A stretch of 64,000 bases of DNA. It comes from Mesorhizobium sp. WSM3626. Lineage in GTDB: Bacteria > Pseudomonadota > Alphaproteobacteria > Rhizobiales > Rhizobiaceae. The stretch's first letter is position 1; each line of letters begins with the position of its first letter. The translations under genes were made by a program, and so were the position numbers. The notes under the pieces are model-generated. The model had not been told where the DNA came from, made no database searches, and worked only from the letters and a program-made list of their open reading frames with translations. Where the stretch lies: positions 1 through 64,000 of the forward strand of contig NZ_AZUY01000016.1 of the NCBI RefSeq assembly GCF_000513935.1, written 5' to 3'. Below, piece after piece: positions 1 to 64,000 of this stretch.

Positions 1-227
1 TCGAGAACGCCCATTTCGATCCAGCGATAGTAGCGCCGCTTCACGGATCGATAGTCGCCGAGCCGCTCGGGTAGATCACGCCAGCGCCCACCCGAGCGGG
101 CCATCCACAGCAGGGCATCAAGGAACTTCCGGTTGTCGGTGCGCGGGCCGCGCTTGCCCTTCGTACCGCCAGGCACAAAGCCCTTGATCCGTTCCCACTG
201 ATCCTCTCGAAGCGCATCGCAGTCCAT
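1..227 (-). CDS. IS5 family transposase, N-terminal part (runs off window)
   Basis: The reverse strand encodes about 75 residues starting MDCDALREDQWERIKGF and continuing through a segment with LDALLWMARSGGRWRDLP. This is the typical N-terminal DUF4096-like domain of IS5/IS427-group transposases. The start is an ATG behind a clear GGAGGT Shine-Dalgarno. The frame is open to the window edge, so the DDE catalytic part lies outside. The overlapping 80-residue frame at 41-283 is a shadow of this gene. The family assignment is firm; whether the full element is intact cannot be seen. Confidence 0.85.
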   Translation of the reverse strand, partial: MDCDALREDQWERIKGFVPGGTKGKRGPRTDNRKFLDALLWMARSGGRWRDLPERLGDYRSVKRRYYRWIEMGVL

Positions 228-285
228 CGCTGACCTCCAAAAATCAGCGTTGAATCTGATTTGCCCTTCCTTGGGAATCCCAACC
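1..285 (-). mobile_element. One end of an IS5-type insertion sequence
   Basis: The transposase start lies at 227 and the stop of the antiporter gene at 306, so one end of the element must fall between. A palindromic TTGGGAATCCC stretch near 273-285 may mark the terminal inverted repeat. The other end is outside the window, so the outer boundary and any target duplication are only estimated. Confidence 0.55.
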
Positions 286-305
286 CGTTAAATCGTCACT
301 ACGCC

Positions 306-1724
306 CTAGCCAAAGAACAGAAAACCCGCGATCAAAAAGGTCGGGATCAGCACCAGCCCGGACCACAGCATATACCCGAAGAAGCCCGGCATCTTGACGC
401 CGCGATGCCTGGCAATGGCATAGACCATGAAATTGGGTGCGTTGCCGATATAGGTGTTGGCCCCCATGAACACGGCACCCGCCGAGATCGCGGCAAGCGT
501 CGAGGCGAACTCGGTCATCAGGTGCTGAGGGTCGCCGCCCGCCAACTCGAAGAACACCAGATAAGTCGGCGCATTGTCGAGGAAGGACGACAGCGCCCCG
601 GTCAGCCAGAAATAGGCGAGGTCGTTGGGCGTGCCTTGTGCCGACGTGACGAGCGCGACCAGCGGCGCCAGCGCGCCGTCATGGCCGGCCCTCAAAATGG
701 CGACGACCGGAACGATGCAGGTGAAGATGCCGGCGAACAATTTGGCCACTTCCGCGATCGGACCCCAGTTGAAGCCGTTCGCTTCGCGGTAGCTCTTATA
801 CGAGAGGGGAAGCGATAGCAGAGCCAGCGCGAGGATGATCGCGTCGCGTATCAGGTTCTGCAACTCGAGACTGACGCCGAACACCAAAAAGCTCACGCCC
901 GGTTTCCAGGCGGCCGACAGCAGGATGGCGCCGATCACACCGGCCAGCAGCGGAAGGTTGGCCAGGCCGCGCAGGCGCACCTTCGTATCCGGGGTCGGAT
1001 CCTTGATCTTCGGCGCGCCGGCCTCGCGCCGGTGCAGGATGAGGTCGATCGCCAGGAACGCCGCCAGCACGACGATGCCGACGAACAGCGTCTCCCGGTA
1101 GAGATTGTTGGTCGTCCAGAAGAAATCGACGCCGCGCAGGAAGCCGACGAACAGCGGCGGGTCGCCGAGCGGCGTCAGCGAGCCGCCAATGTTGGACACC
1201 AGGAAAATGAAGAAGATGACGACATGGGCATTGAAACGCCTGTTGTCGTTGGCGCGCAGGATCGGCCGGATCAGGATCATCGAGGCGCCGGTCGTGCCGA
1301 TCACCGAGGCAAGCAGCGCCCCGACGATCAGCAGTCCGGCATTGACCAGCGGTGTGCCGTGGATATTGCCGGTAAGCAGGATGCCGCCCGAAATCGTGTA
1401 GAGCGCAAACAGCAGGACGATGAACGACATGTATTCGGTGAGCAGCGCGTGCAGCACCGCCTCGGTTGCCGCCGGGGCACCGAAGGCGACCGCGAGCGGC
1501 ACGATCACCAGCGCCGCCCACAAGGCGGTGATCTTGCCGTAGTGGTGTTCCCAGACATGGTGGAACAGCAGGGGACCGGACGCGATCGACAAGAGCAGCC
1601 CGGCAAAAGGCAGCGCCCACCAGAGCGACATCGTGGCGCCAGGCAGGCCGTGTTCTTCAGCCGCGAATGCCGATACCGGAAACAGCATCGCGACGGCGAT
1701 CGCACCGGCCGTCCCGATCGCCAT
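306..1724 (-). CDS. Na+/H+ antiporter, citrate-transporter (CitMHS/NhaD-like) family
   Basis: A polytopic inner-membrane protein of about 472 residues. It has an N-terminal signal-like segment ending PVSAFA and roughly 11-12 hydrophobic helices. Conserved-looking motifs include LVSNIGGSLTPLGDPPLF and LSSFLDNAPTYLVFF, typical of ion-transporter-superfamily sodium:proton antiporters. It probably exchanges Na+ for H+, but the family also contains carboxylate carriers, so the substrate is inferred. I prefer the ATG at 1724, behind an AAGGGGA sequence, to the in-frame GTG at 1751. It lies 34 nt downstream of pncA on the same strand and may be cotranscribed with it. Confidence 0.85.
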   Translation of the reverse strand: MAIGTAGAIAVAMLFPVSAFAAEEHGLPGATMSLWWALPFAGLLLSIASGPLLFHHVWEHHYGKITALWAALVIVPLAVAFGAPAATEAVLHALLTEYMSFIVLLFALYTISGGILLTGNIHGTPLVNAGLLIVGALLASVIGTTGASMILIRPILRANDNRRFNAHVVIFFIFLVSNIGGSLTPLGDPPLFVGFLRGVDFFWTTNNLYRETLFVGIVVLAAFLAIDLILHRREAGAPKIKDPTPDTKVRLRGLANLPLLAGVIGAILLSAAWKPGVSFLVFGVSLELQNLIRDAIILALALLSLPLSYKSYREANGFNWGPIAEVAKLFAGIFTCIVPVVAILRAGHDGALAPLVALVTSAQGTPNDLAYFWLTGALSSFLDNAPTYLVFFELAGGDPQHLMTEFASTLAAISAGAVFMGANTYIGNAPNFMVYAIARHRGVKMPGFFGYMLWSGLVLIPTFLIAGFLFFG

Positions 1725-1758
1725 CGGCAAAGATCCCCTTCTGCCCCCCACGATGCGG

Positions 1759-2373
1759 TCAGCCGGACGTGTGATCTTCGAGCGTCACGCCGGCATCGCG
1801 CATTTTCGCCAGCATTGTCTCGAGCGACCCGTTGAGATCGATGCCACGGCAGGCATCGAGCCTGACCATGGTTCTAAAACCCTGTTTGACCGCATCCAAC
1901 GCCGAGAAGGCGACACAGAAATCGGTCGCCAGGCCGACCAGGGTCAGCGTGTCGATGCCGCGCTCCCGGAGATAGCCGGCGAGCCCGGTCGGCGTCGTGT
2001 GATCGTTCTCGAAAAAGGCCGAGTAGCTGTCGATGGCGGACCGAAAACCCTTGCGGATGACGAGCTCGGCCTTGGTCCAGGCAAGGCCGGAATGGAAATC
2101 CGAGCCGAGACTGCCCTGAATGCAATGGTCCGGCCACAGCGTCTGCGGACCATATGGCATCTCGATCGTCGAAAAGGGCTGCGCGCCGGGATGGCTGGAG
2201 GCAAAGCTGGAATGGCCGGCGGGGTGCCAGTCCTGCGTCAGCACGACATGGTCGGTTCGCCGGATCATGTCATTGACCAGCGGAACGATCTCGTCGCCGC
2301 CGGCCACCGCCAGCGCGCCGCCCGGGCAAAAATCGTTCTGCAGGTCGATGACAACGAGCGCTTCGTCGGCCAT
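1759..2373 (-). CDS. pncA: Nicotinamidase / pyrazinamidase
   Basis: Cytoplasmic isochorismatase-fold amidohydrolase of 204 residues that converts nicotinamide to nicotinate plus ammonia in the NAD salvage pathway. It shows the nucleophile-side Asp10 in VVIDLQNDFCPGGAL, the metal-binding DWHPAGHSSF segment, the catalytic Lys in VIRKGF, and the nucleophilic Cys153 in GLATDFCV. The length is normal for PncA. An AAGGAAG Shine-Dalgarno precedes the ATG. It is transcribed away from the molybdenum hydroxylase/ring-reductase operon that begins 331 nt away. This matters because its product, nicotinate, is a plausible substrate of that operon. Confidence 0.93.
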   Translation of the reverse strand: MADEALVVIDLQNDFCPGGALAVAGGDEIVPLVNDMIRRTDHVVLTQDWHPAGHSSFASSHPGAQPFSTIEMPYGPQTLWPDHCIQGSLGSDFHSGLAWTKAELVIRKGFRSAIDSYSAFFENDHTTPTGLAGYLRERGIDTLTLVGLATDFCVAFSALDAVKQGFRTMVRLDACRGIDLNGSLETMLAKMRDAGVTLEDHTSG

Positions 2374-2550
2374 GGGGCTTCCTTCCTGTCAGGCTAGGGT
2401 CGGGCTCCGAATGAGGGGCTCGGCGAAAGAAAAAGCCGCTGGCGCGACCGGAGGGAGAAACTTGACCAGATGGCGGGCCGCGTCAACCTCCAGCGGCATA
2501 ACAAATGCGTGGCGATGCCAGCCACATGAGTACCGGCGTAAACTCTGGCT

Positions 2551-2578
2551 TTGACAATTTCCGCCGTCTTGATATCAT
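2551..2578 (+). promoter_or_regulatory. Sigma-70-like promoter of the hydroxylase operon
   Basis: TTGACA (2551-2556), 16 nt, then TATCAT (2573-2578) form a strong-looking promoter in the 331-nt gap between pncA and the hydroxylase operon. It points toward the operon, and transcription would start near 2585. The rest of the gap (2374-2704) holds the inverted repeat and tandem repeat listed separately; I see no gene in it. Confidence 0.5.
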
Positions 2579-2594
2579 TTGCATACGAATGAAT

Positions 2595-2615
2595 TTGCCG
2601 GATTGAAACCGGCAA
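2595..2615. promoter_or_regulatory. Inverted repeat just downstream of the operon promoter, candidate MarR operator
   Basis: TTGCCGG and CCGGCAA form perfect 7-bp arms around a 7-nt spacer, starting about 17 nt after the -10 element. The position would block RNA polymerase. The MarR gene at the end of this operon is the obvious candidate ligand. It could equally fold as an RNA stem-loop in the leader. Confidence 0.4.
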
Positions 2616-2664
2616 GATATCCCCGAGGGTAAGCGCCTTGGGAGGGCCGGTTTCCGGGAAAGCC

Positions 2665-2698
2665 CCATCTTGTTGGGAAGGGCCATCTTGTTGGAAGG
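2665..2698 (+). repeat. Tandem duplication of the ribosome-binding region
   Basis: CCATCTTGTTGGGAAGG (2665-2681) is followed directly by CCATCTTGTTGGAAGG (2683-2698), differing by one G. The second copy supplies the GGAAGG Shine-Dalgarno six bases before the GTG start at 2705. The first copy is therefore a spare Shine-Dalgarno just upstream. Confidence 0.6.
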
Positions 2699-2704
2699 CA
2701 AAAA

Positions 2705-3559
2705 GTGATCCGTTACGTGAAACCCACCACGGTCGACGAGGCGCTCGCGCTGCTTGGCGGGGGCGCCTGGCGTATCCTTGCGGGCGGCACGGATTTCTTT
2801 CCGGCGCAAGGCAGCAAGCCGTTTCGCGACAATGTGCTCGATATCAACGGCCTGACGGCGCTGCGCGGCATCACCGAGACCGGCAGTCACTGGATTATCG
2901 GCGCGCGCGCGACCTGGACCGACATCATCCGCCATCCCTTGCACCCGGCCTTCGATGCGCTGAAACAGGCCGCGCGCGAGGTCGGCTCGGCGCAGATCCA
3001 GAACGTTGCCTCGGTCGCCGGCAATCTCTGCAACGCTTCGCCGGCCGCCGACGGCGTGCCGGGGCTGCTCGTGCTCGACGCCGAGGTCGAGCTGCGCTCG
3101 GCGGCGGCGACGCGCCATCTGCCCTTGTCGGAGTTCATCCTGGGCAACCGCAGTACGGCCTTGCGGCCTGGCGAGATGGTGACGGCCATCCGCGTGCCGA
3201 AACCCACCGGCACATCGGCCTTCGTCAAGCTTGGCGCCCGGCGCTATCTCGTCATCTCCATCGCCATGGTGGCGGTGCGTCTGGTTGTCGAGAATGCCAC
3301 TGTCGCGGATGCGGCCGTCGCCGTCGGCTCCTGTTCCGCCGTTGCCAGGCGGCTTGCCGGTATCGAGGCGGCGTTGCGCGGGCTTCCCCTGGACGCCGGG
3401 CTTGTTGCCGCGGTCCGTTCGGCGCCGATGGCTGAGCTGTCGCCGATCGCCGATGTGCGCGGCAGCGCCGAATACAGGCTGGACGCGGTGCGCGAGATCG
3501 TTGCCCGCGCCGTGCTCGAGGCCGCTGGAAAGCCGGCAGGCGACAAGGTGGCCGCATGA
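2705..3559 (+). CDS. Molybdenum hydroxylase FAD-binding subunit (CoxM/XdhB-like)
   Basis: A 284-residue medium subunit of the xanthine dehydrogenase/CO dehydrogenase family. It carries electrons from the Fe-S clusters of its partner to NAD or another acceptor through FAD. FAD-binding motifs are visible: ILAGGTDFFP near residue 27 and a NVASVAGNLCNASPAADG segment near residue 100, matching the family's AGGTDL and TIGGN-type loops. The start is GTG with GGAAGG six bases upstream. The last four bases overlap the next gene (ATGA), implying translational coupling. The substrate cannot be read from this subunit. Confidence 0.9.
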   Translation: MIRYVKPTTVDEALALLGGGAWRILAGGTDFFPAQGSKPFRDNVLDINGLTALRGITETGSHWIIGARATWTDIIRHPLHPAFDALKQAAREVGSAQIQNVASVAGNLCNASPAADGVPGLLVLDAEVELRSAAATRHLPLSEFILGNRSTALRPGEMVTAIRVPKPTGTSAFVKLGARRYLVISIAMVAVRLVVENATVADAAVAVGSCSAVARRLAGIEAALRGLPLDAGLVAAVRSAPMAELSPIADVRGSAEYRLDAVREIVARAVLEAAGKPAGDKVAA

Positions 3560-6309
3560 GCATGGATCGCGCCGATATCGCCTTCGCGGTCAATGGCGCC
3601 GCCGTCTCGGTCAACGTGCCGCCGCTGCGCCGGCTGTCCTCGGTGCTGCGTGACGAATTGCGACTGACGGGAACAAAGGTCGGCTGCGACGCCGGCGACT
3701 GCGGCGCCTGCACGGTGCTGGTCGACGGCGACCCTGTCTGCGCCTGCCTGATGCCGGCGGCCTCCGCTGCCGGCACCGGGGTGACAACGGTCGAGGGCCT
3801 CGCCAATGGCCGGCTGTCGGCTCTGCAAGCCTCGTTCCTGGCGCATGGCGCCGCGCAATGCGGCATCTGCACGCCGGCACTGCTGGTCGCGGCAACCGCG
3901 CTGCTGGACACGAAACCCAGGCCGACCGAGACCGAGGTGCAGGATGCGCTGGGCGGGATCCTCTGCCGCTGCACCGGCTACCGGAAGATCATCGCGGCGG
4001 TGATGGAGGCTTCTCTCCAGGCCGCGAGCCTGGATTTCCGTCTGCCTCGGTCCGGCCACGCCATCGGCGCGTCACCGGTCAGGCTCGACGGTGTGCCAAA
4101 AGTGACCGGGGCCGAGAAATTCGGTGGCGATTCTTTCCCGGTCGATGCGCTTGCCGTGCTGGTGATCCGCTCGCCGCATTATCATGCCGGCTTCGCCTTC
4201 GGCGACATCGATGGCTGGGCAAGCCGCCATCCCGGTATTGCGGGCGTCTTCACGGCCGCCGATATCCCGGGCAAGAACTGCTTTGGCGTTATCGGCCCGT
4301 TCGCCGACCAGCCGGCGCTGGCCGAGGGCGTTGCCCGGCTTCGCGGCGAGGCGGTCGCCCTGGTCGCCGGCGAGCGCGAGGCGATGCTCGATCTCGATCT
4401 GTCGGATTTCCCTGTCCGCTGGACCGAGCTGCCACATGTTCTCCAGCCTTGCGACGCGCAGGCCGCAGGTGCGGCGCTGATCCACGAAAGCCGCCCGGCC
4501 AATTTGTTGACCAAGGGCTTCGTCGAACGCGGCGATCCCGAGTTAGCACTTGCCAGTGCGGCCTTCACCGCGAGCGGCACGATCGACACCTCCTATGTCG
4601 AGCACGCCTATATCGAACCGGAAGCCGGCTATGCCTATCTCGACGGCGACACGCTGGTCGTCGTCGCCTGCACACAGGCGCCCTATATGGACCGCGACGA
4701 GACGGCGAAGGTGCTTGGCCTTGCCGTCGACAAGGTGCGCATCGTGCCGACCGCGACCGGCGGCGGCTTTGGCTCCAAGCTCGACGTTTCCCTGCAGCCT
4801 CTCATCGGCCTTGTGGCGCTGAAGACCGGGCGGGCGGCGGCGCTCGCCTACACCCGCAACGAATCCATGATGTCGACCACCAAGCGCCATCCGGCGCGGA
4901 TGAAGGCCACCATCGGCGCCGACGCCCACGGCTACGTCACCGGCATGGTCTTCGAAGGCGATTTCAACACCGGTGCCTATGCCAGCTGGGGGCCAACGGT
5001 CGCCAACCGCGTGCCGGTGCACGCCTCCGGCCCCTATGCGACGCCGAACTACCGCGCCGAGGGCCGCGCAATCCACACCCATGGCCCGATTGCCGGGGCC
5101 TTCCGTGGCTTCGGCGTGCCGCAGGCGACGATCATGCAAGAGACGCTGTATGACGAACTCGCCGGCAAGCTCGGCATGGACCGGCTCGACTTTCGCCTGA
5201 AGAACTGTCTTCGGAACGGCTCCGAAACGGTTACCGGGCAGCTTCTGGAGACTGGCGTCGGCATTGCCGAATGCCTTCAAGCGCTGCGGCCGCATTGGGC
5301 GCGGGCGACGGCCGATGCGGATGCTTTCAACAGTGCCGGTGTCGATAGAAAGCGTGGCGTCGGCATCGCCTCGTGCTGGTATGGCTGCGGCAACACATCA
5401 CTGCCCAACCCGTCGACCATCCGGGTCGGTATCGCGGCTGAGGGCGCGGTCATCCTGCACCAGGGCGCGGTCGATATCGGCCAGGGCTCCAACACCGTCA
5501 TCACGCAGATTTGCGCCGACGCGCTCGGCCTGCCTCTGGAAAAATTCCAGTTGAAGAGCGCCGATACGGCGATCAGCCCCGACGCCGGCAAGACTTCGGC
5601 CTCGCGACAGACTTTCGTGACCGGCAAGGCGGCCGAGAAGGCGGGCCGCGCCCTGCGTGAAACAATCCTGCGCTTTGCCAATGTCTCGGACAAGGCTTCC
5701 CTTCAACTGGATGGCCCGGCGATCGTTATCCGTGAAGGCGAGGCGACGCGCCGTATTGATCTTGCCTCGCTCGAAATGGACGCCGACGACTTCGTCTTCC
5801 GCGCCGAGGAGACCTATGACCCGCCAACGCTGCCGCTCGATGCCAAGGGGCAGGGCAAGCCCTATGCGGTCTATGGCTATGGCGCGCAGATTGCCGAACT
5901 CGAGGTCGACCTGAAGCTCGGCACGGTCAAGCTGATCAGGATCATCGCCGCGCATGACGTCGGCAAGGCGATCAATCCGCTGCTGGTCGAGGGCCAGATC
6001 GAAGGCGGCATCGCGCAAGGCATAGGCATGGCGTTGATGGAAGAATACATACCCGGCCGCACCGAGAACCTGCACGACTATCTCATCCCGACCATTGGCG
6101 ATGTGCCCCCGATAGAGACCATCCTTATCGAGGTCCCCGATCCTGAAGGGCCATTCGGCGCCAAGGGCCTGGGCGAGCACGTGCTGATCCCGACGGCGCC
6201 GGCGATCCTCAACGCCATCCGTCACGCCACCGGCGTGCCCGTCACCAAGGTGCCGGCAACGCCGAGCCGCATCCTGGCGGCCATCCGCGAGAAGGAGGCA
6301 CGCACATGA
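3556..6309 (+). CDS. Molybdenum hydroxylase, fused 2Fe-2S and molybdopterin subunits
   Basis: The 917-residue protein joins two subunits that are often separate. Residues 1-160 carry two [2Fe-2S] clusters: Cys44, 49, 52 and 64, then Cys102, 105, 137 and 139 (CGIC and CRCTGYRKI). The rest is the aldehyde oxidase/xanthine dehydrogenase molybdopterin domain with GGGFGSK, GAFRGFG, DIGQGSNT and the catalytic-type Glu874 in GAKGLGE. Such enzymes hydroxylate N-heterocycles or aldehydes with water as oxygen source. With the FAD subunit upstream this forms a complete enzyme. The following reductase gene suggests a nicotinate-like heterocycle, but that is inference; isoquinoline- or purine-type substrates are possible. 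Confidence 0.9.
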   Translation: MSMDRADIAFAVNGAAVSVNVPPLRRLSSVLRDELRLTGTKVGCDAGDCGACTVLVDGDPVCACLMPAASAAGTGVTTVEGLANGRLSALQASFLAHGAAQCGICTPALLVAATALLDTKPRPTETEVQDALGGILCRCTGYRKIIAAVMEASLQAASLDFRLPRSGHAIGASPVRLDGVPKVTGAEKFGGDSFPVDALAVLVIRSPHYHAGFAFGDIDGWASRHPGIAGVFTAADIPGKNCFGVIGPFADQPALAEGVARLRGEAVALVAGEREAMLDLDLSDFPVRWTELPHVLQPCDAQAAGAALIHESRPANLLTKGFVERGDPELALASAAFTASGTIDTSYVEHAYIEPEAGYAYLDGDTLVVVACTQAPYMDRDETAKVLGLAVDKVRIVPTATGGGFGSKLDVSLQPLIGLVALKTGRAAALAYTRNESMMSTTKRHPARMKATIGADAHGYVTGMVFEGDFNTGAYASWGPTVANRVPVHASGPYATPNYRAEGRAIHTHGPIAGAFRGFGVPQATIMQETLYDELAGKLGMDRLDFRLKNCLRNGSETVTGQLLETGVGIAECLQALRPHWARATADADAFNSAGVDRKRGVGIASCWYGCGNTSLPNPSTIRVGIAAEGAVILHQGAVDIGQGSNTVITQICADALGLPLEKFQLKSADTAISPDAGKTSASRQTFVTGKAAEKAGRALRETILRFANVSDKASLQLDGPAIVIREGEATRRIDLASLEMDADDFVFRAEETYDPPTLPLDAKGQGKPYAVYGYGAQIAELEVDLKLGTVKLIRIIAAHDVGKAINPLLVEGQIEGGIAQGIGMALMEEYIPGRTENLHDYLIPTIGDVPPIETILIEVPDPEGPFGAKGLGEHVLIPTAPAILNAIRHATGVPVTKVPATPSRILAAIREKEART

Positions 6310-7841
6310 GCGAGCTTGCCGAACGCTTCGAAACCCATGATCCCGGCGAGAAGCTGGTGGCGGAAAAGATCCGCTGCGATGCCTGTCCCGTCATGTGCTA
6401 CATCGCTGACGGCCGCACCGGCGCCTGCGATCGCTATGGCAATGTCGCGGGCCGGATCGTGCGCATGGACCCGCTGACCATCCTGGACCATGCGGCCGAG
6501 ACCGGCGCCGCCATGGTGCCCTTTGTCGCCGAGGGCGAGCAGTGGGATGGCGAGCTGGTCAACACCGGCCGCCGCTTCGTCACGGCAATCGGCGCCGGCA
6601 CCACCTATCCCGACTACAAGCCCGCTCCCTTCATCGTCAGCCAGGAAGTCGAGGGCGTCGATCTCGTCACCGTGGTCACCGAGGGCATCTTCTCCTATTG
6701 CGGCGTCAAGGTGAAGATCGACACCGACCGCCATATCGGACCCGAAACGGCTATTGTGCGGGCCGAGGGTGAGGCGATCGGCCATGTCACGACGGGAGAA
6801 TACGGCTCGCAGATGCTGTCGCTGGGCGGCGTGCATCATCTGACCGGCGGCTCCAAGGCGGAAGGCCGCGCTACCTGCGACGCGCTGCTCAATCTGTGCA
6901 ACCGCAAACCGGTGGAGCTCAGCATAGACGGCGGCGCCACGGTCGTTGTCGAAGCGGGCAAACCGCCCGTCATCGACGGCAAGCAGGAACATCGCATGCG
7001 CGTCGGCTGCGGCTCGGCGACCATCGGCATGTTCGCCACGCAATGGCGCGGGCTGGTCGACGAGGTCGTGGTGGTCGACGACCACATCACCGGCGTCGTC
7101 TCCGAACACCAGGCCGGCAAGGTGCTGGGCTGGCAGGATACCGGCATCAAGATCATCGGCCGCCGCTCGACACCGGGCCGCTATTTCAAGGTCTCGGAGC
7201 CAGGCCTAGGCTGGGGCGGCACCAGCATTTCCGATCCGCTGTCGATCCTCGGCGAGTGGAATGCCAAGAAGGGCGCGCGCCCGGGCCTGTCGCTGCTGAT
7301 GGTTTCGACCACCGGCGAGCAGTTCGCCTATTACGAGCTCGACGACGAGCTGAAACCGGTGCAGAAGCCGTTTCCCGATCGGCTGCGGAAATCGGTCAAC
7401 CTGATCGAGGACAATTGCGAGCCGGCCTTGTGCACCGTGCTGTTCATTGGCGGCGCCGGTGGCTCGCTGCGTGCCGGCGTCACCGAAAACCCGGTCAATC
7501 TCACCCGCTCCGTGCAAGGCCTGAAAACTTATGTCACCGTGGGCGGCGCGCCGGTCTATGTCTGGCCGGGCGGCGGCATCACGCTGATGGTCGATGTCAC
7601 CAGGGTTCCGGAAGGCGCCTTCGGCTATGTGCCGACGCCGGCGCTGGTGGCGCCGATCGAATTCACCCTGCGTCGCGACGATTACGTCAGGCTCGGCGGC
7701 TACGAGGCGGAGATACGCAGCGTCGCGGACATCGTCGCCAAGGGCGGCGAGTATCTCAATCCCCGGCGCGGCACGGGTGCTGCAACCCAAAATCCATGGC
7801 CGCCACTGGCGCAGTTGCGCCGTGCGGGCGGAGCCGGATGA
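6306..7841 (+). CDS. 6-hydroxynicotinate reductase-like Fe-S flavoprotein
   Basis: A 511-residue protein that I assign to the family of the Eubacterium barkeri 6-hydroxynicotinate reductase. That enzyme reduces the ring to 1,4,5,6-tetrahydro-6-oxonicotinate and was reported to hold covalent flavin plus several Fe-S clusters. Here an N-terminal cluster motif has Cys24, 27, 31 and 41 (CDACPVMC, then DGRTGAC). Further Cys occur in FSYCGVK, VGCGSAT and NCEPALC. Glycine-rich segments such as FIGGAGGSLRAGV and VWPGGGITLM follow. It overlaps both neighbours by 4 nt. The aerobic-type alphaproteobacterial version is uncharacterised as far as I know, so the substrate remains open. Confidence 0.75.
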   Translation: MSELAERFETHDPGEKLVAEKIRCDACPVMCYIADGRTGACDRYGNVAGRIVRMDPLTILDHAAETGAAMVPFVAEGEQWDGELVNTGRRFVTAIGAGTTYPDYKPAPFIVSQEVEGVDLVTVVTEGIFSYCGVKVKIDTDRHIGPETAIVRAEGEAIGHVTTGEYGSQMLSLGGVHHLTGGSKAEGRATCDALLNLCNRKPVELSIDGGATVVVEAGKPPVIDGKQEHRMRVGCGSATIGMFATQWRGLVDEVVVVDDHITGVVSEHQAGKVLGWQDTGIKIIGRRSTPGRYFKVSEPGLGWGGTSISDPLSILGEWNAKKGARPGLSLLMVSTTGEQFAYYELDDELKPVQKPFPDRLRKSVNLIEDNCEPALCTVLFIGGAGGSLRAGVTENPVNLTRSVQGLKTYVTVGGAPVYVWPGGGITLMVDVTRVPEGAFGYVPTPALVAPIEFTLRRDDYVRLGGYEAEIRSVADIVAKGGEYLNPRRGTGAATQNPWPPLAQLRRAGGAG

Positions 7842-8725
7842 TGGAAGGCCCGCAAGCGCATTGGCTGCAGGACGGCAAGCGGCTGCATCTCAACCATGGG
7901 CCGATCGACCTGATCGTCGAGGCCTTCGGCGAGGCCGACGAGTGTCGCGCCGCCTATGCCCAGGCCGTCGCGCGTTTCCAGACGATCCTGATCGAGTTGG
8001 TCGAGGAGCTTCCCGAACTGCGGCTCCCCGCATTTTTCCTGGCGCCGCGCGCCTTCGCCGGCCCGACGGCGCGCCGCATGGAAGCAGCCGTCATGCCCCT
8101 GGCGGAATGCTTCATCACACCGATGGCCGCCGTTGCCGGATCGGTAGCCGACGAAATGATCGCCGCGCTGCTTGCAGGCCGCAAGCTCGACCGGGCCTAT
8201 GTCAACAATGGCGGCGACAGCGCCCTCCATCTCGACAAGGGCACGTCGATTGGCTTGGCGGTCGCCGGCACCGGCAACGGCATGGCCGACCGGATCACGA
8301 TCCGCGCGCAAGATGGCGTGCGTGGTGTCGCAACAAGCGGCTGGCGTGGCCGCTCCTTCTCGCTTGGCATTGCCGATGCCGTCACCGTGCTCGCGCGAAC
8401 CAGCGCCGAGGCCGACGCGGCGGCGACGCTCATCGCCAACGCGGTGGACCTGCCCGGCAATGCCGCCATCAGGCGCATCCCCGCACGCGAGCTGTCGCCC
8501 GACAGCGATCTTGGCGCGCGGCTGGTGACACAAGGCGTCGGCACGCTTGCACCTGATGAGGTGGCGCGGGCGCTGGACAATGGTCTTGCCGTCGCTGAAG
8601 ATTTTCGCCGGCGCGGCCTGATTGCCGCATCGGCGCTGTTTCTTGGCGGGGAAGCCCGTATCAGCGGCTCCGTTGCACTGGCCGCGTCCAACAAGCATGA
8701 ACCGGAGGAAGTTGCCCATGCCTGA
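7838..8725 (+). CDS. UPF0280 family protein (ApbE-like fold)
   Basis: 295 residues, starting at the ATG that overlaps the reductase stop (ATGATG); a second ATG follows at once. UPF0280 proteins are structurally related to ApbE, the enzyme that attaches FMN covalently to target proteins. Matching features here are TPMAAVAGSVADEM near residue 90, a YVNNGGDSAL motif near residue 125 like ApbE's NxGGD, and GVATSGWRGRSFSLGIADAV near residue 165 like its late SG...HI(I/L)D region. Next to a reductase family known for covalent flavin, a flavin-transferase role is an attractive inference, not shown. The codon use is unremarkable. Confidence 0.8.
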   Translation: MMEGPQAHWLQDGKRLHLNHGPIDLIVEAFGEADECRAAYAQAVARFQTILIELVEELPELRLPAFFLAPRAFAGPTARRMEAAVMPLAECFITPMAAVAGSVADEMIAALLAGRKLDRAYVNNGGDSALHLDKGTSIGLAVAGTGNGMADRITIRAQDGVRGVATSGWRGRSFSLGIADAVTVLARTSAEADAAATLIANAVDLPGNAAIRRIPARELSPDSDLGARLVTQGVGTLAPDEVARALDNGLAVAEDFRRRGLIAASALFLGGEARISGSVALAASNKHEPEEVAHA

Positions 8726-9302
8726 ATTTCCAATCCGCAAGATCGCAGTGCTGAACGAAGAGATCTTTCACGAAGGCGGGCCAGTCGCAGAAGTGCCGCG
8801 CCGGCGTGCCGCCGCCATGGCCGTGGTCAGGAACCCGTTCGCGGGGCGCTATGTCGAGGACCTGCAAAGCGCCATGGACGATCTGAAGCCGCTCGGCCTG
8901 CTGCTCGCCGACCGGCTGATCGCCGCACTCGGCGGCGACATCAAACAGATTGACGGTTACGGCAAGGGCGCCATCGTCGGCACGGCTGGCGAACTGGAAC
9001 ATGGTGCGCTGTGGCACGTGCCGGGCGGCTACGCGATGCGCGATCGGCTGGGCGATGCCAAGGCGATCGTGCCCTCGGCCAAGAAGGTCGGCGCCTTCGG
9101 CTCAAAGCTCGACGTGCCGCTCGGCCATATCAACGCCGCCTATGTGCGGAGCCATTTCGACGCCATGGAAGTCGGCATCAGCGATGGCCCGCGTCCTGAC
9201 GAGATCCTGTTCTGCCTCGCCATGACCTGCGGCCCTCGCGTCCATAACCGCATGGGTGGCCTCGCGGCGGACGACATAAAAGCCTGGGACGGGCTGCGGT
9301 GA
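8718..9302 (+). CDS. DUF1185 ('amino acid synthesis') family protein
   Basis: 194 residues in the DUF1185 family, whose function is unknown to me; the 'amino acid synthesis' label is historical. Notable segments are GYGKGAIVGTAGELEHGALWH near residue 77, VPSAKKVGAFGSKLDVPLGH near residue 117 and DEILFCLAMTCGPRVHNRMG near the C-terminus. No signal peptide or membrane helix is visible. The start ATG overlaps the end of the UPF0280 gene by 8 nt, and its stop overlaps the MarR start, so it is fixed inside the operon. It could be a hydrolase or isomerase of the same pathway, but nothing in the sequence decides this. Confidence 0.8.
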   Translation: MPEFPIRKIAVLNEEIFHEGGPVAEVPRRRAAAMAVVRNPFAGRYVEDLQSAMDDLKPLGLLLADRLIAALGGDIKQIDGYGKGAIVGTAGELEHGALWHVPGGYAMRDRLGDAKAIVPSAKKVGAFGSKLDVPLGHINAAYVRSHFDAMEVGISDGPRPDEILFCLAMTCGPRVHNRMGGLAADDIKAWDGLR

Positions 9303-9760
9303 GCGGCGGGGACAACCTGCTCAAGCTGGTCGAGGCCGAAGACGCCGACGACCACGACTACTTGCTGCAGGAACAGGTCGGCTTCATCCTGCGCAAGGCG
9401 CACCAGCGCCATGTCTCGATCTTCGCCGCCCGTATCGCCGATCTGACGCCGCCGCAATTCGCGGCCCTGGCCAAGCTGCGCGATGTCGGCGAGACCTCGC
9501 AGAACCAGCTCGGCACGCTGATCGCCATGGATGCGGCGACGGTGAAGGGCGTCATCGACCGGCTGAAGGCGCGGGGCCTTGTCGAGCTTTCCAGGCATGA
9601 AGTCGACAAAAGGCGGCTGCTGGTCAACCTGACGGCCGAGGGCCGCGACGCGATCGAGCGCCTGATCCCGCTTGCAAGGGAGATCACGCAGGAAACGCTG
9701 GCGCCGCTCACGGCCAAGGAGGCCGCCACTTTCATGAAGCTGCTGGCGAAGCTGGCGTAG
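9299..9760 (+). CDS. MarR family transcriptional regulator
   Basis: 153 residues with a winged-helix MarR core: DLTPPQFAALAKLRDVGETS leads into the recognition helix around NQLGTLIAMDAATVKGVIDRL, and the wing follows in RHEVDKRRLLVNLTAEG. Start is GTG overlapping the DUF1185 stop by 4 nt. As the last gene of the heterocycle operon it probably represses the operon and responds to a pathway aromatic. The inverted repeat at 2595-2615 is a candidate site. Confidence 0.9.
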   Translation: MSGGDNLLKLVEAEDADDHDYLLQEQVGFILRKAHQRHVSIFAARIADLTPPQFAALAKLRDVGETSQNQLGTLIAMDAATVKGVIDRLKARGLVELSRHEVDKRRLLVNLTAEGRDAIERLIPLAREITQETLAPLTAKEAATFMKLLAKLA

Positions 9761-9769
9761 ATTGATTCC

Positions 9770-9792
9770 GCCGGGCGCCGTCAGCGCCCGGC
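9770..9792. terminator. Bidirectional terminator-like hairpin
   Basis: GCCGGGCGC and GCGCCCGGC form a perfect 9-bp GC-rich stem around a 5-nt loop, between the convergent MarR and sugar-binding-protein genes. No clear U-tract follows on either side, so termination efficiency is uncertain. Confidence 0.55.
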
Positions 9793-9806
9793 AGAAGAGC
9801 TTCGCC

Positions 9807-10775
9807 TCAGAGGCCGTTGTCCTTCAGCACCTGGGCGGCGTTTTCCTTGGTGATCTTCTCCGTCGGCAAGGTGATGGTCTTTTCCACCTTCTCGCCCTTG
9901 AGGAACTTGATCGCCTGGCGCAAGCCTTCGGCACCTGGGGTGACATAGGTGAACGTCGCCGTCAGCTCACCCTTGTTCACCATTTGCACGCCTTCGTTGG
10001 GCAGGCCATCGATGCCGATGAACTTGATGTCCTTCTCGCGGCCGACATCCTTGGCGGCGAGATAGGCGCCGTAGGCCATTGGGTCGTTATGGCCGTAGAC
10101 GAGATCGATCTTCTCGTTGGTCTTCAGCGCGTTGGCCATCAAATTGTAGGCCTGGTCCTGCTTCCAGTCGCCCGACTGCTGGTCGAGCAGATATTTGATG
10201 CCCGGCTCTTTGTCGGTGAATTCATGGAAGCCGTCATGACGGTCATGCGCCGGCTGGGTGCCCATGCCGCCCCAGATCTCGACCACATTGCCTGCCGCCT
10301 TGCCCTTGCCGCCGAGCAGTTCGACGGCATATTCACCGGCCGCACGGCCGATCAGCTTGTTGTCACCGCCGACGAACTGCGTGTAGTCCTTGGTGTCGAC
10401 ATTGCGGTCGAGCACGAAGACCGGGATCTTGGCGTCGATCGCCTGCTGCACGACGCCGGTCAGGCCAGCCGATTCCTTCGGCGATACCAGCAGCGCGTCG
10501 ACCTCCTGGCGGATCAGGTTCTCGACGTCGGCGACCTGCTTCTCGGTCTTGTCCTCGCCATCGGTGATGATCAGCTCGACCTCCGGATGCTTGGCGGCCT
10601 CGGCAATGATGTCCTTGTTGAACTGGGCGCGCCAGGGCTCGATGGTGGTCACCTGCGAGAAGCCGATCTTCCACTTCTTATCCTGGGCGAAGGCATGGCC
10701 GGTGGAGAGCAGTGCCGTGGTGGTCAGCAATGCCGCGCCGAGTGCGGCAAGCTTCAGCATGTCACGTCGTTTCAT
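9807..10775 (-). CDS. Sugar ABC transporter substrate-binding protein (ribose/RbsB type)
   Basis: 322 residues with an N-terminal export signal ending GHAFA before QDKKW. KRRDMLKL is Tat-like but may be Sec. The mature part is a periplasmic-binding-protein type 1 (Peripla_BP_4) domain: LLVSPKESAGL, PVFVLDRNVDT, VEIWGGMGTQPAHDRHDGF and VYGHNDPMAYGAYLAAKD are family landmarks around the sugar cleft. It overlaps the permease stop by 4 nt and is the last gene of the operon, behind AGGAAACAAG. A pentose, hexose or polyol ligand is likely; which one cannot be told. Confidence 0.9.
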   Translation of the reverse strand: MKRRDMLKLAALGAALLTTTALLSTGHAFAQDKKWKIGFSQVTTIEPWRAQFNKDIIAEAAKHPEVELIITDGEDKTEKQVADVENLIRQEVDALLVSPKESAGLTGVVQQAIDAKIPVFVLDRNVDTKDYTQFVGGDNKLIGRAAGEYAVELLGGKGKAAGNVVEIWGGMGTQPAHDRHDGFHEFTDKEPGIKYLLDQQSGDWKQDQAYNLMANALKTNEKIDLVYGHNDPMAYGAYLAAKDVGREKDIKFIGIDGLPNEGVQMVNKGELTATFTYVTPGAEGLRQAIKFLKGEKVEKTITLPTEKITKENAAQVLKDNGL

Positions 10776-12085
10776 TTCTTGTTTCCTCCGAGATTGAGAG
10801 ACGGTGTCTCTTGCGACGGCCGTTTTGCGGCGGCCGTTTCCTTGTGCGCCGCTCCAGGCAGGCGCAGATAGGTCAGCAGATCACCGGCATTGCGCTCCTG
10901 CACGAGCACGGTGCCGATGATGATCATCCCCTTCAGCACCAGCTGAAGGTTCGAATTGATGTTGTGGAGCTGCAATATGTTGGAGAGTAGCCCGAAGATC
11001 AGCACGCCGCAGAAGGTGCCTATCAGGCTGCCGCGCCCGCCCATCAGGCTGGTGCCGCCAATGACCACGGCGGCGATGGCGTCGAGCTCCAGCCCGGCGC
11101 CGGCGTCGGGCTTGCCTTGCCGGTACTGTGCCACGTAGAGCACGGCGGCAATGCCGGCGAGCAGACCTGATATGGCGTAGGTGGCGATCTTGACGCGCCC
11201 GGCGGCGATGCCGGAAAGCCGGGCCGCCTCCTCATTGCCGCCGATGGCATAGACATAGCGGCCGAACGGCGTGAAGCGCAGCACCGCGCCATAGATGACG
11301 ATGGCGCCGAGGAAGAACAGGCCGGGCATAGGGATGACGCCGAACACCAGCGAGCGCAGCAGCTCGAAGTCGGCGGTGGCGTTGGAACCGGTATAGACCG
11401 GCAGCACGGCATTGTTCTGGCCGGCGGTGAGCCGGGCGATGCCGAGCGCCGTCACCATCATCGCCAGCGTGACGATGAAGGGTTGCAGCCGTCCGCCGAC
11501 GATGATGAAACCGTTGATGGCGCCGAACAGCAGGCCGACGCAGGGCGCCACCAGCAGCACGCCGAGAACGCCGAATTTGGGTTCGATCTGCGGCAGCAGG
11601 TACCAGAGCGAAAGGCAGCACAGGACGACGCCGACGATTGCCGGCGTGACCAGGCCGCGAGCGGTGTCCAGCCTGACGTCACGGGCGGAGGCATCCGCGC
11701 CGGCGCGGGATTTCTCCAAATTGAGGAAGATGAAGCGCGTGACGACGATGCCGAGGCACAGCGCAACCAGCGCAACGGTCGGCACGCCCAGCACGACGCC
11801 GGGCGTCACGCCGGGAACCGTCAGCAGCATGGCGCACACCACCGAGCAGATGGCCATCAGCGAGCCGACGGAAAGATCGATGCCGCCGGTGATGATCACC
11901 GCCGTCATGCCGGTCGCGATCAGCCCGGTGGTCGACACCTGGCGCAGCACGTCGAGCAGATTGCCGTAGGAGAGGAAGATGTTGTTGCCCTTGGAACTCA
12001 CGGGCGAGCCGAGAACGCCAATCAGGAAGATGGCGATCAGGCCCCAATAGAGCTTGGTGCGGGACAGGAGTTTCAGTGCGGTCAT
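10772..12085 (-). CDS. Sugar ABC transporter permease (RbsC type)
   Basis: 437 residues, an inner-membrane permease of the BPD_transp_2 family, with about ten hydrophobic helices. The family signature appears in GIDLSVGSLMAICSVV near residue 70 and in the coupling region GGNEEAARLSGI followed by GGTSLMGGRGSLIGTF. It is longer than RbsC (about 320). The extra length includes an insertion of roughly 60 residues after residue 115, with a charged stretch (RAGADASARDVRLDT) before another helix. It overlaps the ATPase gene upstream by 4 nt. Confidence 0.9.
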   Translation of the reverse strand: MTALKLLSRTKLYWGLIAIFLIGVLGSPVSSKGNNIFLSYGNLLDVLRQVSTTGLIATGMTAVIITGGIDLSVGSLMAICSVVCAMLLTVPGVTPGVVLGVPTVALVALCLGIVVTRFIFLNLEKSRAGADASARDVRLDTARGLVTPAIVGVVLCCLSLWYLLPQIEPKFGVLGVLLVAPCVGLLFGAINGFIIVGGRLQPFIVTLAMMVTALGIARLTAGQNNAVLPVYTGSNATADFELLRSLVFGVIPMPGLFFLGAIVIYGAVLRFTPFGRYVYAIGGNEEAARLSGIAAGRVKIATYAISGLLAGIAAVLYVAQYRQGKPDAGAGLELDAIAAVVIGGTSLMGGRGSLIGTFCGVLIFGLLSNILQLHNINSNLQLVLKGMIIIGTVLVQERNAGDLLTYLRLPGAAHKETAAAKRPSQETPSLNLGGNKK

Positions 12086-13668
12086 GCGGCGGGTCTCGAT
12101 AGGGTCCGGCGCGGCGCCGCGAGGCGCATGATGGCCTCCTCGCTCGCCGCGTCACGGGAAAGGATGCCTGTCTGGCGGCCGTCGGCCATCACCAGGATGC
12201 GGTCGGAAAGATGCAGCAATTCCGGCAGCTCGGAGCTGATGACGGCGATGGCGAGGCCATCGCGCGCCAGCCGGAAGATGAGGTCGTAGATCTCGCGCTT
12301 GGCGCCGACATCGATGCCGCGCGTCGGCTCGTCGAGCAACAGCACCCTTGGCCTCGTCGCCAGCCATTTGCCGATGACGACCTTCTGCTGGTTGCCGCCC
12401 GACAGCGTGCCGGCGGGCTGGTCAATATCCCGGCAGCGAATGCCGAGCGCCTTGACCGCCTGCCGCGCCAGCCCCTGTTCGCCGGCCAGCGAACGGATGC
12501 CGAAGCGGGCCAGCGCGCCGACCAGCGGCAGCGCCACATTGTCCGAGATCGAGGCCTGCAGATGCAGGCCTTGCGTCTTGCGGTCCTCGGTGACCAGCGC
12601 GATGCCCAGCCGCCGCGCGTCGCGTGGTGAGCGGATATCCACCGGCTGGCCGTCGAGCCTGATCTCGCCGCCGGCACGGCCATCGCTCGCGCCGAAGATC
12701 GCTTCCATGATCTCGGTGCGGCCGGAGCCCAGCAGGCCGCCAATGCCCAGAATCTCTCCGGCGGCGAGATCGAAGCTGACGCCGCCGATCACCTGCCGCC
12801 AGCCCTGGCGGTCGGGTTTCGACAGCGACAGGTCGCTGACCGAAAGCACGGTCCTGCCGCCGGGATCCCGCTCGTCGTGGGAGGATGCGAGCAGGTCCCG
12901 TCCGACCATCGCCGAAATGATGGCATTCTCGTCGAGCTCGGCCATCGGCTGCGTCAGCACATGGCGTCCATCGCGGAAAACGGTGACGCGGCCGGCCAGA
13001 TGCATGACCTCGTCGATGCGGTGCGAGATGTAGACGATGGCGACGCCGCTATCGGCAAGCTGGCCGATGATGCGGAACAGCCGCTGGCATTCGGCCGGCG
13101 ACAGCGCCGAGGTCGGTTCGTCCATGATCAGCATGCGCGCCGACATCGACAGCGCCTTGGCGATCTCGACCAGTTGCTGTTCGCCGACACGCAAGGCACC
13201 GACGCGTGCGTCCGGATCGAGTTCGATGCCGAGCCGCTGCAGGAGGGCGCTTGCCGCGCGGCTGCTCGCCTTGCGGTCGACGACCAGTCCCGCGATCAGC
13301 TTCTCGCGGCCGAGAAAGATGTTGTCGGCGACGCTCAGCTCCGGCACCAGGTTGAGTTCCTGGTGGATGATGGCAATGCCCGCGTCCTCGGCATCGCGCA
13401 CGCCGGCGAAGCTGACCGGCCGGCCGTCGATACTGACCGTGCCTTCGTAGCCGGTATAGACGCCGGACAGGATCTTCATCAGCGTCGACTTGCCGGCGCC
13501 GTTCTCGCCCATCAAGGCATGGACTTCGCCGCGCCGCAATTCGAAGCCGACATCGACCAGGGCGGCGATGCCGCCAAAACTCTTGGAAATATGCTCGGCA
13601 CTCAGAACGATGTCCGAGCGATCCGACGCCGCACTGCGCGTCGAGGAAAGGGAATTGTTCTGTTCCAT
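12082..13668 (-). CDS. Sugar ABC transporter ATP-binding protein (RbsA type)
   Basis: 528 residues with two tandem ABC domains as usual for carbohydrate transporters. Domain 1 has an intact Walker A (GENGAGKST), signature (LRVGEQQLVEIAKAL) and Walker B (LIMDEPTSAL). Domain 2 has the expected degenerate Walker A (GLLGSGRTE), an LSGGNQQKVVIGKWL signature and LLLDEPTRGID. It powers the neighbouring permease. It is the first gene of the operon and faces the LacI gene; the start is ATG at 13668. Confidence 0.93.
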   Translation of the reverse strand: MEQNNSLSSTRSAASDRSDIVLSAEHISKSFGGIAALVDVGFELRRGEVHALMGENGAGKSTLMKILSGVYTGYEGTVSIDGRPVSFAGVRDAEDAGIAIIHQELNLVPELSVADNIFLGREKLIAGLVVDRKASSRAASALLQRLGIELDPDARVGALRVGEQQLVEIAKALSMSARMLIMDEPTSALSPAECQRLFRIIGQLADSGVAIVYISHRIDEVMHLAGRVTVFRDGRHVLTQPMAELDENAIISAMVGRDLLASSHDERDPGGRTVLSVSDLSLSKPDRQGWRQVIGGVSFDLAAGEILGIGGLLGSGRTEIMEAIFGASDGRAGGEIRLDGQPVDIRSPRDARRLGIALVTEDRKTQGLHLQASISDNVALPLVGALARFGIRSLAGEQGLARQAVKALGIRCRDIDQPAGTLSGGNQQKVVIGKWLATRPRVLLLDEPTRGIDVGAKREIYDLIFRLARDGLAIAVISSELPELLHLSDRILVMADGRQTGILSRDAASEEAIMRLAAPRRTLSRPAA

Positions 13669-13715
13669 GACAATAGCGGCCTCCCTTCCGTCCTCGTCAG
13701 CTACTCGAACGCTAA

Positions 13716-13729
13716 TCTAAACGTTTCGA
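13716..13729. promoter_or_regulatory. LacI-family operator 1
   Basis: TCTAAACGTTTCGA has a perfect AAACGTTT core with outer TC/GA symmetry and one mismatched pair. It lies 48 nt before the ATPase start in the divergent intergenic region. It shares the core AAACGTTTCGA with the second site at 13825. Confidence 0.65.
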
Positions 13730-13776
13730 TCATGTCAAGCCGATATGGCGGTGACGCAACTTTGATGCATTTCGAT

Positions 13777-13796
13777 TCTTGCCTAAAACGGCAAGA
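13777..13796. promoter_or_regulatory. Inverted repeat between the two LacI operators
   Basis: TCTTGCC and GGCAAGA form 7-bp arms around TAAAAC in the middle of the divergent region. It could be a leader stem-loop or a binding site for another regulator. Function unknown. Confidence 0.35.
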
Positions 13797-13824
13797 TTCC
13801 GTAGGTATTGGCGGCAAGGGGTGG

Positions 13825-13836
13825 CGAAACGTTTCG
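13825..13836. promoter_or_regulatory. LacI-family operator 2 overlapping the lacI ribosome-binding region
   Basis: CGAAACGTTTCG is a perfect 12-bp palindrome ending four bases before the regulator's ATG. Binding here would repress the regulator's own gene and, with operator 1, allow looping across about 100 bp. Confidence 0.65.
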
Positions 13837-13839
13837 AAA

Positions 13840-14907
13840 ATGACAGCGTCAGGGCGAAAAAAACAACGCAAATCCACCGCACCCACCATGCTTCACGTGG
13901 CTGAAGCGGCGCGTGTCTCGGTCGCCACCGTGTCGGCGCTGATCAACGGCACGGCGACTGTCAGCCCCGAGCTCAGCGCCCGCATCGAGCAGGCGATCCG
14001 CGATATCGGCTACAAGCGCAACGCCATCGCCCGCAGCCTGAAGATGGGCACGACGCGCACCATCGGCCTGACCGTTCCGCACATCACCAACCCCTTCTTC
14101 ACCGATGTCGTCTCGGTCATCCAGCAGGCCTTCGACCGCGCCGGCTACGCGGTCATGCTGTGCTGCACCGACGAGGATTTGAACACCCAGGACGACCAGA
14201 TCAGGCTGCTGCTCGACCGCATGGTCGACGGGCTGATCGTGGCGCGCGTCGGGGACGGCGCGATCCTCAAGCGGATCGTCGCCGACGCCAATGTGCCGGT
14301 CGTGCTGATGGATCGTCTGTGCGAGGGCGTCGACACCGACGCCGTGGTTCTCGACAACCAGCGCGCGGTATTCGACGCCATGAGCTATTTGATCAATCTC
14401 GGCCACCGCCGCATCGGTTACATTACCGGCACCTCGGACATTTCACCCATGCATGACCGCATGACCGGATATCGCGAGGCGCTCCAGGCCGCCGGCTTGC
14501 CGGTGGCCGAAGAGCTGGTTCGCTCCGGCAATTTCCACGAGATCGACGGCTACAACGCAACCATGCAGCTGCTGTCGCTGCATGACCGGCCAAGCGCGAT
14601 CTTCTCGGCCAACAACCCGATGGTGATCGGAACCATGAAGGCGATCCGCGACATCGGGCTGTCCTGTCCGGAGGATATTTCGGTAGCCTGCTTCGACGAT
14701 TTTCCATGGTCCGACGTGTTCCAGCCTCAACTGACCACGGTGGCGCAGCCTGTGCAGGCGATCGGCGAACAGGCGGCCAATCTGCTGCTCGACCGTCTCG
14801 CCGGCAACCGGGATGCGCCACCGCGCAAGCTTGTCCTCAAGGGCCGGCTGATGATACGCAACTCATGCCGGCCGCTGGGCGCGGCGGTGCACAGCGTGAG
14901 TGCCTAA
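13840..14907 (+). CDS. LacI family transcriptional regulator
   Basis: 355 residues. The N-terminal HTH reads MLHVAEAARVSVATVSALIN, with the hinge helix SPELSARIEQAIRDIGYKRN. A periplasmic-binding-like effector domain follows (GLTVPHITNPFFTDV, VPVVLMDRLCEGVDTD, DISVACFDDFPWSDV). The chosen ATG at 13840 gives a normal LacI length; the frame is open far upstream to 12877 only because it is a shadow of the ATPase gene. It is divergent to the sugar ABC operon and probably represses it in the absence of the sugar. Two shared palindromes lie between. Confidence 0.93.
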   Translation: MTASGRKKQRKSTAPTMLHVAEAARVSVATVSALINGTATVSPELSARIEQAIRDIGYKRNAIARSLKMGTTRTIGLTVPHITNPFFTDVVSVIQQAFDRAGYAVMLCCTDEDLNTQDDQIRLLLDRMVDGLIVARVGDGAILKRIVADANVPVVLMDRLCEGVDTDAVVLDNQRAVFDAMSYLINLGHRRIGYITGTSDISPMHDRMTGYREALQAAGLPVAEELVRSGNFHEIDGYNATMQLLSLHDRPSAIFSANNPMVIGTMKAIRDIGLSCPEDISVACFDDFPWSDVFQPQLTTVAQPVQAIGEQAANLLLDRLAGNRDAPPRKLVLKGRLMIRNSCRPLGAAVHSVSA

Positions 14908-14910
14908 ATG

Positions 14911-14934
14911 CCGAAAACGTGAAGCGGTTTTCGG
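14911..14934. repeat. Rhizobial palindromic (REP-like) repeat, copy 1
   Basis: CCGAAAAC and GTTTTCGG form an 8-bp stem with loop GTGAAGCG, directly after the lacI stop. The same core recurs at 34621-34669 and, in degraded form, at 53539-53563 and 25425-25461. It may act as a terminator for the convergent genes. Confidence 0.65.
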
Positions 14935-14959
14935 ATAACGTCGTGCTTCCTGAGATTGA

Positions 14960-15787
14960 TCAGGACGTGAAAACACCAGAACACAGTTCTTGCAGTTTCG
15001 AAAAGACGCCCTTGCCGCCCGTGATGACCTGTGTGCCGCTCTGCAGCACCGTCTTCGGATCCGCCCTCAGGATCGTGCCGCCGGCTTCCTCGATCAGCAG
15101 CATGCCGGCCACGCAGTCCCACGGGTTCATGTGTTCTTCCACATAGCCGAGCAGCCGCCCCGAGGCGACATAGGCAAGCATCAGCGCGCCGGACGCGTTG
15201 CGGAAGAAGACGCCGCCCTCGGCCAGGATTTTCTTGATCAGCACGGCGATGTTTTCGGCCTCCGCCCGGTTTGAGAAGCCGGTGCCCACCGAGCCCTCTT
15301 CCAGGCTGGCCGCCGCACTTGTCTTGACCGGCCTGCCGTTGACGAAGGCGCCGCCGCCCAGCCTTCCGTGGAAGGTCTCGCCGGTCGACGGTTCGTGGAT
15401 GACGCCGACGATCGTCTCTCCATCACGGGCGCAGGCGATCACCACGCACCAGGCCGGAATGCCGCGGACGAAATTGGCGGTGCCGTCGATGGGGTCGATC
15501 ACCCAGACATGGCCTGTCGAGCCGGCGACCGAGGCGTGCTCCTCGCCGACGATGCCGTCTTGCGGATAGTCGGCGGCGATTGCCGCGCGGATGAACAGCT
15601 CGACCTCGCGGTCCGCCTGCGAGACCAAATCCTGATGGCCCTTGCTTTCGATGGTCAGGCTGTCGAGATCGCGGAAATATTTCAGGCCGAGTTCGCCGGC
15701 ACGCCGCGCCAGATCAATGGCAAACTGCTCGCGTCTATCGAGATCATGGGGCAAGGCAAGGCTCGCTGTTGCGAAGGATACCCGCAT
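14960..15787 (-). CDS. Inositol monophosphatase family protein
   Basis: 275 residues with all Mg-site motifs of the family: GEEH near residue 90, the DPIDGTANF motif near residue 108, and NPWDCVAGMLLIEEAGG near residue 228. Members dephosphorylate inositol phosphate, histidinol phosphate or PAP-type substrates in the cytoplasm. Sequence alone does not separate these. It stands alone between lacI (convergent) and the LLM monooxygenase. Confidence 0.88.
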   Translation of the reverse strand: MRVSFATASLALPHDLDRREQFAIDLARRAGELGLKYFRDLDSLTIESKGHQDLVSQADREVELFIRAAIAADYPQDGIVGEEHASVAGSTGHVWVIDPIDGTANFVRGIPAWCVVIACARDGETIVGVIHEPSTGETFHGRLGGGAFVNGRPVKTSAAASLEEGSVGTGFSNRAEAENIAVLIKKILAEGGVFFRNASGALMLAYVASGRLLGYVEEHMNPWDCVAGMLLIEEAGGTILRADPKTVLQSGTQVITGGKGVFSKLQELCSGVFTS

Positions 15788-15834
15788 TTAGCAGAGCATC
15801 GACGTCGGCAAAAGCGGCTGGCGGCTTATTCGCT

Positions 15835-16836
15835 TCAGGCGGCCTGTGACAGAGATTTGTGAGCCTCGGCTAAAATCTCGAACGACCGCACACGGGCGGC
15901 ATGATCGAAGATCTGCGCGGTGACCATCAGCTCGTCGGCACCGGTACGGCGCACGAAGGCATCAATGCCCTGGCGGACCGTTTCCGGCGAGCCGACGACG
16001 GCGCAGGACAGCGCCTGGCCGAGCATGGTCTTGGCCATCGGGTCGAGATCGCGATCATAATTCTCGACGGGCGGCGGCAATCGTCCGGGCCTGCCGGTGC
16101 GCAGATTGACGAAGGCCTGCTGCAGCGAGGAGAACAGCAGCCGTGCCTGGGCGTCGGTGGGTGCTGCAAAGACGTTGAGGCCGAGCATGACATGCGGCTT
16201 GTCGAGTTGCTCGGACGGCTGGAAGCGCGAACGGTAGATGTCCAGCGCGTGGTCCAGTTCCGCCGGCGCGAAATGCGAGGCAAAGGCATAGGGCAGGCCG
16301 AGCATGGCGGCGAGCTGCGCGCCGTAGAGGCTCGACCCAAGAATCCAGATCGGCACCGTCTGGCCTTCGCCGGGCACGGCGCGCAGGCGCTGGCCCTCCT
16401 CGGCGGGCAGGAAATAGCCCATCAGCTCGACGACATCCTGCGGGAAATTGTCGACGCCGGCCTCGAGGTTGCGGCGTAGCGCCCGCGCCGTGTTCATGTC
16501 GGTGCCGGGCGCCCGGCCGAGGCCAAGATCGATCCGCGCGGGAAACAAGGCGGCCAGCGTGCCGAACTGCTCGGCGATCACCAGCGGCGCATGATTGGGC
16601 AGCATGATGCCGCCGGCGCCGACACGAATGGTCTTGGTGCCGCCGGCGACATGGGCGATGACGACAGCCGTTGCGGCACTGGCGATGCCTGGCATGTTGT
16701 GGTGCTCGGCCAGCCAGTAGCGCTTGTAGCCGAGCCGCTCGGCGTGGCGAGCGAGATCGAGCGAATTGGCAAGCGAGTGCGAGGCATCGCTGCCTTCGAC
16801 GATCGGCGACAGGTCGAGAACGGAAAGTTCGGTCAT
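15835..16836 (-). CDS. LLM class flavin-dependent monooxygenase
   Basis: 333 residues starting [15 protein letters not shown], a luciferase-like TIM-barrel enzyme of the group with [20 protein letters not shown] and [13 protein letters not shown]. Such proteins use FMNH2 and O2 and act on unknown small substrates. The ATG at 16836 overlaps the restored stop of the upstream arylamine N-acetyltransferase (ATATGA), so the two are probably translationally coupled. In the sequence as given there is no stop between the two genes, and they form one 610-codon frame; see the acetyltransferase entry for why I treat them as two genes. Confidence 0.85.
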
Positions 16837-17667
16837 ATGCTGGTCTCCACGATCTTCTTCTCGCGCACCCGGGGCCTCGAAGGCCGTGCGGTCGGGAATG
16901 ATGATGCCGAGCTGGCCTTCCAGCGTGTCGGCAAGCTCGGCGGCAGTGGCAATCTGCTTCTGCTCGGTGCGGCCATCGATGTGATGGATGGACAGGCGAT
17001 CGCCGCGCAGCCCATAGCGCCGGTCGGGCGCGGCGCGCGCCGCCGAAACCGAGGTCAGGAAATGCGATGCCGGATTGGTCGACAGGAAATAATTGGCGAT
17101 GGAATAGTCGACCTCATATTGCGGCTGCAGGTCGAAGCGATACAGCGAGCGCCAGTCGCCGCCGATGGCGGCCTGCAGGCGGAAGTGATCGCCGGTTTCG
17201 GCGATGCGGAACGTTTCGTGCGGGGTCGTCTGTTCGAGGCTAGGCTCGAACAGCAGCGGGGCGGTCAGGGTCAGGCCGCCGAAGCCGACATCGGCTATAT
17301 AGGTCCGGCCATCGAGCTCGATGCGCAAAAGCATGTGGCTGCGCGCCGTGATCGCGTCCTCGCTCTGACCCCAGAGCACGCGCGCGGCAAGGCCACCGAC
17401 CTCGAAGCCAAGCGCCTTCAGCGCGTGCATGAAGAGGAGATTGTGCTCGAAGCAATAGCCGCCACGCCCGGCGAGGACGATCTTGTCCTGCAGCGATGCG
17501 GCGTCCAATCGGACCGGGCGCCCCAGAAACGGATCCATGTTCTCGAAGGGGATCGCCTGCGGATGCAGGAAATGAAGCGTCTTCAACGTGTCGAGCGAAA
17601 CAGCCCTGGACCCGGCATGGCCGATCCGGGCGAAATAGGCGTCGAGATCAAAGGGAGCGTCGTTCAT
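16833..17667 (-). CDS. nat: Arylamine N-acetyltransferase with apparent one-base frameshift near its 3' end
   Basis: Cytoplasmic enzyme that transfers acetyl from acetyl-CoA to arylamines and hydrazines. The catalytic triad is visible: Cys in [10 protein letters not shown] near residue 72, His in [12 protein letters not shown] near residue 110, and Asp in YIADVGFGG near residue 125. As given, the frame runs past residue 270 into the monooxygenase gene. Reading one G fewer in the GGGG run at 16871-16874 gives the ending [15 protein letters not shown] and a TGA at 16833-16835. This restores a NAT of normal length (about 278). Either a sequencing/assembly error or a recent indel explains this; a genuine fusion is less likely. 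Confidence 0.82.
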
Positions 17668-17738
17668 CGGGAAGGGGCACCGGGCACTGATCGGGCGGAT
17701 ATAGGCATTCGAACCCGCCGCCGCAAACCGTACGCCGG

Positions 17739-18908
17739 TCAGCCGGCGGCCGTGCCGTCCTGCTCGTCGGTTTCCTCCTCGATGACCGCCGTATGTTGGG
17801 CGGCGAGAAAATTGCCGACATGGCTAAGGCTCTCGAAATGGTCGCAGAACACCTTGACGACGACCAGCAGCGGCACCGCCATCAGCGCGCCGACGAAGCC
17901 CCACAGCCATGACCAGAATGCGATGGCGATGAAGATCGCCACGGCGTTGATCTCGAGCCGCCGTCCGACCACCATCGGCGTCACGAACTGGCCTTCGATG
18001 ATATCACACAACACCAGGAAGGCAGGCGCCAATAACGCATAGGCGATCGTGTCGAAGCTGATCAGTGCGATGACCGTAACCAGGACAAGCGTGATCATGG
18101 CCCCGACATAGGGTAGGAAATTGAGCAGGGCGGCCGCCGCGCCCCAGACCAGCGGATTGGGCATGCCGAGCGCCCACAGGCCGAGGCCGATGACCGTGCC
18201 GAGGCCGGTGTTGATGATGGTGACGGTGAGCAGATAGTGCGAGATTTCCCGCTCGACATCGTAGACGACGCGCAGCGCCCGCTTCTTCTCGGTGAGGCTG
18301 GCGAAGGACTGGATGATCTTTTCGTAGAACATCGTGCCCGAGGCGAGCAGGAACAGCGACAACACGAAGATGATGGTCAGGCTTGTCCCGGCCGACAGAA
18401 TGTTGCTCGCCGCCGATGAGAGGAAGCCTGACTGCGCAACCGCGACCTTTTGCACGCCCGGTTCCTGCGTTGTCTCGGTCAGCCCTTCGATCTGGTGCGC
18501 GATGTCCATGATCCTCTCGACCGGCCGCCGCAGCTGCGCCAAGCGTTCGGTCAGTTGCTGGCCGATGGACGAGGTGTTGTTGATGAGATCGATGACGGGG
18601 CCACTGAGCACATAGCCGGCGCTCGCGAAGACAATGATGGACACAAGCACCAGAAGCGTCGCCGAAACCACTTCGGGAATGCCGCGCTTGCGCAGCAGCC
18701 GCACGATCGGCGTCAGTGTCAGTGTCAGCAGGAAGGCCAGAATAACCGGCATGAAAAAGGCGCGCGCGAAATAGAGCGCATAGACCGTCATGAACAGGAA
18801 GATGCCGATGAGCAGCGAGCGCATCAGGCGTGTATCAGCGCGCGCCGCCACACGCGACTCTTCAGCTTCGGCAACGCCTGCGCCCAAAGCGGCGGATTCG
18901 GCTTTCAT
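17739..18908 (-). CDS. AI-2E family transporter (UPF0118/PerM-like)
   Basis: 389 residues, polytopic inner-membrane protein with about eight helices in the usual arrangement: two or three N-terminal helices ([18 protein letters not shown]), a long soluble stretch around residues 80-170, then a C-terminal cluster with the [20 protein letters not shown] landmark. Family members export AI-2, Na+ or other small compounds; substrate unknown here. The ATG at 18908 is preceded by GAGGGACCACG and preferred to the ATG at 18932. Confidence 0.88.
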
Positions 18909-19066
18909 CGTGGTCCCTCGGCGGCACACCACAACTGATGCAATCCGCAGACGGAAAACGCCGGCATGGCTTCAAGGTTCCGTTAGCCGGCACTGACGGC
19001 ACGGGCCGCTGTTGCGGGGTCCTGCCGCCGATAGCTCAACGGACGGCTCGGCTGCGAGTGTTCCGT

Positions 19067-19083
19067 ATTACATGCCGTGTAAT
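19067..19083. promoter_or_regulatory. Inverted repeat upstream of the AhpD-like gene
   Basis: ATTACA and TGTAAT flank a 5-nt spacer, a TetR/MarR-like operator geometry, 123 nt before the start of the AhpD-like gene. The regulator is unknown; the nearby XRE protein is one candidate. Confidence 0.4.
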
Positions 19084-19205
19084 TGAGTCCGGGCACGTGG
19101 CGGGCCTAGTACGGGAGCAGGCCTTCGCAACCGTGGATCGCAAGGCTGGCGCGTGGCGAAGATCGCCCGCGCGATTACGCGCTACCCTGAAAAGAGGACA
19201 TCACG

Positions 19206-19772
19206 ATGCAAAGATTTACCCTTCAAACAACCGAGTCGGCGCCGGAGAAATCCAGGCCAGCGTTGAAGGCGCTTGAGGAGAGGTTTGGCTTTCTTCCGAA
19301 CGTCATGGCGACGATGGCCAACAATCCGGTTCTCCTCAACGGTTTCGTCAGCAGCTTCGGCAGTTTTCACGGCGGAAGCTTCGACGAGATCGAGAAGCAG
19401 GTGCTGCTGCTGACCAACGCGGTCACCATCAAATGCCCCTGGACCGTCGCCGCGCATTCGACATTCGCCATCGAGGACGGGATTGCCGAAAGCGAAGTCA
19501 AGGCGATCCGGGATGGCAGGTTGCCGTCGGACCCGAAATATGCGGCACTCTCGGCGCTGACGAGGGCGCTGATCGAAAACAAGGGAAACGTGAGCGATGC
19601 GGACATCGATGCGTTTACTTCGGCGGGCTATTCGAAGGCCCAGATCCTGGAAGTGGTAACTGGTGTCGGCGTCTCCACCATGGCGGCGACCACGACCAAC
19701 ATGGCTGGCACGCCGATCGAGGAACGCTTCCAGCCGCAGGCATGGTCTCCCGCCGCCGCGATGGCGGCCTGA
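19206..19772 (+). CDS. Carboxymuconolactone decarboxylase (AhpD-like) family protein
   Basis: 188 residues, all-helical AhpD-like fold judged from ERFGFLPNVMATMANNPVLL and LLTNAVTIKCPWTVAAHSTFA. The family's redox CxxC is replaced by a single Cys in CPWTVAAH (near residue 79), so peroxidase-type disulfide chemistry is doubtful. The function is therefore open: an alkylhydroperoxidase-like or decarboxylase-like role are both possible. It is followed by an XRE regulator on the same strand. Confidence 0.85.
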   Translation: MQRFTLQTTESAPEKSRPALKALEERFGFLPNVMATMANNPVLLNGFVSSFGSFHGGSFDEIEKQVLLLTNAVTIKCPWTVAAHSTFAIEDGIAESEVKAIRDGRLPSDPKYAALSALTRALIENKGNVSDADIDAFTSAGYSKAQILEVVTGVGVSTMAATTTNMAGTPIEERFQPQAWSPAAAMAA

Positions 19773-19872
19773 CCCGATCGACGGCGCATGGACCGGCCGG
19801 TGCCATGCGCCGTCGAGCACTGCGTGATCGCATCGGCGTGTATCGTTCGAGGGACTGCGAGGACAGCGGGTT

Positions 19873-20709
19873 ATGAAGACAAATCCCGGAACGGCCATGA
19901 CACCCGACCTGGGCACGCTCTTGCGTTACTGGCGCGATGTGCGTGGCAGAAGTCAGCTTGATCTGTCTCTCGATACCGGCATTTCGCAAAGGCAGATCAG
20001 TTTCATTGAAAGCGGACGCAGCGTTCCCGGCCGCGAGACCTTGATGGCGATCGCCCGGGCGCTCGACGTCCCTTTGCGTGAGCGCAACGCCTTGCTTCTG
20101 GCGGCAGGCTACGCGCCGATGTTTTCCGAAGGCGCCTGGGATTCCGTGGAAATGAAGAGCGTGACCGATGCCCTGACGCGCATCTTGCGGCAGCATGAAC
20201 CCTATCCGGCGCTGGTCATGGACCGGTACTGGAATGTGCTGATGACCAACGAAGCCGCGCCGCTCTTCTTCGGCTGTTTCCTCGACATGGCCGCTCGTGA
20301 ACGGCCGCGCAACATGCTCCACCTCATGTTCGATCCCGAAGGCATGCGCCCGTTCGTCGCCAATTGGCCTGACGTGGCGCGGAGCCTGTTCGAGCGGGTC
20401 TATCGCGAATCCATCGGCCGCGTCGTCGACGAAAAGACCAAGGAGTTGCTGGCGGCGCTGCTCGCCTATCCGGACGTGAACAGTGATTGGAAAAATCCGG
20501 TGGCGATCGGCTTCATGCCGGTCATTCCGCTCGGCTTCATCAAGGACGGTCGCCGCCTCAACTATTTTTCGATGGTCACCACGGTGGGTACCCCCCAAAC
20601 CGTCGCCGCCCAGGAGCTGCGCATCGAGTGCATGTTCCCGGCCGACGAGGCGACCGAAATCCATCATGCCGCGATGATGGATACGGCCTCGCACCGGGCA
20701 AAGCGATAA
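19873..20709 (+). CDS. XRE family regulator with MmyB-like C-terminal domain
   Basis: 278 residues. Residues 10-70 form a Cro/CI HTH (LLRYWRDVRGRSQLDLSLDT, GISQRQISFIESGRSVPGRE). The rest resembles the MmyB-like PAS-type ligand domain: VMDRYWNVLMTNEAAPLFFG and a late SMVTTVGTPQTVAAQELRIE. Such proteins often control a neighbouring redox enzyme; here the AhpD-like gene upstream is the likely partner. A second in-frame ATG at 19897 is a possible alternative start, as no strong Shine-Dalgarno decides. Confidence 0.88.
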   Translation: MKTNPGTAMTPDLGTLLRYWRDVRGRSQLDLSLDTGISQRQISFIESGRSVPGRETLMAIARALDVPLRERNALLLAAGYAPMFSEGAWDSVEMKSVTDALTRILRQHEPYPALVMDRYWNVLMTNEAAPLFFGCFLDMAARERPRNMLHLMFDPEGMRPFVANWPDVARSLFERVYRESIGRVVDEKTKELLAALLAYPDVNSDWKNPVAIGFMPVIPLGFIKDGRRLNYFSMVTTVGTPQTVAAQELRIECMFPADEATEIHHAAMMDTASHRAKR

Positions 20710-20767
20710 CCAAGCCTATCGGAGGGCCAATGGAACCAGGGGCAATCCTTGCGGAGCGTCATTAAGT

Positions 20768-21829
20768 TCACGCGACAGGCGCCGTCACGGCCGGCGCGGG
20801 TTTCGCCGTTTCCTTGCGCACGACCGGCGCCACCTTGGTGCCGTAAAGCTCGATCGCCTTCATGATCTTGGCGTGTGGCATGGTGCCGATCGCCATTTGC
20901 AGCAGGAAGCGGTCGTTGCCGAAGATCCTGTGCTGGGCGACGATCTTTTCCGCCACCTGCTCCGGATTGCCGACGAACAGGGCACCATTGGGACCACGCG
21001 ACTGGTCGAAATGCGCGCGCGATATCGGGCCCCAGCCGCGCTCTCGACCGATGCGGTTCATCACTTCCGCCTGCGGGCCGTAGAAGTCGTCCGCCGCCTG
21101 CTCGGTCGTCCCGGCGATGAAGCCATGCACGTTGATGCTGGTGGCCAACCCTGCCGGATCGCTGCCGGCCCGCTTGGCTGCCTCACGGTAGAGGTCGAAC
21201 AGCGGCGCGAAGCGCGCTGGTTCGCCGCCGATGATGGCAAGCGCCAGCGGCAGGCCGAGCGCGCCGGCGCGGGCGGCCGATTGCGGCGTTCCGCCAATGG
21301 CGATCCAGACCGGCAGCCTGTCCTGGAAGGGCCTGGGATAGACGCCGCGATCGTTGATCGGCGCGCGCAGATTGCCTGACCAGGTCACCTTCACCTGATC
21401 GCGGATGGCGAGCAGCAAGTCGAGCTTTTCGGCGAACAGCTCGTCATAGTCTTCGAGATTGTAGCCGAATAGCGGGAAGGATTCGATGAACGATCCGCGC
21501 CCGGCTATGATCTCGGCGCGGCCGCCCGACAACAGGTCGAGCGTGGAAAACTGCTGAAAAACGCGCACCGGATCGTCGGAGGACAGGACGGTGACCGCGC
21601 TGGTCAGTCTGATGCGCTTCGAACGCTCCGCCGCCGCGGCCAAAGCCACGACCGGCGCCGAGGCGGCATAGTCCGGCCGATGGTGTTCGCCGAGGCCAAA
21701 GACATCGAGGCCGACTTGGTCGGCCAGTTCGATCTCCTCGATCAGGTTGCGCAGCCGCTCATGCGGGCCGATGGCGCCGGGACCCGGCACGGGGCTCACA
21801 TCGGCGAAAGTGTAGAGGCCGAGTTCCAT
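20768..21829 (-). CDS. LLM class flavin-dependent oxidoreductase
   Basis: 353 residues, luciferase-like fold: [20 protein letters not shown] near residue 46, [19 protein letters not shown] near residue 74, [20 protein letters not shown] near residue 103. This is the subgroup often annotated as FMN-dependent luciferase-like monooxygenase. Substrate unknown. It converges with the XRE gene and stands alone. It is only distantly similar to the other LLM protein at 15835-16836 and not a duplicate of it. Confidence 0.87.
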
Positions 21830-22050
21830 TTGGATGTCATCCCAGTGTGTCGATTGTCGCGCTAGAGGTAGCGACCTGTCCGCGACGCCGCCAGAGGGCG
21901 GCTTGTGAACAGTGCATGTCGATTTCGGCGAGAAATGCGTCTCCCCGGTGCAACATCCCGGAATTTCATGGCTGGCATGCCGTTTTGGCGCTTGAACTCC
22001 CGGTTTTCGCGCGTATGTAAGCGTCGCGAATAGACTTCAAGGAAGTGGAC

Positions 22051-22479
22051 TTGGCTATCTACAGGGAAAAAGACATTTTCGAGCGGCGCAATGCCGCGAC
22101 CGAGGCAAAGAAGGCGCTTCTGGAGCGCTTCAAGTCAAAGCCGGCGGCAGACGATCCTGCGGTGCTGGCACGACAGGCCGAACGCAAGGCGATCCTTGCG
22201 GCGCGGGAGATCCGCGAGGCCGAGAAGGCCAAGCTGAAGCAGGAAAAGCTGGCGCGCGAAGCGGTTGAGAAGGCCGAGCGTGAGGCGGCAGCCGAAGCGG
22301 CGCGCATTGCCGCCGAAGAGGCAGCGCAAGCGGATGCCAAGCTTCGGGAAGCTGAAGAGAACGAGCGTATTGCTCGTTTGCTTGCCGATGAAGCCGAGCG
22401 CAAGGCAAAGCGCGACGCGCGCTATGCGGCACGCAAGCAGCGCACCGGCAGGACGCCTCCCGGCTTTACGGGTCGCTAA
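22051..22479 (+). CDS. Small charged coiled-coil protein (DUF6481-like)
   Basis: About 142 residues, almost entirely Ala, Glu, Lys and Arg, predicted as one long helix or coiled coil from residue 10 to 130. It ends with a basic tail KRDARYAARKQRTGR. It resembles the rhizobial DUF6481 family, whose function is unknown. No good ATG exists: TTG at 22051 lies seven bases after AAGGAAG, while an alternative GTG at 22045 overlaps that Shine-Dalgarno. The lysine/alanine bias is compositional, so remote homology claims should be treated with care. Confidence 0.75.
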   Translation: MAIYREKDIFERRNAATEAKKALLERFKSKPAADDPAVLARQAERKAILAAREIREAEKAKLKQEKLAREAVEKAEREAAAEAARIAAEEAAQADAKLREAEENERIARLLADEAERKAKRDARYAARKQRTGRTPPGFTGR

Positions 22480-22575
22480 GAGCGCACTCGCCGCGACGGA
22501 TGATGAACAAGGGACGCGCCAAGGCGCGGCCCTTTTTCGCGTTTGTCCATGTCGCCCACCGGAAGCCCCTGCATT

Positions 22576-22652
22576 CCTGGATGTCGGCTTGACTCCAGGG
22601 ATGTCGCTTGCCGTCCAGGGATGTCGGCTTGCCGTCCAGGGATGTCGGCGTG
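22576..22652. repeat. Tandem 21-bp repeat, nearly four copies
   Basis: The unit CCAGGGATGTCGGCTTGCCGT occurs in one perfect copy, one copy lacking one G, one divergent first copy and one partial last copy. It lies between the coiled-coil gene and sugE, which are convergent. A 73-residue frame across it repeats TSLDGKP but has no other support as a gene. Confidence 0.7.
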
Positions 22653-22683
22653 ATCGAAACCGTCTGCCGGCGGACAGGGCCGT

Positions 22684-22998
22684 TCAAGCCGCGAATTTCA
22701 GCCCCATGATACCGCAGACGATCAACGCGATGCAGCCGAGCCTGATCGCCGTGGTGGGCTCACCCAGCAGCCAGATGCCGAGCAGCGCCGTGCCGACGGT
22801 GCCGATACCGGTCCACACCGCATAGGCGGTGCCGACAGGCAGCGCCTTCAGCGCCAGGCCGAGCAAGGTGAGGCTGACGATCATCGACGCGACCGTGAGC
22901 ACGGTCGGGACAAGCCTGCTGAAGCCGTCGGTATATTTGAGACCGATCGCCCACCCGATTTCGAACAGGCCGGCGAAAAACAGAAAAGTCCAGGACAT
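22684..22998 (-). CDS. sugE: SMR family guanidinium/quaternary-ammonium exporter SugE (Gdx)
   Basis: 104 residues with four transmembrane helices, the exact size of the SugE/Gdx branch of small multidrug resistance proteins. The central membrane Glu is in [16 protein letters not shown] (residue 13), and [22 protein letters not shown] is the conserved helix 3. Gdx members exchange guanidinium for protons as dual-topology dimers. The start MSWTFLFF at 22998 was chosen for family length; MFRW at 23019 is a longer option. An apparent guanidine-II riboswitch lies 55-103 nt upstream, which supports guanidinium as the real substrate. Confidence 0.93.
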
Positions 22999-23052
22999 CG
23001 CAACGCTCCATCGGAACATCCAGCCTCTCCGGCCTCGGATGCTCAGTCGACA

Positions 23053-23101
23053 TGGCGGGTCGTCCCGACCGAATTTTTCGGAAAGTGCGAGGTCGTCCCC
23101 G
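23053..23101 (-). promoter_or_regulatory. Guanidine-II (mini-ykkC) riboswitch
   Basis: Read on the minus strand, two small hairpins both carry the ACGA tetraloop expected of the ACGR signature. The first is GCGGGGACGACCTCGC (23101-23086), with a six-pair stem. The second is CGGGACGACCCG (23066-23055), which extends by pairs beyond one mismatch. The linker is 16-19 nt. Mini-ykkC elements have this two-hairpin layout and commonly precede SugE genes, as here. Guanidine bridges the loops and raises expression. Confidence 0.82.
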
Positions 23102-23199
23102 CGTCGTCGACATAGGGCTGTCCGAACGCCCGATCAACACGTGCCGGCGGCATTGTCGAATGCCGCCGGTGAAGTCCCGCCCCGTCGGGTTGCCGAGAC

Positions 23200-23325
23200 T
23201 TACTTTTCCTTGATCCTCATTGCCTTGACCGGCGGCGCCTTCAGGGCCGGAGCGGCTACAGGCTTCTTGGCGTCTTTCTTTGGTTTGCGGGCTTCCTTGC
23301 CTGCCTTCATCGCACCTTTGGCCAT
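23200..23325 (-). CDS. Small basic hypothetical protein
   Basis: 41 residues, MAKGAMKAGKEARKPKKDAK and onward, rich in Lys, Ala and Pro; no domain recognised. The ATG has a strong AGGAGGA Shine-Dalgarno eight bases upstream, which is the main support. Similar short lysine-rich proteins are common in rhizobia. It lies upstream of the guanidine riboswitch on the same strand, but the riboswitch probably has its own promoter. Confidence 0.7.
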   Translation of the reverse strand: MAKGAMKAGKEARKPKKDAKKPVAAPALKAPPVKAMRIKEK

Positions 23326-23536
23326 GATTCGTTCCTCCTGTTGCGGGAGACGGAGTGAAACAAGACAAACGCCGGACTGCAAGAGGCTAGTGCTTGCTGC
23401 CAACGCCGGCAGGCCGCTTTCAACCGGTTTCTAATTTGCTCGTAAACCCCGGCGGTCCATGCCATGGTTGTCTTCGCACTGCAGCATCGACCCGTGCAAC
23501 GCCGGGTGATCGTCAGGCAGGCCGGTCAGGACGACA

Positions 23537-24346
23537 ATGCGGATCCACATCGGCTGCGAGATGAGCTTCGACTTCCCGCAGGAGACGCCGCTCATCGCAA
23601 TGCTCAATATCCACCATTCCCGCGCCTCCGATCTTGAGCGTCCGGATTTCCTGACCTCCAGCCCGCCGGTGCCGATTGAAAGTTATCGCGACAGTTTCGG
23701 AAACTGGTGCAACCGGTTCGTCGCCCCGCCCGGGCGTTTCACTTTCGGCACCGATGCGGTGATCCGCGACCCCGGCACATTCGAGATGGGCGAGCTGATG
23801 GCGTGGCAGCACGAGGTGCGCGACCTGCCGGCGGAAACGCTCCTGTTCCTGCTGCCCAGCCGGTTTTGCGAAAGCGACCTCTTGGCAAGCGAGGCATGGC
23901 GGCTGTTCGGCCATACGCCGCCCGGCATCCCGCGCGTGCAGGCGGTGTGCGATTTCGTCCACAACCACATCGCCTTCGACTACGGCAACGCACGGGTGAC
24001 GCGCACCGCCGCGGAAGCCTGGCGCGAACGGAGTGGCGTGTGCCGCGATTTCGCGCATCTCGCCGTCACATTCTGCCGGGCACTCAATATCCCGACGCGC
24101 TACTGCACAGGCTACATCAGCGACATCGGCATGCCGAAGCCCTGGGCGAGCATGGATTTCTGCGCCTGGATGGAGGTCTATCTCGGCGGCCGCTGGCACG
24201 CTTTCGATCCGCGCAACAACGCGCCACGTATCGGCCGCATCCTGATCGCCTCGGGCCGTGACGCGGCGGACGTGCCGCTGACCCATATTTTCGGGCCAGG
24301 CATGCTTGCGGGCTTCAAGGTATGGACGGACGAAATCCAGGAATAG
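23537..24346 (+). CDS. Transglutaminase-like cysteine protease family protein
   Basis: 269 residues. The transglutaminase core triad is visible: Cys in RSGVCRDFAHLAVTFCRALN near residue 170, His in WMEVYLGGRWHAFDPRNN near residue 217, and the following Asp. The N-terminal half (FDFPQETPLIAMLNIHHSR) is the bacterial transglutaminase-like N-terminal beta domain. Such proteins are often linked to peptide ligation or proteolysis of unknown targets. The ATG at 23537 gives the family start RIHIGCEMSFDFP. Confidence 0.9.
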   Translation: MRIHIGCEMSFDFPQETPLIAMLNIHHSRASDLERPDFLTSSPPVPIESYRDSFGNWCNRFVAPPGRFTFGTDAVIRDPGTFEMGELMAWQHEVRDLPAETLLFLLPSRFCESDLLASEAWRLFGHTPPGIPRVQAVCDFVHNHIAFDYGNARVTRTAAEAWRERSGVCRDFAHLAVTFCRALNIPTRYCTGYISDIGMPKPWASMDFCAWMEVYLGGRWHAFDPRNNAPRIGRILIASGRDAADVPLTHIFGPGMLAGFKVWTDEIQE

Positions 24347-24465
24347 CTGGCGTTGCTGCCAGCAGGTTTCGAAGACGTTGAACGACCCGACGATTGGCGC
24401 GTTGTGATGGCTGTGCAGCTCCGCGGCAGAGCCGCTACATTGTACCTCAAAGAGGATAGACCTGC

Positions 24466-25419
24466 ATGGCAGGGCATGGCGGCTCCAGAACGGTCATCTA
24501 TGCGGCGCTCGCCGGCAACCTCGCCATAGCGCTGACCAAGTTCGCCGCGGCCTTTTTCACCGGCAGTTCGGCCATGCTGTCGGAAGGCGTGCATTCGCTG
24601 GTCGATACCGGTAATGGCGGCCTGCTGCTTTACGGCATGCACCGGGCCGCACGCCCGGCCAGCCCCACCCATCCGCTCGGCCACGGCCGTGAACTCTATT
24701 TCTGGAGCTTCATCGTCGCCCTTCTGGTCTTCGCGCTGGGCGCCGGCGTGTCGTTCTACGAGGGCATCATCCACATCATGGCGCCGGAGCCGGTCGCCAA
24801 CGTCAAGGTGAACTACGTCGTTCTCGGCCTGTCCTTCCTGTTCGAAGGCAGTTCCTGGCTGGTGGCGCTGAAGGAATTCCGCAAGCAAAAGGGCAAGCAA
24901 GGCTGGCTGGAAGCCGTGCAATCGAGCAAGGACCCGAGCGTCTATACGGTGCTGTTCGAAGACAGCGCGGCCCTTCTCGGCCTGACGGTTGCCTTTGCCG
25001 GCATATCGGCGGCGGAGATTTTCGAGATGCCCGAACTCGACGGCGCCGCCTCGATCGGCATCGCGCTCATCCTCGGCGCGACGGCGATCTTCCTGGCGCG
25101 TGAAAGCAAGGGCCTGCTCATCGGTGAGCCGGCCTCACCCGAGGTGCAGAGCAAGGTGCTGGCGATCGTCCAGCAGGATCCGGCGGTGCAGCGGGCGAAC
25201 GGTGTGCTGACCGTGCATATGGGACCGGAAGAGATCGTTGCCGCCCTGAGCATCGAATTCGAGGACCATCTGGCGGCGCCGGACATCGAGGCCTGCGTCG
25301 AGCGTCTCGAGGCCCGGCTAAGGAAGGAAATGCCTGAGATCACGCGGCTGTTCGTCAAGCCGCAGACGTCAGGCACCTGGGAAAAGCGGCGCAAGCTGAT
25401 CGAATCCGCGTCCGGATAG
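24466..25419 (+). CDS. Cation diffusion facilitator (SLC30A9-like) transporter
   Basis: 317 residues with six helices and a soluble C-terminal domain. Metal site motifs: MLSEGVHSLVDTGNG in helix 2 and LFEDSAALLGLTVAFAG in helix 5, where the usual HxxxD is replaced by an Glu-Asp pair, as in the SLC30A9 branch. GHGRELYFWSFIVALLVFALG is the conserved helix 3 region. It likely exports Zn or another divalent ion. The gene stands alone with a palindromic repeat remnant after its stop. Confidence 0.9.
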   Translation: MAGHGGSRTVIYAALAGNLAIALTKFAAAFFTGSSAMLSEGVHSLVDTGNGGLLLYGMHRAARPASPTHPLGHGRELYFWSFIVALLVFALGAGVSFYEGIIHIMAPEPVANVKVNYVVLGLSFLFEGSSWLVALKEFRKQKGKQGWLEAVQSSKDPSVYTVLFEDSAALLGLTVAFAGISAAEIFEMPELDGAASIGIALILGATAIFLARESKGLLIGEPASPEVQSKVLAIVQQDPAVQRANGVLTVHMGPEEIVAALSIEFEDHLAAPDIEACVERLEARLRKEMPEITRLFVKPQTSGTWEKRRKLIESASG

Positions 25420-25424
25420 AGTTT

Positions 25425-25461
25425 GGCCATGATCCGAAAATCCCCTCTTCCTGATCATGCC
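25425..25461. repeat. Degenerate rhizobial palindromic repeat, copy 2
   Basis: GGCCATGATCCGAAAA followed by TGATCATGCC keeps the outer arms of the repeat seen at 34621-34669, but the inner stem has decayed. It lies six bases after the stop of the CDF gene. Confidence 0.45.
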
Positions 25462-25544
25462 TTGGCCTCTGGACCAGCGCCGCGCCGTTGCTTCGCGTCG
25501 CCTCGCGCCGCTAAGATTACCTGATCGATGTTGGAGGAATGACG

Positions 25545-25949
25545 ATGAAGATCGACGGCGGCTGTCATTGTGGTGCCATCACCTATGAGGCGGAGGTCGA
25601 CCCGGAAAAGACCTCGATCTGCCACTGTACCGATTGCCAACAGCTGACCGGTACGGCCTTTCGCGTCACCGTTCCCACGCAGGAAGATCACTACCGGATC
25701 ACCAGGGGCGCGCCGAAAATCTATATCAAGACCGTGGCGAGCGGCGCCAAGCGTGCCCAGGCTTTTTGTGCCGACTGCGGCTCGCATCTTTATGCGACCT
25801 CGGTCGGCGACGGTCCAAAGGTCTATGGCATCAGGGTCGGGACCTCGCGGCAGCGCCAGGACCTGGTTCCGAGACACCAGAAATGGCACCGCTCGGCGCT
25901 GCACTGGCTTCCGGAATTCGAGGGCATGACGACGGTGGAGGAGCAGTAG
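25545..25949 (+). CDS. GFA (glutathione-dependent formaldehyde-activating) family protein
   Basis: 134 residues, a zinc-binding GFA/CENP-V fold. Zinc ligands are visible as GGCHCGA near residue 8, SICHCTDCQQLTGT near residue 28, and FCADCGSHLY near residue 78. Despite the family name, most members have no proven activity on S-hydroxymethylglutathione. The second ATG (25545) has GGAGGA at ideal spacing; the first (25539) is too close to it. Confidence 0.9.
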   Translation: MKIDGGCHCGAITYEAEVDPEKTSICHCTDCQQLTGTAFRVTVPTQEDHYRITRGAPKIYIKTVASGAKRAQAFCADCGSHLYATSVGDGPKVYGIRVGTSRQRQDLVPRHQKWHRSALHWLPEFEGMTTVEEQ

Positions 25950-25952
25950 CGT

Positions 25953-27203
25953 TCAGTCGTCGCCTTCGACGACCCTCAGCCTCAGCTGTCCCGTCTTGGA
26001 ATCGGCCACGCGCGGTGCTGCCTCCTTGCCGGCGCTGCCGTGTGGAGCGTCGGGCTCGCCTTCTCCGAATTCCAGCGCCTCGATCTTCTGGCCGCGCTTG
26101 GTCACTTTCGAGGTCGAGACGAGTATGTCTTCGATGTCCTTGGCCGATTGGCCGAAATGGCCCTGCAATTTGCGCACCCGCTCGTCGACACGCTGGACGT
26201 CTTCCATCAGCCTGATGACTTCGCCCTGGATCAGATGCGCCTGTTCGCGCATGCGGGCATCCTTGAGGATCGCCTGGATGACCTGGATCGACAGCATCAG
26301 CAGCGAAGGCGAGACGATGATGACCCGGGCGCGGTGCGCCTTCTGGACAATCGCTTCGAAATTCTCATGGATTTCGGCGAACACCGATTCCGACGGCACG
26401 AACATGAAGGCCGTGTCCTGCGTCTCGCCCTGGAGCAGGTATTTTTCCGAAATGTCGCGGACATGGACCTCGATGTCGCGGCGAAAGGCCTGGGCCGCGA
26501 CCTTCTGCAGGTCGGCCCCGTCGGCGGCGCGGATGGCGTTCCAGGCTTCCAGCGGAAATTTGGCATCGATGGCAAGCGACGGCGCGCCGTTCGGCATTTT
26601 CACCAGGCAGTCCGGCCGGCTGCCGTTCGACAGCGTCGCCTGGAATTCATAGGCGCCATGCGGCAGGCCGTCGGCGACGATCGCCTCCATGCGTGACTGG
26701 CCGAAGGCGCCGCGCGTCTGCTTGTTGGAGAGGATCGCCTGCAACTGCACGACCTGGCCGGCCAGCGACTGGATGTTGCCTTGCGCGGTGTCGATGACCG
26801 CCAGCCGCTCCTGCAGCTTCGCCAGGCTCTCATGCGTTGATTTGGTCTGCTCGGTCATGGTCTGGCCGATGCGGCCGGTCATGGCGTCGAGCCGCTGGCC
26901 GATCGATTGCGTCAATTCGGCCTGCCGGGCGCCGAACACTTCGGCAATAGCCCCCATGCGGCCCTGCATTTCCGCCTGCGCCTGCAAAATACCAGCCATG
27001 CGTGTCTCGGCGTCGCGGGCATGGTCGGCGGCTTCCGCGGCGGCGACCGCGCGCGCCTTGGCCGACCGCCACAGCGCAGCGACGAGCGCCACGAACAGAC
27101 CGAGAAACAGCAAGACGCCGAAGGCCAGCGCGTGGCCGAGCGTGATTGTCGAGGCGCCGAGCCGTACGACAGGCTCCGAAAGGATGGTGCTCAGATCATT
27201 CAT
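25953..27203 (-). CDS. rmuC: DNA recombination protein RmuC
   Basis: 416 residues. One N-terminal membrane anchor (LGHALAFGVLLFLGLFVALVAALW) is followed by a long coiled coil to residue about 170 and the RmuC nuclease-like domain. Family landmarks are AIDAKFPLEAWNAI near residue 210 and FMFVPSESVFAEIHENFEAIV near residue 265. RmuC limits recombination at inverted repeats and is linked to restriction-type endonuclease folds. The start MNDLSTI at 27203 places the anchor correctly. It is divergent from def. Confidence 0.92.
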   Translation of the reverse strand: MNDLSTILSEPVVRLGASTITLGHALAFGVLLFLGLFVALVAALWRSAKARAVAAAEAADHARDAETRMAGILQAQAEMQGRMGAIAEVFGARQAELTQSIGQRLDAMTGRIGQTMTEQTKSTHESLAKLQERLAVIDTAQGNIQSLAGQVVQLQAILSNKQTRGAFGQSRMEAIVADGLPHGAYEFQATLSNGSRPDCLVKMPNGAPSLAIDAKFPLEAWNAIRAADGADLQKVAAQAFRRDIEVHVRDISEKYLLQGETQDTAFMFVPSESVFAEIHENFEAIVQKAHRARVIIVSPSLLMLSIQVIQAILKDARMREQAHLIQGEVIRLMEDVQRVDERVRKLQGHFGQSAKDIEDILVSTSKVTKRGQKIEALEFGEGEPDAPHGSAGKEAAPRVADSKTGQLRLRVVEGDD

Positions 27204-27306
27204 GTGGACAGCATAGCCGATTCGGCAGGCCGGCACAGATCAAAACGTGAACGAGGCTCAGGCCCACCGGTTGACGCCTTTCTTTTGAGGTCTTAGGTGA
27301 AACCCC

Positions 27307-27837
27307 ATGCCGATCAAGCCGCTCATCATCCTTCCTGACCCCATCCTGCGCCAGGTTTCCAAGCCGGTGGAGCGCGTCGACGCGCCCTTGCGCAAACTGG
27401 CCGACGACATGCTGGCGACCATGTATGACGCACCCGGCATCGGGCTGGCGGCTATCCAGATCGGCGAACCGCTGCGCATGCTGGTGATCGACCTCGCCAA
27501 GGAAGACGAAACGCCGGCGCCGCACGTCTTCATCAACCCGGAGATTCTCGAAAGCGCCGACGCACGGTCCGTCTACGAGGAAGGCTGCCTGTCGATCCCC
27601 GATTACTATGCCGAGGTCGAGCGCCCGGCCTCGGTGCGGGTCAAATATCTCGACCGCGACGGCACGCTGCAGGAGATGGAGGCCGAAGGGCTGATGGCGA
27701 CCTGCCTGCAGCACGAGATCGACCATCTCAACGGCGTGCTGTTCATCGACCACATCTCGAAGCTGAAGCGCGACATGGTGGTGAAGAAGTTCAAGAAGCT
27801 CGCCAGGGACAAGGCGCCAGGCAAGCTGGCGGGATAG
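27307..27837 (+). CDS. def: Peptide deformylase
   Basis: 176 residues, Fe/Zn metallopeptidase that removes the formyl group from nascent N-termini. All three PDF motifs are present: [10 protein letters not shown] (residue 43 on), EEGCLSIP (residue 96 on) and [14 protein letters not shown] (residue 137 on, HExxH-type). Usually directly followed by fmt; here a toxin-antitoxin pair sits between the two. Confidence 0.97.
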
Positions 27838-27880
27838 GCGCACCCGAGCGCAGCATCCATTGAGCAGCGATCCTTGCCGT

Positions 27881-27895
27881 GATATCATTGATATC
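27881..27895. promoter_or_regulatory. Candidate toxin-antitoxin operator
   Basis: GATATCA-T-TGATATC is a perfect 7-bp inverted repeat 18 bases before the antitoxin start and overlaps a TATCAT -10-like box. Ribbon-helix-helix or VapB/FitA antitoxins normally bind such palindromes to repress their own operon. Confidence 0.6.
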
Positions 27896-27912
27896 TACGT
27901 TTGGAGAATTGC

Positions 27913-28200
27913 ATGGGCGATATGCTGATCAGGGACGTCCCCGAGCCGTTGAAACGCGAAATCGAACAGGCTGCACGAAGCGGCGGCCAGAGCCTATCGG
28001 GAAAAGCAATCGATCTGTTACGCAAAGGCATGGTCGCCGAAAAGGAGGCCAAGCCGGAGCCCGGTCTGTCGGCATGGGACAATATACGCTCCGCGTTCGC
28101 GACGGAGAATGCGATCGACGACGAATTCGCCGAGATCATGGACAAGATCGAAGCGGATAGAAAACGCGACTTTGGGCGCCCGGCCGAGGATTTCGAGTGA
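27913..28200 (+). CDS. FitA/VapB-type antitoxin
   Basis: 95 residues. The N-terminal MLIRDVPEPLKREIEQAARS and KAIDLLRKGMVAEKE match the ribbon-helix-helix DNA-binding domain of FitA-like antitoxins. The acidic C-terminal part (DEFAEIMDKIEADRKRDFG) would wrap the toxin active site. The ATG at 27913 follows GGAGAATTGC. The stop overlaps the toxin GTG by 4 nt, the classic antitoxin-first arrangement. Confidence 0.87.
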   Translation: MGDMLIRDVPEPLKREIEQAARSGGQSLSGKAIDLLRKGMVAEKEAKPEPGLSAWDNIRSAFATENAIDDEFAEIMDKIEADRKRDFGRPAEDFE

Positions 28201-28622
28201 TCGTCCTCGACACCAACATCATTTCCGAAACGAGCAGGACGGCACCCGATGCGAACGTGGTCGAATGGTTTCGCAAACAGGAGTTGCTCGACCTGTACCT
28301 GTGCGGCCCTGTCGTCATGGAGCAATCCTTCGGTGCCGAACGATTTCTGAACAAGACCGGCTCCGATCGCCATGTCCGTGCTCTCGATCACCTGATCTCG
28401 AAGCAGTTCTCCGGTCGCATTGTGGAATTTGCTGGTTCTATCCCTCGCCTTGCCGGCAAGCTCCGAGCGACGCGGGAACGGCTCGGGCGCCCAATCAGCC
28501 TTGCTGATGCCATGATCGCCGCGATCTGTCTCGCGCATGACGCCACGTTGGCAACCCGCAATGTTCGCGACTTCGACGGGCTTGACCTTAAGCTCGTAAA
28601 CCCATTTGAAACGAGTGCCTGA
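28197..28622 (+). CDS. PIN-domain toxin (VapC/FitB-like ribonuclease)
   Basis: 141 residues. PIN acidic residues are visible: Asp5 in [11 protein letters not shown] with Glu11, Asp in [15 protein letters not shown] near residue 104, and Asp in [18 protein letters not shown] near residue 125. The nuclease is Mg-dependent and cleaves tRNA or rRNA in known members. GTG start, translationally coupled to the antitoxin. All catalytic positions are intact, so it should be active. Confidence 0.92.
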
Positions 28623-28662
28623 GCCGGGTCACGGCAAGGCAGGAACAAGGCCGCAAAAGAAA

Positions 28663-29616
28663 ATGCCCCTTCGCGTCATCTTCATGGGCACGCCGGAGTT
28701 TTCGGTGCCGACGCTGCGTGCCATCGCCGAAGCCGGACATGAGATGGCAGTTGTTTATACGCAGCCGCCGCGCGCCGCAGGCCGGCGCGGGCTGGAGTTG
28801 ACGCCGTCCCCCGTGCAGCGCGAGGCCGAGCGGCTGGGTATCGAGGTGCGCACGCCGACATCGTTGAAGGGCGAGGCCGAACAGGCCGCTTTTGCCGCCT
28901 TTGGCGCCGATATCGCCGTGGTCGTCGCCTATGGCTTGCTCCTGCCCAAGGCGGTTCTGGAGGCACCCCGGCTTGGCTGCGTCAACGGCCACGCTTCGCT
29001 TTTGCCGCGCTGGCGCGGCGCGGCACCCATCCAGCGCGCCATCATGGCCGGCGACACCGAGACCGGCATGATGGTGATGCGCATGGAGGAGGGCCTCGAC
29101 ACCGGTCCGGTGGGATTGGTTGAAAAATGCGCCATCGACCCCGATATGACAGCCGGCGATCTGCATGATCGGTTGATGAGTGTTGGCGCTGCCCTGATGG
29201 CGGAAGCGCTGGCACGGCTGGAACAGAACGTCCTGACGTTTACCGCGCAAGCGGCCGAAGGGGTGACTTACGCCAGGAAAATCGATAAATCCGAGACGCG
29301 CGTGGAGTGGACACGGCCCGCGGCCGAGATCCACAACCACATTCGTGGCCTGTCGCCCTTTCCTGGCGCCTGGTCCGAGATTGACATTGGCGGCCGCATG
29401 GAACGGCTGAAACTGCTTCGCTCGACGCTGTCCGAAGGCCTGTCGCTTTCGGAAGATTTGGGCGAGTCGGGAGGAATTCTCGATGACCGGCTGACGGTCG
29501 CCTGCGGAAAAGGCGCGATCAGGGTGGTCGAAGTTCAACGTGCGGGCGGAAGGCCCGCCGCCGCGTCGGAGTTCCTGCGCGGAGCCAAGATCGAAAAAGG
29601 ACTGAAATTCTCATGA
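28663..29616 (+). CDS. fmt: Methionyl-tRNA formyltransferase
   Basis: 317 residues. It formylates initiator Met-tRNA using 10-formyl-THF. Landmarks are [20 protein letters not shown] at the N-terminus, the catalytic [19 protein letters not shown] segment near residue 108, and the [16 protein letters not shown] linker to the C-terminal domain. The start at 28663 gives the standard N-terminus; the longer frame from 28606 adds non-family residues. It overlaps the GNAT gene by 4 nt. Confidence 0.97.
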
Positions 29617-30119
29617 GCATGATGTCGATACGCGCGGCGACGCCGCGGGACCGCGAGGCCATTCGCCTCGTCGAAGAACACGCATTCGGCCAGCGGACGG
29701 AGGCCGGGCTGGTCGACGCGTTGGTGACCGGCGGTGACGCCGTCGTGGAACTGGTGGCGGAAGAGGACGGCCAGGCCGTTGGCCACATCCTGTTTTCGCG
29801 GCTGTTCGTGCAGAACGGCGGCAACAGTTTTGCCGCCGTGGCGCTTGCCCCGCTGGCGGTGGAGCCGTCTTTTCACGGCTCCGGCATCGGCGGCGCGCTG
29901 ATCCGCGAGGCCCATATCCGGCTCAGGGATGCCGGCGAGACGCTGGCTGTTGTGCTGGGCGATCCGGCCTATTACGGCCGTTTCGGCTATAGCCACGCCC
30001 GGGCTGAAAAGTTCGAAAGCGAATACCAAGGCGAAGCGCTGCAGGCGCTGGCCTGGGGCGACGCACCCGAAGCCGGCAGACTGGTCTACGCCTCCGCCTT
30101 TACCGCTCTCGCCGCCTAG
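29613..30119 (+). CDS. GNAT family N-acetyltransferase (YhbS-like)
   Basis: 168 residues with the acetyl-CoA site near residues 85-100 ([20 protein letters not shown], matching the Q/RxxGxG/A pyrophosphate loop) and a [20 protein letters not shown] segment typical of the YhbS branch. Substrate unknown. It sits between fmt and truA in the same operon, starting four bases before the fmt stop. Confidence 0.9.
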
Positions 30120-30142
30120 GCGAGGGCGTATAACCGACCGGC

Positions 30143-30892
30143 ATGCCGCGTTTTCGCCTCGATATCGAATATGACGGCAGCCTGTTTGCCGGCTGGCAGC
30201 ACCAGGCCGATCAGCCTTCGGTGCAGCAGGCGATCGAACAGGCGATCGAGAAATTCTGCGGCGAGGCGGTCCGCTTGCGCGCCGCCGGCCGCACCGATGC
30301 CGGCGTGCACGCGACCGCGCAGGTGGCGCATGCCGACCTTGCCAAGGCGTGGCCCGACGACAAGGTGCGCGACGCCATCAATGCACACCTGCAGGCGGCC
30401 GGCGCGCGCATCGTCATCCTGAAGGCCACGATCGTCTCCGACGATTTCGATGCCCGTTTCTCGGCCATCGGGCGGCACTATCTCTACCGCATCCTCAACC
30501 GGCGGGCGCCCTCGGCGCTGGAGAGGGGTAAGGTGTGGTGGGTGCCGAAGCGGCTCGATGCCGCCGCCATGCACGAGGCGGCGAAGCTCCTGCTCGGCCG
30601 GCACGACTTCACCACCTTCCGCTCCACCCAGTGCCAGGCCAACAGCCCGGTCAGGACATTGGAGCGGCTCGATGTGAGCCGGACGGGCGACGTGATCGAG
30701 GTGAGAGCCTCGGCGCGGTCCTTCCTGCACAACCAGGTGCGCTCCATGGTCGGCTCGCTCAAGCGGGTCGGCGACGGAAGCTGGACATCAGGCGATCTCA
30801 AGACCGCGCTCGAGGCGCGAGACCGCGCCGCCTGCGGGCAAGTGGCGCCGCCCGATGGACTTTTCCTGATAGGCGTCGATTATCCCGGATAG
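30143..30892 (+). CDS. truA: tRNA pseudouridine(38-40) synthase
   Basis: 249 residues. The catalytic Asp is in [17 protein letters not shown] (residue 52 region). Other landmarks are [16 protein letters not shown] at the N-terminus and [20 protein letters not shown] near residue 190. It isomerises U38-40 in the tRNA anticodon stem. Last gene of the def-fmt-GNAT-truA group; a hairpin overlaps its stop. Confidence 0.96.
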
Positions 30893-30907
30893 AACACGGT
30901 TCTATCC
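30887..30907. terminator. Hairpin at the end of truA
   Basis: GGATAGAA and TTCTATCC form an 8-bp stem with a CACGG loop overlapping the truA stop. A second small stem (AGAGC/GCTCT) follows. No U-tract is present. It separates truA from the convergent membrane-protein gene. Confidence 0.45.
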
Positions 30908-30924
30908 CGGATAAGAGCCTTGCT

Positions 30925-31557
30925 CTATCCCCAATAGAGCCCGGAAAGGCTCTGGGCCCCGACATCGTCCGGCACGCTGATCCCAAGCAGCATCTGCAGC
31001 CCGAACAGCGCCAGCAGCGAAGCGATGAACATGCCGACGAAAACGGCGGTGCCGACCGCCGCGCCCCTGCCGATCGTGGCGGTGGTCATGCGCCAGGTCA
31101 GCACCATCGACAGGGAAAACAACAGCAGCGACACCAAGCTCGCGACCTGGCTTGTCGACGACAGGAAAAGCCTGATCAGCGCGGATGGCAGCATCAGCCA
31201 GGCGGTGATGGCCGAAGCCCAGTTGCTGGCGACGACATAGTGGACGAAGCGCCCGCCGATGCCGGCGCGCGGCGCCACCAAGGCGAGCGCGACCAGCGGC
31301 AGCACCCAGGAGCCGATATCGACCGTCGCCAGCCGCACCAGCATGCTGAAGCGGCCGGCGAAGGCATCGGGATCGCTGATCTCGTTGGCGATGCCGACCC
31401 AGCCGACGATCAGCGCCGGTGCCGCGACGATGATGGCGAAGAACGAATTCCAGAAGCCGTCGGCTGACAGGTCGAGCAGGCGCAGCCCGTCGACCTTGCC
31501 GAGCATCAGCCGCCAGGCGCCGGTCAGCGAAGCTTGGGTTTCGTCCGCGGTAAGCAT
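30925..31557 (-). CDS. Hypothetical polytopic membrane protein
   Basis: 210 residues with about five or six hydrophobic helices (FFAIIVAAPALIVGWVGI, VLPLVALALVAPRAGIGG, LVSLLLFSLSMVLTW, FVGMFIASLLALFGLQMLLG). I recognise no family. The ATG at 31557 lies two bases beyond the dapE stop, so it is almost certainly cotranscribed with dapE, but nothing links its function to lysine synthesis. Confidence 0.75.
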   Translation of the reverse strand: MLTADETQASLTGAWRLMLGKVDGLRLLDLSADGFWNSFFAIIVAAPALIVGWVGIANEISDPDAFAGRFSMLVRLATVDIGSWVLPLVALALVAPRAGIGGRFVHYVVASNWASAITAWLMLPSALIRLFLSSTSQVASLVSLLLFSLSMVLTWRMTTATIGRGAAVGTAVFVGMFIASLLALFGLQMLLGISVPDDVGAQSLSGLYWG

Positions 31558-31559
31558 GC

Positions 31560-32753
31560 TCAGCCCTGTCCGAACCAGTCGTCGATGAAGCGCTGGTAGA
31601 TCCGCGTCAGCGTTTCCAGATCGGCGATGGCGACGCGCTCGTCGACCATGTGCATGGTCTTGCCGACCAGGCCGAATTCCACCACCGGGCAATAATCCTT
31701 GATGAAGCGCGCATCCGATGTGCCGCCGGAGGTGGACAGCGCCGGCTTTTTGCCGACCACCGCCTTGACCGAGCCGCTCAGCGTCTCGACCAGCCTGTCG
31801 TCGCGGGTCAGGAAGACATGGCTCGGCCGGTCGCGCCAGACGAGGTCATAGTCGACCGGCGTCTTCTTGCCTGGCCGGTATTTCTTGCGCCCCGCGGCCT
31901 GATCGAGGCGGTTGTGGATTTCCGCCTGGACCGTCTCTGCCGTCCAGCTGTCGTTGAAGCGGATGTTGAAGGTGGCGGTCGCCTTGGCGGGAATGACGTT
32001 GGTGGCCGGGTTGCCGACATCGATGGAGGTCACCTCCAGGTTGGTCGGCTGGAAATCCTGGGTTCCCTTGTCGAAGACGGGATGCAGCAAGGCGTCCACC
32101 AGGCTCATCAGCCCGCGCACCGGATTGTCGGCAAGCTGCGGATAGGCGGCATGGCCCTGGCGGCCATTGACGGTGATGCTGCCCGACATCGAGCCGCGCC
32201 GGCCGATCTTGACCATGTCGCCGAGCGTGTCCGGATTGGTCGGCTCGCCAACAATCGAGGCGTCCCACCTTTCGCCTTTGGACGCGGCCCATTCGAGCAG
32301 CTTGACCGTGCCGTTGATGGCCGGACCTTCCTCGTCGCCGGTGATCAGCAGCGACACCGAGCCCTTCGGGCCGCCATTTGCCTCGACATGGCGCGCCACC
32401 GCGGCGATGAAACAGGCAATGCCGCCCTTCATGTCGACGGCGCCCCGGCCATACATCTCGCCATTGGCGATCTCGGCGGCGAAAGGCGGATGCGTCCAGG
32501 CGGCTTCGTCGCCGATGGGCACGACGTCGGTATGGCCCGCGAACATCAGATGCGGGCCGTTGCCGGAGCGCCGTGCATAGAGGTTCTCGATATCGGGCGT
32601 GCCGTCCTCGGAGAACACCGGCCGATCGACCAGAAAGCCGAGCGGTTTCAGCATAGCCTCCAGCGCGCTCAGGGCGCCGCCTTCGGCTGGCGTCACCGAG
32701 GCACAGCGGATGAGAGAGACGAGGTTTGCGGCGGGGTCAGTCGGCAGCGTCAT
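31560..32753 (-). CDS. dapE: Succinyl-diaminopimelate desuccinylase
   Basis: 397 residues, di-zinc M20 amidohydrolase of the succinylase lysine/mDAP pathway. Zinc and catalytic motifs: [13 protein letters not shown] near residue 65, [14 protein letters not shown] near residue 100, [12 protein letters not shown] near residue 132, and the late [14 protein letters not shown]. The start [11 protein letters not shown] gives the family length. The frame stays open upstream and includes a signal-like stretch ([18 protein letters not shown]) from 32846; I treat this as untranslated, since DapE is cytosolic. Confidence 0.93.
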
Positions 32754-32878
32754 GGCAAAAGCGATAGTCGAAAGCGAAAGGCCTGTCACTGCCAGACATA
32801 GGGCCAAGCCAATGGCCGATGATACCGCCGACATTATGGTTTTCATGTCGTATAGTTCTGGCCGACGCGGAGTAAGAG

Positions 32879-33916
32879 ATGGCAAACGGCGAAAAGAGGA
32901 TCGTCATTGCCGGCGCCGGCAGCATTGGCTGTTATGCCGGCGGCTGCCTGGCGCTCGCCGGGCGGCGGGTTGTCCTGCTCGCCAGGCCGCGCGTCCAGGC
33001 AGCGCTGCGGCAGGGCGGATTGCGCGTCGGCGACCTCGACGGCCGCGATCGCCTGATCAAGCCGGAAGCGCTTGCCGTCACCACCGATCCTGCCGCCGCC
33101 TTGCCGGATGCCGACGTGATCCTGGTCACCGTCAAGAGCGGCGCGACGCAGGATATGGCAGCACTCATCAAGGCCCATGCCCGTCCGGATGCCGTGGTGG
33201 TGAGCCTGCAGAACGGCGTCGACAATGCCGACAGGCTGCGCGCGGCGCTTGGCCGGCAAACGGTGCTGGCCGGCATGGTGCCGTTCAATGTCGTGCAATC
33301 AACCGATGGAGAGCTGCCGCTGCGCGTCCACCGCGCCAGCGACGGCAAGGTGATGGTCGAAGATGCCGGCCTTGCCGGCCTTCTCGACGTCGAAGGCCTC
33401 GCGGTCCAAGCGCATGGCGACATGAAGGCCGTGCTGTGGGGCAAGCTTCTGATGAACCTGAACAATGCGTTGGTGGCGCTGTCAGGCCTTCCGTTGGCAA
33501 CCGAACTCGCCGACAGGCGCTGGCGGGTGATCCTCGCCGACCAGATCGACGAGGCGCTGCGGGCCATGAAGGCCTCCGGCGTCGAGCCGGCGCGCATCGC
33601 CGGCCTGCGGCCGGCGCTGCTGCCGAAGGTGCTCAGGCTGCCCGACTGGCTGTTCAAATTGCTGGCGCGGCGCATGCTGGCGATCGACCCCGAGGCGCGC
33701 TCGTCGATGTGGGACGATCTGCGGCACGGCCGGCCGACCGAGATCGACGACCTGCAGGGTGCTGTTTTGCTGCTCGCTGAAAAAGCCGGCACGCCGGCGC
33801 CGACGGTCCAGCGGATCAGCGCCCTGGTGCGCGCGGCGGAAGCCGAGCGGCTCGGCTCGCCGGGCCTGCCGCCGGAGAAGATTGTGGCGCCGCCGGCCGG
33901 CCGTCGATCAACGTGA
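32879..33916 (+). CDS. 2-dehydropantoate 2-reductase family protein (PanE/ApbA-like)
   Basis: 345 residues, NADPH-dependent ketopantoate-reductase fold: the dinucleotide loop [20 protein letters not shown] at residue 9, [15 protein letters not shown] near residue 106, and the catalytic-Lys region [19 protein letters not shown] near residue 185. True PanE acts in pantothenate synthesis, but many paralogs act on other 2-keto acids, so I leave the symbol open. Its last 100 bases overlap the convergent membrane-protein gene. Confidence 0.85.
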
Positions 33917-34592
33917 TCTTCTGCCAGATTTTGCGCGACAGGTTGGACGCCAGGTTCTCGACGTCGTTGACGCCGTCGATGACGACGGCGTCATTGACGG
34001 ACTGGGCGAACAGCGCCGCGATCTTGCCGGTGATCGACAGCATTTCGGAGCAATAGTCGAGATAGCGCGCGAGATCCGCGGCATTGGTGATGCGGGCCGG
34101 CGAATGCGAGGTCGGTTTGAAACTGGCCGACAGCACCGCCGGATCCTTGGTGAGCTGATGCATGTCGATGACGTGGATCAGCGAACGCAGGCCGTGCAAC
34201 TGGCGAAACACCTGCTTGCGCTTGATGCGCTCCTCGGTGCGGATCAGGGCGAGGAAGCCGAGTACGGCGAGGATGATCATGTTGATCGTGGCTTCGATGC
34301 CTTGCACCGACTGCACCGCGTCGTCAGCCTGGGAGATGTGAATGAGCGGCAGGATGGTGCCGACGAAGAGGAAGATCAGCCCGCCGACGATCACGGCGGC
34401 GACAATGATGCCACGCAGCCACCAGATCGGCGCTTCCAGGGCCTTGGCGGCCTTGGCCAGATCGCGCGACAACGACACCAGTTCGGCGGCGACGCCGCGC
34501 AACCCGGCGTCCGGGAAACGGTCGGCCACGCGGCCTTCAAGCCGCTCGGCGGTTTCGATGATCAGTTTCGGATCAAGCGTGCGGTAGCGCAT
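33816..34592 (-). CDS. Hypothetical membrane protein with two helices
   Basis: 258 residues. Helices near 57-80 (WWLRGIIVAAVIVGGLIFLF) and 103-118 (MIILAVLGFLALI) are followed by a soluble helical part (KRKQVFRQLHGLRSLIHVID). I recognise no characterised family. The 3' end overlaps the PanE-like gene by about 100 bp on the opposite strand. The low-complexity C-terminal tail ([19 protein letters not shown]) comes from that overlap and may be a lineage-specific extension. Confidence 0.75.
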   Translation of the reverse strand: MRYRTLDPKLIIETAERLEGRVADRFPDAGLRGVAAELVSLSRDLAKAAKALEAPIWWLRGIIVAAVIVGGLIFLFVGTILPLIHISQADDAVQSVQGIEATINMIILAVLGFLALIRTEERIKRKQVFRQLHGLRSLIHVIDMHQLTKDPAVLSASFKPTSHSPARITNAADLARYLDYCSEMLSITGKIAALFAQSVNDAVVIDGVNDVENLASNLSRKIWQKITLIDGRPAAPQSSPAAGPASRAARLPPRAPGR

Positions 34593-34620
34593 GGCGAGAT
34601 ATCCGATCGGCCCCCCTTTA

Positions 34621-34669
34621 GAGCGTGATGCCGAAAAGTGTGAAGCGGTTTTCGGACGACATCATGCTC
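34621..34669. repeat. Rhizobial palindromic (REP-like) repeat, most complete copy
   Basis: Outer arms GAGCGTGATG and CATCATGCTC (one mismatch) enclose inner arms CCGAAAA and TTTTCGG. It begins exactly at the stop codon of the downstream DUF805 gene and could terminate that operon. The core matches copies at 14911-14934 and 53539-53563. Confidence 0.75.
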
Positions 34670-35067
34670 TATTTCTTTGATTCAGCCGGCTCGTTGGTGC
34701 GCCGGCCGTAGCGGTTGGGCCCAGGCTGCCCTGGAAACAGGCACAACACAAGGAAGGCGACGATCGAGACGACCGGCACGAACAGGATCAGCGCGGCGAT
34801 GCCCGGCTTGTCGAGGTCGTGCAGCCGCTTCACCGCCAGCGCGATGTTCGACCACAGCGAGGCGATGAAGGCGATGAAGAAGATGAACGACCACATGTTG
34901 CTCTCGGCCGAGCCCTCCGGCACCAGCGTGAAGCGGTACAGCGGGAACGCCTGGATGATGGCGACGAGCAATCCGCCGAGAAAATAGGCCGCGCGGCTGA
35001 CGCGGCCCGAGGTCTTGAAGAAAAGCCAGTTGAGATCCGATCTTTCAGGCAAGCGGGTCCGATCCAT
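34669..35067 (-). CDS. DUF805 family membrane protein (second of a pair)
   Basis: 132 residues with four hydrophobic segments and the DUF805 landmark ALAVKRLHDLDKPGIAAL near residue 85, ending GPNRYGRRTNEPAESKK. DUF805 proteins (YhaH-like) are of unknown role. The ATG at 35067 lies inside the last codons of the preceding DUF805 gene, a 23-nt overlap in another frame, behind AGGGGTG. A longer start at 35079 is possible. Confidence 0.85.
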   Translation of the reverse strand: MDRTRLPERSDLNWLFFKTSGRVSRAAYFLGGLLVAIIQAFPLYRFTLVPEGSAESNMWSFIFFIAFIASLWSNIALAVKRLHDLDKPGIAALILFVPVVSIVAFLVLCLFPGQPGPNRYGRRTNEPAESKK

Positions 35068-35407
35068 ATTGATTGGCACCCCTGGTGCCTTCGAGGATGC
35101 CGAGTTCGACCAGCAGCCAGATGCCGCCGATGACGGGTACGAAGCCGATCAGCGTCCACCAGCCCGACTTGTTGCGGTCGTGCCAGCGTTTGGCATAGAG
35201 GGCAATCGCGAAATAGATCGATGCCAGCGCGAAGAGGATGCCGATGATGCCGATCTGGGCACCGCTGGCCGTGGTGAAACGCGTGCCGAGGATCGCGTCG
35301 AGAATGAAAGCAATAACGCCGATAACGATGAATACGCCGATGCCAGCCCAGAACTTGCCCCGGTTGATGCGACCGTCAAAGCTTGTGAGCAGATATTTCC
35401 AGTCCAT
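35045..35407 (-). CDS. DUF805 family membrane protein (first of a pair)
   Basis: 120 residues: MDWKYLLTSFDGRINRGKFW at the N-terminus, helices around 20-36, 50-70 and 88-106, and the family motif LYAKRWHDRNKSGWW. GGAGGGG precedes the ATG. Upstream in-frame sequence overlaps dapD and is not used. It is a diverged paralog of the next gene rather than a recent duplicate. Confidence 0.88.
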   Translation of the reverse strand: MDWKYLLTSFDGRINRGKFWAGIGVFIVIGVIAFILDAILGTRFTTASGAQIGIIGILFALASIYFAIALYAKRWHDRNKSGWWTLIGFVPVIGGIWLLVELGILEGTRGANQYGSDPLA

Positions 35408-35480
35408 GTCACCCCTCCATGTTGAACCCAGCGCGACCGATCGTCGCGCCGGCGGAAGGTGCACCTGCCCGGCTGAAAGA

Positions 35481-36335
35481 TCAATCGCGCAGCAATTCGT
35501 TGATCGAGGTCTTGGACCGGGTCCTGGCGTCGACCCGCTTGACGATGACGGCGCAATAGAGGCCTGGGCCCGGTTCGTTGTTGGGAAACGCCTTGCCCGG
35601 CATCGATCCGGCGACGACAACGGAATTCGGCGGCACCTCGCCGTAGAAGACCTCGCCGGTGGCGCGGTCGACGATCTTGGTCGATTGGCCGATGAAGACA
35701 CCCATGCCGAGCACCGAGCCTTCGCGCACGATGCAGCCCTCGACCACTTCGGAACGCGCGCCGATGAAGCAATTGTCCTCGATGATGGTGGGGCCGGCCT
35801 GCATCGGCTCCAGCACGCCGCCGATGCCGACGCCGCCCGAAAGGTGGACATTCTTGCCGATCTGGGCACAGGAGCCGACCGAAGCCCAGGTATCGACCAT
35901 GGTGCCGCTATCGACATAGGCGCCGACATTGACGAAGGACGGCATCAAGACGGCGCCGGGCGCGACATAGGCCGAACGGCGCACGATCGATGACGGCACG
36001 GCGCGGAAGCCCGCCTTCTCGAAATCGACGGCGCTCCAGCCGTCGAACTTGGACGCCACCTTGTCCCACCACACGGCCTCGCCGGGGCCGCCCTTGATGA
36101 TCTCCATCGGATTGAGCCGGAAGGAGAGCAGCACGGCCTTCTTCAGCCACTGGTTGACGTGCCATTTGCCGTCGGCCTGCCGCTCGGCGACGCGGGCGGT
36201 GCCGCGGTCGAGCAGGTCGAGTGCCGACTGGATGGCGTCGCGCACCTCGCCGCGGGTCGCGGTCGAAATGGCGTCGCGTTCCTCGAAGGCCCTGTCGATG
36301 GTCTTTTCGAGGCTCGTCAGATCGGGCTTCGACAT
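35481..36335 (-). CDS. dapD: 2,3,4,5-tetrahydropyridine-2,6-dicarboxylate N-succinyltransferase
   Basis: 284 residues, left-handed beta-helix acyltransferase that succinylates tetrahydrodipicolinate in the lysine/mDAP pathway, two steps before DapE. Hexapeptide repeats are clear from [20 protein letters not shown] through [20 protein letters not shown] and [20 protein letters not shown]. The length matches the family (274-284). dapD and dapE lie 2.7 kb apart on the same strand, with unrelated genes between. Confidence 0.96.
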
Positions 36336-36357
36336 GAATTTGCTCCATTACCAAGCT

Positions 36358-36378
36358 GTTAAGGGGCTGCGCCTTAAC
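36358..36378. promoter_or_regulatory. Inverted repeat in the dapD upstream region
   Basis: GTTAAGG and CCTTAAC form perfect 7-bp arms around seven bases, 23 nt before dapD. A third GTTAAGG occurs at 36405-36411. It could be an operator or an attenuator-like stem. Confidence 0.35.
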
Positions 36379-36469
36379 CTGTTTAAAAGTCGCGCGGACC
36401 CTATGTTAAGGCTCAATGGGGGTCAATCGCGGCTGCGTCACGGGACGACGCAAGTAAAGGAATGGACGG

Positions 36470-37324
36470 GTGGATTCGATGACTCCCATGGAAAAGGCGG
36501 GATGGACGCCGCTGCCGCATTCGGACGAGGATCTGGAGCGGTCGAAAAGCGTGCCGGACACGCCGCAGACGCGGGCCGAAACCTACCGCCTGGCCTGGAA
36601 CGATCCCGACTTCATGACGCGGCGCGAATTGCGAGCGGTCAGGCTGCAACTGGAACTGCTGAAGCCGGAAATGATCCTGGCCGAGCGCGGCATCCGTTCG
36701 ACGGTGATCCTGTTCGGCGGCGCGCGCCTGCCCGAACCGGGCGGCGAGGCCTGGGCCGCCAAGAACGAGACGCAGAAGAAGAACCTCGAGGAAAACAGCA
36801 AATATTACGAAGAGGCGCGCAAATTCGCCCGCCTCTGCTCGCAGCAGTCGGCCACGTCATATTATCGCGAATATGTCGTGGTGACCGGCGGCGGGCCTGG
36901 CGTGATGGAGGCGGGAAACCGCGGCGCCGCCGATGTCGGCGCGCCGTCGATCGGGCTCAACATCGTGTTGCCGCACGAGCAGGCGCCGAACCCCTATGTT
37001 ACGCCGGAGCTCTGCTTCAACTTTCACTATTTTGCCATCCGCAAGATGCACTTCGTCATGCGCGCCAAGGCCGTGGCGGTGTTTCCCGGCGGCTTCGGCA
37101 CGATGGACGAGTTCTTCGAGACGCTGACGCTGATCCAGACCGGGCGCATGGAGCGCGTGCCGGTGATCCTGTTCGGCAAGTCCTTCTGGAAGCGGGCGAT
37201 CGACCTCGACTTCCTCGCCGAGCAAGGCACGATCAGCCCGGGCGACCAGGACATCATCGATTTCGTCGACACAGCCGACGAAGCCTGGAGCATCATCAGC
37301 CGCTTCTACAAGCTAGGGGAATAG
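36470..37324 (+). CDS. LOG family Rossmann-fold protein (TIGR00730-like)
   Basis: 284 residues. The LOG/lysine-decarboxylase-like motifs are VVTGGGPGVMEAGNRGA near residue 138 and AVFPGGFGTMDEFFETLTL near residue 203 (the PGGxGTxxE active-site signature). Plant and bacterial LOGs release cytokinin bases from their ribotides. Whether this long bacterial version does is unknown; it may be a general nucleotide 5'-monophosphate nucleosidase. The GTG at 36470 has AAAGGA at proper distance; the ATG at 36479 is an alternative. Confidence 0.88.
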   Translation: MDSMTPMEKAGWTPLPHSDEDLERSKSVPDTPQTRAETYRLAWNDPDFMTRRELRAVRLQLELLKPEMILAERGIRSTVILFGGARLPEPGGEAWAAKNETQKKNLEENSKYYEEARKFARLCSQQSATSYYREYVVVTGGGPGVMEAGNRGAADVGAPSIGLNIVLPHEQAPNPYVTPELCFNFHYFAIRKMHFVMRAKAVAVFPGGFGTMDEFFETLTLIQTGRMERVPVILFGKSFWKRAIDLDFLAEQGTISPGDQDIIDFVDTADEAWSIISRFYKLGE

Positions 37325-37416
37325 GAATTGCGGGAACGGGGAAATGGGGAAATGAAGAATTGACGAAATGAGGGCACAGTCTTGCGTCCCGAACAATTCC
37401 TCAATTCCCCAGTTCC

Positions 37417-38121
37417 TCACTCCATTACGACTATGGTCGTGAGGAACGTGGCGAGATCGTCGGTGACGAAATCGACGTCATCCTCGTTGGCCGGGTCGCG
37501 TTCCCAGATTTCCGAGAAGGTCGGCTCGAAATTGCGCGGCACCACGAGAACCGTGGTCATGCCGAGCGACTTCGGCACGGAAAGGTTGCGGGCGAGATCC
37601 TCGAACATCACCGCATTGTGGCCGGTGACGGCGTGCAGTTCTGCGAACTTCTCGTAGGTCTGGCGCGCCGGCTTGGGGTTGAGGCCGGCGGCGACGATAT
37701 CGAAGATGTCATCGAAATGCTCGAGGATGCCGAGCTGGCGCGCGGTGCGCTCGGCGTGTCTGCGGTCGCCATTGGTGAAGATGAATTTGCGGCCGGGAAG
37801 CTGGCGGATGGCGGTGCCGAGAACGGGATCGGGCACCAGCCACGAATAATCGATGTCATGGACCTTCTCGAGGAAGTCGTCGGGATCGATGCCGTGGCGC
37901 GTCATCAGGCCGTTCAGCGTCGTGCCGTATTCGCGATACAGCTCCTTTTGCAGCTTGCGCGCCTCCTCGCGCGGCAGCGCCAGCAGTTCCCCGACATAGG
38001 CGGTCATCTTGACGTCGATCTGCGAGAACAGATTCGAGTGGTGCGGATAGAGCGTGTTGTCGAGGTCGAATACCCAGTCGGTGACATGGGCGAAGCGGGC
38101 GGGGTCGGGAAGCGTGGTCAT
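37417..38121 (-). CDS. HAD family pyrimidine 5'-nucleotidase
   Basis: 234 residues. HAD motifs: WVFDLDNTLYPHHSNLF (nucleophile Asp at residue 17), KFIFTNGDRRHAERTARQLG near residue 112, LNPKPARQTYEKFAEL near residue 146 and VMFEDLARNLSVPKSLGMTT near residue 170. This is the SDT1/pyrimidine 5'-nucleotidase branch that dephosphorylates UMP/CMP. The ATG at 38121 follows AAGGAGCGC. The 92 nt between this and the LOG gene are purine-rich with short direct repeats of GGGGAAATG type. Confidence 0.88.
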   Translation of the reverse strand: MTTLPDPARFAHVTDWVFDLDNTLYPHHSNLFSQIDVKMTAYVGELLALPREEARKLQKELYREYGTTLNGLMTRHGIDPDDFLEKVHDIDYSWLVPDPVLGTAIRQLPGRKFIFTNGDRRHAERTARQLGILEHFDDIFDIVAAGLNPKPARQTYEKFAELHAVTGHNAVMFEDLARNLSVPKSLGMTTVLVVPRNFEPTFSEIWERDPANEDDVDFVTDDLATFLTTIVVME

Positions 38122-38282
38122 GCGCTCCTTATGGCATGAAACAGGGATTCTGAAAGGGACTTTATCCACAACTTCTGCGCGTTGAAGTTGCAGAAATAGC
38201 CTGACGATTCAAATTTTATGCATCCCGGAAAGATAGCCTTCAGGGCTTGCTGGCACAGAGACAGTCCTGTGGGGAGCCTGCG

Positions 38283-39044
38283 ATGAACAGCATTATTCTC
38301 AAAGCCGCCGCCATCGCCTTCGCCTCCGTCGCGGCCTCTCTCCTGCTGACGTTGATCATCGTGCCGGCCATGGGGTTTCCGGTCACCCGCACGATCTGGC
38401 TGACATCGACGCTCTGTCCGTTGGTCCTTGCCTGGACGGCATGCGCCGGCACGTTCTGGCAGAGCGACAGGCTGAAGAACGCCCATCGCGAACTTGCCCG
38501 TGCCCATGCCCAGCTCGCCGCCGCGCACCGCCGCCTGGCGGAAAAGGCGAGCCGCGACGACATGACCGGCATGCTCAACCGGGAGAGCTTCTTTGCCGCG
38601 CTGGACGGCTCCCGGCGCAAGTCCGACCGCGGCGCGCTGCTGATCATCGACGCCGATCATTTCAAGACGATCAATGACAATTTCGGCCACCTGACGGGCG
38701 ACGACGCGCTGCTGTTGATCGCCAGCGCCATCGAGCGCGGCGTGCGCGGCGGCGACGTGCTCGGCCGCATCGGCGGCGAGGAGTTCGGCGCGTTTCTGAC
38801 CGGAGCCACGGAAGAGGAGGCCAAGCGCGTTGCCGAACGGATCCGCCGCGAGGTCGAGTTGATCCGCTTCCGGCCTGTCGATGAACGGACCATTCCGTTG
38901 ACGGTCAGCATAGGCGGCACCGTCTGCGGCGAGGATGTCAACGTATCGGAGCTGATGCGCGCCGCGGACCGGCGTCTCTACCAGGCCAAGCATGCGGGCC
39001 GCAACCTGACGATCCTGGGCACGGATATCTCGGCCGCCGCGTGA
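38283..39044 (+). CDS. Membrane-anchored diguanylate cyclase (GGDEF)
   Basis: 253 residues. Two N-terminal helices (ASVAASLLLTLIIVPAMG and IWLTSTLCPLVLAWTACAG) and a short coiled linker (ELARAHAQLAAAHRRLA) lead into a complete GGDEF domain from residue 90. The active-site motif is RIGGEEFGAFL; metal-site Asp in LLIIDADHFKTINDNFGH. It should make c-di-GMP. No RxxD I-site is evident before GGEEF, though RGGDVLGRIGGEEF places RGGD at the expected distance. Confidence 0.9.
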   Translation: MNSIILKAAAIAFASVAASLLLTLIIVPAMGFPVTRTIWLTSTLCPLVLAWTACAGTFWQSDRLKNAHRELARAHAQLAAAHRRLAEKASRDDMTGMLNRESFFAALDGSRRKSDRGALLIIDADHFKTINDNFGHLTGDDALLLIASAIERGVRGGDVLGRIGGEEFGAFLTGATEEEAKRVAERIRREVELIRFRPVDERTIPLTVSIGGTVCGEDVNVSELMRAADRRLYQAKHAGRNLTILGTDISAAA

Positions 39045-39048
39045 CTGA

Positions 39049-39210
39049 TCACGAATGACCGTCGGCCGTCGCGACGAGGCAGGCGGCCAGCAACACGGCG
39101 TCCTCAATGGTGGGCGCCAGGCCGACGAAGCATGGCGCAAGAGCCTGCCCGGCGACGCCGGCGCCAATGATGGCGACCGGCAATGCCTCGGTGGCGACGG
39201 CAGCCATCAT
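39049..39210 (-). CDS. Tiny hypothetical protein, coupled to the upstream small membrane gene
   Basis: 53 residues, MMAAVATEALPVAIIGAGVA and onward, hydrophobic with two possible short helices. The ATG overlaps the upstream TAA (TAATG), implying coupled translation. The VAIIGAGVAG stretch resembles a dinucleotide loop but the protein is too short for a Rossmann domain. Function unknown. Confidence 0.55.
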   Translation of the reverse strand: MMAAVATEALPVAIIGAGVAGQALAPCFVGLAPTIEDAVLLAACLVATADGHS

Positions 39211-39377
39211 TACAGCCCGTAGACGGCGATGCGCACCAGCACAGCGGCGGCGGCCAGCGACACCAGCAGGATGCCGACGCCGATGGGCGAGCCCCAGCCA
39301 TACCACTCCATCGCCAGCTTGGCGTATTTGAACTCTTCCTCAGGCGAGAGAGGCGTATGCTGTTGGATCGGGCTCAT
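39210..39377 (-). CDS. Small single-span membrane protein
   Basis: 55 residues starting MSPIQQHTPLSPEEEFKYAK with one helix (IGVGILLVSLAAAAVLVRIA) near the C-terminus. GAGGAG precedes the ATG at good distance. It is too short for usual ORF cut-offs but well formed. It is divergent from a MarR gene with a palindrome between, so it is probably the regulated target. Confidence 0.65.
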   Translation of the reverse strand: MSPIQQHTPLSPEEEFKYAKLAMEWYGWGSPIGVGILLVSLAAAAVLVRIAVYGL

Positions 39378-39442
39378 TTTCCACTCCTCGTTGGCGGCCG
39401 ACCCTTGCCTATCGCAAGCCGCGGCCGCATATTGATATAATG

Positions 39443-39457
39443 GTCTAAATGTTAGAC
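39443..39457. promoter_or_regulatory. Candidate MarR operator
   Basis: GTCTAA-ATG-TTAGAC is a perfect 6-bp inverted repeat 15 bases before the MarR start, in the 94-nt divergent gap. Confidence 0.55.
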
Positions 39458-39471
39458 AGATTGATAGTTAG

Positions 39472-39984
39472 ATGACCGAAATAAATTCGTTAAGCGAAGA
39501 TCGCACCGAACTGGCCGCCGCGATCGGACTTGCCATCATGCAGTGGCAGGACGCGACGCAGGCCTATGACGAGGCGGTGGGGGCGAGACTCGGCCTCAAC
39601 ATGGCTGAGCGCCATTGCATTGGTTTGCTCTATGGCGGCCCGCAATCGGCCGGTGCGATCGCGGCCGCGACCGGACTAACGCCGGCCGCGGTGACGGCGT
39701 TGATCGATCGGCTGGAGGCGCGCGGCCTGTTGACGCGCAAGCGCAACCTCGAGGACAGGCGCAAGGTGGTCATCGAGGCAACGGAGGCAACACGGGAGCT
39801 GTCGGCGCGATATTACGGCGCCATCGCGCGGGAAGGCGAGAAGGTCATTGCCACGTTCAGCGACGCCGAGCTTGCCACCATTCGGCGCTTTATCACCGCC
39901 GCGCTCGACCTGCAACGCGACCAGCTCGAGAGGTTGAAGGCCGAGGCGCCACAAGCGCGCCGATTTGAATCGTCAATCGCCTAG
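39472..39984 (+). CDS. MarR family transcriptional regulator
   Basis: 170 residues. The winged helix covers residues 40-105: GLLYGGPQSAGAIAAATGLT, AAVTALIDRLEARGLLTRK and the wing NLEDRRKVVIEAT. A C-terminal helix completes the dimer interface. It is divergent from the two tiny genes at 39049-39377 and converges on the ABC permease gene. The effector is unknown. Confidence 0.9.
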   Translation: MTEINSLSEDRTELAAAIGLAIMQWQDATQAYDEAVGARLGLNMAERHCIGLLYGGPQSAGAIAAATGLTPAAVTALIDRLEARGLLTRKRNLEDRRKVVIEATEATRELSARYYGAIAREGEKVIATFSDAELATIRRFITAALDLQRDQLERLKAEAPQARRFESSIA

Positions 39985-40949
39985 CGTTCCGATCGGCCGA
40001 AGCGCCGTTCGAGATAGGCCTGGCCGAATTCCAGGGCGATCGACAGGATCCAGTAGATCATGGAGGCGGTGATCAGCATCTCGATGTGGCGGAACTCCGT
40101 CTGACCCATCGTGCGGGCGAGATACATGATCTCCCAGACGCCGACGACCGATACCAGCGAGGAATCCTTCAGCATGGCGATGAACTGGTTGCCGGTGGGC
40201 GGAATGATGACGCGCATGGCCTGCGGCAGGATGACCAGCGCCATGGTCTGGCCCGGACTCAGGCCGAGCGCCGTTGCGCCTTCGCTTTGGCCGCGCGGAA
40301 TGCTTTCGATGCCGGCGCGGAATATCTCGGTCATGTAGGCGCCATAACACAGCGACAGCGCCACTATGCCGGCCGGCACCGCGCCGATCACGTAGCCGAC
40401 CTGCGGCAGGCCGAGATAGATGATGTAGATCTGCATCAGCAACGGCAGGCCGCGAAACAGCGACGTGTAGAAGGTGGCCAGTCCGTAAACGATGCCGTTG
40501 CCGGTCAGTTTGGCGATGGCGCCGACAAGCGCGATCAAGGTCGCGATAAGGATCGAGATCGCCGAAATGTAAAGCGTCGTGGTAACGCCCTGGGTGATCA
40601 GGAAGCCGACCTTCCTGGCGATGAAGGCAAAGGAGAGGTCGAAGGAATAGAAGAACAGCATCAGCAGCGCGAACAGCTCGATCCAGACGCCGACGATCTG
40701 CTGGCGTCGGGGCAGGAGCAGCAGCAGCTTGCAGTTCACCAGCACCAGGAGCGCGATCAACACGGCCGAGAGGGCGCGCGACAGGGCTGGGTTGGCATGC
40801 AACCAGTCGGATGCAAGCGGCATCAACGAGCCGATCCAGCTCGACTTGATACCCATGGCGTAGAGAGCCGCGGCCAGCAGCGCCGGAAAAAGCGCCACCG
40901 CCGTGTGGCGAACGAGCCCTGGATAGGAGAGCATCAGCCTGCCGATCAT
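39981..40949 (-). CDS. Amino-acid ABC transporter permease (HisM/GltK-like)
   Basis: 322 residues. An N-terminal extension with about three helices precedes the polar-amino-acid permease domain (from TQGVTTTLYISAISILIATL). The coupling EAA loop is near AGIESIPRGQSEGATALGLS. The ATG overlaps the oxidoreductase stop by 4 nt. The cluster has a binding protein but no second permease and no ATP-binding protein, so the ATPase must come from elsewhere. Confidence 0.9.
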   Translation of the reverse strand: MIGRLMLSYPGLVRHTAVALFPALLAAALYAMGIKSSWIGSLMPLASDWLHANPALSRALSAVLIALLVLVNCKLLLLLPRRQQIVGVWIELFALLMLFFYSFDLSFAFIARKVGFLITQGVTTTLYISAISILIATLIALVGAIAKLTGNGIVYGLATFYTSLFRGLPLLMQIYIIYLGLPQVGYVIGAVPAGIVALSLCYGAYMTEIFRAGIESIPRGQSEGATALGLSPGQTMALVILPQAMRVIIPPTGNQFIAMLKDSSLVSVVGVWEIMYLARTMGQTEFRHIEMLITASMIYWILSIALEFGQAYLERRFGRSER

Positions 40950-42274
40950 GCCGTCACCCTGTCTTTGGCGGTGGCGCGGCGTTCCCGCCACCAGTCCTGC
41001 GCCTGCAGTCTCCAGTAGGTGAGCTGCGCGGCGGCCAGGCCGGCGGCGCCGCCGGCCCAGCTCAGTCCGAACGGCGCGAATTGCCGGTACCGGTCGGAAA
41101 CGCCCAGAATGCCCTCCGCGACAATTTTTCCGGCAATCGCCGTGGTGTTGAGGCCATGGCCACCGAAAGCGGTGCAGTACCAGACGCCTGATCGCAGCTC
41201 TCCGATCTGGGGCATCAGATGCCGGGCGTAGGACATCAGTCCGGACCAGGCCAGCTCGGTCCTGAGGCCGGCAAGCTGCGGGTAGGTGCCGACCATCTCA
41301 CGGCGCAACTCGTGCGCCAGCGCGTCGGCGGAAGCGGCGCGCGTGGTGATGCGCCCGCCCCACAAAAGGCGATTGCCGCCCTCGACCAGGCGATAATAGT
41401 CGCCGGCCCGCCTGTTGTCGCCGACGGCATCCGTGGTGGCGACGGCTTGCGCAATGAGGCGGGGAGCCGCCTCGGAAACCATCACATAGGTCGCGATGGG
41501 CAGAAAGGCGCGGTAGAGCTGGCCGAACACCGGGCCGGTGTAGCCGCCGGTCGCGAGCACGATCTGGGGTGCCCGAAGCGTGCCCTGTCTGGTGCGAAGC
41601 ATCTTTTGCGACCCCGAGAGATCGCATTCTACGACCTCCGAGCTTTCATGGATTTTGCCACCCAGGCGCTCGATCTCGTCAGCCAGGCAACGCAGATAGT
41701 TCAGCGGATGAATGTGAAAGGCGTTCGGGTCGCGCAGGCCCTGGTGGTAACGGACGGACTTCAGCACCGCACGGACGTCTTCTCTATCGAGATACTGAAG
41801 TTCATAGCCATGGTCGCGGGCCATCTGGTCGGCATAGGCCTTCAGCGCGTCGCCGTCGTCGTAGCGCAAGACGCTGAGCAGGCCGGCACGCGGCAGGGCG
41901 GCCGATATTCCGAGCGTCTCGATGGTGTCGCGCACGAATTCCACGCCTTCGATCGACAGCCGATGCAGGTCGCGCGCCGCCTCCCCGCCGACCCGTGCGG
42001 CGATATTATCGCCGCCGGTGGCGAAGCCGGGCGTGACGAAACCGCCATTGCGGCCCGAAGCGCCGAAACCGACGACCTGGGCTTCCAGCACGGCGACGTG
42101 CAGTCCGGCGCGCGCCAGCTGCAGCGCTGTCGTCAGCCCGGCCAGTCCGGCGCCGACGACGGCCGCGTCACATTGCGCCTCCCCTTGCAGCGGAGGCCTC
42201 GTCTTCCGGTCGGTCAGAGTGCGGGCGTAATAGGTGTCCGGATAGGCCATCGATGACTTTGCGGTGAAGGGCAT
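40946..42274 (-). CDS. FAD-dependent oxidoreductase (DAO family, PuuB-like)
   Basis: 442 residues. FAD dinucleotide loop CDAAVVGAGLAGLTTALQLA near residue 35, then GFGASGRNGGFVTPGFATGG near residue 68 as in gamma-glutamylputrescine oxidases, and the late SYARHLMPQIGEL and AFGGHGLNTTAIAGK. It should oxidise an amine or D/N-alkyl amino acid that the adjacent transporter brings in. The start MPFTAKSS is used; MAYPDTYY (42250) is possible. Confidence 0.87.
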   Translation of the reverse strand: MPFTAKSSMAYPDTYYARTLTDRKTRPPLQGEAQCDAAVVGAGLAGLTTALQLARAGLHVAVLEAQVVGFGASGRNGGFVTPGFATGGDNIAARVGGEAARDLHRLSIEGVEFVRDTIETLGISAALPRAGLLSVLRYDDGDALKAYADQMARDHGYELQYLDREDVRAVLKSVRYHQGLRDPNAFHIHPLNYLRCLADEIERLGGKIHESSEVVECDLSGSQKMLRTRQGTLRAPQIVLATGGYTGPVFGQLYRAFLPIATYVMVSEAAPRLIAQAVATTDAVGDNRRAGDYYRLVEGGNRLLWGGRITTRAASADALAHELRREMVGTYPQLAGLRTELAWSGLMSYARHLMPQIGELRSGVWYCTAFGGHGLNTTAIAGKIVAEGILGVSDRYRQFAPFGLSWAGGAAGLAAAQLTYWRLQAQDWWRERRATAKDRVTA

Positions 42275-42322
42275 GCGTTTGGTGACACCGCCGGCTGCCC
42301 AGGGACAGCCGGCGGAATGACT

Positions 42323-43150
42323 TTACTTGGCGCTGTAGTCCTTGCCGTACCACTTCGTGGTCAGCGCGGCGAGCGTGCCGTCCGTCTTCATCCCGGTGAT
42401 GATGCCCGCGACCTTTGCGGTCCACTCGGGATCCTTCTTCTCGGCGATGACGACGAGCGGCTCGCGGAAGGCGTACTCGCCTTCCAGGATCTTCACGGGA
42501 TAGCCGTTCTTGATGGCATTCTGCGCCGTCTGCTCCGGGGCGATCACGGCGTTCAGGCGCACGCCGTCGCCAAGCCGCAGGTCATCGAAGGGAAGCATGG
42601 AATCCGCATAGGTGCGGATCTCGCCCGGCTCGAGCTTGTATTCGATGGGAGCCAGGCCGGGCGCGTCGATTTCGAGCTTGCGGCGGATGAAATCCTCCGA
42701 CGTGGTAGCCGTCTCGACGCCGATGATCTTGCCGTTGAGATCGGCGACCGATTTCGCGCCGCTGTCCTTGTGCAGGACGTAGACATAGGGGCTGTAATAA
42801 TAGATGCCGACAAAGTCGATCACCTTGGAACGGGCTTTCGTCGGCGTCACCGATCCGACACCGAGGTCGTAGCGTCCCTGCCAGCGCCCGCCGGTCAGCG
42901 TCGCCCAGTCGGGCGTTTCGAACGAGACCTCGACGCCAAGCCGCTTGCCGATCTCGCGCGAGACATCGATGTCGAATCCGGCGAGTTCGTTGCTGTCGTT
43001 GAGAAAGCTCTGTGGTGGCCAGGCCGCGTTGGTGGCGATGACCATCGCCTTTTTCGACGTGACGCGGTCCAGGGTTTCCCCCGCCATGGCAGCCGTTGTG
43101 ATCGCGAATGTCGCTGCGGCAAGAACGGCTAAATCGAGTAGCTTTTTCAA
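42323..43150 (-). CDS. Amino-acid ABC transporter substrate-binding protein
   Basis: 275 residues, SBP_bac_3 family. TTG start behind AGGGAGGGATAAC gives a clean signal peptide (MKKLLDLAVLAAATFA, ending AMA before GETLD). Landmarks: NAAWPPQSFLNDSNELAGFD near residue 41, GVGSVTPTKARSKVIDF, and IGVETATTSEDFIRRKL. The longer frame from 43255 would put residues before the signal and is not used. First gene of the cluster, divergent from an Lrp-type regulator. Confidence 0.9.
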   Translation of the reverse strand: MKKLLDLAVLAAATFAITTAAMAGETLDRVTSKKAMVIATNAAWPPQSFLNDSNELAGFDIDVSREIGKRLGVEVSFETPDWATLTGGRWQGRYDLGVGSVTPTKARSKVIDFVGIYYYSPYVYVLHKDSGAKSVADLNGKIIGVETATTSEDFIRRKLEIDAPGLAPIEYKLEPGEIRTYADSMLPFDDLRLGDGVRLNAVIAPEQTAQNAIKNGYPVKILEGEYAFREPLVVIAEKKDPEWTAKVAGIITGMKTDGTLAALTTKWYGKDYSAK

Positions 43151-43517
43151 AGTTATCCCTCCCTTGTGGTTGAAACTGATAGGATGCTTGACGTCGGATC
43201 TCAGCGCTTTCAGCCACAGCTTCAACGCGGACCGGTTTCGGTTTGTGCCCACCACAGCCGAAGCTGGTTCCCCTGATGGACCGGCGTTTGTGACCCCAGA
43301 CAGTCAGGTCGCAAAAGGAAGGGTTCTACCCGGCGAAATGCGGGATAATGGCGATCGCGCAGTCATTGCGTGCCTTGAGACGGCAAAGTGCCGGATATGT
43401 TCGCTTTGTTCCGTCCGCGCCGGCCCGTCTTCCGGATTGTCGCGGGGGCTGTTCAGCCGATAGGATCGCGCGGCGGGTGTGATGGTTGCAGCGCGGATCG
43501 AGTGAGAGGATTTGTTT

Positions 43518-43964
43518 GTGGAATTGACCGAGAAGGATCGTCAGCTGCTCGCGCTGATGCAGAAGAATGCGCGTGAGCCGGTCGCGTCACTGGCGCGTCA
43601 GCTCGGCGTATCGCGGACAGCGTTGCAGGAGCGGATCCAGAAGCTGGAGGCCGGCGGCATCATCGAAGGCTATACCGTGCGGCTGACCAAGGCGGCGGCC
43701 CAGAACGCAGTCCACTGTTTCACGCTCGCCGCCCTGAACAACAAGAGCTATCCGGACGTCTCCAGAAAGATCAAGGCGATGCCTTCGATCCAGGCGGTCT
43801 ACGCCATAACCGGCGAATGGGACCTGATCATCCACCTTGCCGCCGAGACGCTCGAGAAGCTGAACCGGGAGGTGAATGCGCTGAATGAAATCGGCGGCGT
43901 CATCAAAACCGCTTCCCATGTGGTGATGGAGACGAAGTTCAACCGGACCATCTACGCATTGTAG
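43518..43964 (+). CDS. Lrp/AsnC family transcriptional regulator
   Basis: 148 residues: HTH at residues 5-55 (LTEKDRQLLALMQKNAREPV, QLGVSRTALQERIQKLEAGG) and an RAM domain (FTLAALNNKSYPDVSRKIKA, AVYAITGEWDLIIHLAAETL). The GTG at 43518 is eight bases after AGAGGA; the TTG at 43512 is too close. It faces the amino-acid transport/oxidase cluster and probably controls it in response to that amino acid. The 367-nt gap before it (43151-43517) carries the two promoters; I see no clear operator there. Confidence 0.9.
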   Translation: MELTEKDRQLLALMQKNAREPVASLARQLGVSRTALQERIQKLEAGGIIEGYTVRLTKAAAQNAVHCFTLAALNNKSYPDVSRKIKAMPSIQAVYAITGEWDLIIHLAAETLEKLNREVNALNEIGGVIKTASHVVMETKFNRTIYAL

Positions 43965-44030
43965 GAGGTGGCGGGATGTCCCGACGGCGGAGGAGAACGC
44001 TCCCCCAGCCGGGGCCGCCATGCAGTCGGA

Positions 44031-44867
44031 CTAGACCGTCGCCGGGTCGAGCGCCGGCTGGCCCTTGCGGCGCGCGACGATCGCCTCGAAATCCGCGGTC
44101 TGGAAGGCGTCGCGCAAGGCATCGAAGGACGGCAGCACGAAATAGGCGCGCTGGAATTTGTCGATCTCGTAGCCGGTGCGCATCACCGTCTCGAGATCGA
44201 ACGGCACATGGTGGGCGTCCTTGCTCTCGACCGCGAACTGCAACTCTGTAAACGATGACATCAGCCCGGCGCCAAACGCCTTCAGCGGCTGGCCAGGCTC
44301 CTGCATCAGGCCGTATTCGGCCGTATACCAGTAGAGCCGGGTGATCATCTCGTCGCCGCCGAGCGCGATGATGTCGCCGGCCTTCTTGCCATACATCTGC
44401 ATGAAGTCGGCGAACACCGGCTGCGACAGCACCGGCACATGGCCGAAGAAGTCATGGAACATGTCCGGCTCGACGATGTAGTCGAGTTCCTGCCTGGTGC
44501 GCAGCCAGTTGGTGACCGGGAAGCGGCGGTTGGCGAGGTGATCGAAGAAGGGGGCGGCCGGAATGAGGCCGGGCACGGCGACGATTTCCCAGCCGGTCAG
44601 CTTGCGTAGCTTGGCGCTGACGTCCTCGAAATCGGGGATGCGATCGAGAAGGCCGAGCTTCTCGACGCCATCGAGGTAGGAGTGGTGGGCGAGCTTGCGC
44701 GTCAGCTTCGTCTGACGGTCGCACAGCGTGCGCCACACCGCCTGCTCCTCGGCCGAATAGTCATAACCCTGCGCCACGGTAAAATCGGCGCGGCATACCG
44801 AGTAGTCGCCGCGCAACCCCTGCGCCGCGCAGTCGCGGGCATATTCGGCAACGCTCATCGTCGTCAT
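44031..44867 (-). CDS. phhA: Phenylalanine 4-monooxygenase
   Basis: 278 residues, tetrahydrobiopterin- and Fe(II)-dependent aromatic amino acid hydroxylase converting Phe to Tyr. Iron ligands lie in PDMFHDFFGHVPVLSQPVFA (two His, near residue 128), with the third Glu in YWYTAEYGLMQEPGQPLKAF. The bacterial monomeric length is normal. GAGGAAAAACC precedes the ATG. It is divergent from an Lrp-type gene, a common arrangement in rhizobia. No pterin carbinolamine dehydratase gene is next to it. Confidence 0.95.
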   Translation of the reverse strand: MTTMSVAEYARDCAAQGLRGDYSVCRADFTVAQGYDYSAEEQAVWRTLCDRQTKLTRKLAHHSYLDGVEKLGLLDRIPDFEDVSAKLRKLTGWEIVAVPGLIPAAPFFDHLANRRFPVTNWLRTRQELDYIVEPDMFHDFFGHVPVLSQPVFADFMQMYGKKAGDIIALGGDEMITRLYWYTAEYGLMQEPGQPLKAFGAGLMSSFTELQFAVESKDAHHVPFDLETVMRTGYEIDKFQRAYFVLPSFDALRDAFQTADFEAIVARRKGQPALDPATV

Positions 44868-45006
44868 GGTTTTTCTCCTCGCAAATCATCAATGGCTAAC
44901 GTACGCGGAGCGTAACCGGATCTGCCGAGGCAAATCGGTTTTGATGATGGACCGCTCGCCATATTCGGGATAACATTCACTCACAATCCGCATGGGAGGA
45001 GTAAAA

Positions 45007-45483
45007 GTGCCTCAATTCGACGATTTCGAGATCAGGATGCTCGATGTCCTGCAACGCGACGGGCGCAAGCCCGTCTCCGAGCTGGCGCAGGAGATCGGCC
45101 TCTCCACGACGCCCTGCGCGCGGCGCTTCGAAGCGTTGCAGGAAGCCGGCATCATCAAGGGATTTGCCGCAATGATCAGCCGCCGCGCGGTCGGCTTGAT
45201 GGTCGAGGTGTTCATCCAGGTGCGCCTCGTCAGCCACAGCGACGGCTCGCCCGAAAGCTTCATCGCCGCGGTGCAGCGCATGGACGAGGTGTCGTCGTGC
45301 TGGACGATGACCGGCGACCACGATTTCCTGCTGCATGTCATGGTGCCGTCGGTCGACGAGCTCAACGCCTTCGTCATGCACCGGCTGATGCGGCTCGACG
45401 GCGTGCGCGACGTCCACACGCAACTGGTGCTGCAGAACATCAAGGGACCCGGCCACGTGCCGCTCGCGCATCTCAGACGCTGA
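45007..45483 (+). CDS. Lrp/AsnC family regulator, probable phhA activator
   Basis: 158 residues: HTH (FEIRMLDVLQRDGRKPVSEL, EIGLSTTPCARRFEALQEAG) and RAM domain (EVFIQVRLVSHSDGSPESFI, CWTMTGDHDFLLHVMVPSVD). The GTG at 45007 sits six bases after GGAGGAG; an ATG at 44992 would overlap that Shine-Dalgarno. It is divergent from phhA and probably controls it in response to an aromatic amino acid. It is distinct from the Lrp protein at 43518 (different recognition helices). Confidence 0.9.
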   Translation: MPQFDDFEIRMLDVLQRDGRKPVSELAQEIGLSTTPCARRFEALQEAGIIKGFAAMISRRAVGLMVEVFIQVRLVSHSDGSPESFIAAVQRMDEVSSCWTMTGDHDFLLHVMVPSVDELNAFVMHRLMRLDGVRDVHTQLVLQNIKGPGHVPLAHLRR

Positions 45484-45592
45484 TGCTATTCCTCGTTTTT
45501 GCGGAAAAGCTGCAAGCAAACTGCTGAAACGGGCCAATCGGGCGGCACTATCGCCGGCCAGCATGCGCGGACCAACTCCCTGGAGGTCCGCC

Positions 45593-47176
45593 ATGAACAT
45601 CGTCCTGATCAATCCGCCGCACACAGCCATCGGCAGCCGCGTGCCCGACGATCATTTGCCGCCGCTTGGTCTTCTGGCGATCGGCGCCCCGCTGATCGAC
45701 GCCGGCCACGAGGTGCGGCTCGTCGATGCCGAGTTCGGGCCGATGCCGCTCGCCTCGGTCGTCGCGGAAGCCCTGAAGGACTGCCCCGACTTCGTCCTGA
45801 TCGGCCATTCCGGATCGACCTCGGCGCATCCGACCGCCTCGTTGATCGCCGGGATGATCAAGACGCGCCAGCCGGCGACGATCATCCTCTACGGCGGCGT
45901 GTTCCCGACCTATCACTGGCGCGACATCCTCGCCGAAACGGACGTTTTCGACTTCATCGTGCGCGGCGAGGGCGAGGCGACCGTAGTGGCGCTGGTCGAG
46001 GCGGTGGAAATGCGCCAGCCGCCGGCAAGCGTTGCCGGCATCGCCTATCGCGACGATCTCAATCCCATCGCCACGCAAGCGGCGATGACCATCGCCGACC
46101 TCGACGCCTACCGCGTCGGTTGGGAACTGATCGACCACCGCAGATACAGTTACTGGGGCGGCAAGCGCGCCGTGGTCATGCAGTTTTCGCGCGGCTGCCC
46201 GCATCTGTGCAACTATTGCGGCCAGCGCGGTTTCTGGACCCGCTGGCGGCATCGCGACCCCGTCAAGTTCGTCAAGGAGATCGCCTGGCTGCACCGCCAG
46301 CACGGCGTCGAGCTGATCAACCTCGCCGACGAGAACCCGACCGTCTCGAAGAAGGCCTGGCGCGCTTTCCTGGAGGCGATGATCGCCGAGGACGTGCCGG
46401 TGCTGATCGTCGGTTCGACCCGCGCCGACGACATCGTGCGCGATGCCGACATGCTGCACCTCTACCGCAAGGCCGGTGTCATCCGCTGGCTGCTCGGCAT
46501 GGAGAACACCGACGAGCAGACGTTGCAATTGATCCGCAAGGGCGGCAGCACCTCGTCCGACCGCGAGGCGATAAGGCTGCTGCGAACGCACGGCATCCTG
46601 TCGATGGCGACCTGGGTGGCCGGCTTCGAGGATGAGGGATTCCGCGATCTCTGGCGCGGCTTTCGCCAGCTCATCGCTTATGACCCGGACCAGATCCAGG
46701 CGCTCTATGTGACGCCGCATCGGTGGACGCCGTTCTTCCGCATCGCTCGCGACCGCAGGGTCATCCAAAGGGACGCCCGCCTGTGGGACTACAAGCACCA
46801 GGTGCTGCACATGAGCCGGCTCAAGCCGTGGATGCTGTTCTTTTCGGTCAAGCTGATCGAACTGGCGGTGCAGTCGCGGCCGAAGGCGCTGGCGCGCATC
46901 CTGTTCCATCCCGACCCCGAGCAGCGGCATTCGATGCGCTGGTACACAAAAATGGGCCGCCGCGTCTGGTTCCGCGAAGTCTGGGGTTTTCTGGTGACAG
47001 ACCGCCGGATGAAAGGCGGCCCGACGCTCGCCGAATTCTGGGGCGCGCCGCAGGACGCCGAGGAGGAATCGATGGTCTTCCAGCGTCCGGCGAAGAGACC
47101 TGCAACGGTGCCTGCCGCCGTGCTGCATGTGGCGCCGGAGCAGCGTGCCTTTCGCATCTCGCCGCCGCCGGCCTGA
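45593..47176 (+). CDS. B12-binding radical SAM protein, BchE-like
   Basis: 527 residues. An N-terminal cobalamin-binding domain (MNIVLINPPHTAIGSRVPDD, GHSGSTSAHPTASLIAGM) is followed by a radical SAM core with the CxxxCxxC cluster in SRGCPHLCNYCGQRGFW near residue 200, then a DUF4070-like C-terminal region. This matches the anaerobic Mg-protoporphyrin monomethylester cyclase BchE. No other bacteriochlorophyll gene is nearby, so a different anaerobic or microaerobic ring-forming or methylating reaction is as likely. GGAGGTCCGCC precedes the ATG. Confidence 0.85.
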   Translation: MNIVLINPPHTAIGSRVPDDHLPPLGLLAIGAPLIDAGHEVRLVDAEFGPMPLASVVAEALKDCPDFVLIGHSGSTSAHPTASLIAGMIKTRQPATIILYGGVFPTYHWRDILAETDVFDFIVRGEGEATVVALVEAVEMRQPPASVAGIAYRDDLNPIATQAAMTIADLDAYRVGWELIDHRRYSYWGGKRAVVMQFSRGCPHLCNYCGQRGFWTRWRHRDPVKFVKEIAWLHRQHGVELINLADENPTVSKKAWRAFLEAMIAEDVPVLIVGSTRADDIVRDADMLHLYRKAGVIRWLLGMENTDEQTLQLIRKGGSTSSDREAIRLLRTHGILSMATWVAGFEDEGFRDLWRGFRQLIAYDPDQIQALYVTPHRWTPFFRIARDRRVIQRDARLWDYKHQVLHMSRLKPWMLFFSVKLIELAVQSRPKALARILFHPDPEQRHSMRWYTKMGRRVWFREVWGFLVTDRRMKGGPTLAEFWGAPQDAEEESMVFQRPAKRPATVPAAVLHVAPEQRAFRISPPPA

Positions 47177-47253
47177 CCCGTCCCGCCCTGGCCGTCAGCG
47201 GCGCACGCGCTAATTTCCAGCGATCGGACGATGGTGACCGGCAGGAGGAAGCG

Positions 47254-47712
47254 ATGGACCTTGTCACGCATAAGAAGATGAAGGGCGGCCGGCTTATGCC
47301 TTGGGGCAAAGGCGCCGTCGTGACCGGCGCCAAGGGATATGTCTTTCTTGCCGGCAATACGGGCACGGCCGAGAACTATGACCCGTCGAGCGGCAAGGGT
47401 GGCGCCGTTGGCGACGCGGCGACGCAATGGCGATCCATATTGGAGAACATCAAATCGGACCTGGAAGAACTCGGCAGTTCGCTCGAATATCTCCTCAAGA
47501 TCACACAGTACGTCAAAGGGCCGTTTCCAGACGGCGGCGCGCTGAGCTCGCCCAACTTCCGGCTGGACGTCATGGACGAATTCTTCGCCGAGCACTGCCC
47601 GAAGCACTGCAGCTACAACAATCCGCCGCCATCGGAAGTGATCGGGGTTGCAGCACTTGCGCATCCCGATCTCGTCATCGAGATCGTGGCCGTCGCCGCT
47701 CTGCCGGACTGA
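47254..47712 (+). CDS. RidA/YjgF family protein
   Basis: 152 residues, the Rid fold: AKGYVFLAGNTGTAENYDPS near residue 30, QWRSILENIKSDLEELGSSL near residue 60 and EVIGVAALAHPDLVIEIVAV at the C-terminus. True RidA deaminates reactive enamines. The key Arg of RidA (IRSGQ..C..R) region here reads NPPPSEVIGVAAL without an obvious catalytic Arg, so this may be a non-RidA Rid subgroup. AGGAGGAA precedes the ATG. Confidence 0.82.
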   Translation: MDLVTHKKMKGGRLMPWGKGAVVTGAKGYVFLAGNTGTAENYDPSSGKGGAVGDAATQWRSILENIKSDLEELGSSLEYLLKITQYVKGPFPDGGALSSPNFRLDVMDEFFAEHCPKHCSYNNPPPSEVIGVAALAHPDLVIEIVAVAALPD

Positions 47713-47738
47713 GGACGCCAGGCGCCGAAGCGCAAACG

Positions 47739-48632
47739 TCAGGGCACGATCAGTGTGCCGGCGCCGTGTTCGGTGAAAAGTTCGAGCAGCACCGAATGCG
47801 GCGTCTTGCCGTTGAGGATGACGACGCCTTCGACGCCGCGCTCGATGGCCTCGATGCAGGTCTCGACCTTTGGGATCATGCCGCCCGAGACCGTGCCGTC
47901 CTTGATCAGCGCCCTGGCCTCGGCGACCGTCAGCTCGTCGATCAGCTTCTTGTCCTTGTCGAGCACGCCCGGCACGTCGGTGAGGAACAGGAGGCGCGAG
48001 GCCTTGCAGGCACCGGCAATGGCGCCGGCGAAAGTGTCGGCGTTGATGTTGTAGGTGTGACCGTCGCGGCCGGGCGCCACCGGCGCCAGCACCGGGATCA
48101 TTTCGGAGCGTGCCAGAAGGTCGAGCAACGTACGGTCGACCTCGACCGGTTCGCCGACGAAGCCGAGATCGAGCACACGCTCGATGTTGGAATCGGGGTC
48201 GATCATGGTCTTGCGCGCCTTTTCGGCGAACACCATGTTGCCGTCCTTGCCGCACAGGCCGATCGCCCATTCGCCCTCGGCATTGATCAGCGCGACGATC
48301 TCCTTGTTGATCGACCCGGCCAGCACCATCTCGACGATCTCGACCGTCTTCTGGTCGGTGACGCGCAGGCCGCCCTCGAATTTGGATTCGATCCCCATCT
48401 TGGCCAGCATGGCGCCGATCTGCGGGCCGCCGCCATGGACGACGATCGGGTTGACGCCGGACTGCTTCAACAGGGCGATGTCGCGCGCGAAAGCCTTGCC
48501 CAGTTCGAGATCGCCCATGGCATGGCCGCCATATTTCACCACAACCGTCTTGTGCTCATAGCGCTGCATGTAGGGCAGCGCGCGCGACAAGAGGGCGGCC
48601 TGCATTTCGGCGGTGGCGGCGACGTCCGTCAT
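47739..48632 (-). CDS. argB: Acetylglutamate kinase
   Basis: 297 residues, second step of arginine synthesis (N-acetylglutamate to its 5-phosphate). Motifs: [12 protein letters not shown] near residue 31, [16 protein letters not shown] near residue 60, and [17 protein letters not shown] near residue 196; the N-terminal helix typical of Arg-inhibited kinases is present. The start [15 protein letters not shown] is the family start; upstream codons are non-conserved. Confidence 0.96.
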
Positions 48633-48794
48633 CGGCGTGGTTCCCTGGCTTCTGGTTCTATGCATGCCGTTGTCCCAAACCGCTGGGCACTTTTGGGCGA
48701 CATGCATCAGGTGGAGACGGCGGCGTCTTAGCGGCAATTGACGCCAGCCGCAAATGGCATTGCTGTCATATTCGAGCGGTTCACGATGTCGTCA

Positions 48795-50291
48795 TTATGA
48801 CGGCACCATCAGCGGCGCCCGCCGTGTCAGCCAGCCCGAGATTTTCTCCATCTGCGCGGCGAGCGACAAAAGCGTTTCCTCGTCGCCCGGACGGCCGGCG
48901 GCCTGGATGCCGAGCGGCAGGCCGGCATCCGTGACATGGACGGGAAGCGCGATCGACGGCTGGCCGCTGACATTGTGGATCGCGGGCCAATGCGTGAACC
49001 AAAGGCTCTTGTCCATCAGCTGGCCGAACAGTGGTTTGATCTTGAGCAAGGAGGTGAGGTGAAGCTTGTCGAGCAGGTTTTCGATCAGTTCATCGGCGCT
49101 TTTGGGATCCATGGCACCGCAGGCGAGCGGCGGGTGCGCGATGATGGGCATCAGCACCGCGTCATAGCGCGCGGTCTCCTCGATCAGTTGCCGCGAGGCG
49201 GCGTGCAGCCGCTGCAGGCCGGCATAGGTCTCGCCGGCCGAGACCATTTCGCCCAACCGGCCGAGCACGCGTGTGGCGCGCTCGATGTCGCCCGTCACGG
49301 AACGGCCGACGCGCAGCGCTTCGGCCCGCAACGAGCCGGCGACGGCGGAGGCGACAGTCGTGCAGAAGTCGGCGAAGAAATCACGGCCGATGAAAGGGAG
49401 TTCGATATCCTCGACCGAATGGCCGCCTTCACGGGCGAGCGCCACGGCAATGTCGAGCGCCTTGAGCGTCTCGGCCGAAATCGGCAGGCCAAGCGGCGAC
49501 TTGCGGTACACCGCCAGCCTGAGCTTGCCGGGATCGCGCGCCGCGGCAGCGGCGAATGTGCCCTTTGGCGGCAGCGCGGCATAAGGCGCCAGCGTGTCTG
49601 GACCATGGGTGAGGTCGAGCAGCAGCGCGCAGTCGCGCACCGAACGGGTAACGGCGTGATCGACGACCATGCCGTACCAGCTTTCGCTCACCAGCGGCGA
49701 CAGCGGGACGCGGCCTCGCGAGGTCTTGAGACCCACAAGCCCGCTGCAGGCCGACGGCACGCGGATCGAGCCGCCGCCATCCGAGGCGTGCGCCACCGGC
49801 ACGACGCCGGCGGCGACCAGCGCTGCCGAACCGCCCGACGAGCCGCCGGTGGTGTGGCCGGTATTCCAGGGATTGCGGGTGATGCCGAAGGCTTTGGATT
49901 CGGTCATCAGCCGCAGCCCGTGCTCGGGCGACGTCGAGGTGACGATCGGGATCAGCCCGGCAGCGAGATAGCGCTCGGTCATCACCGAGTTGAAATCGGG
50001 CACCCAGGCCGGAATGCGGCTGCCGCCATGCGACGGCACCCCTTTGATGGCGATGCCGAGATCCTTGATGGCAAAGGGCACGCCGGCCAGCGGCAAGGAG
50101 CGGTCGATGCTCTTCGCGCGGATCCGTGCGGACTCATAGAGCGGCTCTGCCGTTGCATTGATTTCGGGGCGGGTGGCCTCGGCACGGGCGATCGCCGCCT
50201 CGGTCAACTCGATCGCCGACAGTTCGCCCCTGCGCACCAGACCGGCAAGACCGGTTGCGTCTTCTTCCCACAGGATCCGTTCGACAGACAT
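48795..50291 (-). CDS. Amidase (amidase signature family)
   Basis: 498 residues with the Ser-cisSer-Lys triad: Lys in GVPFAIKDLGIAIKG near residue 74 and serines in HTTGGSSGGSAALVAAGVVP near residue 148, plus SDGGGSIRVPSACSGLVGLK. It hydrolyses an amide or ester of unknown nature. It is not GatA, since gatB/gatC are absent and the C-terminal region differs. Alone, no partner genes. Confidence 0.9.
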   Translation of the reverse strand: MSVERILWEEDATGLAGLVRRGELSAIELTEAAIARAEATRPEINATAEPLYESARIRAKSIDRSLPLAGVPFAIKDLGIAIKGVPSHGGSRIPAWVPDFNSVMTERYLAAGLIPIVTSTSPEHGLRLMTESKAFGITRNPWNTGHTTGGSSGGSAALVAAGVVPVAHASDGGGSIRVPSACSGLVGLKTSRGRVPLSPLVSESWYGMVVDHAVTRSVRDCALLLDLTHGPDTLAPYAALPPKGTFAAAAARDPGKLRLAVYRKSPLGLPISAETLKALDIAVALAREGGHSVEDIELPFIGRDFFADFCTTVASAVAGSLRAEALRVGRSVTGDIERATRVLGRLGEMVSAGETYAGLQRLHAASRQLIEETARYDAVLMPIIAHPPLACGAMDPKSADELIENLLDKLHLTSLLKIKPLFGQLMDKSLWFTHWPAIHNVSGQPSIALPVHVTDAGLPLGIQAAGRPGDEETLLSLAAQMEKISGWLTRRAPLMVPS

Positions 50292-50396
50292 GCGCGCTCC
50301 CCCACCTCCGCCAAGCTAGCCAGCGGCGATTCCCTTGGCAATCCAGGCCGATAGTGTCTCAGTTTGGAATTTGAGCAGCGACTTTTTGTAAGTCGG

Positions 50397-50828
50397 CTAT
50401 CTTCCAGAGTTGGAACGGGGAGCAATTGCCCCCGGAACGATGTCGGTGTTCTGGGCAACCTTTATCCGCCAGCCCGATTGTTCTTCCTTCACAACCAGAA
50501 GCAGAATGCCTTCTCGTGTTCCGGCGGATGAGCCGTCCGGAGTGGATGCGCCGGTCAGGATCCATGTATAGTGCACTGATGCAAGGCCCGAGGATAATTC
50601 AACAACCGACGAGACAACACCCTCCAATCGGCTGTTACGAAACATGGTTTCATGAGTTGCGCGGTGCGCCTGTTCGATCTCGGTGCGGTTCTTCCACCAC
50701 ATGCCCACGACGTTGACGAAATTTGCGTCGTCGGCGAACAACGCTGCGAAGTCGTCCATATCATGTCTGTTCCAAGCATCGGCAAAGGCAGTGGCGGCAT
50801 CCTCAGGTTTGGCGACCACCAATCCCAT
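50397..50828 (-). CDS. SgcJ/EcaC family (SnoaL-like, DUF4440) protein
   Basis: 143 residues, NTF2-like fold: PEDAATAFADAWNRHDMDDF, AALFADDANFVNVVGMWWKN and EIEQAHRATHETMFRNSRLE are standard for the SgcJ/EcaC group. Such proteins have no settled activity; DUF4440 members bind small hydrophobics. The start MGLVVAKPE at 50828 follows GGAGATTTGTC; upstream residues are not conserved. Confidence 0.87.
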   Translation of the reverse strand: MGLVVAKPEDAATAFADAWNRHDMDDFAALFADDANFVNVVGMWWKNRTEIEQAHRATHETMFRNSRLEGVVSSVVELSSGLASVHYTWILTGASTPDGSSAGTREGILLLVVKEEQSGWRIKVAQNTDIVPGAIAPRSNSGR

Positions 50829-50973
50829 GACAAATCTCCGTTGCTTTCCGCTAAAGCGTAGCATGTCGGGGTCATCGCCTCAAATGCGATCGCCGCCTTT
50901 TGAATTTCAAACTGGGACACTGCTTCGAGGCATGGTGCGGAAGCGCGAACTTTAGGTGCATGGAATATTTCGG

Positions 50974-50991
50974 GCGTTGCAAACACAACGC
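50974..50991. promoter_or_regulatory. Inverted repeat before the ECF sigma gene
   Basis: GCGTTG-CAAACA-CAACGC is a perfect 6-bp inverted repeat 20 bases before the sigma-factor start, just after a GGAATA box (50962-50967). It may belong to an ECF-type promoter or an operator. Confidence 0.35.
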
Positions 50992-51011
50992 ATTTGCCTA
51001 ATTTGGCACGC

Positions 51012-51551
51012 ATGACGCCGCAGGACATCACCAAGCTGATCGTCCGGACTTCGATGAAGGATCGGGCCGCATTCGACCTGCTCTACCGGCAGACCAGTGC
51101 GAAACTTTTCGGCGTTTGCCTTCGTGTATTGAACGACCGGGGAGATGCGGAAGAAGCGCTGCAGGAAGTCTTCGTCAAGATTTGGACGAAGGCGGACCGT
51201 TTTGCTGTCTCCGATCTGAGCCCGATCTCCTGGCTGGTGGCAATCGCGCGCAATCATGCGATCGATCGCATCAGGGCGCGGCGCAAGCCTGCCGTCGATA
51301 TAGATGCCGCGCTCGAGGTGGCCGATCCGGCGCCGGGACCTGAAGCGATGGCGGTGGCGGGCGATGAATTCGGACGCATCCACCACTGTCTCGATGAATT
51401 GGAAACGGACCGGGCGGCGGCCGTCCGCGGTGCTTACCTCAAGGGCGAAAGCTATGCCGAACTGGCGGAACGCCACGGCGTGCCGTTGAATACGATGCGT
51501 ACCTGGCTGCGCCGCAGCCTGATGAAACTCAGGGAATGTCTGGAAAGATGA
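51012..51551 (+). CDS. ECF sigma factor
   Basis: 179 residues. Region 2: FDLLYRQTSAKLFGVCLRVL, GDAEEALQEVFVKIWTKADR and PISWLVAIARNHAIDRIRAR. Region 4: LDELETDRAAAVRGAYLKGE and LAERHGVPLNTMRTWLRRSL. It pairs with the anti-sigma gene that follows and overlaps. The ATG at 51012 is chosen; a TTG at 50994 would add six residues. Confidence 0.92.
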   Translation: MTPQDITKLIVRTSMKDRAAFDLLYRQTSAKLFGVCLRVLNDRGDAEEALQEVFVKIWTKADRFAVSDLSPISWLVAIARNHAIDRIRARRKPAVDIDAALEVADPAPGPEAMAVAGDEFGRIHHCLDELETDRAAAVRGAYLKGESYAELAERHGVPLNTMRTWLRRSLMKLRECLER

Positions 51552-52270
51552 CGCTGGCAGAGGACAACGGACCGGAACGTGGGGGCGACGACCTGTTCGC
51601 CGCCGAATACGTTCTTGGCGTTCTGTCGGCGGAAGAGCGGCAGATAGCATCCAGGCGCATCGATTCCGAAGCCGATTTTGCGCGGCTCGTCGACGATTGG
51701 GAAGTTCGCCTGTCGTCGCTGGCCGCTGCCTATCCGGAAATCGAGCCGCCGGCTTCGGTGAAGCCGGCGATCGATCGCCGGCTGTTTTCAACCACCGCCG
51801 CCGCGCCCGCCGCGCCGCGTGCCGGCCTGTGGTCCAGCCTCGCCTTCTGGCGCGGCCTTGCGGCGGCCGCTGTCGCTGCTCTGGCGCTCTACATCGCCGT
51901 CCCCTACCTCAACCCACCGGCCTCGCAGCCGCAGACGCGCCTTGTCGCCTCGCTCGCGGCCGAGGGCAGCGACGTCAAATATCTGGCGGTCTACGACGCT
52001 GCCCGCCACGATGTCGGTCTCTCTCTCGTCTCCGGCGAGCGCGCCGCCGGCAAGGACTTCGAGCTGTGGATGATCGAGGGCAAGAATGCTCCGGTCTCGA
52101 TGGGCGTCATCCCGGCCGGCCAAACCGCGCATGTGACCGTTGCGCCGGCGGTGCAGCAGAAACTCGCGCGGGGCGCCGTGCTGGCCGTCAGCCTTGAGCC
52201 TGCCGGAGGCTCGCCGACCGGCCAGCCGACCGGACCCGTCGTCGCCGCAGGCGATTTGAAGGGCATCTGA
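51548..52270 (+). CDS. Anti-sigma factor, RskA-like
   Basis: 240 residues. An N-terminal zinc-less anti-sigma segment (DDLFAAEYVLGVLSAEERQI) is followed by one transmembrane helix near residue 105 (AAAAVAALALYIAVPYL) and a periplasmic RskA domain (LAVYDAARHDVGLSLVSGER, PVSMGVIPAGQTAHVTVAPA). It should hold the ECF factor at the membrane until a periplasmic signal releases it. The ATG at 51548 overlaps the sigma stop; an ATG at 51536 adds four residues. Confidence 0.9.
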   Translation: MTLAEDNGPERGGDDLFAAEYVLGVLSAEERQIASRRIDSEADFARLVDDWEVRLSSLAAAYPEIEPPASVKPAIDRRLFSTTAAAPAAPRAGLWSSLAFWRGLAAAAVAALALYIAVPYLNPPASQPQTRLVASLAAEGSDVKYLAVYDAARHDVGLSLVSGERAAGKDFELWMIEGKNAPVSMGVIPAGQTAHVTVAPAVQQKLARGAVLAVSLEPAGGSPTGQPTGPVVAAGDLKGI

Positions 52271-52534
52271 CCGATCCCTCCGGACAGGGTTCTGCTCCCG
52301 AAGATGTGATCGGGCAGGAGATGTAACAAGGCGCTTGCCGTGGACGAAGACGCTGCAAGAGCCCTCCGTCGATCGCGTCGTCTCGCTCCCGTGATCCGCA
52401 ATCGACACGTGTGCTCCGCGCCGCCCACGGTCAACCGTGTACGGCGCGGAGTCTCGTTTTAGGGCACCGTCACCCGCTTTTGACTTTCGGGCGGCGGCAT
52501 AGTTTGGCAAAACAGACGACAGGAGGAACTGGTC

Positions 52535-53038
<504 letters not shown>

Positions 53039-53087
53039 CAAGATGGTTCTACGCTTCAAGGAAACGCAGAGCTGCCCTATTGCTGGC

Positions 53088-53336
53088 CTAGATGCTCGAG
53101 ATGAGTTGAAAGGCCAGAGTGATCGTTACGACAATCGGTAAAACCGCGCCTAGCACCATCATGGCAAGGATGCAGTGGAACCGGACAGGCTGGGTCTCTC
53201 GGGAAATGTTGCCGGTGCTTTGGCTGACAACACCGGCTGCAAACCATCCGCGCAAGTTCGCCAAACAAACACGAACCCACAATGGACAGCCGATCACACA
53301 CGCCATCAGCAAAATGGCAAGAACCCAAATCTCCAT
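53088..53336 (-). CDS. Hypothetical two-helix membrane protein in an AT-richer stretch
   Basis: 82 residues, MEIWVLAILLMACVIGCPLW (helix 1) and LAMMVLGAVLPIVVTITLAF (helix 2) around a short cytosolic loop. No family recognised. The ATG lacks a clear Shine-Dalgarno and the surrounding DNA is less GC-rich than average, so it may be recently acquired or not a gene. Confidence 0.5.
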   Translation of the reverse strand: MEIWVLAILLMACVIGCPLWVRVCLANLRGWFAAGVVSQSTGNISRETQPVRFHCILAMMVLGAVLPIVVTITLAFQLISSI

Positions 53337-53465
53337 TAAAATAAGATATCCGCAGAAGTTTTAATCATTCGTGCTGCCTGCATCCAGCTTTCACTCAATT
53401 CGAGCTTAAGGCGAGCTGCTAAATATCTAGTTTGTCTCGGAATTACGCCAGGTCCAAGCGGATAT

Positions 53466-53499
53466 AAAAAACTCCGGGCTTTGCGGCCCGGAGTTTTTT
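53466..53499. terminator. Strong bidirectional rho-independent terminator
   Basis: Six A, then CTCCGGGC, loop TTTGCG, GCCCGGAG and six T. Both strands give a U-tract after an 8-bp GC stem. It ends the efflux operon on the minus strand and blocks read-through from the plus strand. Confidence 0.9.
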
Positions 53500-53538
53500 G
53501 CGTGGTCAGAGCTTTTCGGGCGTGGACTGGAGGAGCTT

Positions 53539-53563
53539 CCCGAAACCGCTGCCCACTTTTTCG
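53539..53563. repeat. Rhizobial palindromic repeat, degraded copy
   Basis: CCCGAAACCGCTGCCCACTTTTTCG is the reverse orientation of the repeat at 34621-34669 with three or four changes; it ends six bases before the efflux-protein stop. (Written here in one stretch of more than the core; key parts are CCGAAA, CCGCT and CACTTTT.). Confidence 0.5.
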
Positions 53564-53568
53564 TTGCT

Positions 53569-55161
53569 TCAGTGCCCGCCGCCGCCACCACCGGGCGCGC
53601 CCGGCTTCCTGATCAGCATGGTGAAGAAGCCCAGCGTCCCGAACAGTACGGTCAGCAGATAGAACACATCCATGAAGGACAGCAGCGCCGCCTGCTGGTG
53701 GACCATGCCCGACAGCTTGGAGATCGCCGCACTTGTGGCGTCCAGGCCGGTGGTCTGCTCGAAATTGAGCGTCATGTTCTGCAGCTTGGTCTGCGCGGCG
53801 GCACTGCCCCACTGCACATGCTCGGAGAGCCGGGCATAGTGGAAGGCATTGCGATCGATCAGCACGGTGTTGATGAGGGCAAGGCCGACGGCGCCGCCAA
53901 GGTTGCGGGTGAGGTTGAACAGTCCGGACGCGTTCTTCAACCGGTCCGGCGGCAAGGTGCCGAGCGCGATATTGTTGATCGGCACCATGCACAGCATCAT
54001 CGAGCAGCCGCGCAGGATCTGCGGGATGAGCAGCTCGTAAAAGTCCCAGTCGGCGGTCAGATGCGTCATCCACCAAGTGCCGGTGGCGAAGCCGAACAGG
54101 CCGATCATCATCATCAGCCGCAGATCCATCTTGCTCGACAGGATGCCGGAGATGGGCGCGGTGAAGAACATGGCCAGGCCGCTGACGAACAGCGCTTCGC
54201 CGATCATCATCGAATCGTAGCCGCGGATGCGTCCGAGGAAGACCGGGTAGAGATAGGTCAGGCCATAGAGGCCGATGCCGATGACGAAGGAAAACAGCGA
54301 GCCGAAGGCGAAATTGATGTTGCTGAACGCCTTGAGGTCGACGATCGGCTCCTCGGCCGTGAAGACACGCCAGAAAAAGATCACCGCGCCGATGGTCATG
54401 ACGATGGCGCATATGAACACGGCCTGGTCCTGCAGCCAGTCGTTGTTCGGACCCTCCTCGAGCACATATTCCATGCAGCCGAGGAAGGCGGCCATGCCGG
54501 CGAGGCCCCACCAGTCGAACTTCGAGAACAGCTTGAGATTGGGCTTGTCGAAATCGATCAGCGACCAGGCCGCGGTCGCCACCAGAATGCCCGGTACGAC
54601 ATTGACCAGGAACAGCCAGTGCCATGAAAAGGCGTGGCTGATATAGCCGCCGACGGTCGGGCCGATGGTCGGCGCCAGTGTCGCCACCAGGCCGATCATC
54701 GGCGAGACGATGGCGCGGCGCGAGGGCGGGAAGATGGTGAAGGCGGCCGCGAAGACACTCGGGATCATGCCGCCGCCGATGAAACCCTGCACGGCGCGGT
54801 AGACGATCATCTGGTCGATGTTGGTGGCGGTCGCGGCAAGGGCGCTGGCCGCGGTGAAGCCGGCGGCCGCGACGGTGAACAGCACGCGCGTCGACAGCAT
54901 CCGGCTGAGGAAGCCCGACAGCGGGATCATGACCACCTCGGCGATCAAATAGGCCGTCTGCACCCACGGGATCTCGTCGGAGCTGGCGCTGAGGCCGGCC
55001 TGGATCTCGGCCAGCGAGGCCGAGACGATCTGGATGTCCAGGATCGCCATGAACATGCCGAACACCATCGCCAGGAAGGCGATGACGCGTCGGGTCGAGA
55101 TGGTGTCGGGCGCTGCCGGTATCGCCGGCGGCGATCCTGCGGTGATGGTTGCGGTTGCCAT
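53569..55161 (-). CDS. MFS multidrug transporter, DHA2 (EmrB/QacA) family
   Basis: 530 residues with 14 helices. Landmarks: motif around FLAMVFGMFMAILDIQIVSA (helix 1, with the DHA2 Asp), VQTAYLIAEVVMIPLSGFLS, RAVQGFIGGGMIPSVFAAAF and the motif C-like GLVATLAPTIGPTVGGYISH. It works as the inner-membrane part of a tripartite pump with the EmrA-like protein encoded upstream. The His/Gly-rich tail GAPGGGGGGH is unusual. Confidence 0.93.
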   Translation of the reverse strand: MATATITAGSPPAIPAAPDTISTRRVIAFLAMVFGMFMAILDIQIVSASLAEIQAGLSASSDEIPWVQTAYLIAEVVMIPLSGFLSRMLSTRVLFTVAAAGFTAASALAATATNIDQMIVYRAVQGFIGGGMIPSVFAAAFTIFPPSRRAIVSPMIGLVATLAPTIGPTVGGYISHAFSWHWLFLVNVVPGILVATAAWSLIDFDKPNLKLFSKFDWWGLAGMAAFLGCMEYVLEEGPNNDWLQDQAVFICAIVMTIGAVIFFWRVFTAEEPIVDLKAFSNINFAFGSLFSFVIGIGLYGLTYLYPVFLGRIRGYDSMMIGEALFVSGLAMFFTAPISGILSSKMDLRLMMMIGLFGFATGTWWMTHLTADWDFYELLIPQILRGCSMMLCMVPINNIALGTLPPDRLKNASGLFNLTRNLGGAVGLALINTVLIDRNAFHYARLSEHVQWGSAAAQTKLQNMTLNFEQTTGLDATSAAISKLSGMVHQQAALLSFMDVFYLLTVLFGTLGFFTMLIRKPGAPGGGGGGH

Positions 55162-55235
55162 GTCCTGAGCCTCCTTGAGGCAGGCCGGACGGCTCGGTGC
55201 TTCAATCGGCCACCAAGCCGCCCTCCGAAAAGCGA

Positions 55236-56426
55236 TTAGTTACTTGTCGCGGCAGGCGCGGTGCGGCTGTCGACGGCGACGACGACGCTCAAGCCGGCAC
55301 GCAGCTTGCCGGTTTTCAGCGCGTCGGCCGGCACCTCGATGCGGACCGGCACGCGCTGCACCACCTTGGTGAAGTTGCCGGTGGCGTTTTCCGGCGGCAG
55401 CAGCGAGAACACCGCGCCTGACGCCGGCGCCAGCGAGGAGACGGTCCCCTGGATGGGGTGGCCGTCGATGGCGTCGACCGCGATGTTGACCTTTTCGCCA
55501 GGCACGAGCCGGGCAAGCTGCGTCTCCTTGAAATTGGCGACGATATAGAGCTTGTCCATAGGCACGACCACGGCGAGCTTCTGGCCGGGGCTGACCAGAT
55601 CGCCTTGTTCGACGGAGCGGTTGCCGACGACGCCGTCATAAGGCGCCTTGAGCACGGTGAAGGAGAGATCGCGCGCGGCCTTGTCGCGGCCGAGCTGCAG
55701 CGATGCCAGTGTGCTGGCGGATTCTGCGCGCTGCGCCTCGAGCACGCCGATATTGGCTTGCGCGGCGGCGATCTGCGCATCGGCGCCGACGAGCGCGGCC
55801 TTGGCCTGGTCGAGCGCGGTCTGGGCGTCGTCCAGCTGTGCCTGCGTGCCGACATGCGTCTTGACCAGTTGCGCGGCGCGCTGCTGGGCACGGCCGGCAT
55901 TGTCGGCGGCGGCCTGGTCGGCGACCTTCTGCGCCTGCGCCTGCTGCAGGGAGGCCTGCGCGGCCTTGGTCTGCGCGTCGATGCGGTCGAGCGTCTTGGC
56001 CAGTGTGGCGATCTGCGCCTCGGCCTGGGCAACGGCGATCTTGTAATCGCCGGCATCGATCGTCAGCAGCGGATCGCCTGCCTTGACCTGCTGGTTTTCG
56101 CTGACCAGGATCTGATCGACATAGCCGGAAATTTTTGGCGAGACGAACGACATGTCGGCCTGGACATAAGCATCGTCCGTCGAGATCATGAAGCGGCCCG
56201 TGGTCCAGTAATCATAGCCGTACCAGGCGCCGCCGCTCAAAAGGGCAAGGCCGATGATCGGCAGCAGGAAGGAACGCACCGAGCGCTTCTTCTTGGCCGG
56301 AGCTTCAGCCTCCGGCGGCGGTGCGACAGCCGGCTGGACATGCACATCGGGCGCTTCCGTCGCCGGGGCGACCTTGGCATTGGGAAAAGGGCGGACTTCG
56401 GCGGTGGCAGGCGTGTTCGAGGACAT
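55236..56426 (-). CDS. HlyD/EmrA-type membrane fusion protein
   Basis: 396 residues. One N-terminal anchor (SFLLPIIGLALLSGGAWYGY), a lipoyl half near residue 95 (DAYVQADMSFVSPKISGYVD), a long hairpin of coiled coils (residues 130-230) and the second lipoyl half with VLKAPYDGVVGNRSVEQGDL. It links the MFS pump to an outer-membrane channel not encoded here. First gene of the operon, divergent from its TetR regulator. Confidence 0.93.
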   Translation of the reverse strand: MSSNTPATAEVRPFPNAKVAPATEAPDVHVQPAVAPPPEAEAPAKKKRSVRSFLLPIIGLALLSGGAWYGYDYWTTGRFMISTDDAYVQADMSFVSPKISGYVDQILVSENQQVKAGDPLLTIDAGDYKIAVAQAEAQIATLAKTLDRIDAQTKAAQASLQQAQAQKVADQAAADNAGRAQQRAAQLVKTHVGTQAQLDDAQTALDQAKAALVGADAQIAAAQANIGVLEAQRAESASTLASLQLGRDKAARDLSFTVLKAPYDGVVGNRSVEQGDLVSPGQKLAVVVPMDKLYIVANFKETQLARLVPGEKVNIAVDAIDGHPIQGTVSSLAPASGAVFSLLPPENATGNFTKVVQRVPVRIEVPADALKTGKLRAGLSVVVAVDSRTAPAATSN

Positions 56427-56451
56427 GACATCTCTCTAATGTTATAATACT

Positions 56452-56465
56452 GAACCGTTCGGTTC
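56452..56465. promoter_or_regulatory. TetR operator 1
   Basis: GAACCG-TT-CGGTTC, a palindrome 25 bases before the fusion-protein start. It shares GAACC-N4-GGTTC with the second site. Confidence 0.7.
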
Positions 56466-56513
56466 GATCTGGCCGTTGACATAGCGCGTAAAGAGGACCA
56501 TATCAAGAGGAAA

Positions 56514-56531
56514 TCGAACCGGGTGGTTCGA
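56514..56531. promoter_or_regulatory. TetR operator 2
   Basis: TCGAACC-GGGT-GGTTCGA, perfect 7-bp arms, 22 bases before the TetR start. Same GAACC-N4-GGTTC core as operator 1; autoregulation plus efflux repression is expected. Confidence 0.7.
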
Positions 56532-56553
56532 ATTATTTCGAGGTGCGATTTAT

Positions 56554-57273
56554 ATGGGTGAGACTGTGGGCAACGCTGAGACCGATCCGTGCGAAGACCT
56601 GCTGGAAGGTCTGCGCCGCGGCCGGCCGGCGGCTGGACAGGACCCGGTCAAGCGCAGCCAGATCATCGACGGCGCCCGTCGTGTCTTCATTGAAAAGGGC
56701 TTCGAGGCCGCCTCGATGAACGACATCACGCGCGAGGCTGGCGTCTCCAAGGGCACCATCTATGTCTACTTCGCCAACAAGGAAGAGCTGTTCGAGGCGC
56801 TGATCGAGGAAGAGCGCGGCACCATCTTCAAGAATATGTACGACATGCTCGACCGCGCCGACGACCTGCGCCAGACGCTGATCAAGTTCGGCAAAGTGCT
56901 GTCCATGAAGATCACCTCCGCCAGGGTCATCCAGGCGCAGCGTACGGTTATCGGCGCCTCCGACAGGATACCGGACATGGGCGCGCGTTTTTACGAACGC
57001 GGGCCCAAGCGCGGCCATGACAAGGTCGTGACCTTCCTCAATGCCGCCATCGAACGCGGCCTGCTCGAGATCGAAGATGTCGATCTCGCCGCCTATCAGT
57101 TCACCGAATTGTGCCTGGCCGGTCTTTTCCGGCAGTGCATCTTCGCCTACCGCACGAAGGCCCCGACCCAGGACGAGATCGACCACATCGTCAGGTCGGG
57201 CGTCGACATGTTCCTGAAAGCCTACGGCACCGAAAGGCTGGCAGAGGGAGAAAAGACCTTACGTTCATCCTGA
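56554..57273 (+). CDS. TetR/AcrR family transcriptional regulator
   Basis: 239 residues. An extended N-terminus (30 residues) precedes the HTH: RSQIIDGARRVFIEKGFEAA, MNDITREAGVSKGTIYVYFA, NKEELFEALIEEERGTIF. The rest is the ligand domain with a TetR_C_7-like (AefR) region. It represses the divergent emrAB-type genes; two palindromes lie between. GAGGTG lies eight bases before the ATG. Confidence 0.94.
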   Translation: MGETVGNAETDPCEDLLEGLRRGRPAAGQDPVKRSQIIDGARRVFIEKGFEAASMNDITREAGVSKGTIYVYFANKEELFEALIEEERGTIFKNMYDMLDRADDLRQTLIKFGKVLSMKITSARVIQAQRTVIGASDRIPDMGARFYERGPKRGHDKVVTFLNAAIERGLLEIEDVDLAAYQFTELCLAGLFRQCIFAYRTKAPTQDEIDHIVRSGVDMFLKAYGTERLAEGEKTLRSS

Positions 57274-57413
57274 CAGGACTATCCGAAACGGCCGTCCATT
57301 TTTTTGCGGAGGCCGGCTTGACCTCAAGGCGCTGAGCGTCGACGTCTGGATCTGGGTAGAACCGATCATTCCGCGGGAATGGTTCTCGTTCGCGAGTGTG
57401 AAGGCAGATCGGG

Positions 57414-58226
57414 ATGGGCGTTCCGAAGCTCCAGAATGAGATGCGGCGCATCGTGGCGGACTTCAACGCCGGTCGCCACGAGCAGGCACGGCTGCTTTGC
57501 GAGGAGGCTCTTCGCCAGGCGGCGGACGATCCTGCCCTCAACCACCTCATGGCCGCCGTTCTTTTCGCCAAGGGAGAGATTTCGGGAGCCCGCGCCCATA
57601 TTCAGGCAAGTCTGGCGATCCGGGCTGACAACGCATCCGCTCAATTGCTCGCCGGCCGCTTGGCGCGGGCGGCACGGGACCTCGACCAAGCGCTGTTCCA
57701 TTTCTCACGCGCGGCCGAATTGGCGCCTGGCGCCGCTGTGCTCATCGAGCAGGCGCGGACACTTGATGAGGCGGGCGACCGGGCCCAGGCGCTCGAGGCA
57801 TGGCGGCAGGTGATACTTGCCGATCCCTTGTCGGCGGAGGCGGCAGCGCGTTTGGGCCGCATGCTGTTCGAGGACGGAATGCCCGCCGATGCGGCACCTT
57901 TGCTGGAGCGGGCTGTAAAGGGAGACGCGCCTGCATCGGCGTGGTTCGATCTCGCCCTTGTCAGGCAGGATCTGCATGATCATGTGGGGGCAGCGGCCGC
58001 CTATCGCAAAGTGATGGAGATACGCCCCGACAACGCCGAGGCGACGGTCAATCTAGGGGTAGTGCTTCAGGAAGCGGGCGACATGGACGCCGCGATCGAG
58101 GCCTATCGAACGGCCTACAAGCAGCGCGCCACAACCTTCGGCATCATCGCGATGGCCCTGACGTCAGCGCCGCACGGCAAGCTTTGGATCGATCGCGAAA
58201 CGTTGAAGGGCCTGCTTGGAGGTTAG
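57414..58226 (+). CDS. Tetratricopeptide repeat protein
   Basis: 270 residues, about six TPR units between residues 15 and 240 (ALRQAADDPALNHLMAAVLF, ALEAWRQVILADPLSAEAAA, AYRKVMEIRPDNAEATVNLG). No signal peptide or enzymatic domain. Protein-interaction role, partner unknown. Its last four bases overlap the convergent uncharacterised gene at 58223. Confidence 0.87.
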   Translation: MGVPKLQNEMRRIVADFNAGRHEQARLLCEEALRQAADDPALNHLMAAVLFAKGEISGARAHIQASLAIRADNASAQLLAGRLARAARDLDQALFHFSRAAELAPGAAVLIEQARTLDEAGDRAQALEAWRQVILADPLSAEAAARLGRMLFEDGMPADAAPLLERAVKGDAPASAWFDLALVRQDLHDHVGAAAAYRKVMEIRPDNAEATVNLGVVLQEAGDMDAAIEAYRTAYKQRATTFGIIAMALTSAPHGKLWIDRETLKGLLGG

Positions 58227-58924
58227 CGGGCGCGCTTTACGCGAAACTGCTTCCGGTAGACGCCGGGTTCGGCAAGAACATCGGCGACGGTTTTTTCATA
58301 GGAGGCCTTGCGCACGGCATCGAAGCTTTCGAAGACAAGTTCGGGCGCGGCGCGCGGCACGGGAAAGCATTGCGCAACCGGTGTGCCCTTCGCCAGCACG
58401 CCGGAGAAACCCTGGTCGGTCCAAACCGCCGGGAAATTGATGCCGGCGTCCTGGAAGTGATCTGAATCGACGACACCAGTCACCAGGCGGAAAGGAAGAT
58501 CATCGCGGTTGACCGGATGGGTGGCGAAGAGGGACCAGCCTTCCTCCAGCTCGATCGTCCAGAAACTGTTGAATTTTATGGCCGCCAGCCCATTCGATAA
58601 CGGTGCGCCGGCGAGCTGTTCGGCGACATGGAAGCTGAGCGGCGAACGCGGGTGGCCCTTCGTTGACGGCTCGGCGATGTCCCACCGCCATTCGAAGGCC
58701 CCGTTCTCAACGGTCACGTCGCATGGCAGCAGGATCATGAAGCCATGCGTCATGGCATCGACGAAGGGCGGACACTGTTTTACCGTCCTGATCTCTCGCC
58801 CATGGATTTCCGAATAGGCTTTCGGAGGCATCTTGCGGAGCCAGTCGGGCAGGACGCCGCGCGCGGGAACCGGCCGGGGCAGCATTTCGGCAAGCGCGGG
58901 ATCACAACGAAAAACGATACGCAT
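58223..58924 (-). CDS. Uncharacterised protein (possible DUF6065)
   Basis: 233 residues starting MRIVFRCDPALAEMLPRPVP. Segments such as GVLPDWLRKMPPKAYSEIHG, RTVKQCPPFVDAMTHGFMIL and INFPAVWTDQGFSGVLAKGT look like a soluble enzyme or binding protein with no signal peptide. I have only a weak impression of DUF6065. GAGGGCAACCGG before the ATG at 58924 decides the start. Role unknown; same strand as engB, 71 nt downstream of it. Confidence 0.72.
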   Translation of the reverse strand: MRIVFRCDPALAEMLPRPVPARGVLPDWLRKMPPKAYSEIHGREIRTVKQCPPFVDAMTHGFMILLPCDVTVENGAFEWRWDIAEPSTKGHPRSPLSFHVAEQLAGAPLSNGLAAIKFNSFWTIELEEGWSLFATHPVNRDDLPFRLVTGVVDSDHFQDAGINFPAVWTDQGFSGVLAKGTPVAQCFPVPRAAPELVFESFDAVRKASYEKTVADVLAEPGVYRKQFRVKRAR

Positions 58925-58995
58925 CCGGTTGCCCTCGAACGGCATTGCGATGTTGACGGATTGCCAGGGCGCGGTCAACGGATCGCGCAGGACGA

Positions 58996-59655
58996 CTAGC
59001 CGCCATTGGCCGCAAGCACGATCGCGGCCTGCAGTTCCTCGAGGCCTTCGCCTTTTTCCGATGAGGTCGCCAGCACGAATGGAAACGCCGCCGGCCGCTT
59101 CTTGATCTTGGCCAGCGTCTCCTCGATCAGCCGCGGCACGCCGGCGGCCTTGATCTTGTCGGTCTTGGTCAGCACGATCTGGTAGGACACCGCCGCCTTG
59201 TCGAGCAGCGACAGCACCTCGTCGTCCTTGGCCTTGATGCCGTGGCGGGCATCGATCAGCACGTAGACCCGCTTCAGCGTGACCCGGCCCTTGAGATAAT
59301 CGAAGACCAGCTTCGTCCACTCGTCGACCTTCTCCTTGGGCGCCGTGGCGTAGCCGTAGCCCGGCATGTCGACCAGCGCCATTGGCGGCAGGTCGGCGCC
59401 CTCGCCGGAAAACCCGTCCGGCACGAAATAGTTGAGCTCCTGCGTGCGCCCTGGCGTGTTGGAGGTGCGCGCCAGCCCCTTCTGGTTGACCAGGGCATTG
59501 ATCAGCGACGACTTGCCGACATTGGAGCGGCCGGCAAAGGCGATTTCGGGCGGCCCTTCCGGCGGCAGGAACTTCATGGCCGGCACACCACGGATGAAGA
59601 TCCACCCGCGCGTGAACAGGTCGGTGCCGATCGCGGTGCTGTTGGGAACGTTCAA
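58996..59655 (-). CDS. engB: Ribosome biogenesis GTPase YsxC/EngB
   Basis: 219 residues. GTPase motifs: G1 [18 protein letters not shown] near residue 42, G3 [16 protein letters not shown] near residue 93, G4 [11 protein letters not shown] near residue 158, G5 ATSSEKGEG. It assists 50S subunit assembly. The TTG at 59655 overlaps the upstream acetyltransferase stop and follows GGAGGCAGCAGC; no suitable ATG exists before residue 35. Confidence 0.94.
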
Positions 59656-60290
59656 GCTGCTGCCTCCAGAAGAGAGATATCGGCGCCCCTGATAGCGTCG
59701 AGGTTGCGGCCGACCTTGTCCACCGGCCAATCCCACCATGCCACCGCCAGCAGCCGCCGGATCGTCCTGTCGTCGAAACGCATCTTGACCACTTTCGCCG
59801 CGTTGCCGGCGACGATCGCATAGGGCGGCACATCGTGCGTCACCACCGATTTGGCGGCGACGATGGCGCCATGGCCTATTTCCACGCCAGGCAGGATCAC
59901 CGCCTCCATGCCGATCCAGACATCGCTGCCGACCACGGTATCGCCGCGCACTTCCTTCGACCAGGTCGCCGGGTCAAAACCGTTTTCCCAGCCATGACCG
60001 AAAATGTTGAACGGATAGGTCGAAAAGCCGGACATGGCGTGGTTGGCGCCGTTCATGATGAAGCGTGCGCCTTCGGCGATGGCGCAGAACTTGCCGATGA
60101 TGAGCTTGTCGCCGATGAAGGTATAGTGATGCAGCACGCATTTTTCGGCGAATTTGTCCGGCCCGTCCGGGTCGTCATAATAGGTGAAGTCGCCGATCTC
60201 GATATTCGGCGCTGTCACCAACGGTTTCAGGAAGCCGACGCGCGTGTGCATCGGGATCGGGTGCTTGATGCCGGGGTTGGGTCCGTTCAT
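59652..60290 (-). CDS. CatB/Vat-type O-acetyltransferase
   Basis: 212 residues, left-handed beta-helix xenobiotic acetyltransferase. Landmarks: [20 protein letters not shown] at residue 28, the active-site His in [20 protein letters not shown] near residue 82, and [20 protein letters not shown]. Relatives acetylate chloramphenicol or streptogramin A, but chromosomal copies like this usually have unknown natural substrates. Coupled to engB by a 4-nt overlap. Confidence 0.9.
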
Positions 60291-60645
60291 GTGGGTTCGT
60301 CCGGGAACTGGCAGACAGACGCATCCGTAACCGGAGGCGCCTGCTCAAAATAGCGTGATCCGCCCTATAGCACCAATCGGCCGGGGAGCGAGTCTTCCGT
60401 GGCGGACAAGCTGATTTGTCGCCGCGGCGGATCACGATCGGGTTGGACAGCGCGCCTGTAGAAACCACTGCCCTGATAGACCTGAACGTTCGACGCTCCG
60501 GGCGGCAGCACGAAGGTGTGAGGGACGACAGGACCCCGGCCTCGCCGATAGGGCTTCCCAAGAAACATGGCACCCGTCATGAGGCGGGGATGGCGGACCG
60601 AGAAAGCCCCAACGACCCGCCAGCGCCCCTTTTCGCCGGAAGCCG
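60291..60645. other. Intergenic region without a supported gene
   Basis: 355 bases between the CatB-like and fasciclin genes. A 71-codon frame on the minus strand ending at 60365 and an overlapping plus-strand frame both lack a Shine-Dalgarno and family features. I see no terminator or operator I would defend. Confidence 0.5.
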
Positions 60646-61206
60646 CTACTTCGGCAACAGGACCTTGTTGACGACGTGGATGACGCCGTTCGACTGGTTT
60701 ACGTCGGGGATCGTCACCTTCGCCTCGCCGCCGGACTCGTCCATGATGTAGAGCTTGCCTTTCTTGATCTCGGCGGTGAGCGTGTCGCCCGAGACGGTCT
60801 TCATCTCGTATTTGCCGCCCATCGCCTTGGCCTTCTCCATCATCTCGGCGCCTGAAATCTTGCCGGCCACGACATGCGCGGTCAGCACCTTGGTGAGCTT
60901 GTCCTTGTTCTCGGGCTTGAGCAGCGTGTCGACCGTGCCGCTCGGCAGTGCCGAGAAGGCTTCGTTGGTCGGGGCAAAGACGGTGAAGGGGCCAGCGCCC
61001 TGCAGCGTGTCGACCAGGCCGGCCGCTTTGACGGCGGCGACCAGCGTCGTGTGGTCCTTCGACTTGACCGCGTTCTCGACGATGTTCTTGGTGGCGTACA
61101 TCGGCGCGCCGCCGACATTCGGGTTCTTGGCATAGGCGGGAGCGGAAATCGCCATGCCGGCGACGAGGGCTGATATGGCGATGGTCCTGAATGTGGGCAA
61201 GCGCAT
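60646..61206 (-). CDS. Fasciclin domain protein, secreted
   Basis: 186 residues. Signal peptide MRLPTFRTIAISALVAGMAI ending APAYA before KNPN; then one FAS1 domain with the H1 box GAGPFTVFAPTNEAFSALPS near residue 80 and the H2 box VIHVVNKVLLPK at the C-terminus. Periplasmic or extracellular adhesion-type protein; rhizobial homologs (Nex18-like) are linked to symbiosis or stress. GGAGGAAGACCAC precedes the ATG. Confidence 0.93.
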   Translation of the reverse strand: MRLPTFRTIAISALVAGMAISAPAYAKNPNVGGAPMYATKNIVENAVKSKDHTTLVAAVKAAGLVDTLQGAGPFTVFAPTNEAFSALPSGTVDTLLKPENKDKLTKVLTAHVVAGKISGAEMMEKAKAMGGKYEMKTVSGDTLTAEIKKGKLYIMDESGGEAKVTIPDVNQSNGVIHVVNKVLLPK

Positions 61207-61421
61207 GTGGTCTTCCTCCGGGTGAGGGCTGATCGGAATTGATAGCCTTTGGAAACGCACAAGCAGTCACGCCGCGCGAGCGCTTTCAGTTTCGCCGATC
61301 ACGGGAACGTGAACGGATGCCCGCCCCAGAGAAAAAGCCCGGACGAGCCAGGCGCTTTCGACAGGCCGTGCGGTTGAGGACAGTCTGACCCGCCAATGCA
61401 CCGTCATCGAGTTCCGGACAT

Positions 61422-63389
61422 TCAGATGCCGAACGGAAATGTATCCGGTACCTTGCCGGTGCTGTCGGCCGACATTGTGAGCGGCGTAACAGCGGACGTT
61501 CGATCGAACCAGACGAAGGCGTCGAACTGGCGGGAGACGGACGAGTCCATGTAATGGCTGAGCCGTTCGGTCTCCGGCCGGTAGATGACGCCGATATAGC
61601 GTTCCGGCCTCGGCGCCGCCAGATCGTCGCCGAGCTGGCCATGGCGCCCAAAATCCAGCAGGAACGATGGTTTGCCGCTGTCGTGACACAGTCGCTCGAA
61701 GCTGTTCGGCAGCGAAGGATTCACGTCCTTCACCTCCATCTCACCGTCCCAATCCGAGGCACAGGCGACAGTACCGGTATCTGTTCCGAAACCGATCAGC
61801 GCCGTCCGCGCACCGAAGCGTTCCCGGCAGAGCTGGCCGATGTTCAACTCGTCGCGGACGGTACCCATGACGGTATGCCGCGCGTCGCCGATATGCGAGT
61901 TATGCGCCCACACCACGGCCTTCGAATCCGGTCCATGCGCTTCGAGAAGCTGATCGAGTGTCTCGAACATGTGCCGATCGCGGAGATTCCAGGTCTCGGC
62001 GCCGCCATAATACATTACGCGGTAGTACCGCTCAGCCGATGCGACCAGACGTGCACTCTGTTTGGCGTCGAGGAGAGCGCCGTCGCCTTCGGCCATGGAT
62101 CGCTCGAACAGATCCATGCACTGTCGCACCACGGCCTCTTCGCAGGTTCTGTAGCCCGACCGCAGCGCCGCGCGCCCGTAGGTGGTGGGCTCGTTCTGCC
62201 AGGGCATCAGACAGCCATAGCGCTCACGCGCGACGGCGGCCGCTTCGGCATCGACCTTGTCTAGATAGGCAAGCACCGTGGCGATCGAGCCGCTCATATT
62301 GTAGAGATCGAGTCCGTAGAAGCCTGCCTTCGCGTGATCGGGCACGTCCCGATTGTACTCATGGAGCCAGCCGACGAATTCGGACACCTCGGTGTTGCGC
62401 CACATCCAGGTCGGGAAGCGCTGGAACGGCTGCGCCTCCGACTGCCGTTCCTCTGCGCGCACATACCGGTTGATCTGTGCTGCATCCGGCCAGTCCGCCT
62501 CGACGGCCACGATGGTGAACCCGTGTCGCTGGAGGAGGCGTCGGGTGACGGCCGCGCGGGCACGATAGAATTCCGAAGTGCCGTGGCTGGCTTCCCCGAG
62601 CAGGACGACGCGCCGGCTGCCGAACCGGTCGAACATTGCGCCGAAGGCCGGATCGTCGATCGCCGGCAAATCTTCGGCCGCCCGCGCGATTTGCCGCGGC
62701 AATGGAGGAGGGCGTACCTCGCGCGCCGACGGCGCGTTTTCGTCGTGCCCGCCTTGCTCGCCGATCAGCGGCACGAACATGACGCCACCGAGGTCCTCCT
62801 CCTCGAACTTGTTTGCCGCAATCCGCGTGAGGCGAACGAGGCGCTGCGAGTAAGGGTCCTCACCGACCGGAATGATCAGCCTGCCGCCGATCTCCAACTG
62901 CTCCTGCAAGCCGAGGGGAATGGACTTGGCGGCGGCCGCGACGACGATAGCGTCGAAGGGTGCCTTATCCTGCCAGCCTTTCGTGCCGTCGCCGACCCTG
63001 ACTTCGATGTTTCGGTAACCGGCGGCATTGAGCCGCCGTTCCGCCTGTTGCGCGAGCGATCGATGCCGCTCGACGGTGAAGACGTGTTCAGCAAGTTCGG
63101 CCAGGACGGCTGCCGCGTAGCCCGAGCCGGTGCCGATTTCCAGCACGCGATCGGTCGCCTCGATCTCGGCCATCTCAGCCATTTTCGCCACGATGAAGGG
63201 TTGCGAGATCGTCTGTCCGCTGCCGATCGGCAGAGGGCTGTCCTCATAGGCGAATTCCTCAAAACCCTCATCGACGAATTGCTCCCGCGCGACCTGGCGC
63301 AACGCATTCAGAACCCGTTTGTCATGCACACCGCGGCGCGCGATGTGCGCCTCCACCATCCGATGCCTGGCGTGCTCGAAATCCAGCAT
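61422..63389 (-). CDS. Protein-L-isoaspartate O-methyltransferase fused to erythromycin-esterase domain
   Basis: 655 residues. Residues 1-210 are a PCMT: SPLPIGSGQTISQPFIVAKM near residue 52, SAM loop RVLEIGTGSGYAAAVLAEL near residue 81. Residues 230-640 are an erythromycin esterase/EreA-like domain with GEASHGTSEFYRARAAVT near residue 265 and AVEADWPDAAQINRYVR. No stop or start lies between and the linker is coherent, so the fusion looks genuine, unlike the NAT case. The ATG at 63389 follows GGAGGCTGTC. Macrolide hydrolysis is not implied. Confidence 0.9.
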   Translation of the reverse strand: MLDFEHARHRMVEAHIARRGVHDKRVLNALRQVAREQFVDEGFEEFAYEDSPLPIGSGQTISQPFIVAKMAEMAEIEATDRVLEIGTGSGYAAAVLAELAEHVFTVERHRSLAQQAERRLNAAGYRNIEVRVGDGTKGWQDKAPFDAIVVAAAAKSIPLGLQEQLEIGGRLIIPVGEDPYSQRLVRLTRIAANKFEEEDLGGVMFVPLIGEQGGHDENAPSAREVRPPPLPRQIARAAEDLPAIDDPAFGAMFDRFGSRRVVLLGEASHGTSEFYRARAAVTRRLLQRHGFTIVAVEADWPDAAQINRYVRAEERQSEAQPFQRFPTWMWRNTEVSEFVGWLHEYNRDVPDHAKAGFYGLDLYNMSGSIATVLAYLDKVDAEAAAVARERYGCLMPWQNEPTTYGRAALRSGYRTCEEAVVRQCMDLFERSMAEGDGALLDAKQSARLVASAERYYRVMYYGGAETWNLRDRHMFETLDQLLEAHGPDSKAVVWAHNSHIGDARHTVMGTVRDELNIGQLCRERFGARTALIGFGTDTGTVACASDWDGEMEVKDVNPSLPNSFERLCHDSGKPSFLLDFGRHGQLGDDLAAPRPERYIGVIYRPETERLSHYMDSSVSRQFDAFVWFDRTSAVTPLTMSADSTGKVPDTFPFGI

Positions 63390-63445
63390 GACAGCCTCCA
63401 ATCAGGGCGATCCTCTGCACGTTCGACGCCGGTCGTGCCAGGCTC

Positions 63446-63664
63446 CTATTCGTTGGTTCGCCCGGTCTGCCGGGGATTGACCCCGCCTTGCGGCGTGGTG
63501 TCGTTATCGACATCTCCCTTGAAAGTATTCTCGCCGTCCAGTTCCTCGTCCTCGTCGAGAAGATTGCCACCCTTGATCGTGCCCCTGGAGGAGCCAATTC
63601 CGGGATTCTGCTTCAAATCCTTGTCGGAGGGCTTGCGTGTCTTTGGGTGAATGTTGCTGCTCAT
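63446..63664 (-). CDS. Small hydrophilic conserved-type hypothetical protein
   Basis: 72 residues, MSSNIHPKTRKPSDKDLKQN and onward, strongly acidic in the middle (GGNLLDEDEELDGENTFKGD) and probably disordered. No domain recognised. A GAGG sequence precedes the ATG. It lies just upstream of the PCMT fusion gene on the same strand, with 56 nt between. Confidence 0.7.
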   Translation of the reverse strand: MSSNIHPKTRKPSDKDLKQNPGIGSSRGTIKGGNLLDEDEELDGENTFKGDVDNDTTPQGGVNPRQTGRTNE

Positions 63665-64000
63665 CGGAATGCCTCGCTGCAAGTAGCATGATGAGGCCGA
63701 TCCGCTGCACTGCCTTGAATTTGGACAGACGCGTCGACCTGATCCTCCCACGCGGGAGCTTTAGGAAGCCTTTTGCGCGAACTCTTGAACGCAGGATAAG
63801 TTCCATGCGGGGCAATCCGGCAGCAGCGAGGTTCGGCTGGTTCGCCGGCAATGAGGGGAGGCCAGGAGGATGCCGGTTCGGGTCCCTGGTCCCTATCGCG
63901 TGCCGGATCACGGCATCGCACGCTGCATCACTATAAAAGCTGAGCCCTGTGGAACATAGGACCCAGCCGTCAAATCCGCCCCTGTCTGAACCGCCCACTT
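63665..64000. other. Right-edge region without a supported gene
   Basis: 336 bases to the window end. Short overlapping frames on both strands lack Shine-Dalgarno sites and family resemblance. It presumably carries the promoter for the small hydrophilic protein and the edge of the next locus. Confidence 0.5.

Follow-up and report, generated by a model that had tools for sequence, protein, structure and literature searches.

How is the reduced ring of nicotinate (vitamin B3) opened in a bacterium where the enzymes that would hydroxylate and reduce it are encoded side by side and the expected enamidase is not found? The question is raised by an operon of Mesorhizobium sp. WSM3626 (assembly of 6.28 Mb in 106 contigs, rated 100% complete), located in the 64,000-nucleotide stretch of DNA analyzed here (the window) at the start of contig C13. 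Six plus-strand genes occupy positions 2705-9760, with successive overlaps of 4, 4, 4 (or 1), 8 and 4 nt calculated from their coordinates, and a nicotinamidase gene is divergent from them:

1759-2373, minus strand: pncA, nicotinamidase (NCBIfam equivalog NF008623, 217.6 bits versus a cut-off of 174)
2705-3559, plus strand, GTG start: FAD subunit of a molybdenum hydroxylase (Pfam FAD_binding_5, CO_deh_flav_C)
3556-6309, plus strand: fused 2Fe-2S and Mo-cofactor subunit of the hydroxylase (Pfam Fer2, Fer2_2, MoCoBD_1, MoCoBD_2)
6306-7841, plus strand: 6-hydroxynicotinate reductase, HNR (homologues so annotated; N-terminal motif; single copy in the genome)
7838-8725, plus strand: UPF0280, ApbE-like, presumed HNR maturation factor (NF003322, 395 bits versus a cut-off of 290; ApbE profile match)
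8718-9302, plus strand: DUF1185 (AA_synth), accessory protein (Pfam PF06684, E=8.8e-71; PDB 3BYQ, 2QTP)
9299-9760, plus strand, GTG start: MarR-family regulator (Pfam MarR)

An earlier sequence-only reading had described six overlapping genes for a complete molybdenum hydroxylase, an HNR-like protein, UPF0280, DUF1185 and MarR, with pncA divergent; the coordinates hold, and Pfam, NCBIfam and annotated homologues confirm the families. UPF0280 and DUF1185 had been assigned no role in that reading.

The HNR-like protein matches no Pfam or NCBIfam family, and its structure model is poor (mean pLDDT 63.9), with no PDB match at E<=0.001. Its name is taken from plasmid homologues annotated as 6-hydroxynicotinate reductase and from published clusters (excerpts of PMC3511419), and by homology it corresponds to the reductase of the reductive pathway through 1,4,5,6-tetrahydro-6-oxonicotinate (THON). 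A CDACPVxC..GAC motif near the N-terminus is present in 120/120 HNR rows, and the window protein, the sole copy found in a search of the host genome, is up to 97% identical to Mesorhizobium HNRs among the matches listed. In an evenly drawn class sample of 289 alphaproteobacterial genomes, 44 contain HNR, as do 73 of 297 genomes of the host's order; scanning named genomes gave at least 593 confirmed HNR stretches, 80 of which were retained for analysis. Comparison of gene order, suggested in the earlier reading, revealed that the order hydroxylase-HNR-UPF0280-DUF1185 recurs across many genera, among them Mesorhizobium, Paracoccaceae and Roseobacter types, SAR116 and Kiloniellaceae. In all 110 loci in which both were called, HNR and UPF0280 share a strand (median gap -4 nt; within 30 nt in 88). 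Where a codon-trained gene caller placed a gene after HNR (72 dereplicated loci), that gene is UPF0280 in 65, DUF1185 in three and another gene in four. The shared strand and small gaps, together with the recurring order, indicate that the arrangement is more than chance.

The coupling of UPF0280 to HNR extends to whole genomes. Model NF003322 finds matches in 44/44 HNR genomes of the class sample, 42 of them over the curated cut-off, and no strong match in the 245 genomes lacking HNR, where four weak ones were seen (E 4.6e-7 to 6.5e-4); this UPF0280 subfamily thus travels with HNR in the sample. In genomes G064 and G087, UPF0280 is present as fragments on two contigs each. Against a profile of 17 ApbE proteins, UPF0280 aligned over 97 columns with 92.8% probability (E=4e-7 for one comparison), versus 1.1% for DUF1185 and 0.2% for HNR as controls. 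The aligned region spans GG(D/E), ATSG and ADAxAT, and D193 and T197 of UPF0280, invariant in 27/27 rows, align with the Asp and Thr of ADAxAT that we take to be the ApbE metal ligands, so that both presumed ligands are retained. The HNR of Eubacterium barkeri is reported to hold a covalently bound flavin. Coupling to HNR, the ApbE-like profile and this reported flavin together suggest that UPF0280 is an HNR maturation factor, and the chance that it loads or attaches the HNR flavin seems to us about even.

A realistic competing possibility, to which we give somewhat less than even weight, is that UPF0280 is instead part of HNR, as a flavin-binding subunit, or an enzyme that converts the HNR product. 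Strict coupling would be expected of a subunit no less than of a helper, and the general base of ApbE, a His according to passages of PMC12052999, has no counterpart: none of the 27 UPF0280 rows shares an invariant His, and none stands at that place in the profile alignment. The ApbE target motif D-x-x-[ST]-G-A-[ST] is likewise absent from HNR (0/16 and 0/34 rows; a short SGAT in 3/34). The separation of the ApbE profile match from both controls argues against this possibility. Pfam PF02424 has no match anywhere in the window genome, and a full-text search of the open-licence literature found no paper on UPF0280.

The operon very probably breaks down nicotinate, the ring being hydroxylated and then reduced. 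In three loci from the host's order (L198, L219, L220), proteins of ~1180 and ~160 amino acids adjoin an HNR that is 70.3-73.3% identical to that of the window. A Pfam scan of the L220 pair gave Mo-cofactor and cytochrome c domains in one protein and a 2Fe-2S protein in the other, presumably the NicAB architecture; the NicAB-like genes of L198 and L219 were called from size and position. The L220 stretch also carries an enamidase gene (Ena), an ABC transporter, MarR and a reductase, and Ena was not seen in L198 or L219 within the stretches examined. NCBIfam equivalog matches place pncA near HNR in L078, L090, L092, L222 and L230, and homology does so in L087 and L122, although among class-sample loci the count is 1/39 (L122). 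Strain SG-6C carries an HNR cluster and degrades both nicotinate and 6-hydroxynicotinate (excerpts of PMC3511419), and a reductive nicotinate route via THON is described for E. barkeri and Azorhizobium, with enamidase as the ring opener (parts of PMC9304392). The earlier proposal of a nicotinate-like pathway of oxidation followed by reduction is therefore well supported by the HNR identities, the pncA linkage and the published clusters, though the substrate may still differ. The window hydroxylase, complete with FAD and fused 2Fe-2S/Mo subunits by Pfam, is itself not NicAB-like. The NicB-type Mo subunit of the Pseudomonas nic pathway bears cytochrome c domains; Pfam finds no cytochrome domain in the window Mo subunit, and the L220 protein has one.

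Three candidates were set aside. Homarine (N-methylpicolinate) degradation was considered as an alternative pathway, but a search of the open-licence literature gave no link between homarine genes and HNR, and the pncA and NicAB-like linkage favors nicotinate. L207 had been considered a NicAB cluster; Pfam gave Lon and Hsp20, and it was left out of the counts. A VanA-type Rieske oxygenase was rejected as a core member, being near HNR in only a minority of loci.

The sequence-only reading had pointed to the lack of an enamidase in the window, proposed a genome search for it, and suggested that the substrate may differ or that the rest of the pathway lies elsewhere. The amidohydrolase of other HNR clusters matches the E. 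barkeri enamidase (PDB 2VUN) with E=3.6e-109. In the window genome all 21 of 21 candidates were scored and none is close (best 25% identity, E=1.1e-4), leaving it without a recognizable ring opener of the E. barkeri/Azorhizobium-type pathway. The second of the two options fits better, except that the part found elsewhere is a HyuA/HyuB pair and not an enamidase. Genome-wide, 17 of the 44 HNR genomes have Ena, 26 (the window genome included) have HyuA, none has both and one has neither (hypergeometric P=2.6e-11, a value that ignores kinship among genomes). These counts use cut-offs of >=68% identity for Ena (next <=42%) and >=55% for HyuA (next <=51%), set after the gap was seen, and the best six amidohydrolase candidates per genome where more existed. 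The HyuA proteins of the 26 genomes all belong to a single close subfamily within the caprolactamase/oxoprolinase family. The genome with neither opener, G226, is 70% complete; G082 has a strong enamidase match and no HNR.

The same alternation is seen at the level of loci. Among 159 labeled HNR loci, 57 have HyuAB, 27 have Ena, none has both and 75 have neither, with labels assigned genome-wide for class-sample loci and from the fetched stretch only for the rest; many of the 75 are Roseobacter-type and labeled from the stretch only. HyuA/HyuB adjoin HNR in other clusters, including those of window relatives (L052, L054, L058, L071), and in clusters of the second-transporter type the slot after livF is occupied by DUF1185-Ena in L141, L145, L146 and L154 and by HyuA in L134, L143 and L151. 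In an HNR tree of 69 rows, restricted to loci that show an opener, the Ena/HyuA label changes eight times, at least six of these changes being forced by well-supported branches, and the sister rows L138 (Ena) and L149 (HyuA) differ in their openers. An independent-pairs test proved near-circular owing to the dropped neither-label rows (51/119 dereplicated loci; 75/159 before dereplication), and the switch count alone is therefore used. The exchange of Ena and HyuAB thus recurs across Alphaproteobacteria, and in the window genome an ATP-driven lactam hydrolase, encoded away from the operon, seems to take the place of the enamidase. No paper joining enamidase, hydantoinase and nicotinate in this way was found in the open-licence literature.

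The candidate hydrolase of the window genome lies on contig C41, next to a reductase gene:

L164:8292-10025, minus strand, contig C41: HyuB (93% identical to a protein of HNR loci L043/L047)
L164:10027-12111, minus strand, contig C41: HyuA (93% identical to a protein of HNR loci L043/L047)
L164:12331-13158, plus strand, contig C41: ferredoxin-NADP reductase (95% identical to a protein of HNR loci L043/L047)

Since HyuAB and HNR are on different contigs, their link in this genome rests on these relatives. Pfam assigns HyuA and HyuB domains to the pair, placing it in the hydantoinase/oxoprolinase family, and HyuA keeps the ATP motifs DVGGT (21), DMGGT (296) and GANPGP (360), which are those named for CapA in the available text of PMC8453981. 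Among NCBIfam models, caprolactamase beta and alpha come closest, but the scores of 504 and 322 bits are far under the cut-offs of 1000, indicating that the pair is not the same enzyme as CapAB. A related pair, OplAB, hydrolyzes delta-valerolactam with ATP (sections of PMC11033972), and because THON is also a six-membered lactam, its opening by HyuAB would be chemically plausible by analogy.

It is unlikely, in our judgment, that the operon acts on another N-heterocycle and that HyuAB marks this other substrate instead of replacing enamidase on THON. Such a substrate would accommodate a window hydroxylase unlike the NicAB-like type, the excess of HyuAB-type over Ena-type genomes (26 versus 17) and the VanA-type Rieske oxygenase of some clusters, which hints at other substrates. 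Against it, pncA is linked to HNR in HyuAB-type (L092, L222, L230) and Ena-type (L122) settings alike, the HNR tree shows eight switches of the opener, one of them separating the sister HNRs of L138 and L149 within one family, and L034 combines an annotated nicB with HyuAB in one cluster. Replacement of enamidase by HyuAB on THON accordingly remains our preferred reading.

DUF1185 appears to be an accessory protein. It is absent genome-wide from five of the 44 HNR genomes (G066, G184, G196, G233, G281) and is matched in 18 genomes without HNR (one match weak), and so is not essential to the system; 15 of 20 listed Ena loci carry two DUF1185 genes. Its structure model (pLDDT 87.3) matches both solved DUF1185 structures (3BYQ, 2QTP), and resembles chorismate mutase and Rid proteins at Z about 6, a likeness that may reflect only a common arrangement and that agrees with the fold described in portions of PMC2954203. 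HcdD is a DUF1185-type protein, and TgnF of trigonelline degradation is cited as homologous to it (excerpts of PMC7913881); a stimulating effect of HcdD was not seen in those excerpts. That HyuAB does other work, such as downstream chemistry, and that a protein not recognized as such, perhaps DUF1185, opens the reduced ring is improbable, for although DUF1185 has this chorismate-mutase/Rid-like fold and often follows UPF0280, the likeness may be a common arrangement, its distribution does not track HNR, and it adjoins Ena too and so does not replace it.

From gene content, close homology, co-occurrence, slot exchange and the outcome of the enamidase search, we infer the following route. PncA would convert nicotinamide to nicotinate, which the FAD/2Fe-2S/Mo enzyme would hydroxylate to 6-hydroxynicotinate. 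HNR, its flavin possibly loaded or attached by the ApbE-like UPF0280, would then reduce 6-hydroxynicotinate to the lactam THON, with electrons probably delivered via the ferredoxin-NADP reductase on C41. In place of enamidase, HyuA/HyuB would open THON at the expense of ATP, and the resulting enamine would lose ammonia to give 2-formylglutarate; DUF1185 may serve as an accessory protein and MarR as the local regulator. As a whole, the initial part of a reductive nicotinate catabolism, with HyuAB in place of enamidase and UPF0280 as a flavin factor, is the best explanation of the data, and one that we hold to be rather probable. More tentative, and on balance doubtful, is the broader proposal that more than half of HNR-bearing Alphaproteobacteria open the reduced nicotinate lactam by an ATP-dependent HyuAB and that UPF0280 is a new class of cytosolic flavin-attaching protein serving an HNR without the ApbE motif. 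If HyuAB does replace enamidase, sets of vitamin B3 breakdown genes that appear incomplete may be complete, ring opening would cost ATP, a clade within the large HyuA/HyuB family would gain a testable substrate, and UPF0280 would gain a job.

Among known systems, the closest is the reductive nicotinate cluster of Azorhizobium caulinodans, Bradyrhizobium japonicum, Rhodopseudomonas palustris and SG-6C, a conserved set that joins HNR to genes for the hydroxylation, for an ABC transporter and for two uncharacterized proteins (excerpts of PMC3511419). We take these two proteins to be UPF0280 and DUF1185, neither being named in the available text of that paper. The published cluster is said there to encode steps one to three of the pathway, and hence an enamidase, whereas the window genome has HyuAB and no enamidase that we could find. 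Nicotinate fermentation by E. barkeri (ndh, hnr, ena) offers the same succession of hydroxylation, ring reduction and ring opening, but includes the enamidase not found here, and the window hydroxylase appears to be arranged otherwise (FAD plus fused 2Fe-2S/Mo). The C41 pair shares its domains, ATP motifs and nearest models with caprolactamase CapAB and oxoprolinase OplAB, and differs from CapAB in its low scores; UPF0280 shares the aligned motifs of the ApbE flavin transferase, but without its conserved general-base His, and HNR is without the ApbE target motif. Because the gene set would work like the known reductive pathway yet has no recognizable enamidase, we classify it as a variant of that pathway, with the same predicted hydroxylation and reduction, a different and putatively ATP-dependent ring opener, and a dedicated partner of HNR.

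In the window, the divergent pncA gene and the operon are each adjoined by transport genes on the minus strand:

306-1751, minus strand: protein matching the Pfam family CitMHS_2, described as 'putative citrate transport' (E=4.5e-189)
9807-13668, minus strand: sugar-type ABC transporter, comprising a periplasmic binding protein (by Pfam), a permease and an ATPase (both by ORF reading)

The CitMHS_2 gene, which adjoins pncA and is present in related Mesorhizobium loci too, might encode a carrier of a pathway acid. The sugar-type transporter adjoins the operon at the place that is held in some relatives by HyuAB, the proposed enamidase substitute. At other loci holding 6-hydroxynicotinate reductase (HNR), a gene family of ~370-440 aa products lies upstream of the gene that encodes the substrate-binding protein of the liv-type transporter:

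L037:12954-14288: family member
L100:74-1189: family member

Searches of Pfam and NCBIfam returned no match for this family, whose cluster is represented in 22 of the 78 dereplicated HNR loci.

A gene for a VanA-type Rieske oxygenase (PF19112) was observed close to HNR in L082, L114, L120, L125, L126, L138, L145, L146, L154, L210 and L227, and its role might be N-methyl removal, for example from trigonelline. Some of these clusters harbor an enamidase and others lack it. Separately, a strong enamidase is present in genome G082 (stretch L228), where a genome search for HNR and UPF0280 matched neither.

The window genome also harbors a second DUF1185 gene:

L168:9297-9884, contig C23: DUF1185 protein

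Its product is ~40% identical to the DUF1185 proteins of HNR clusters, and its gene neighbourhood differs from theirs.
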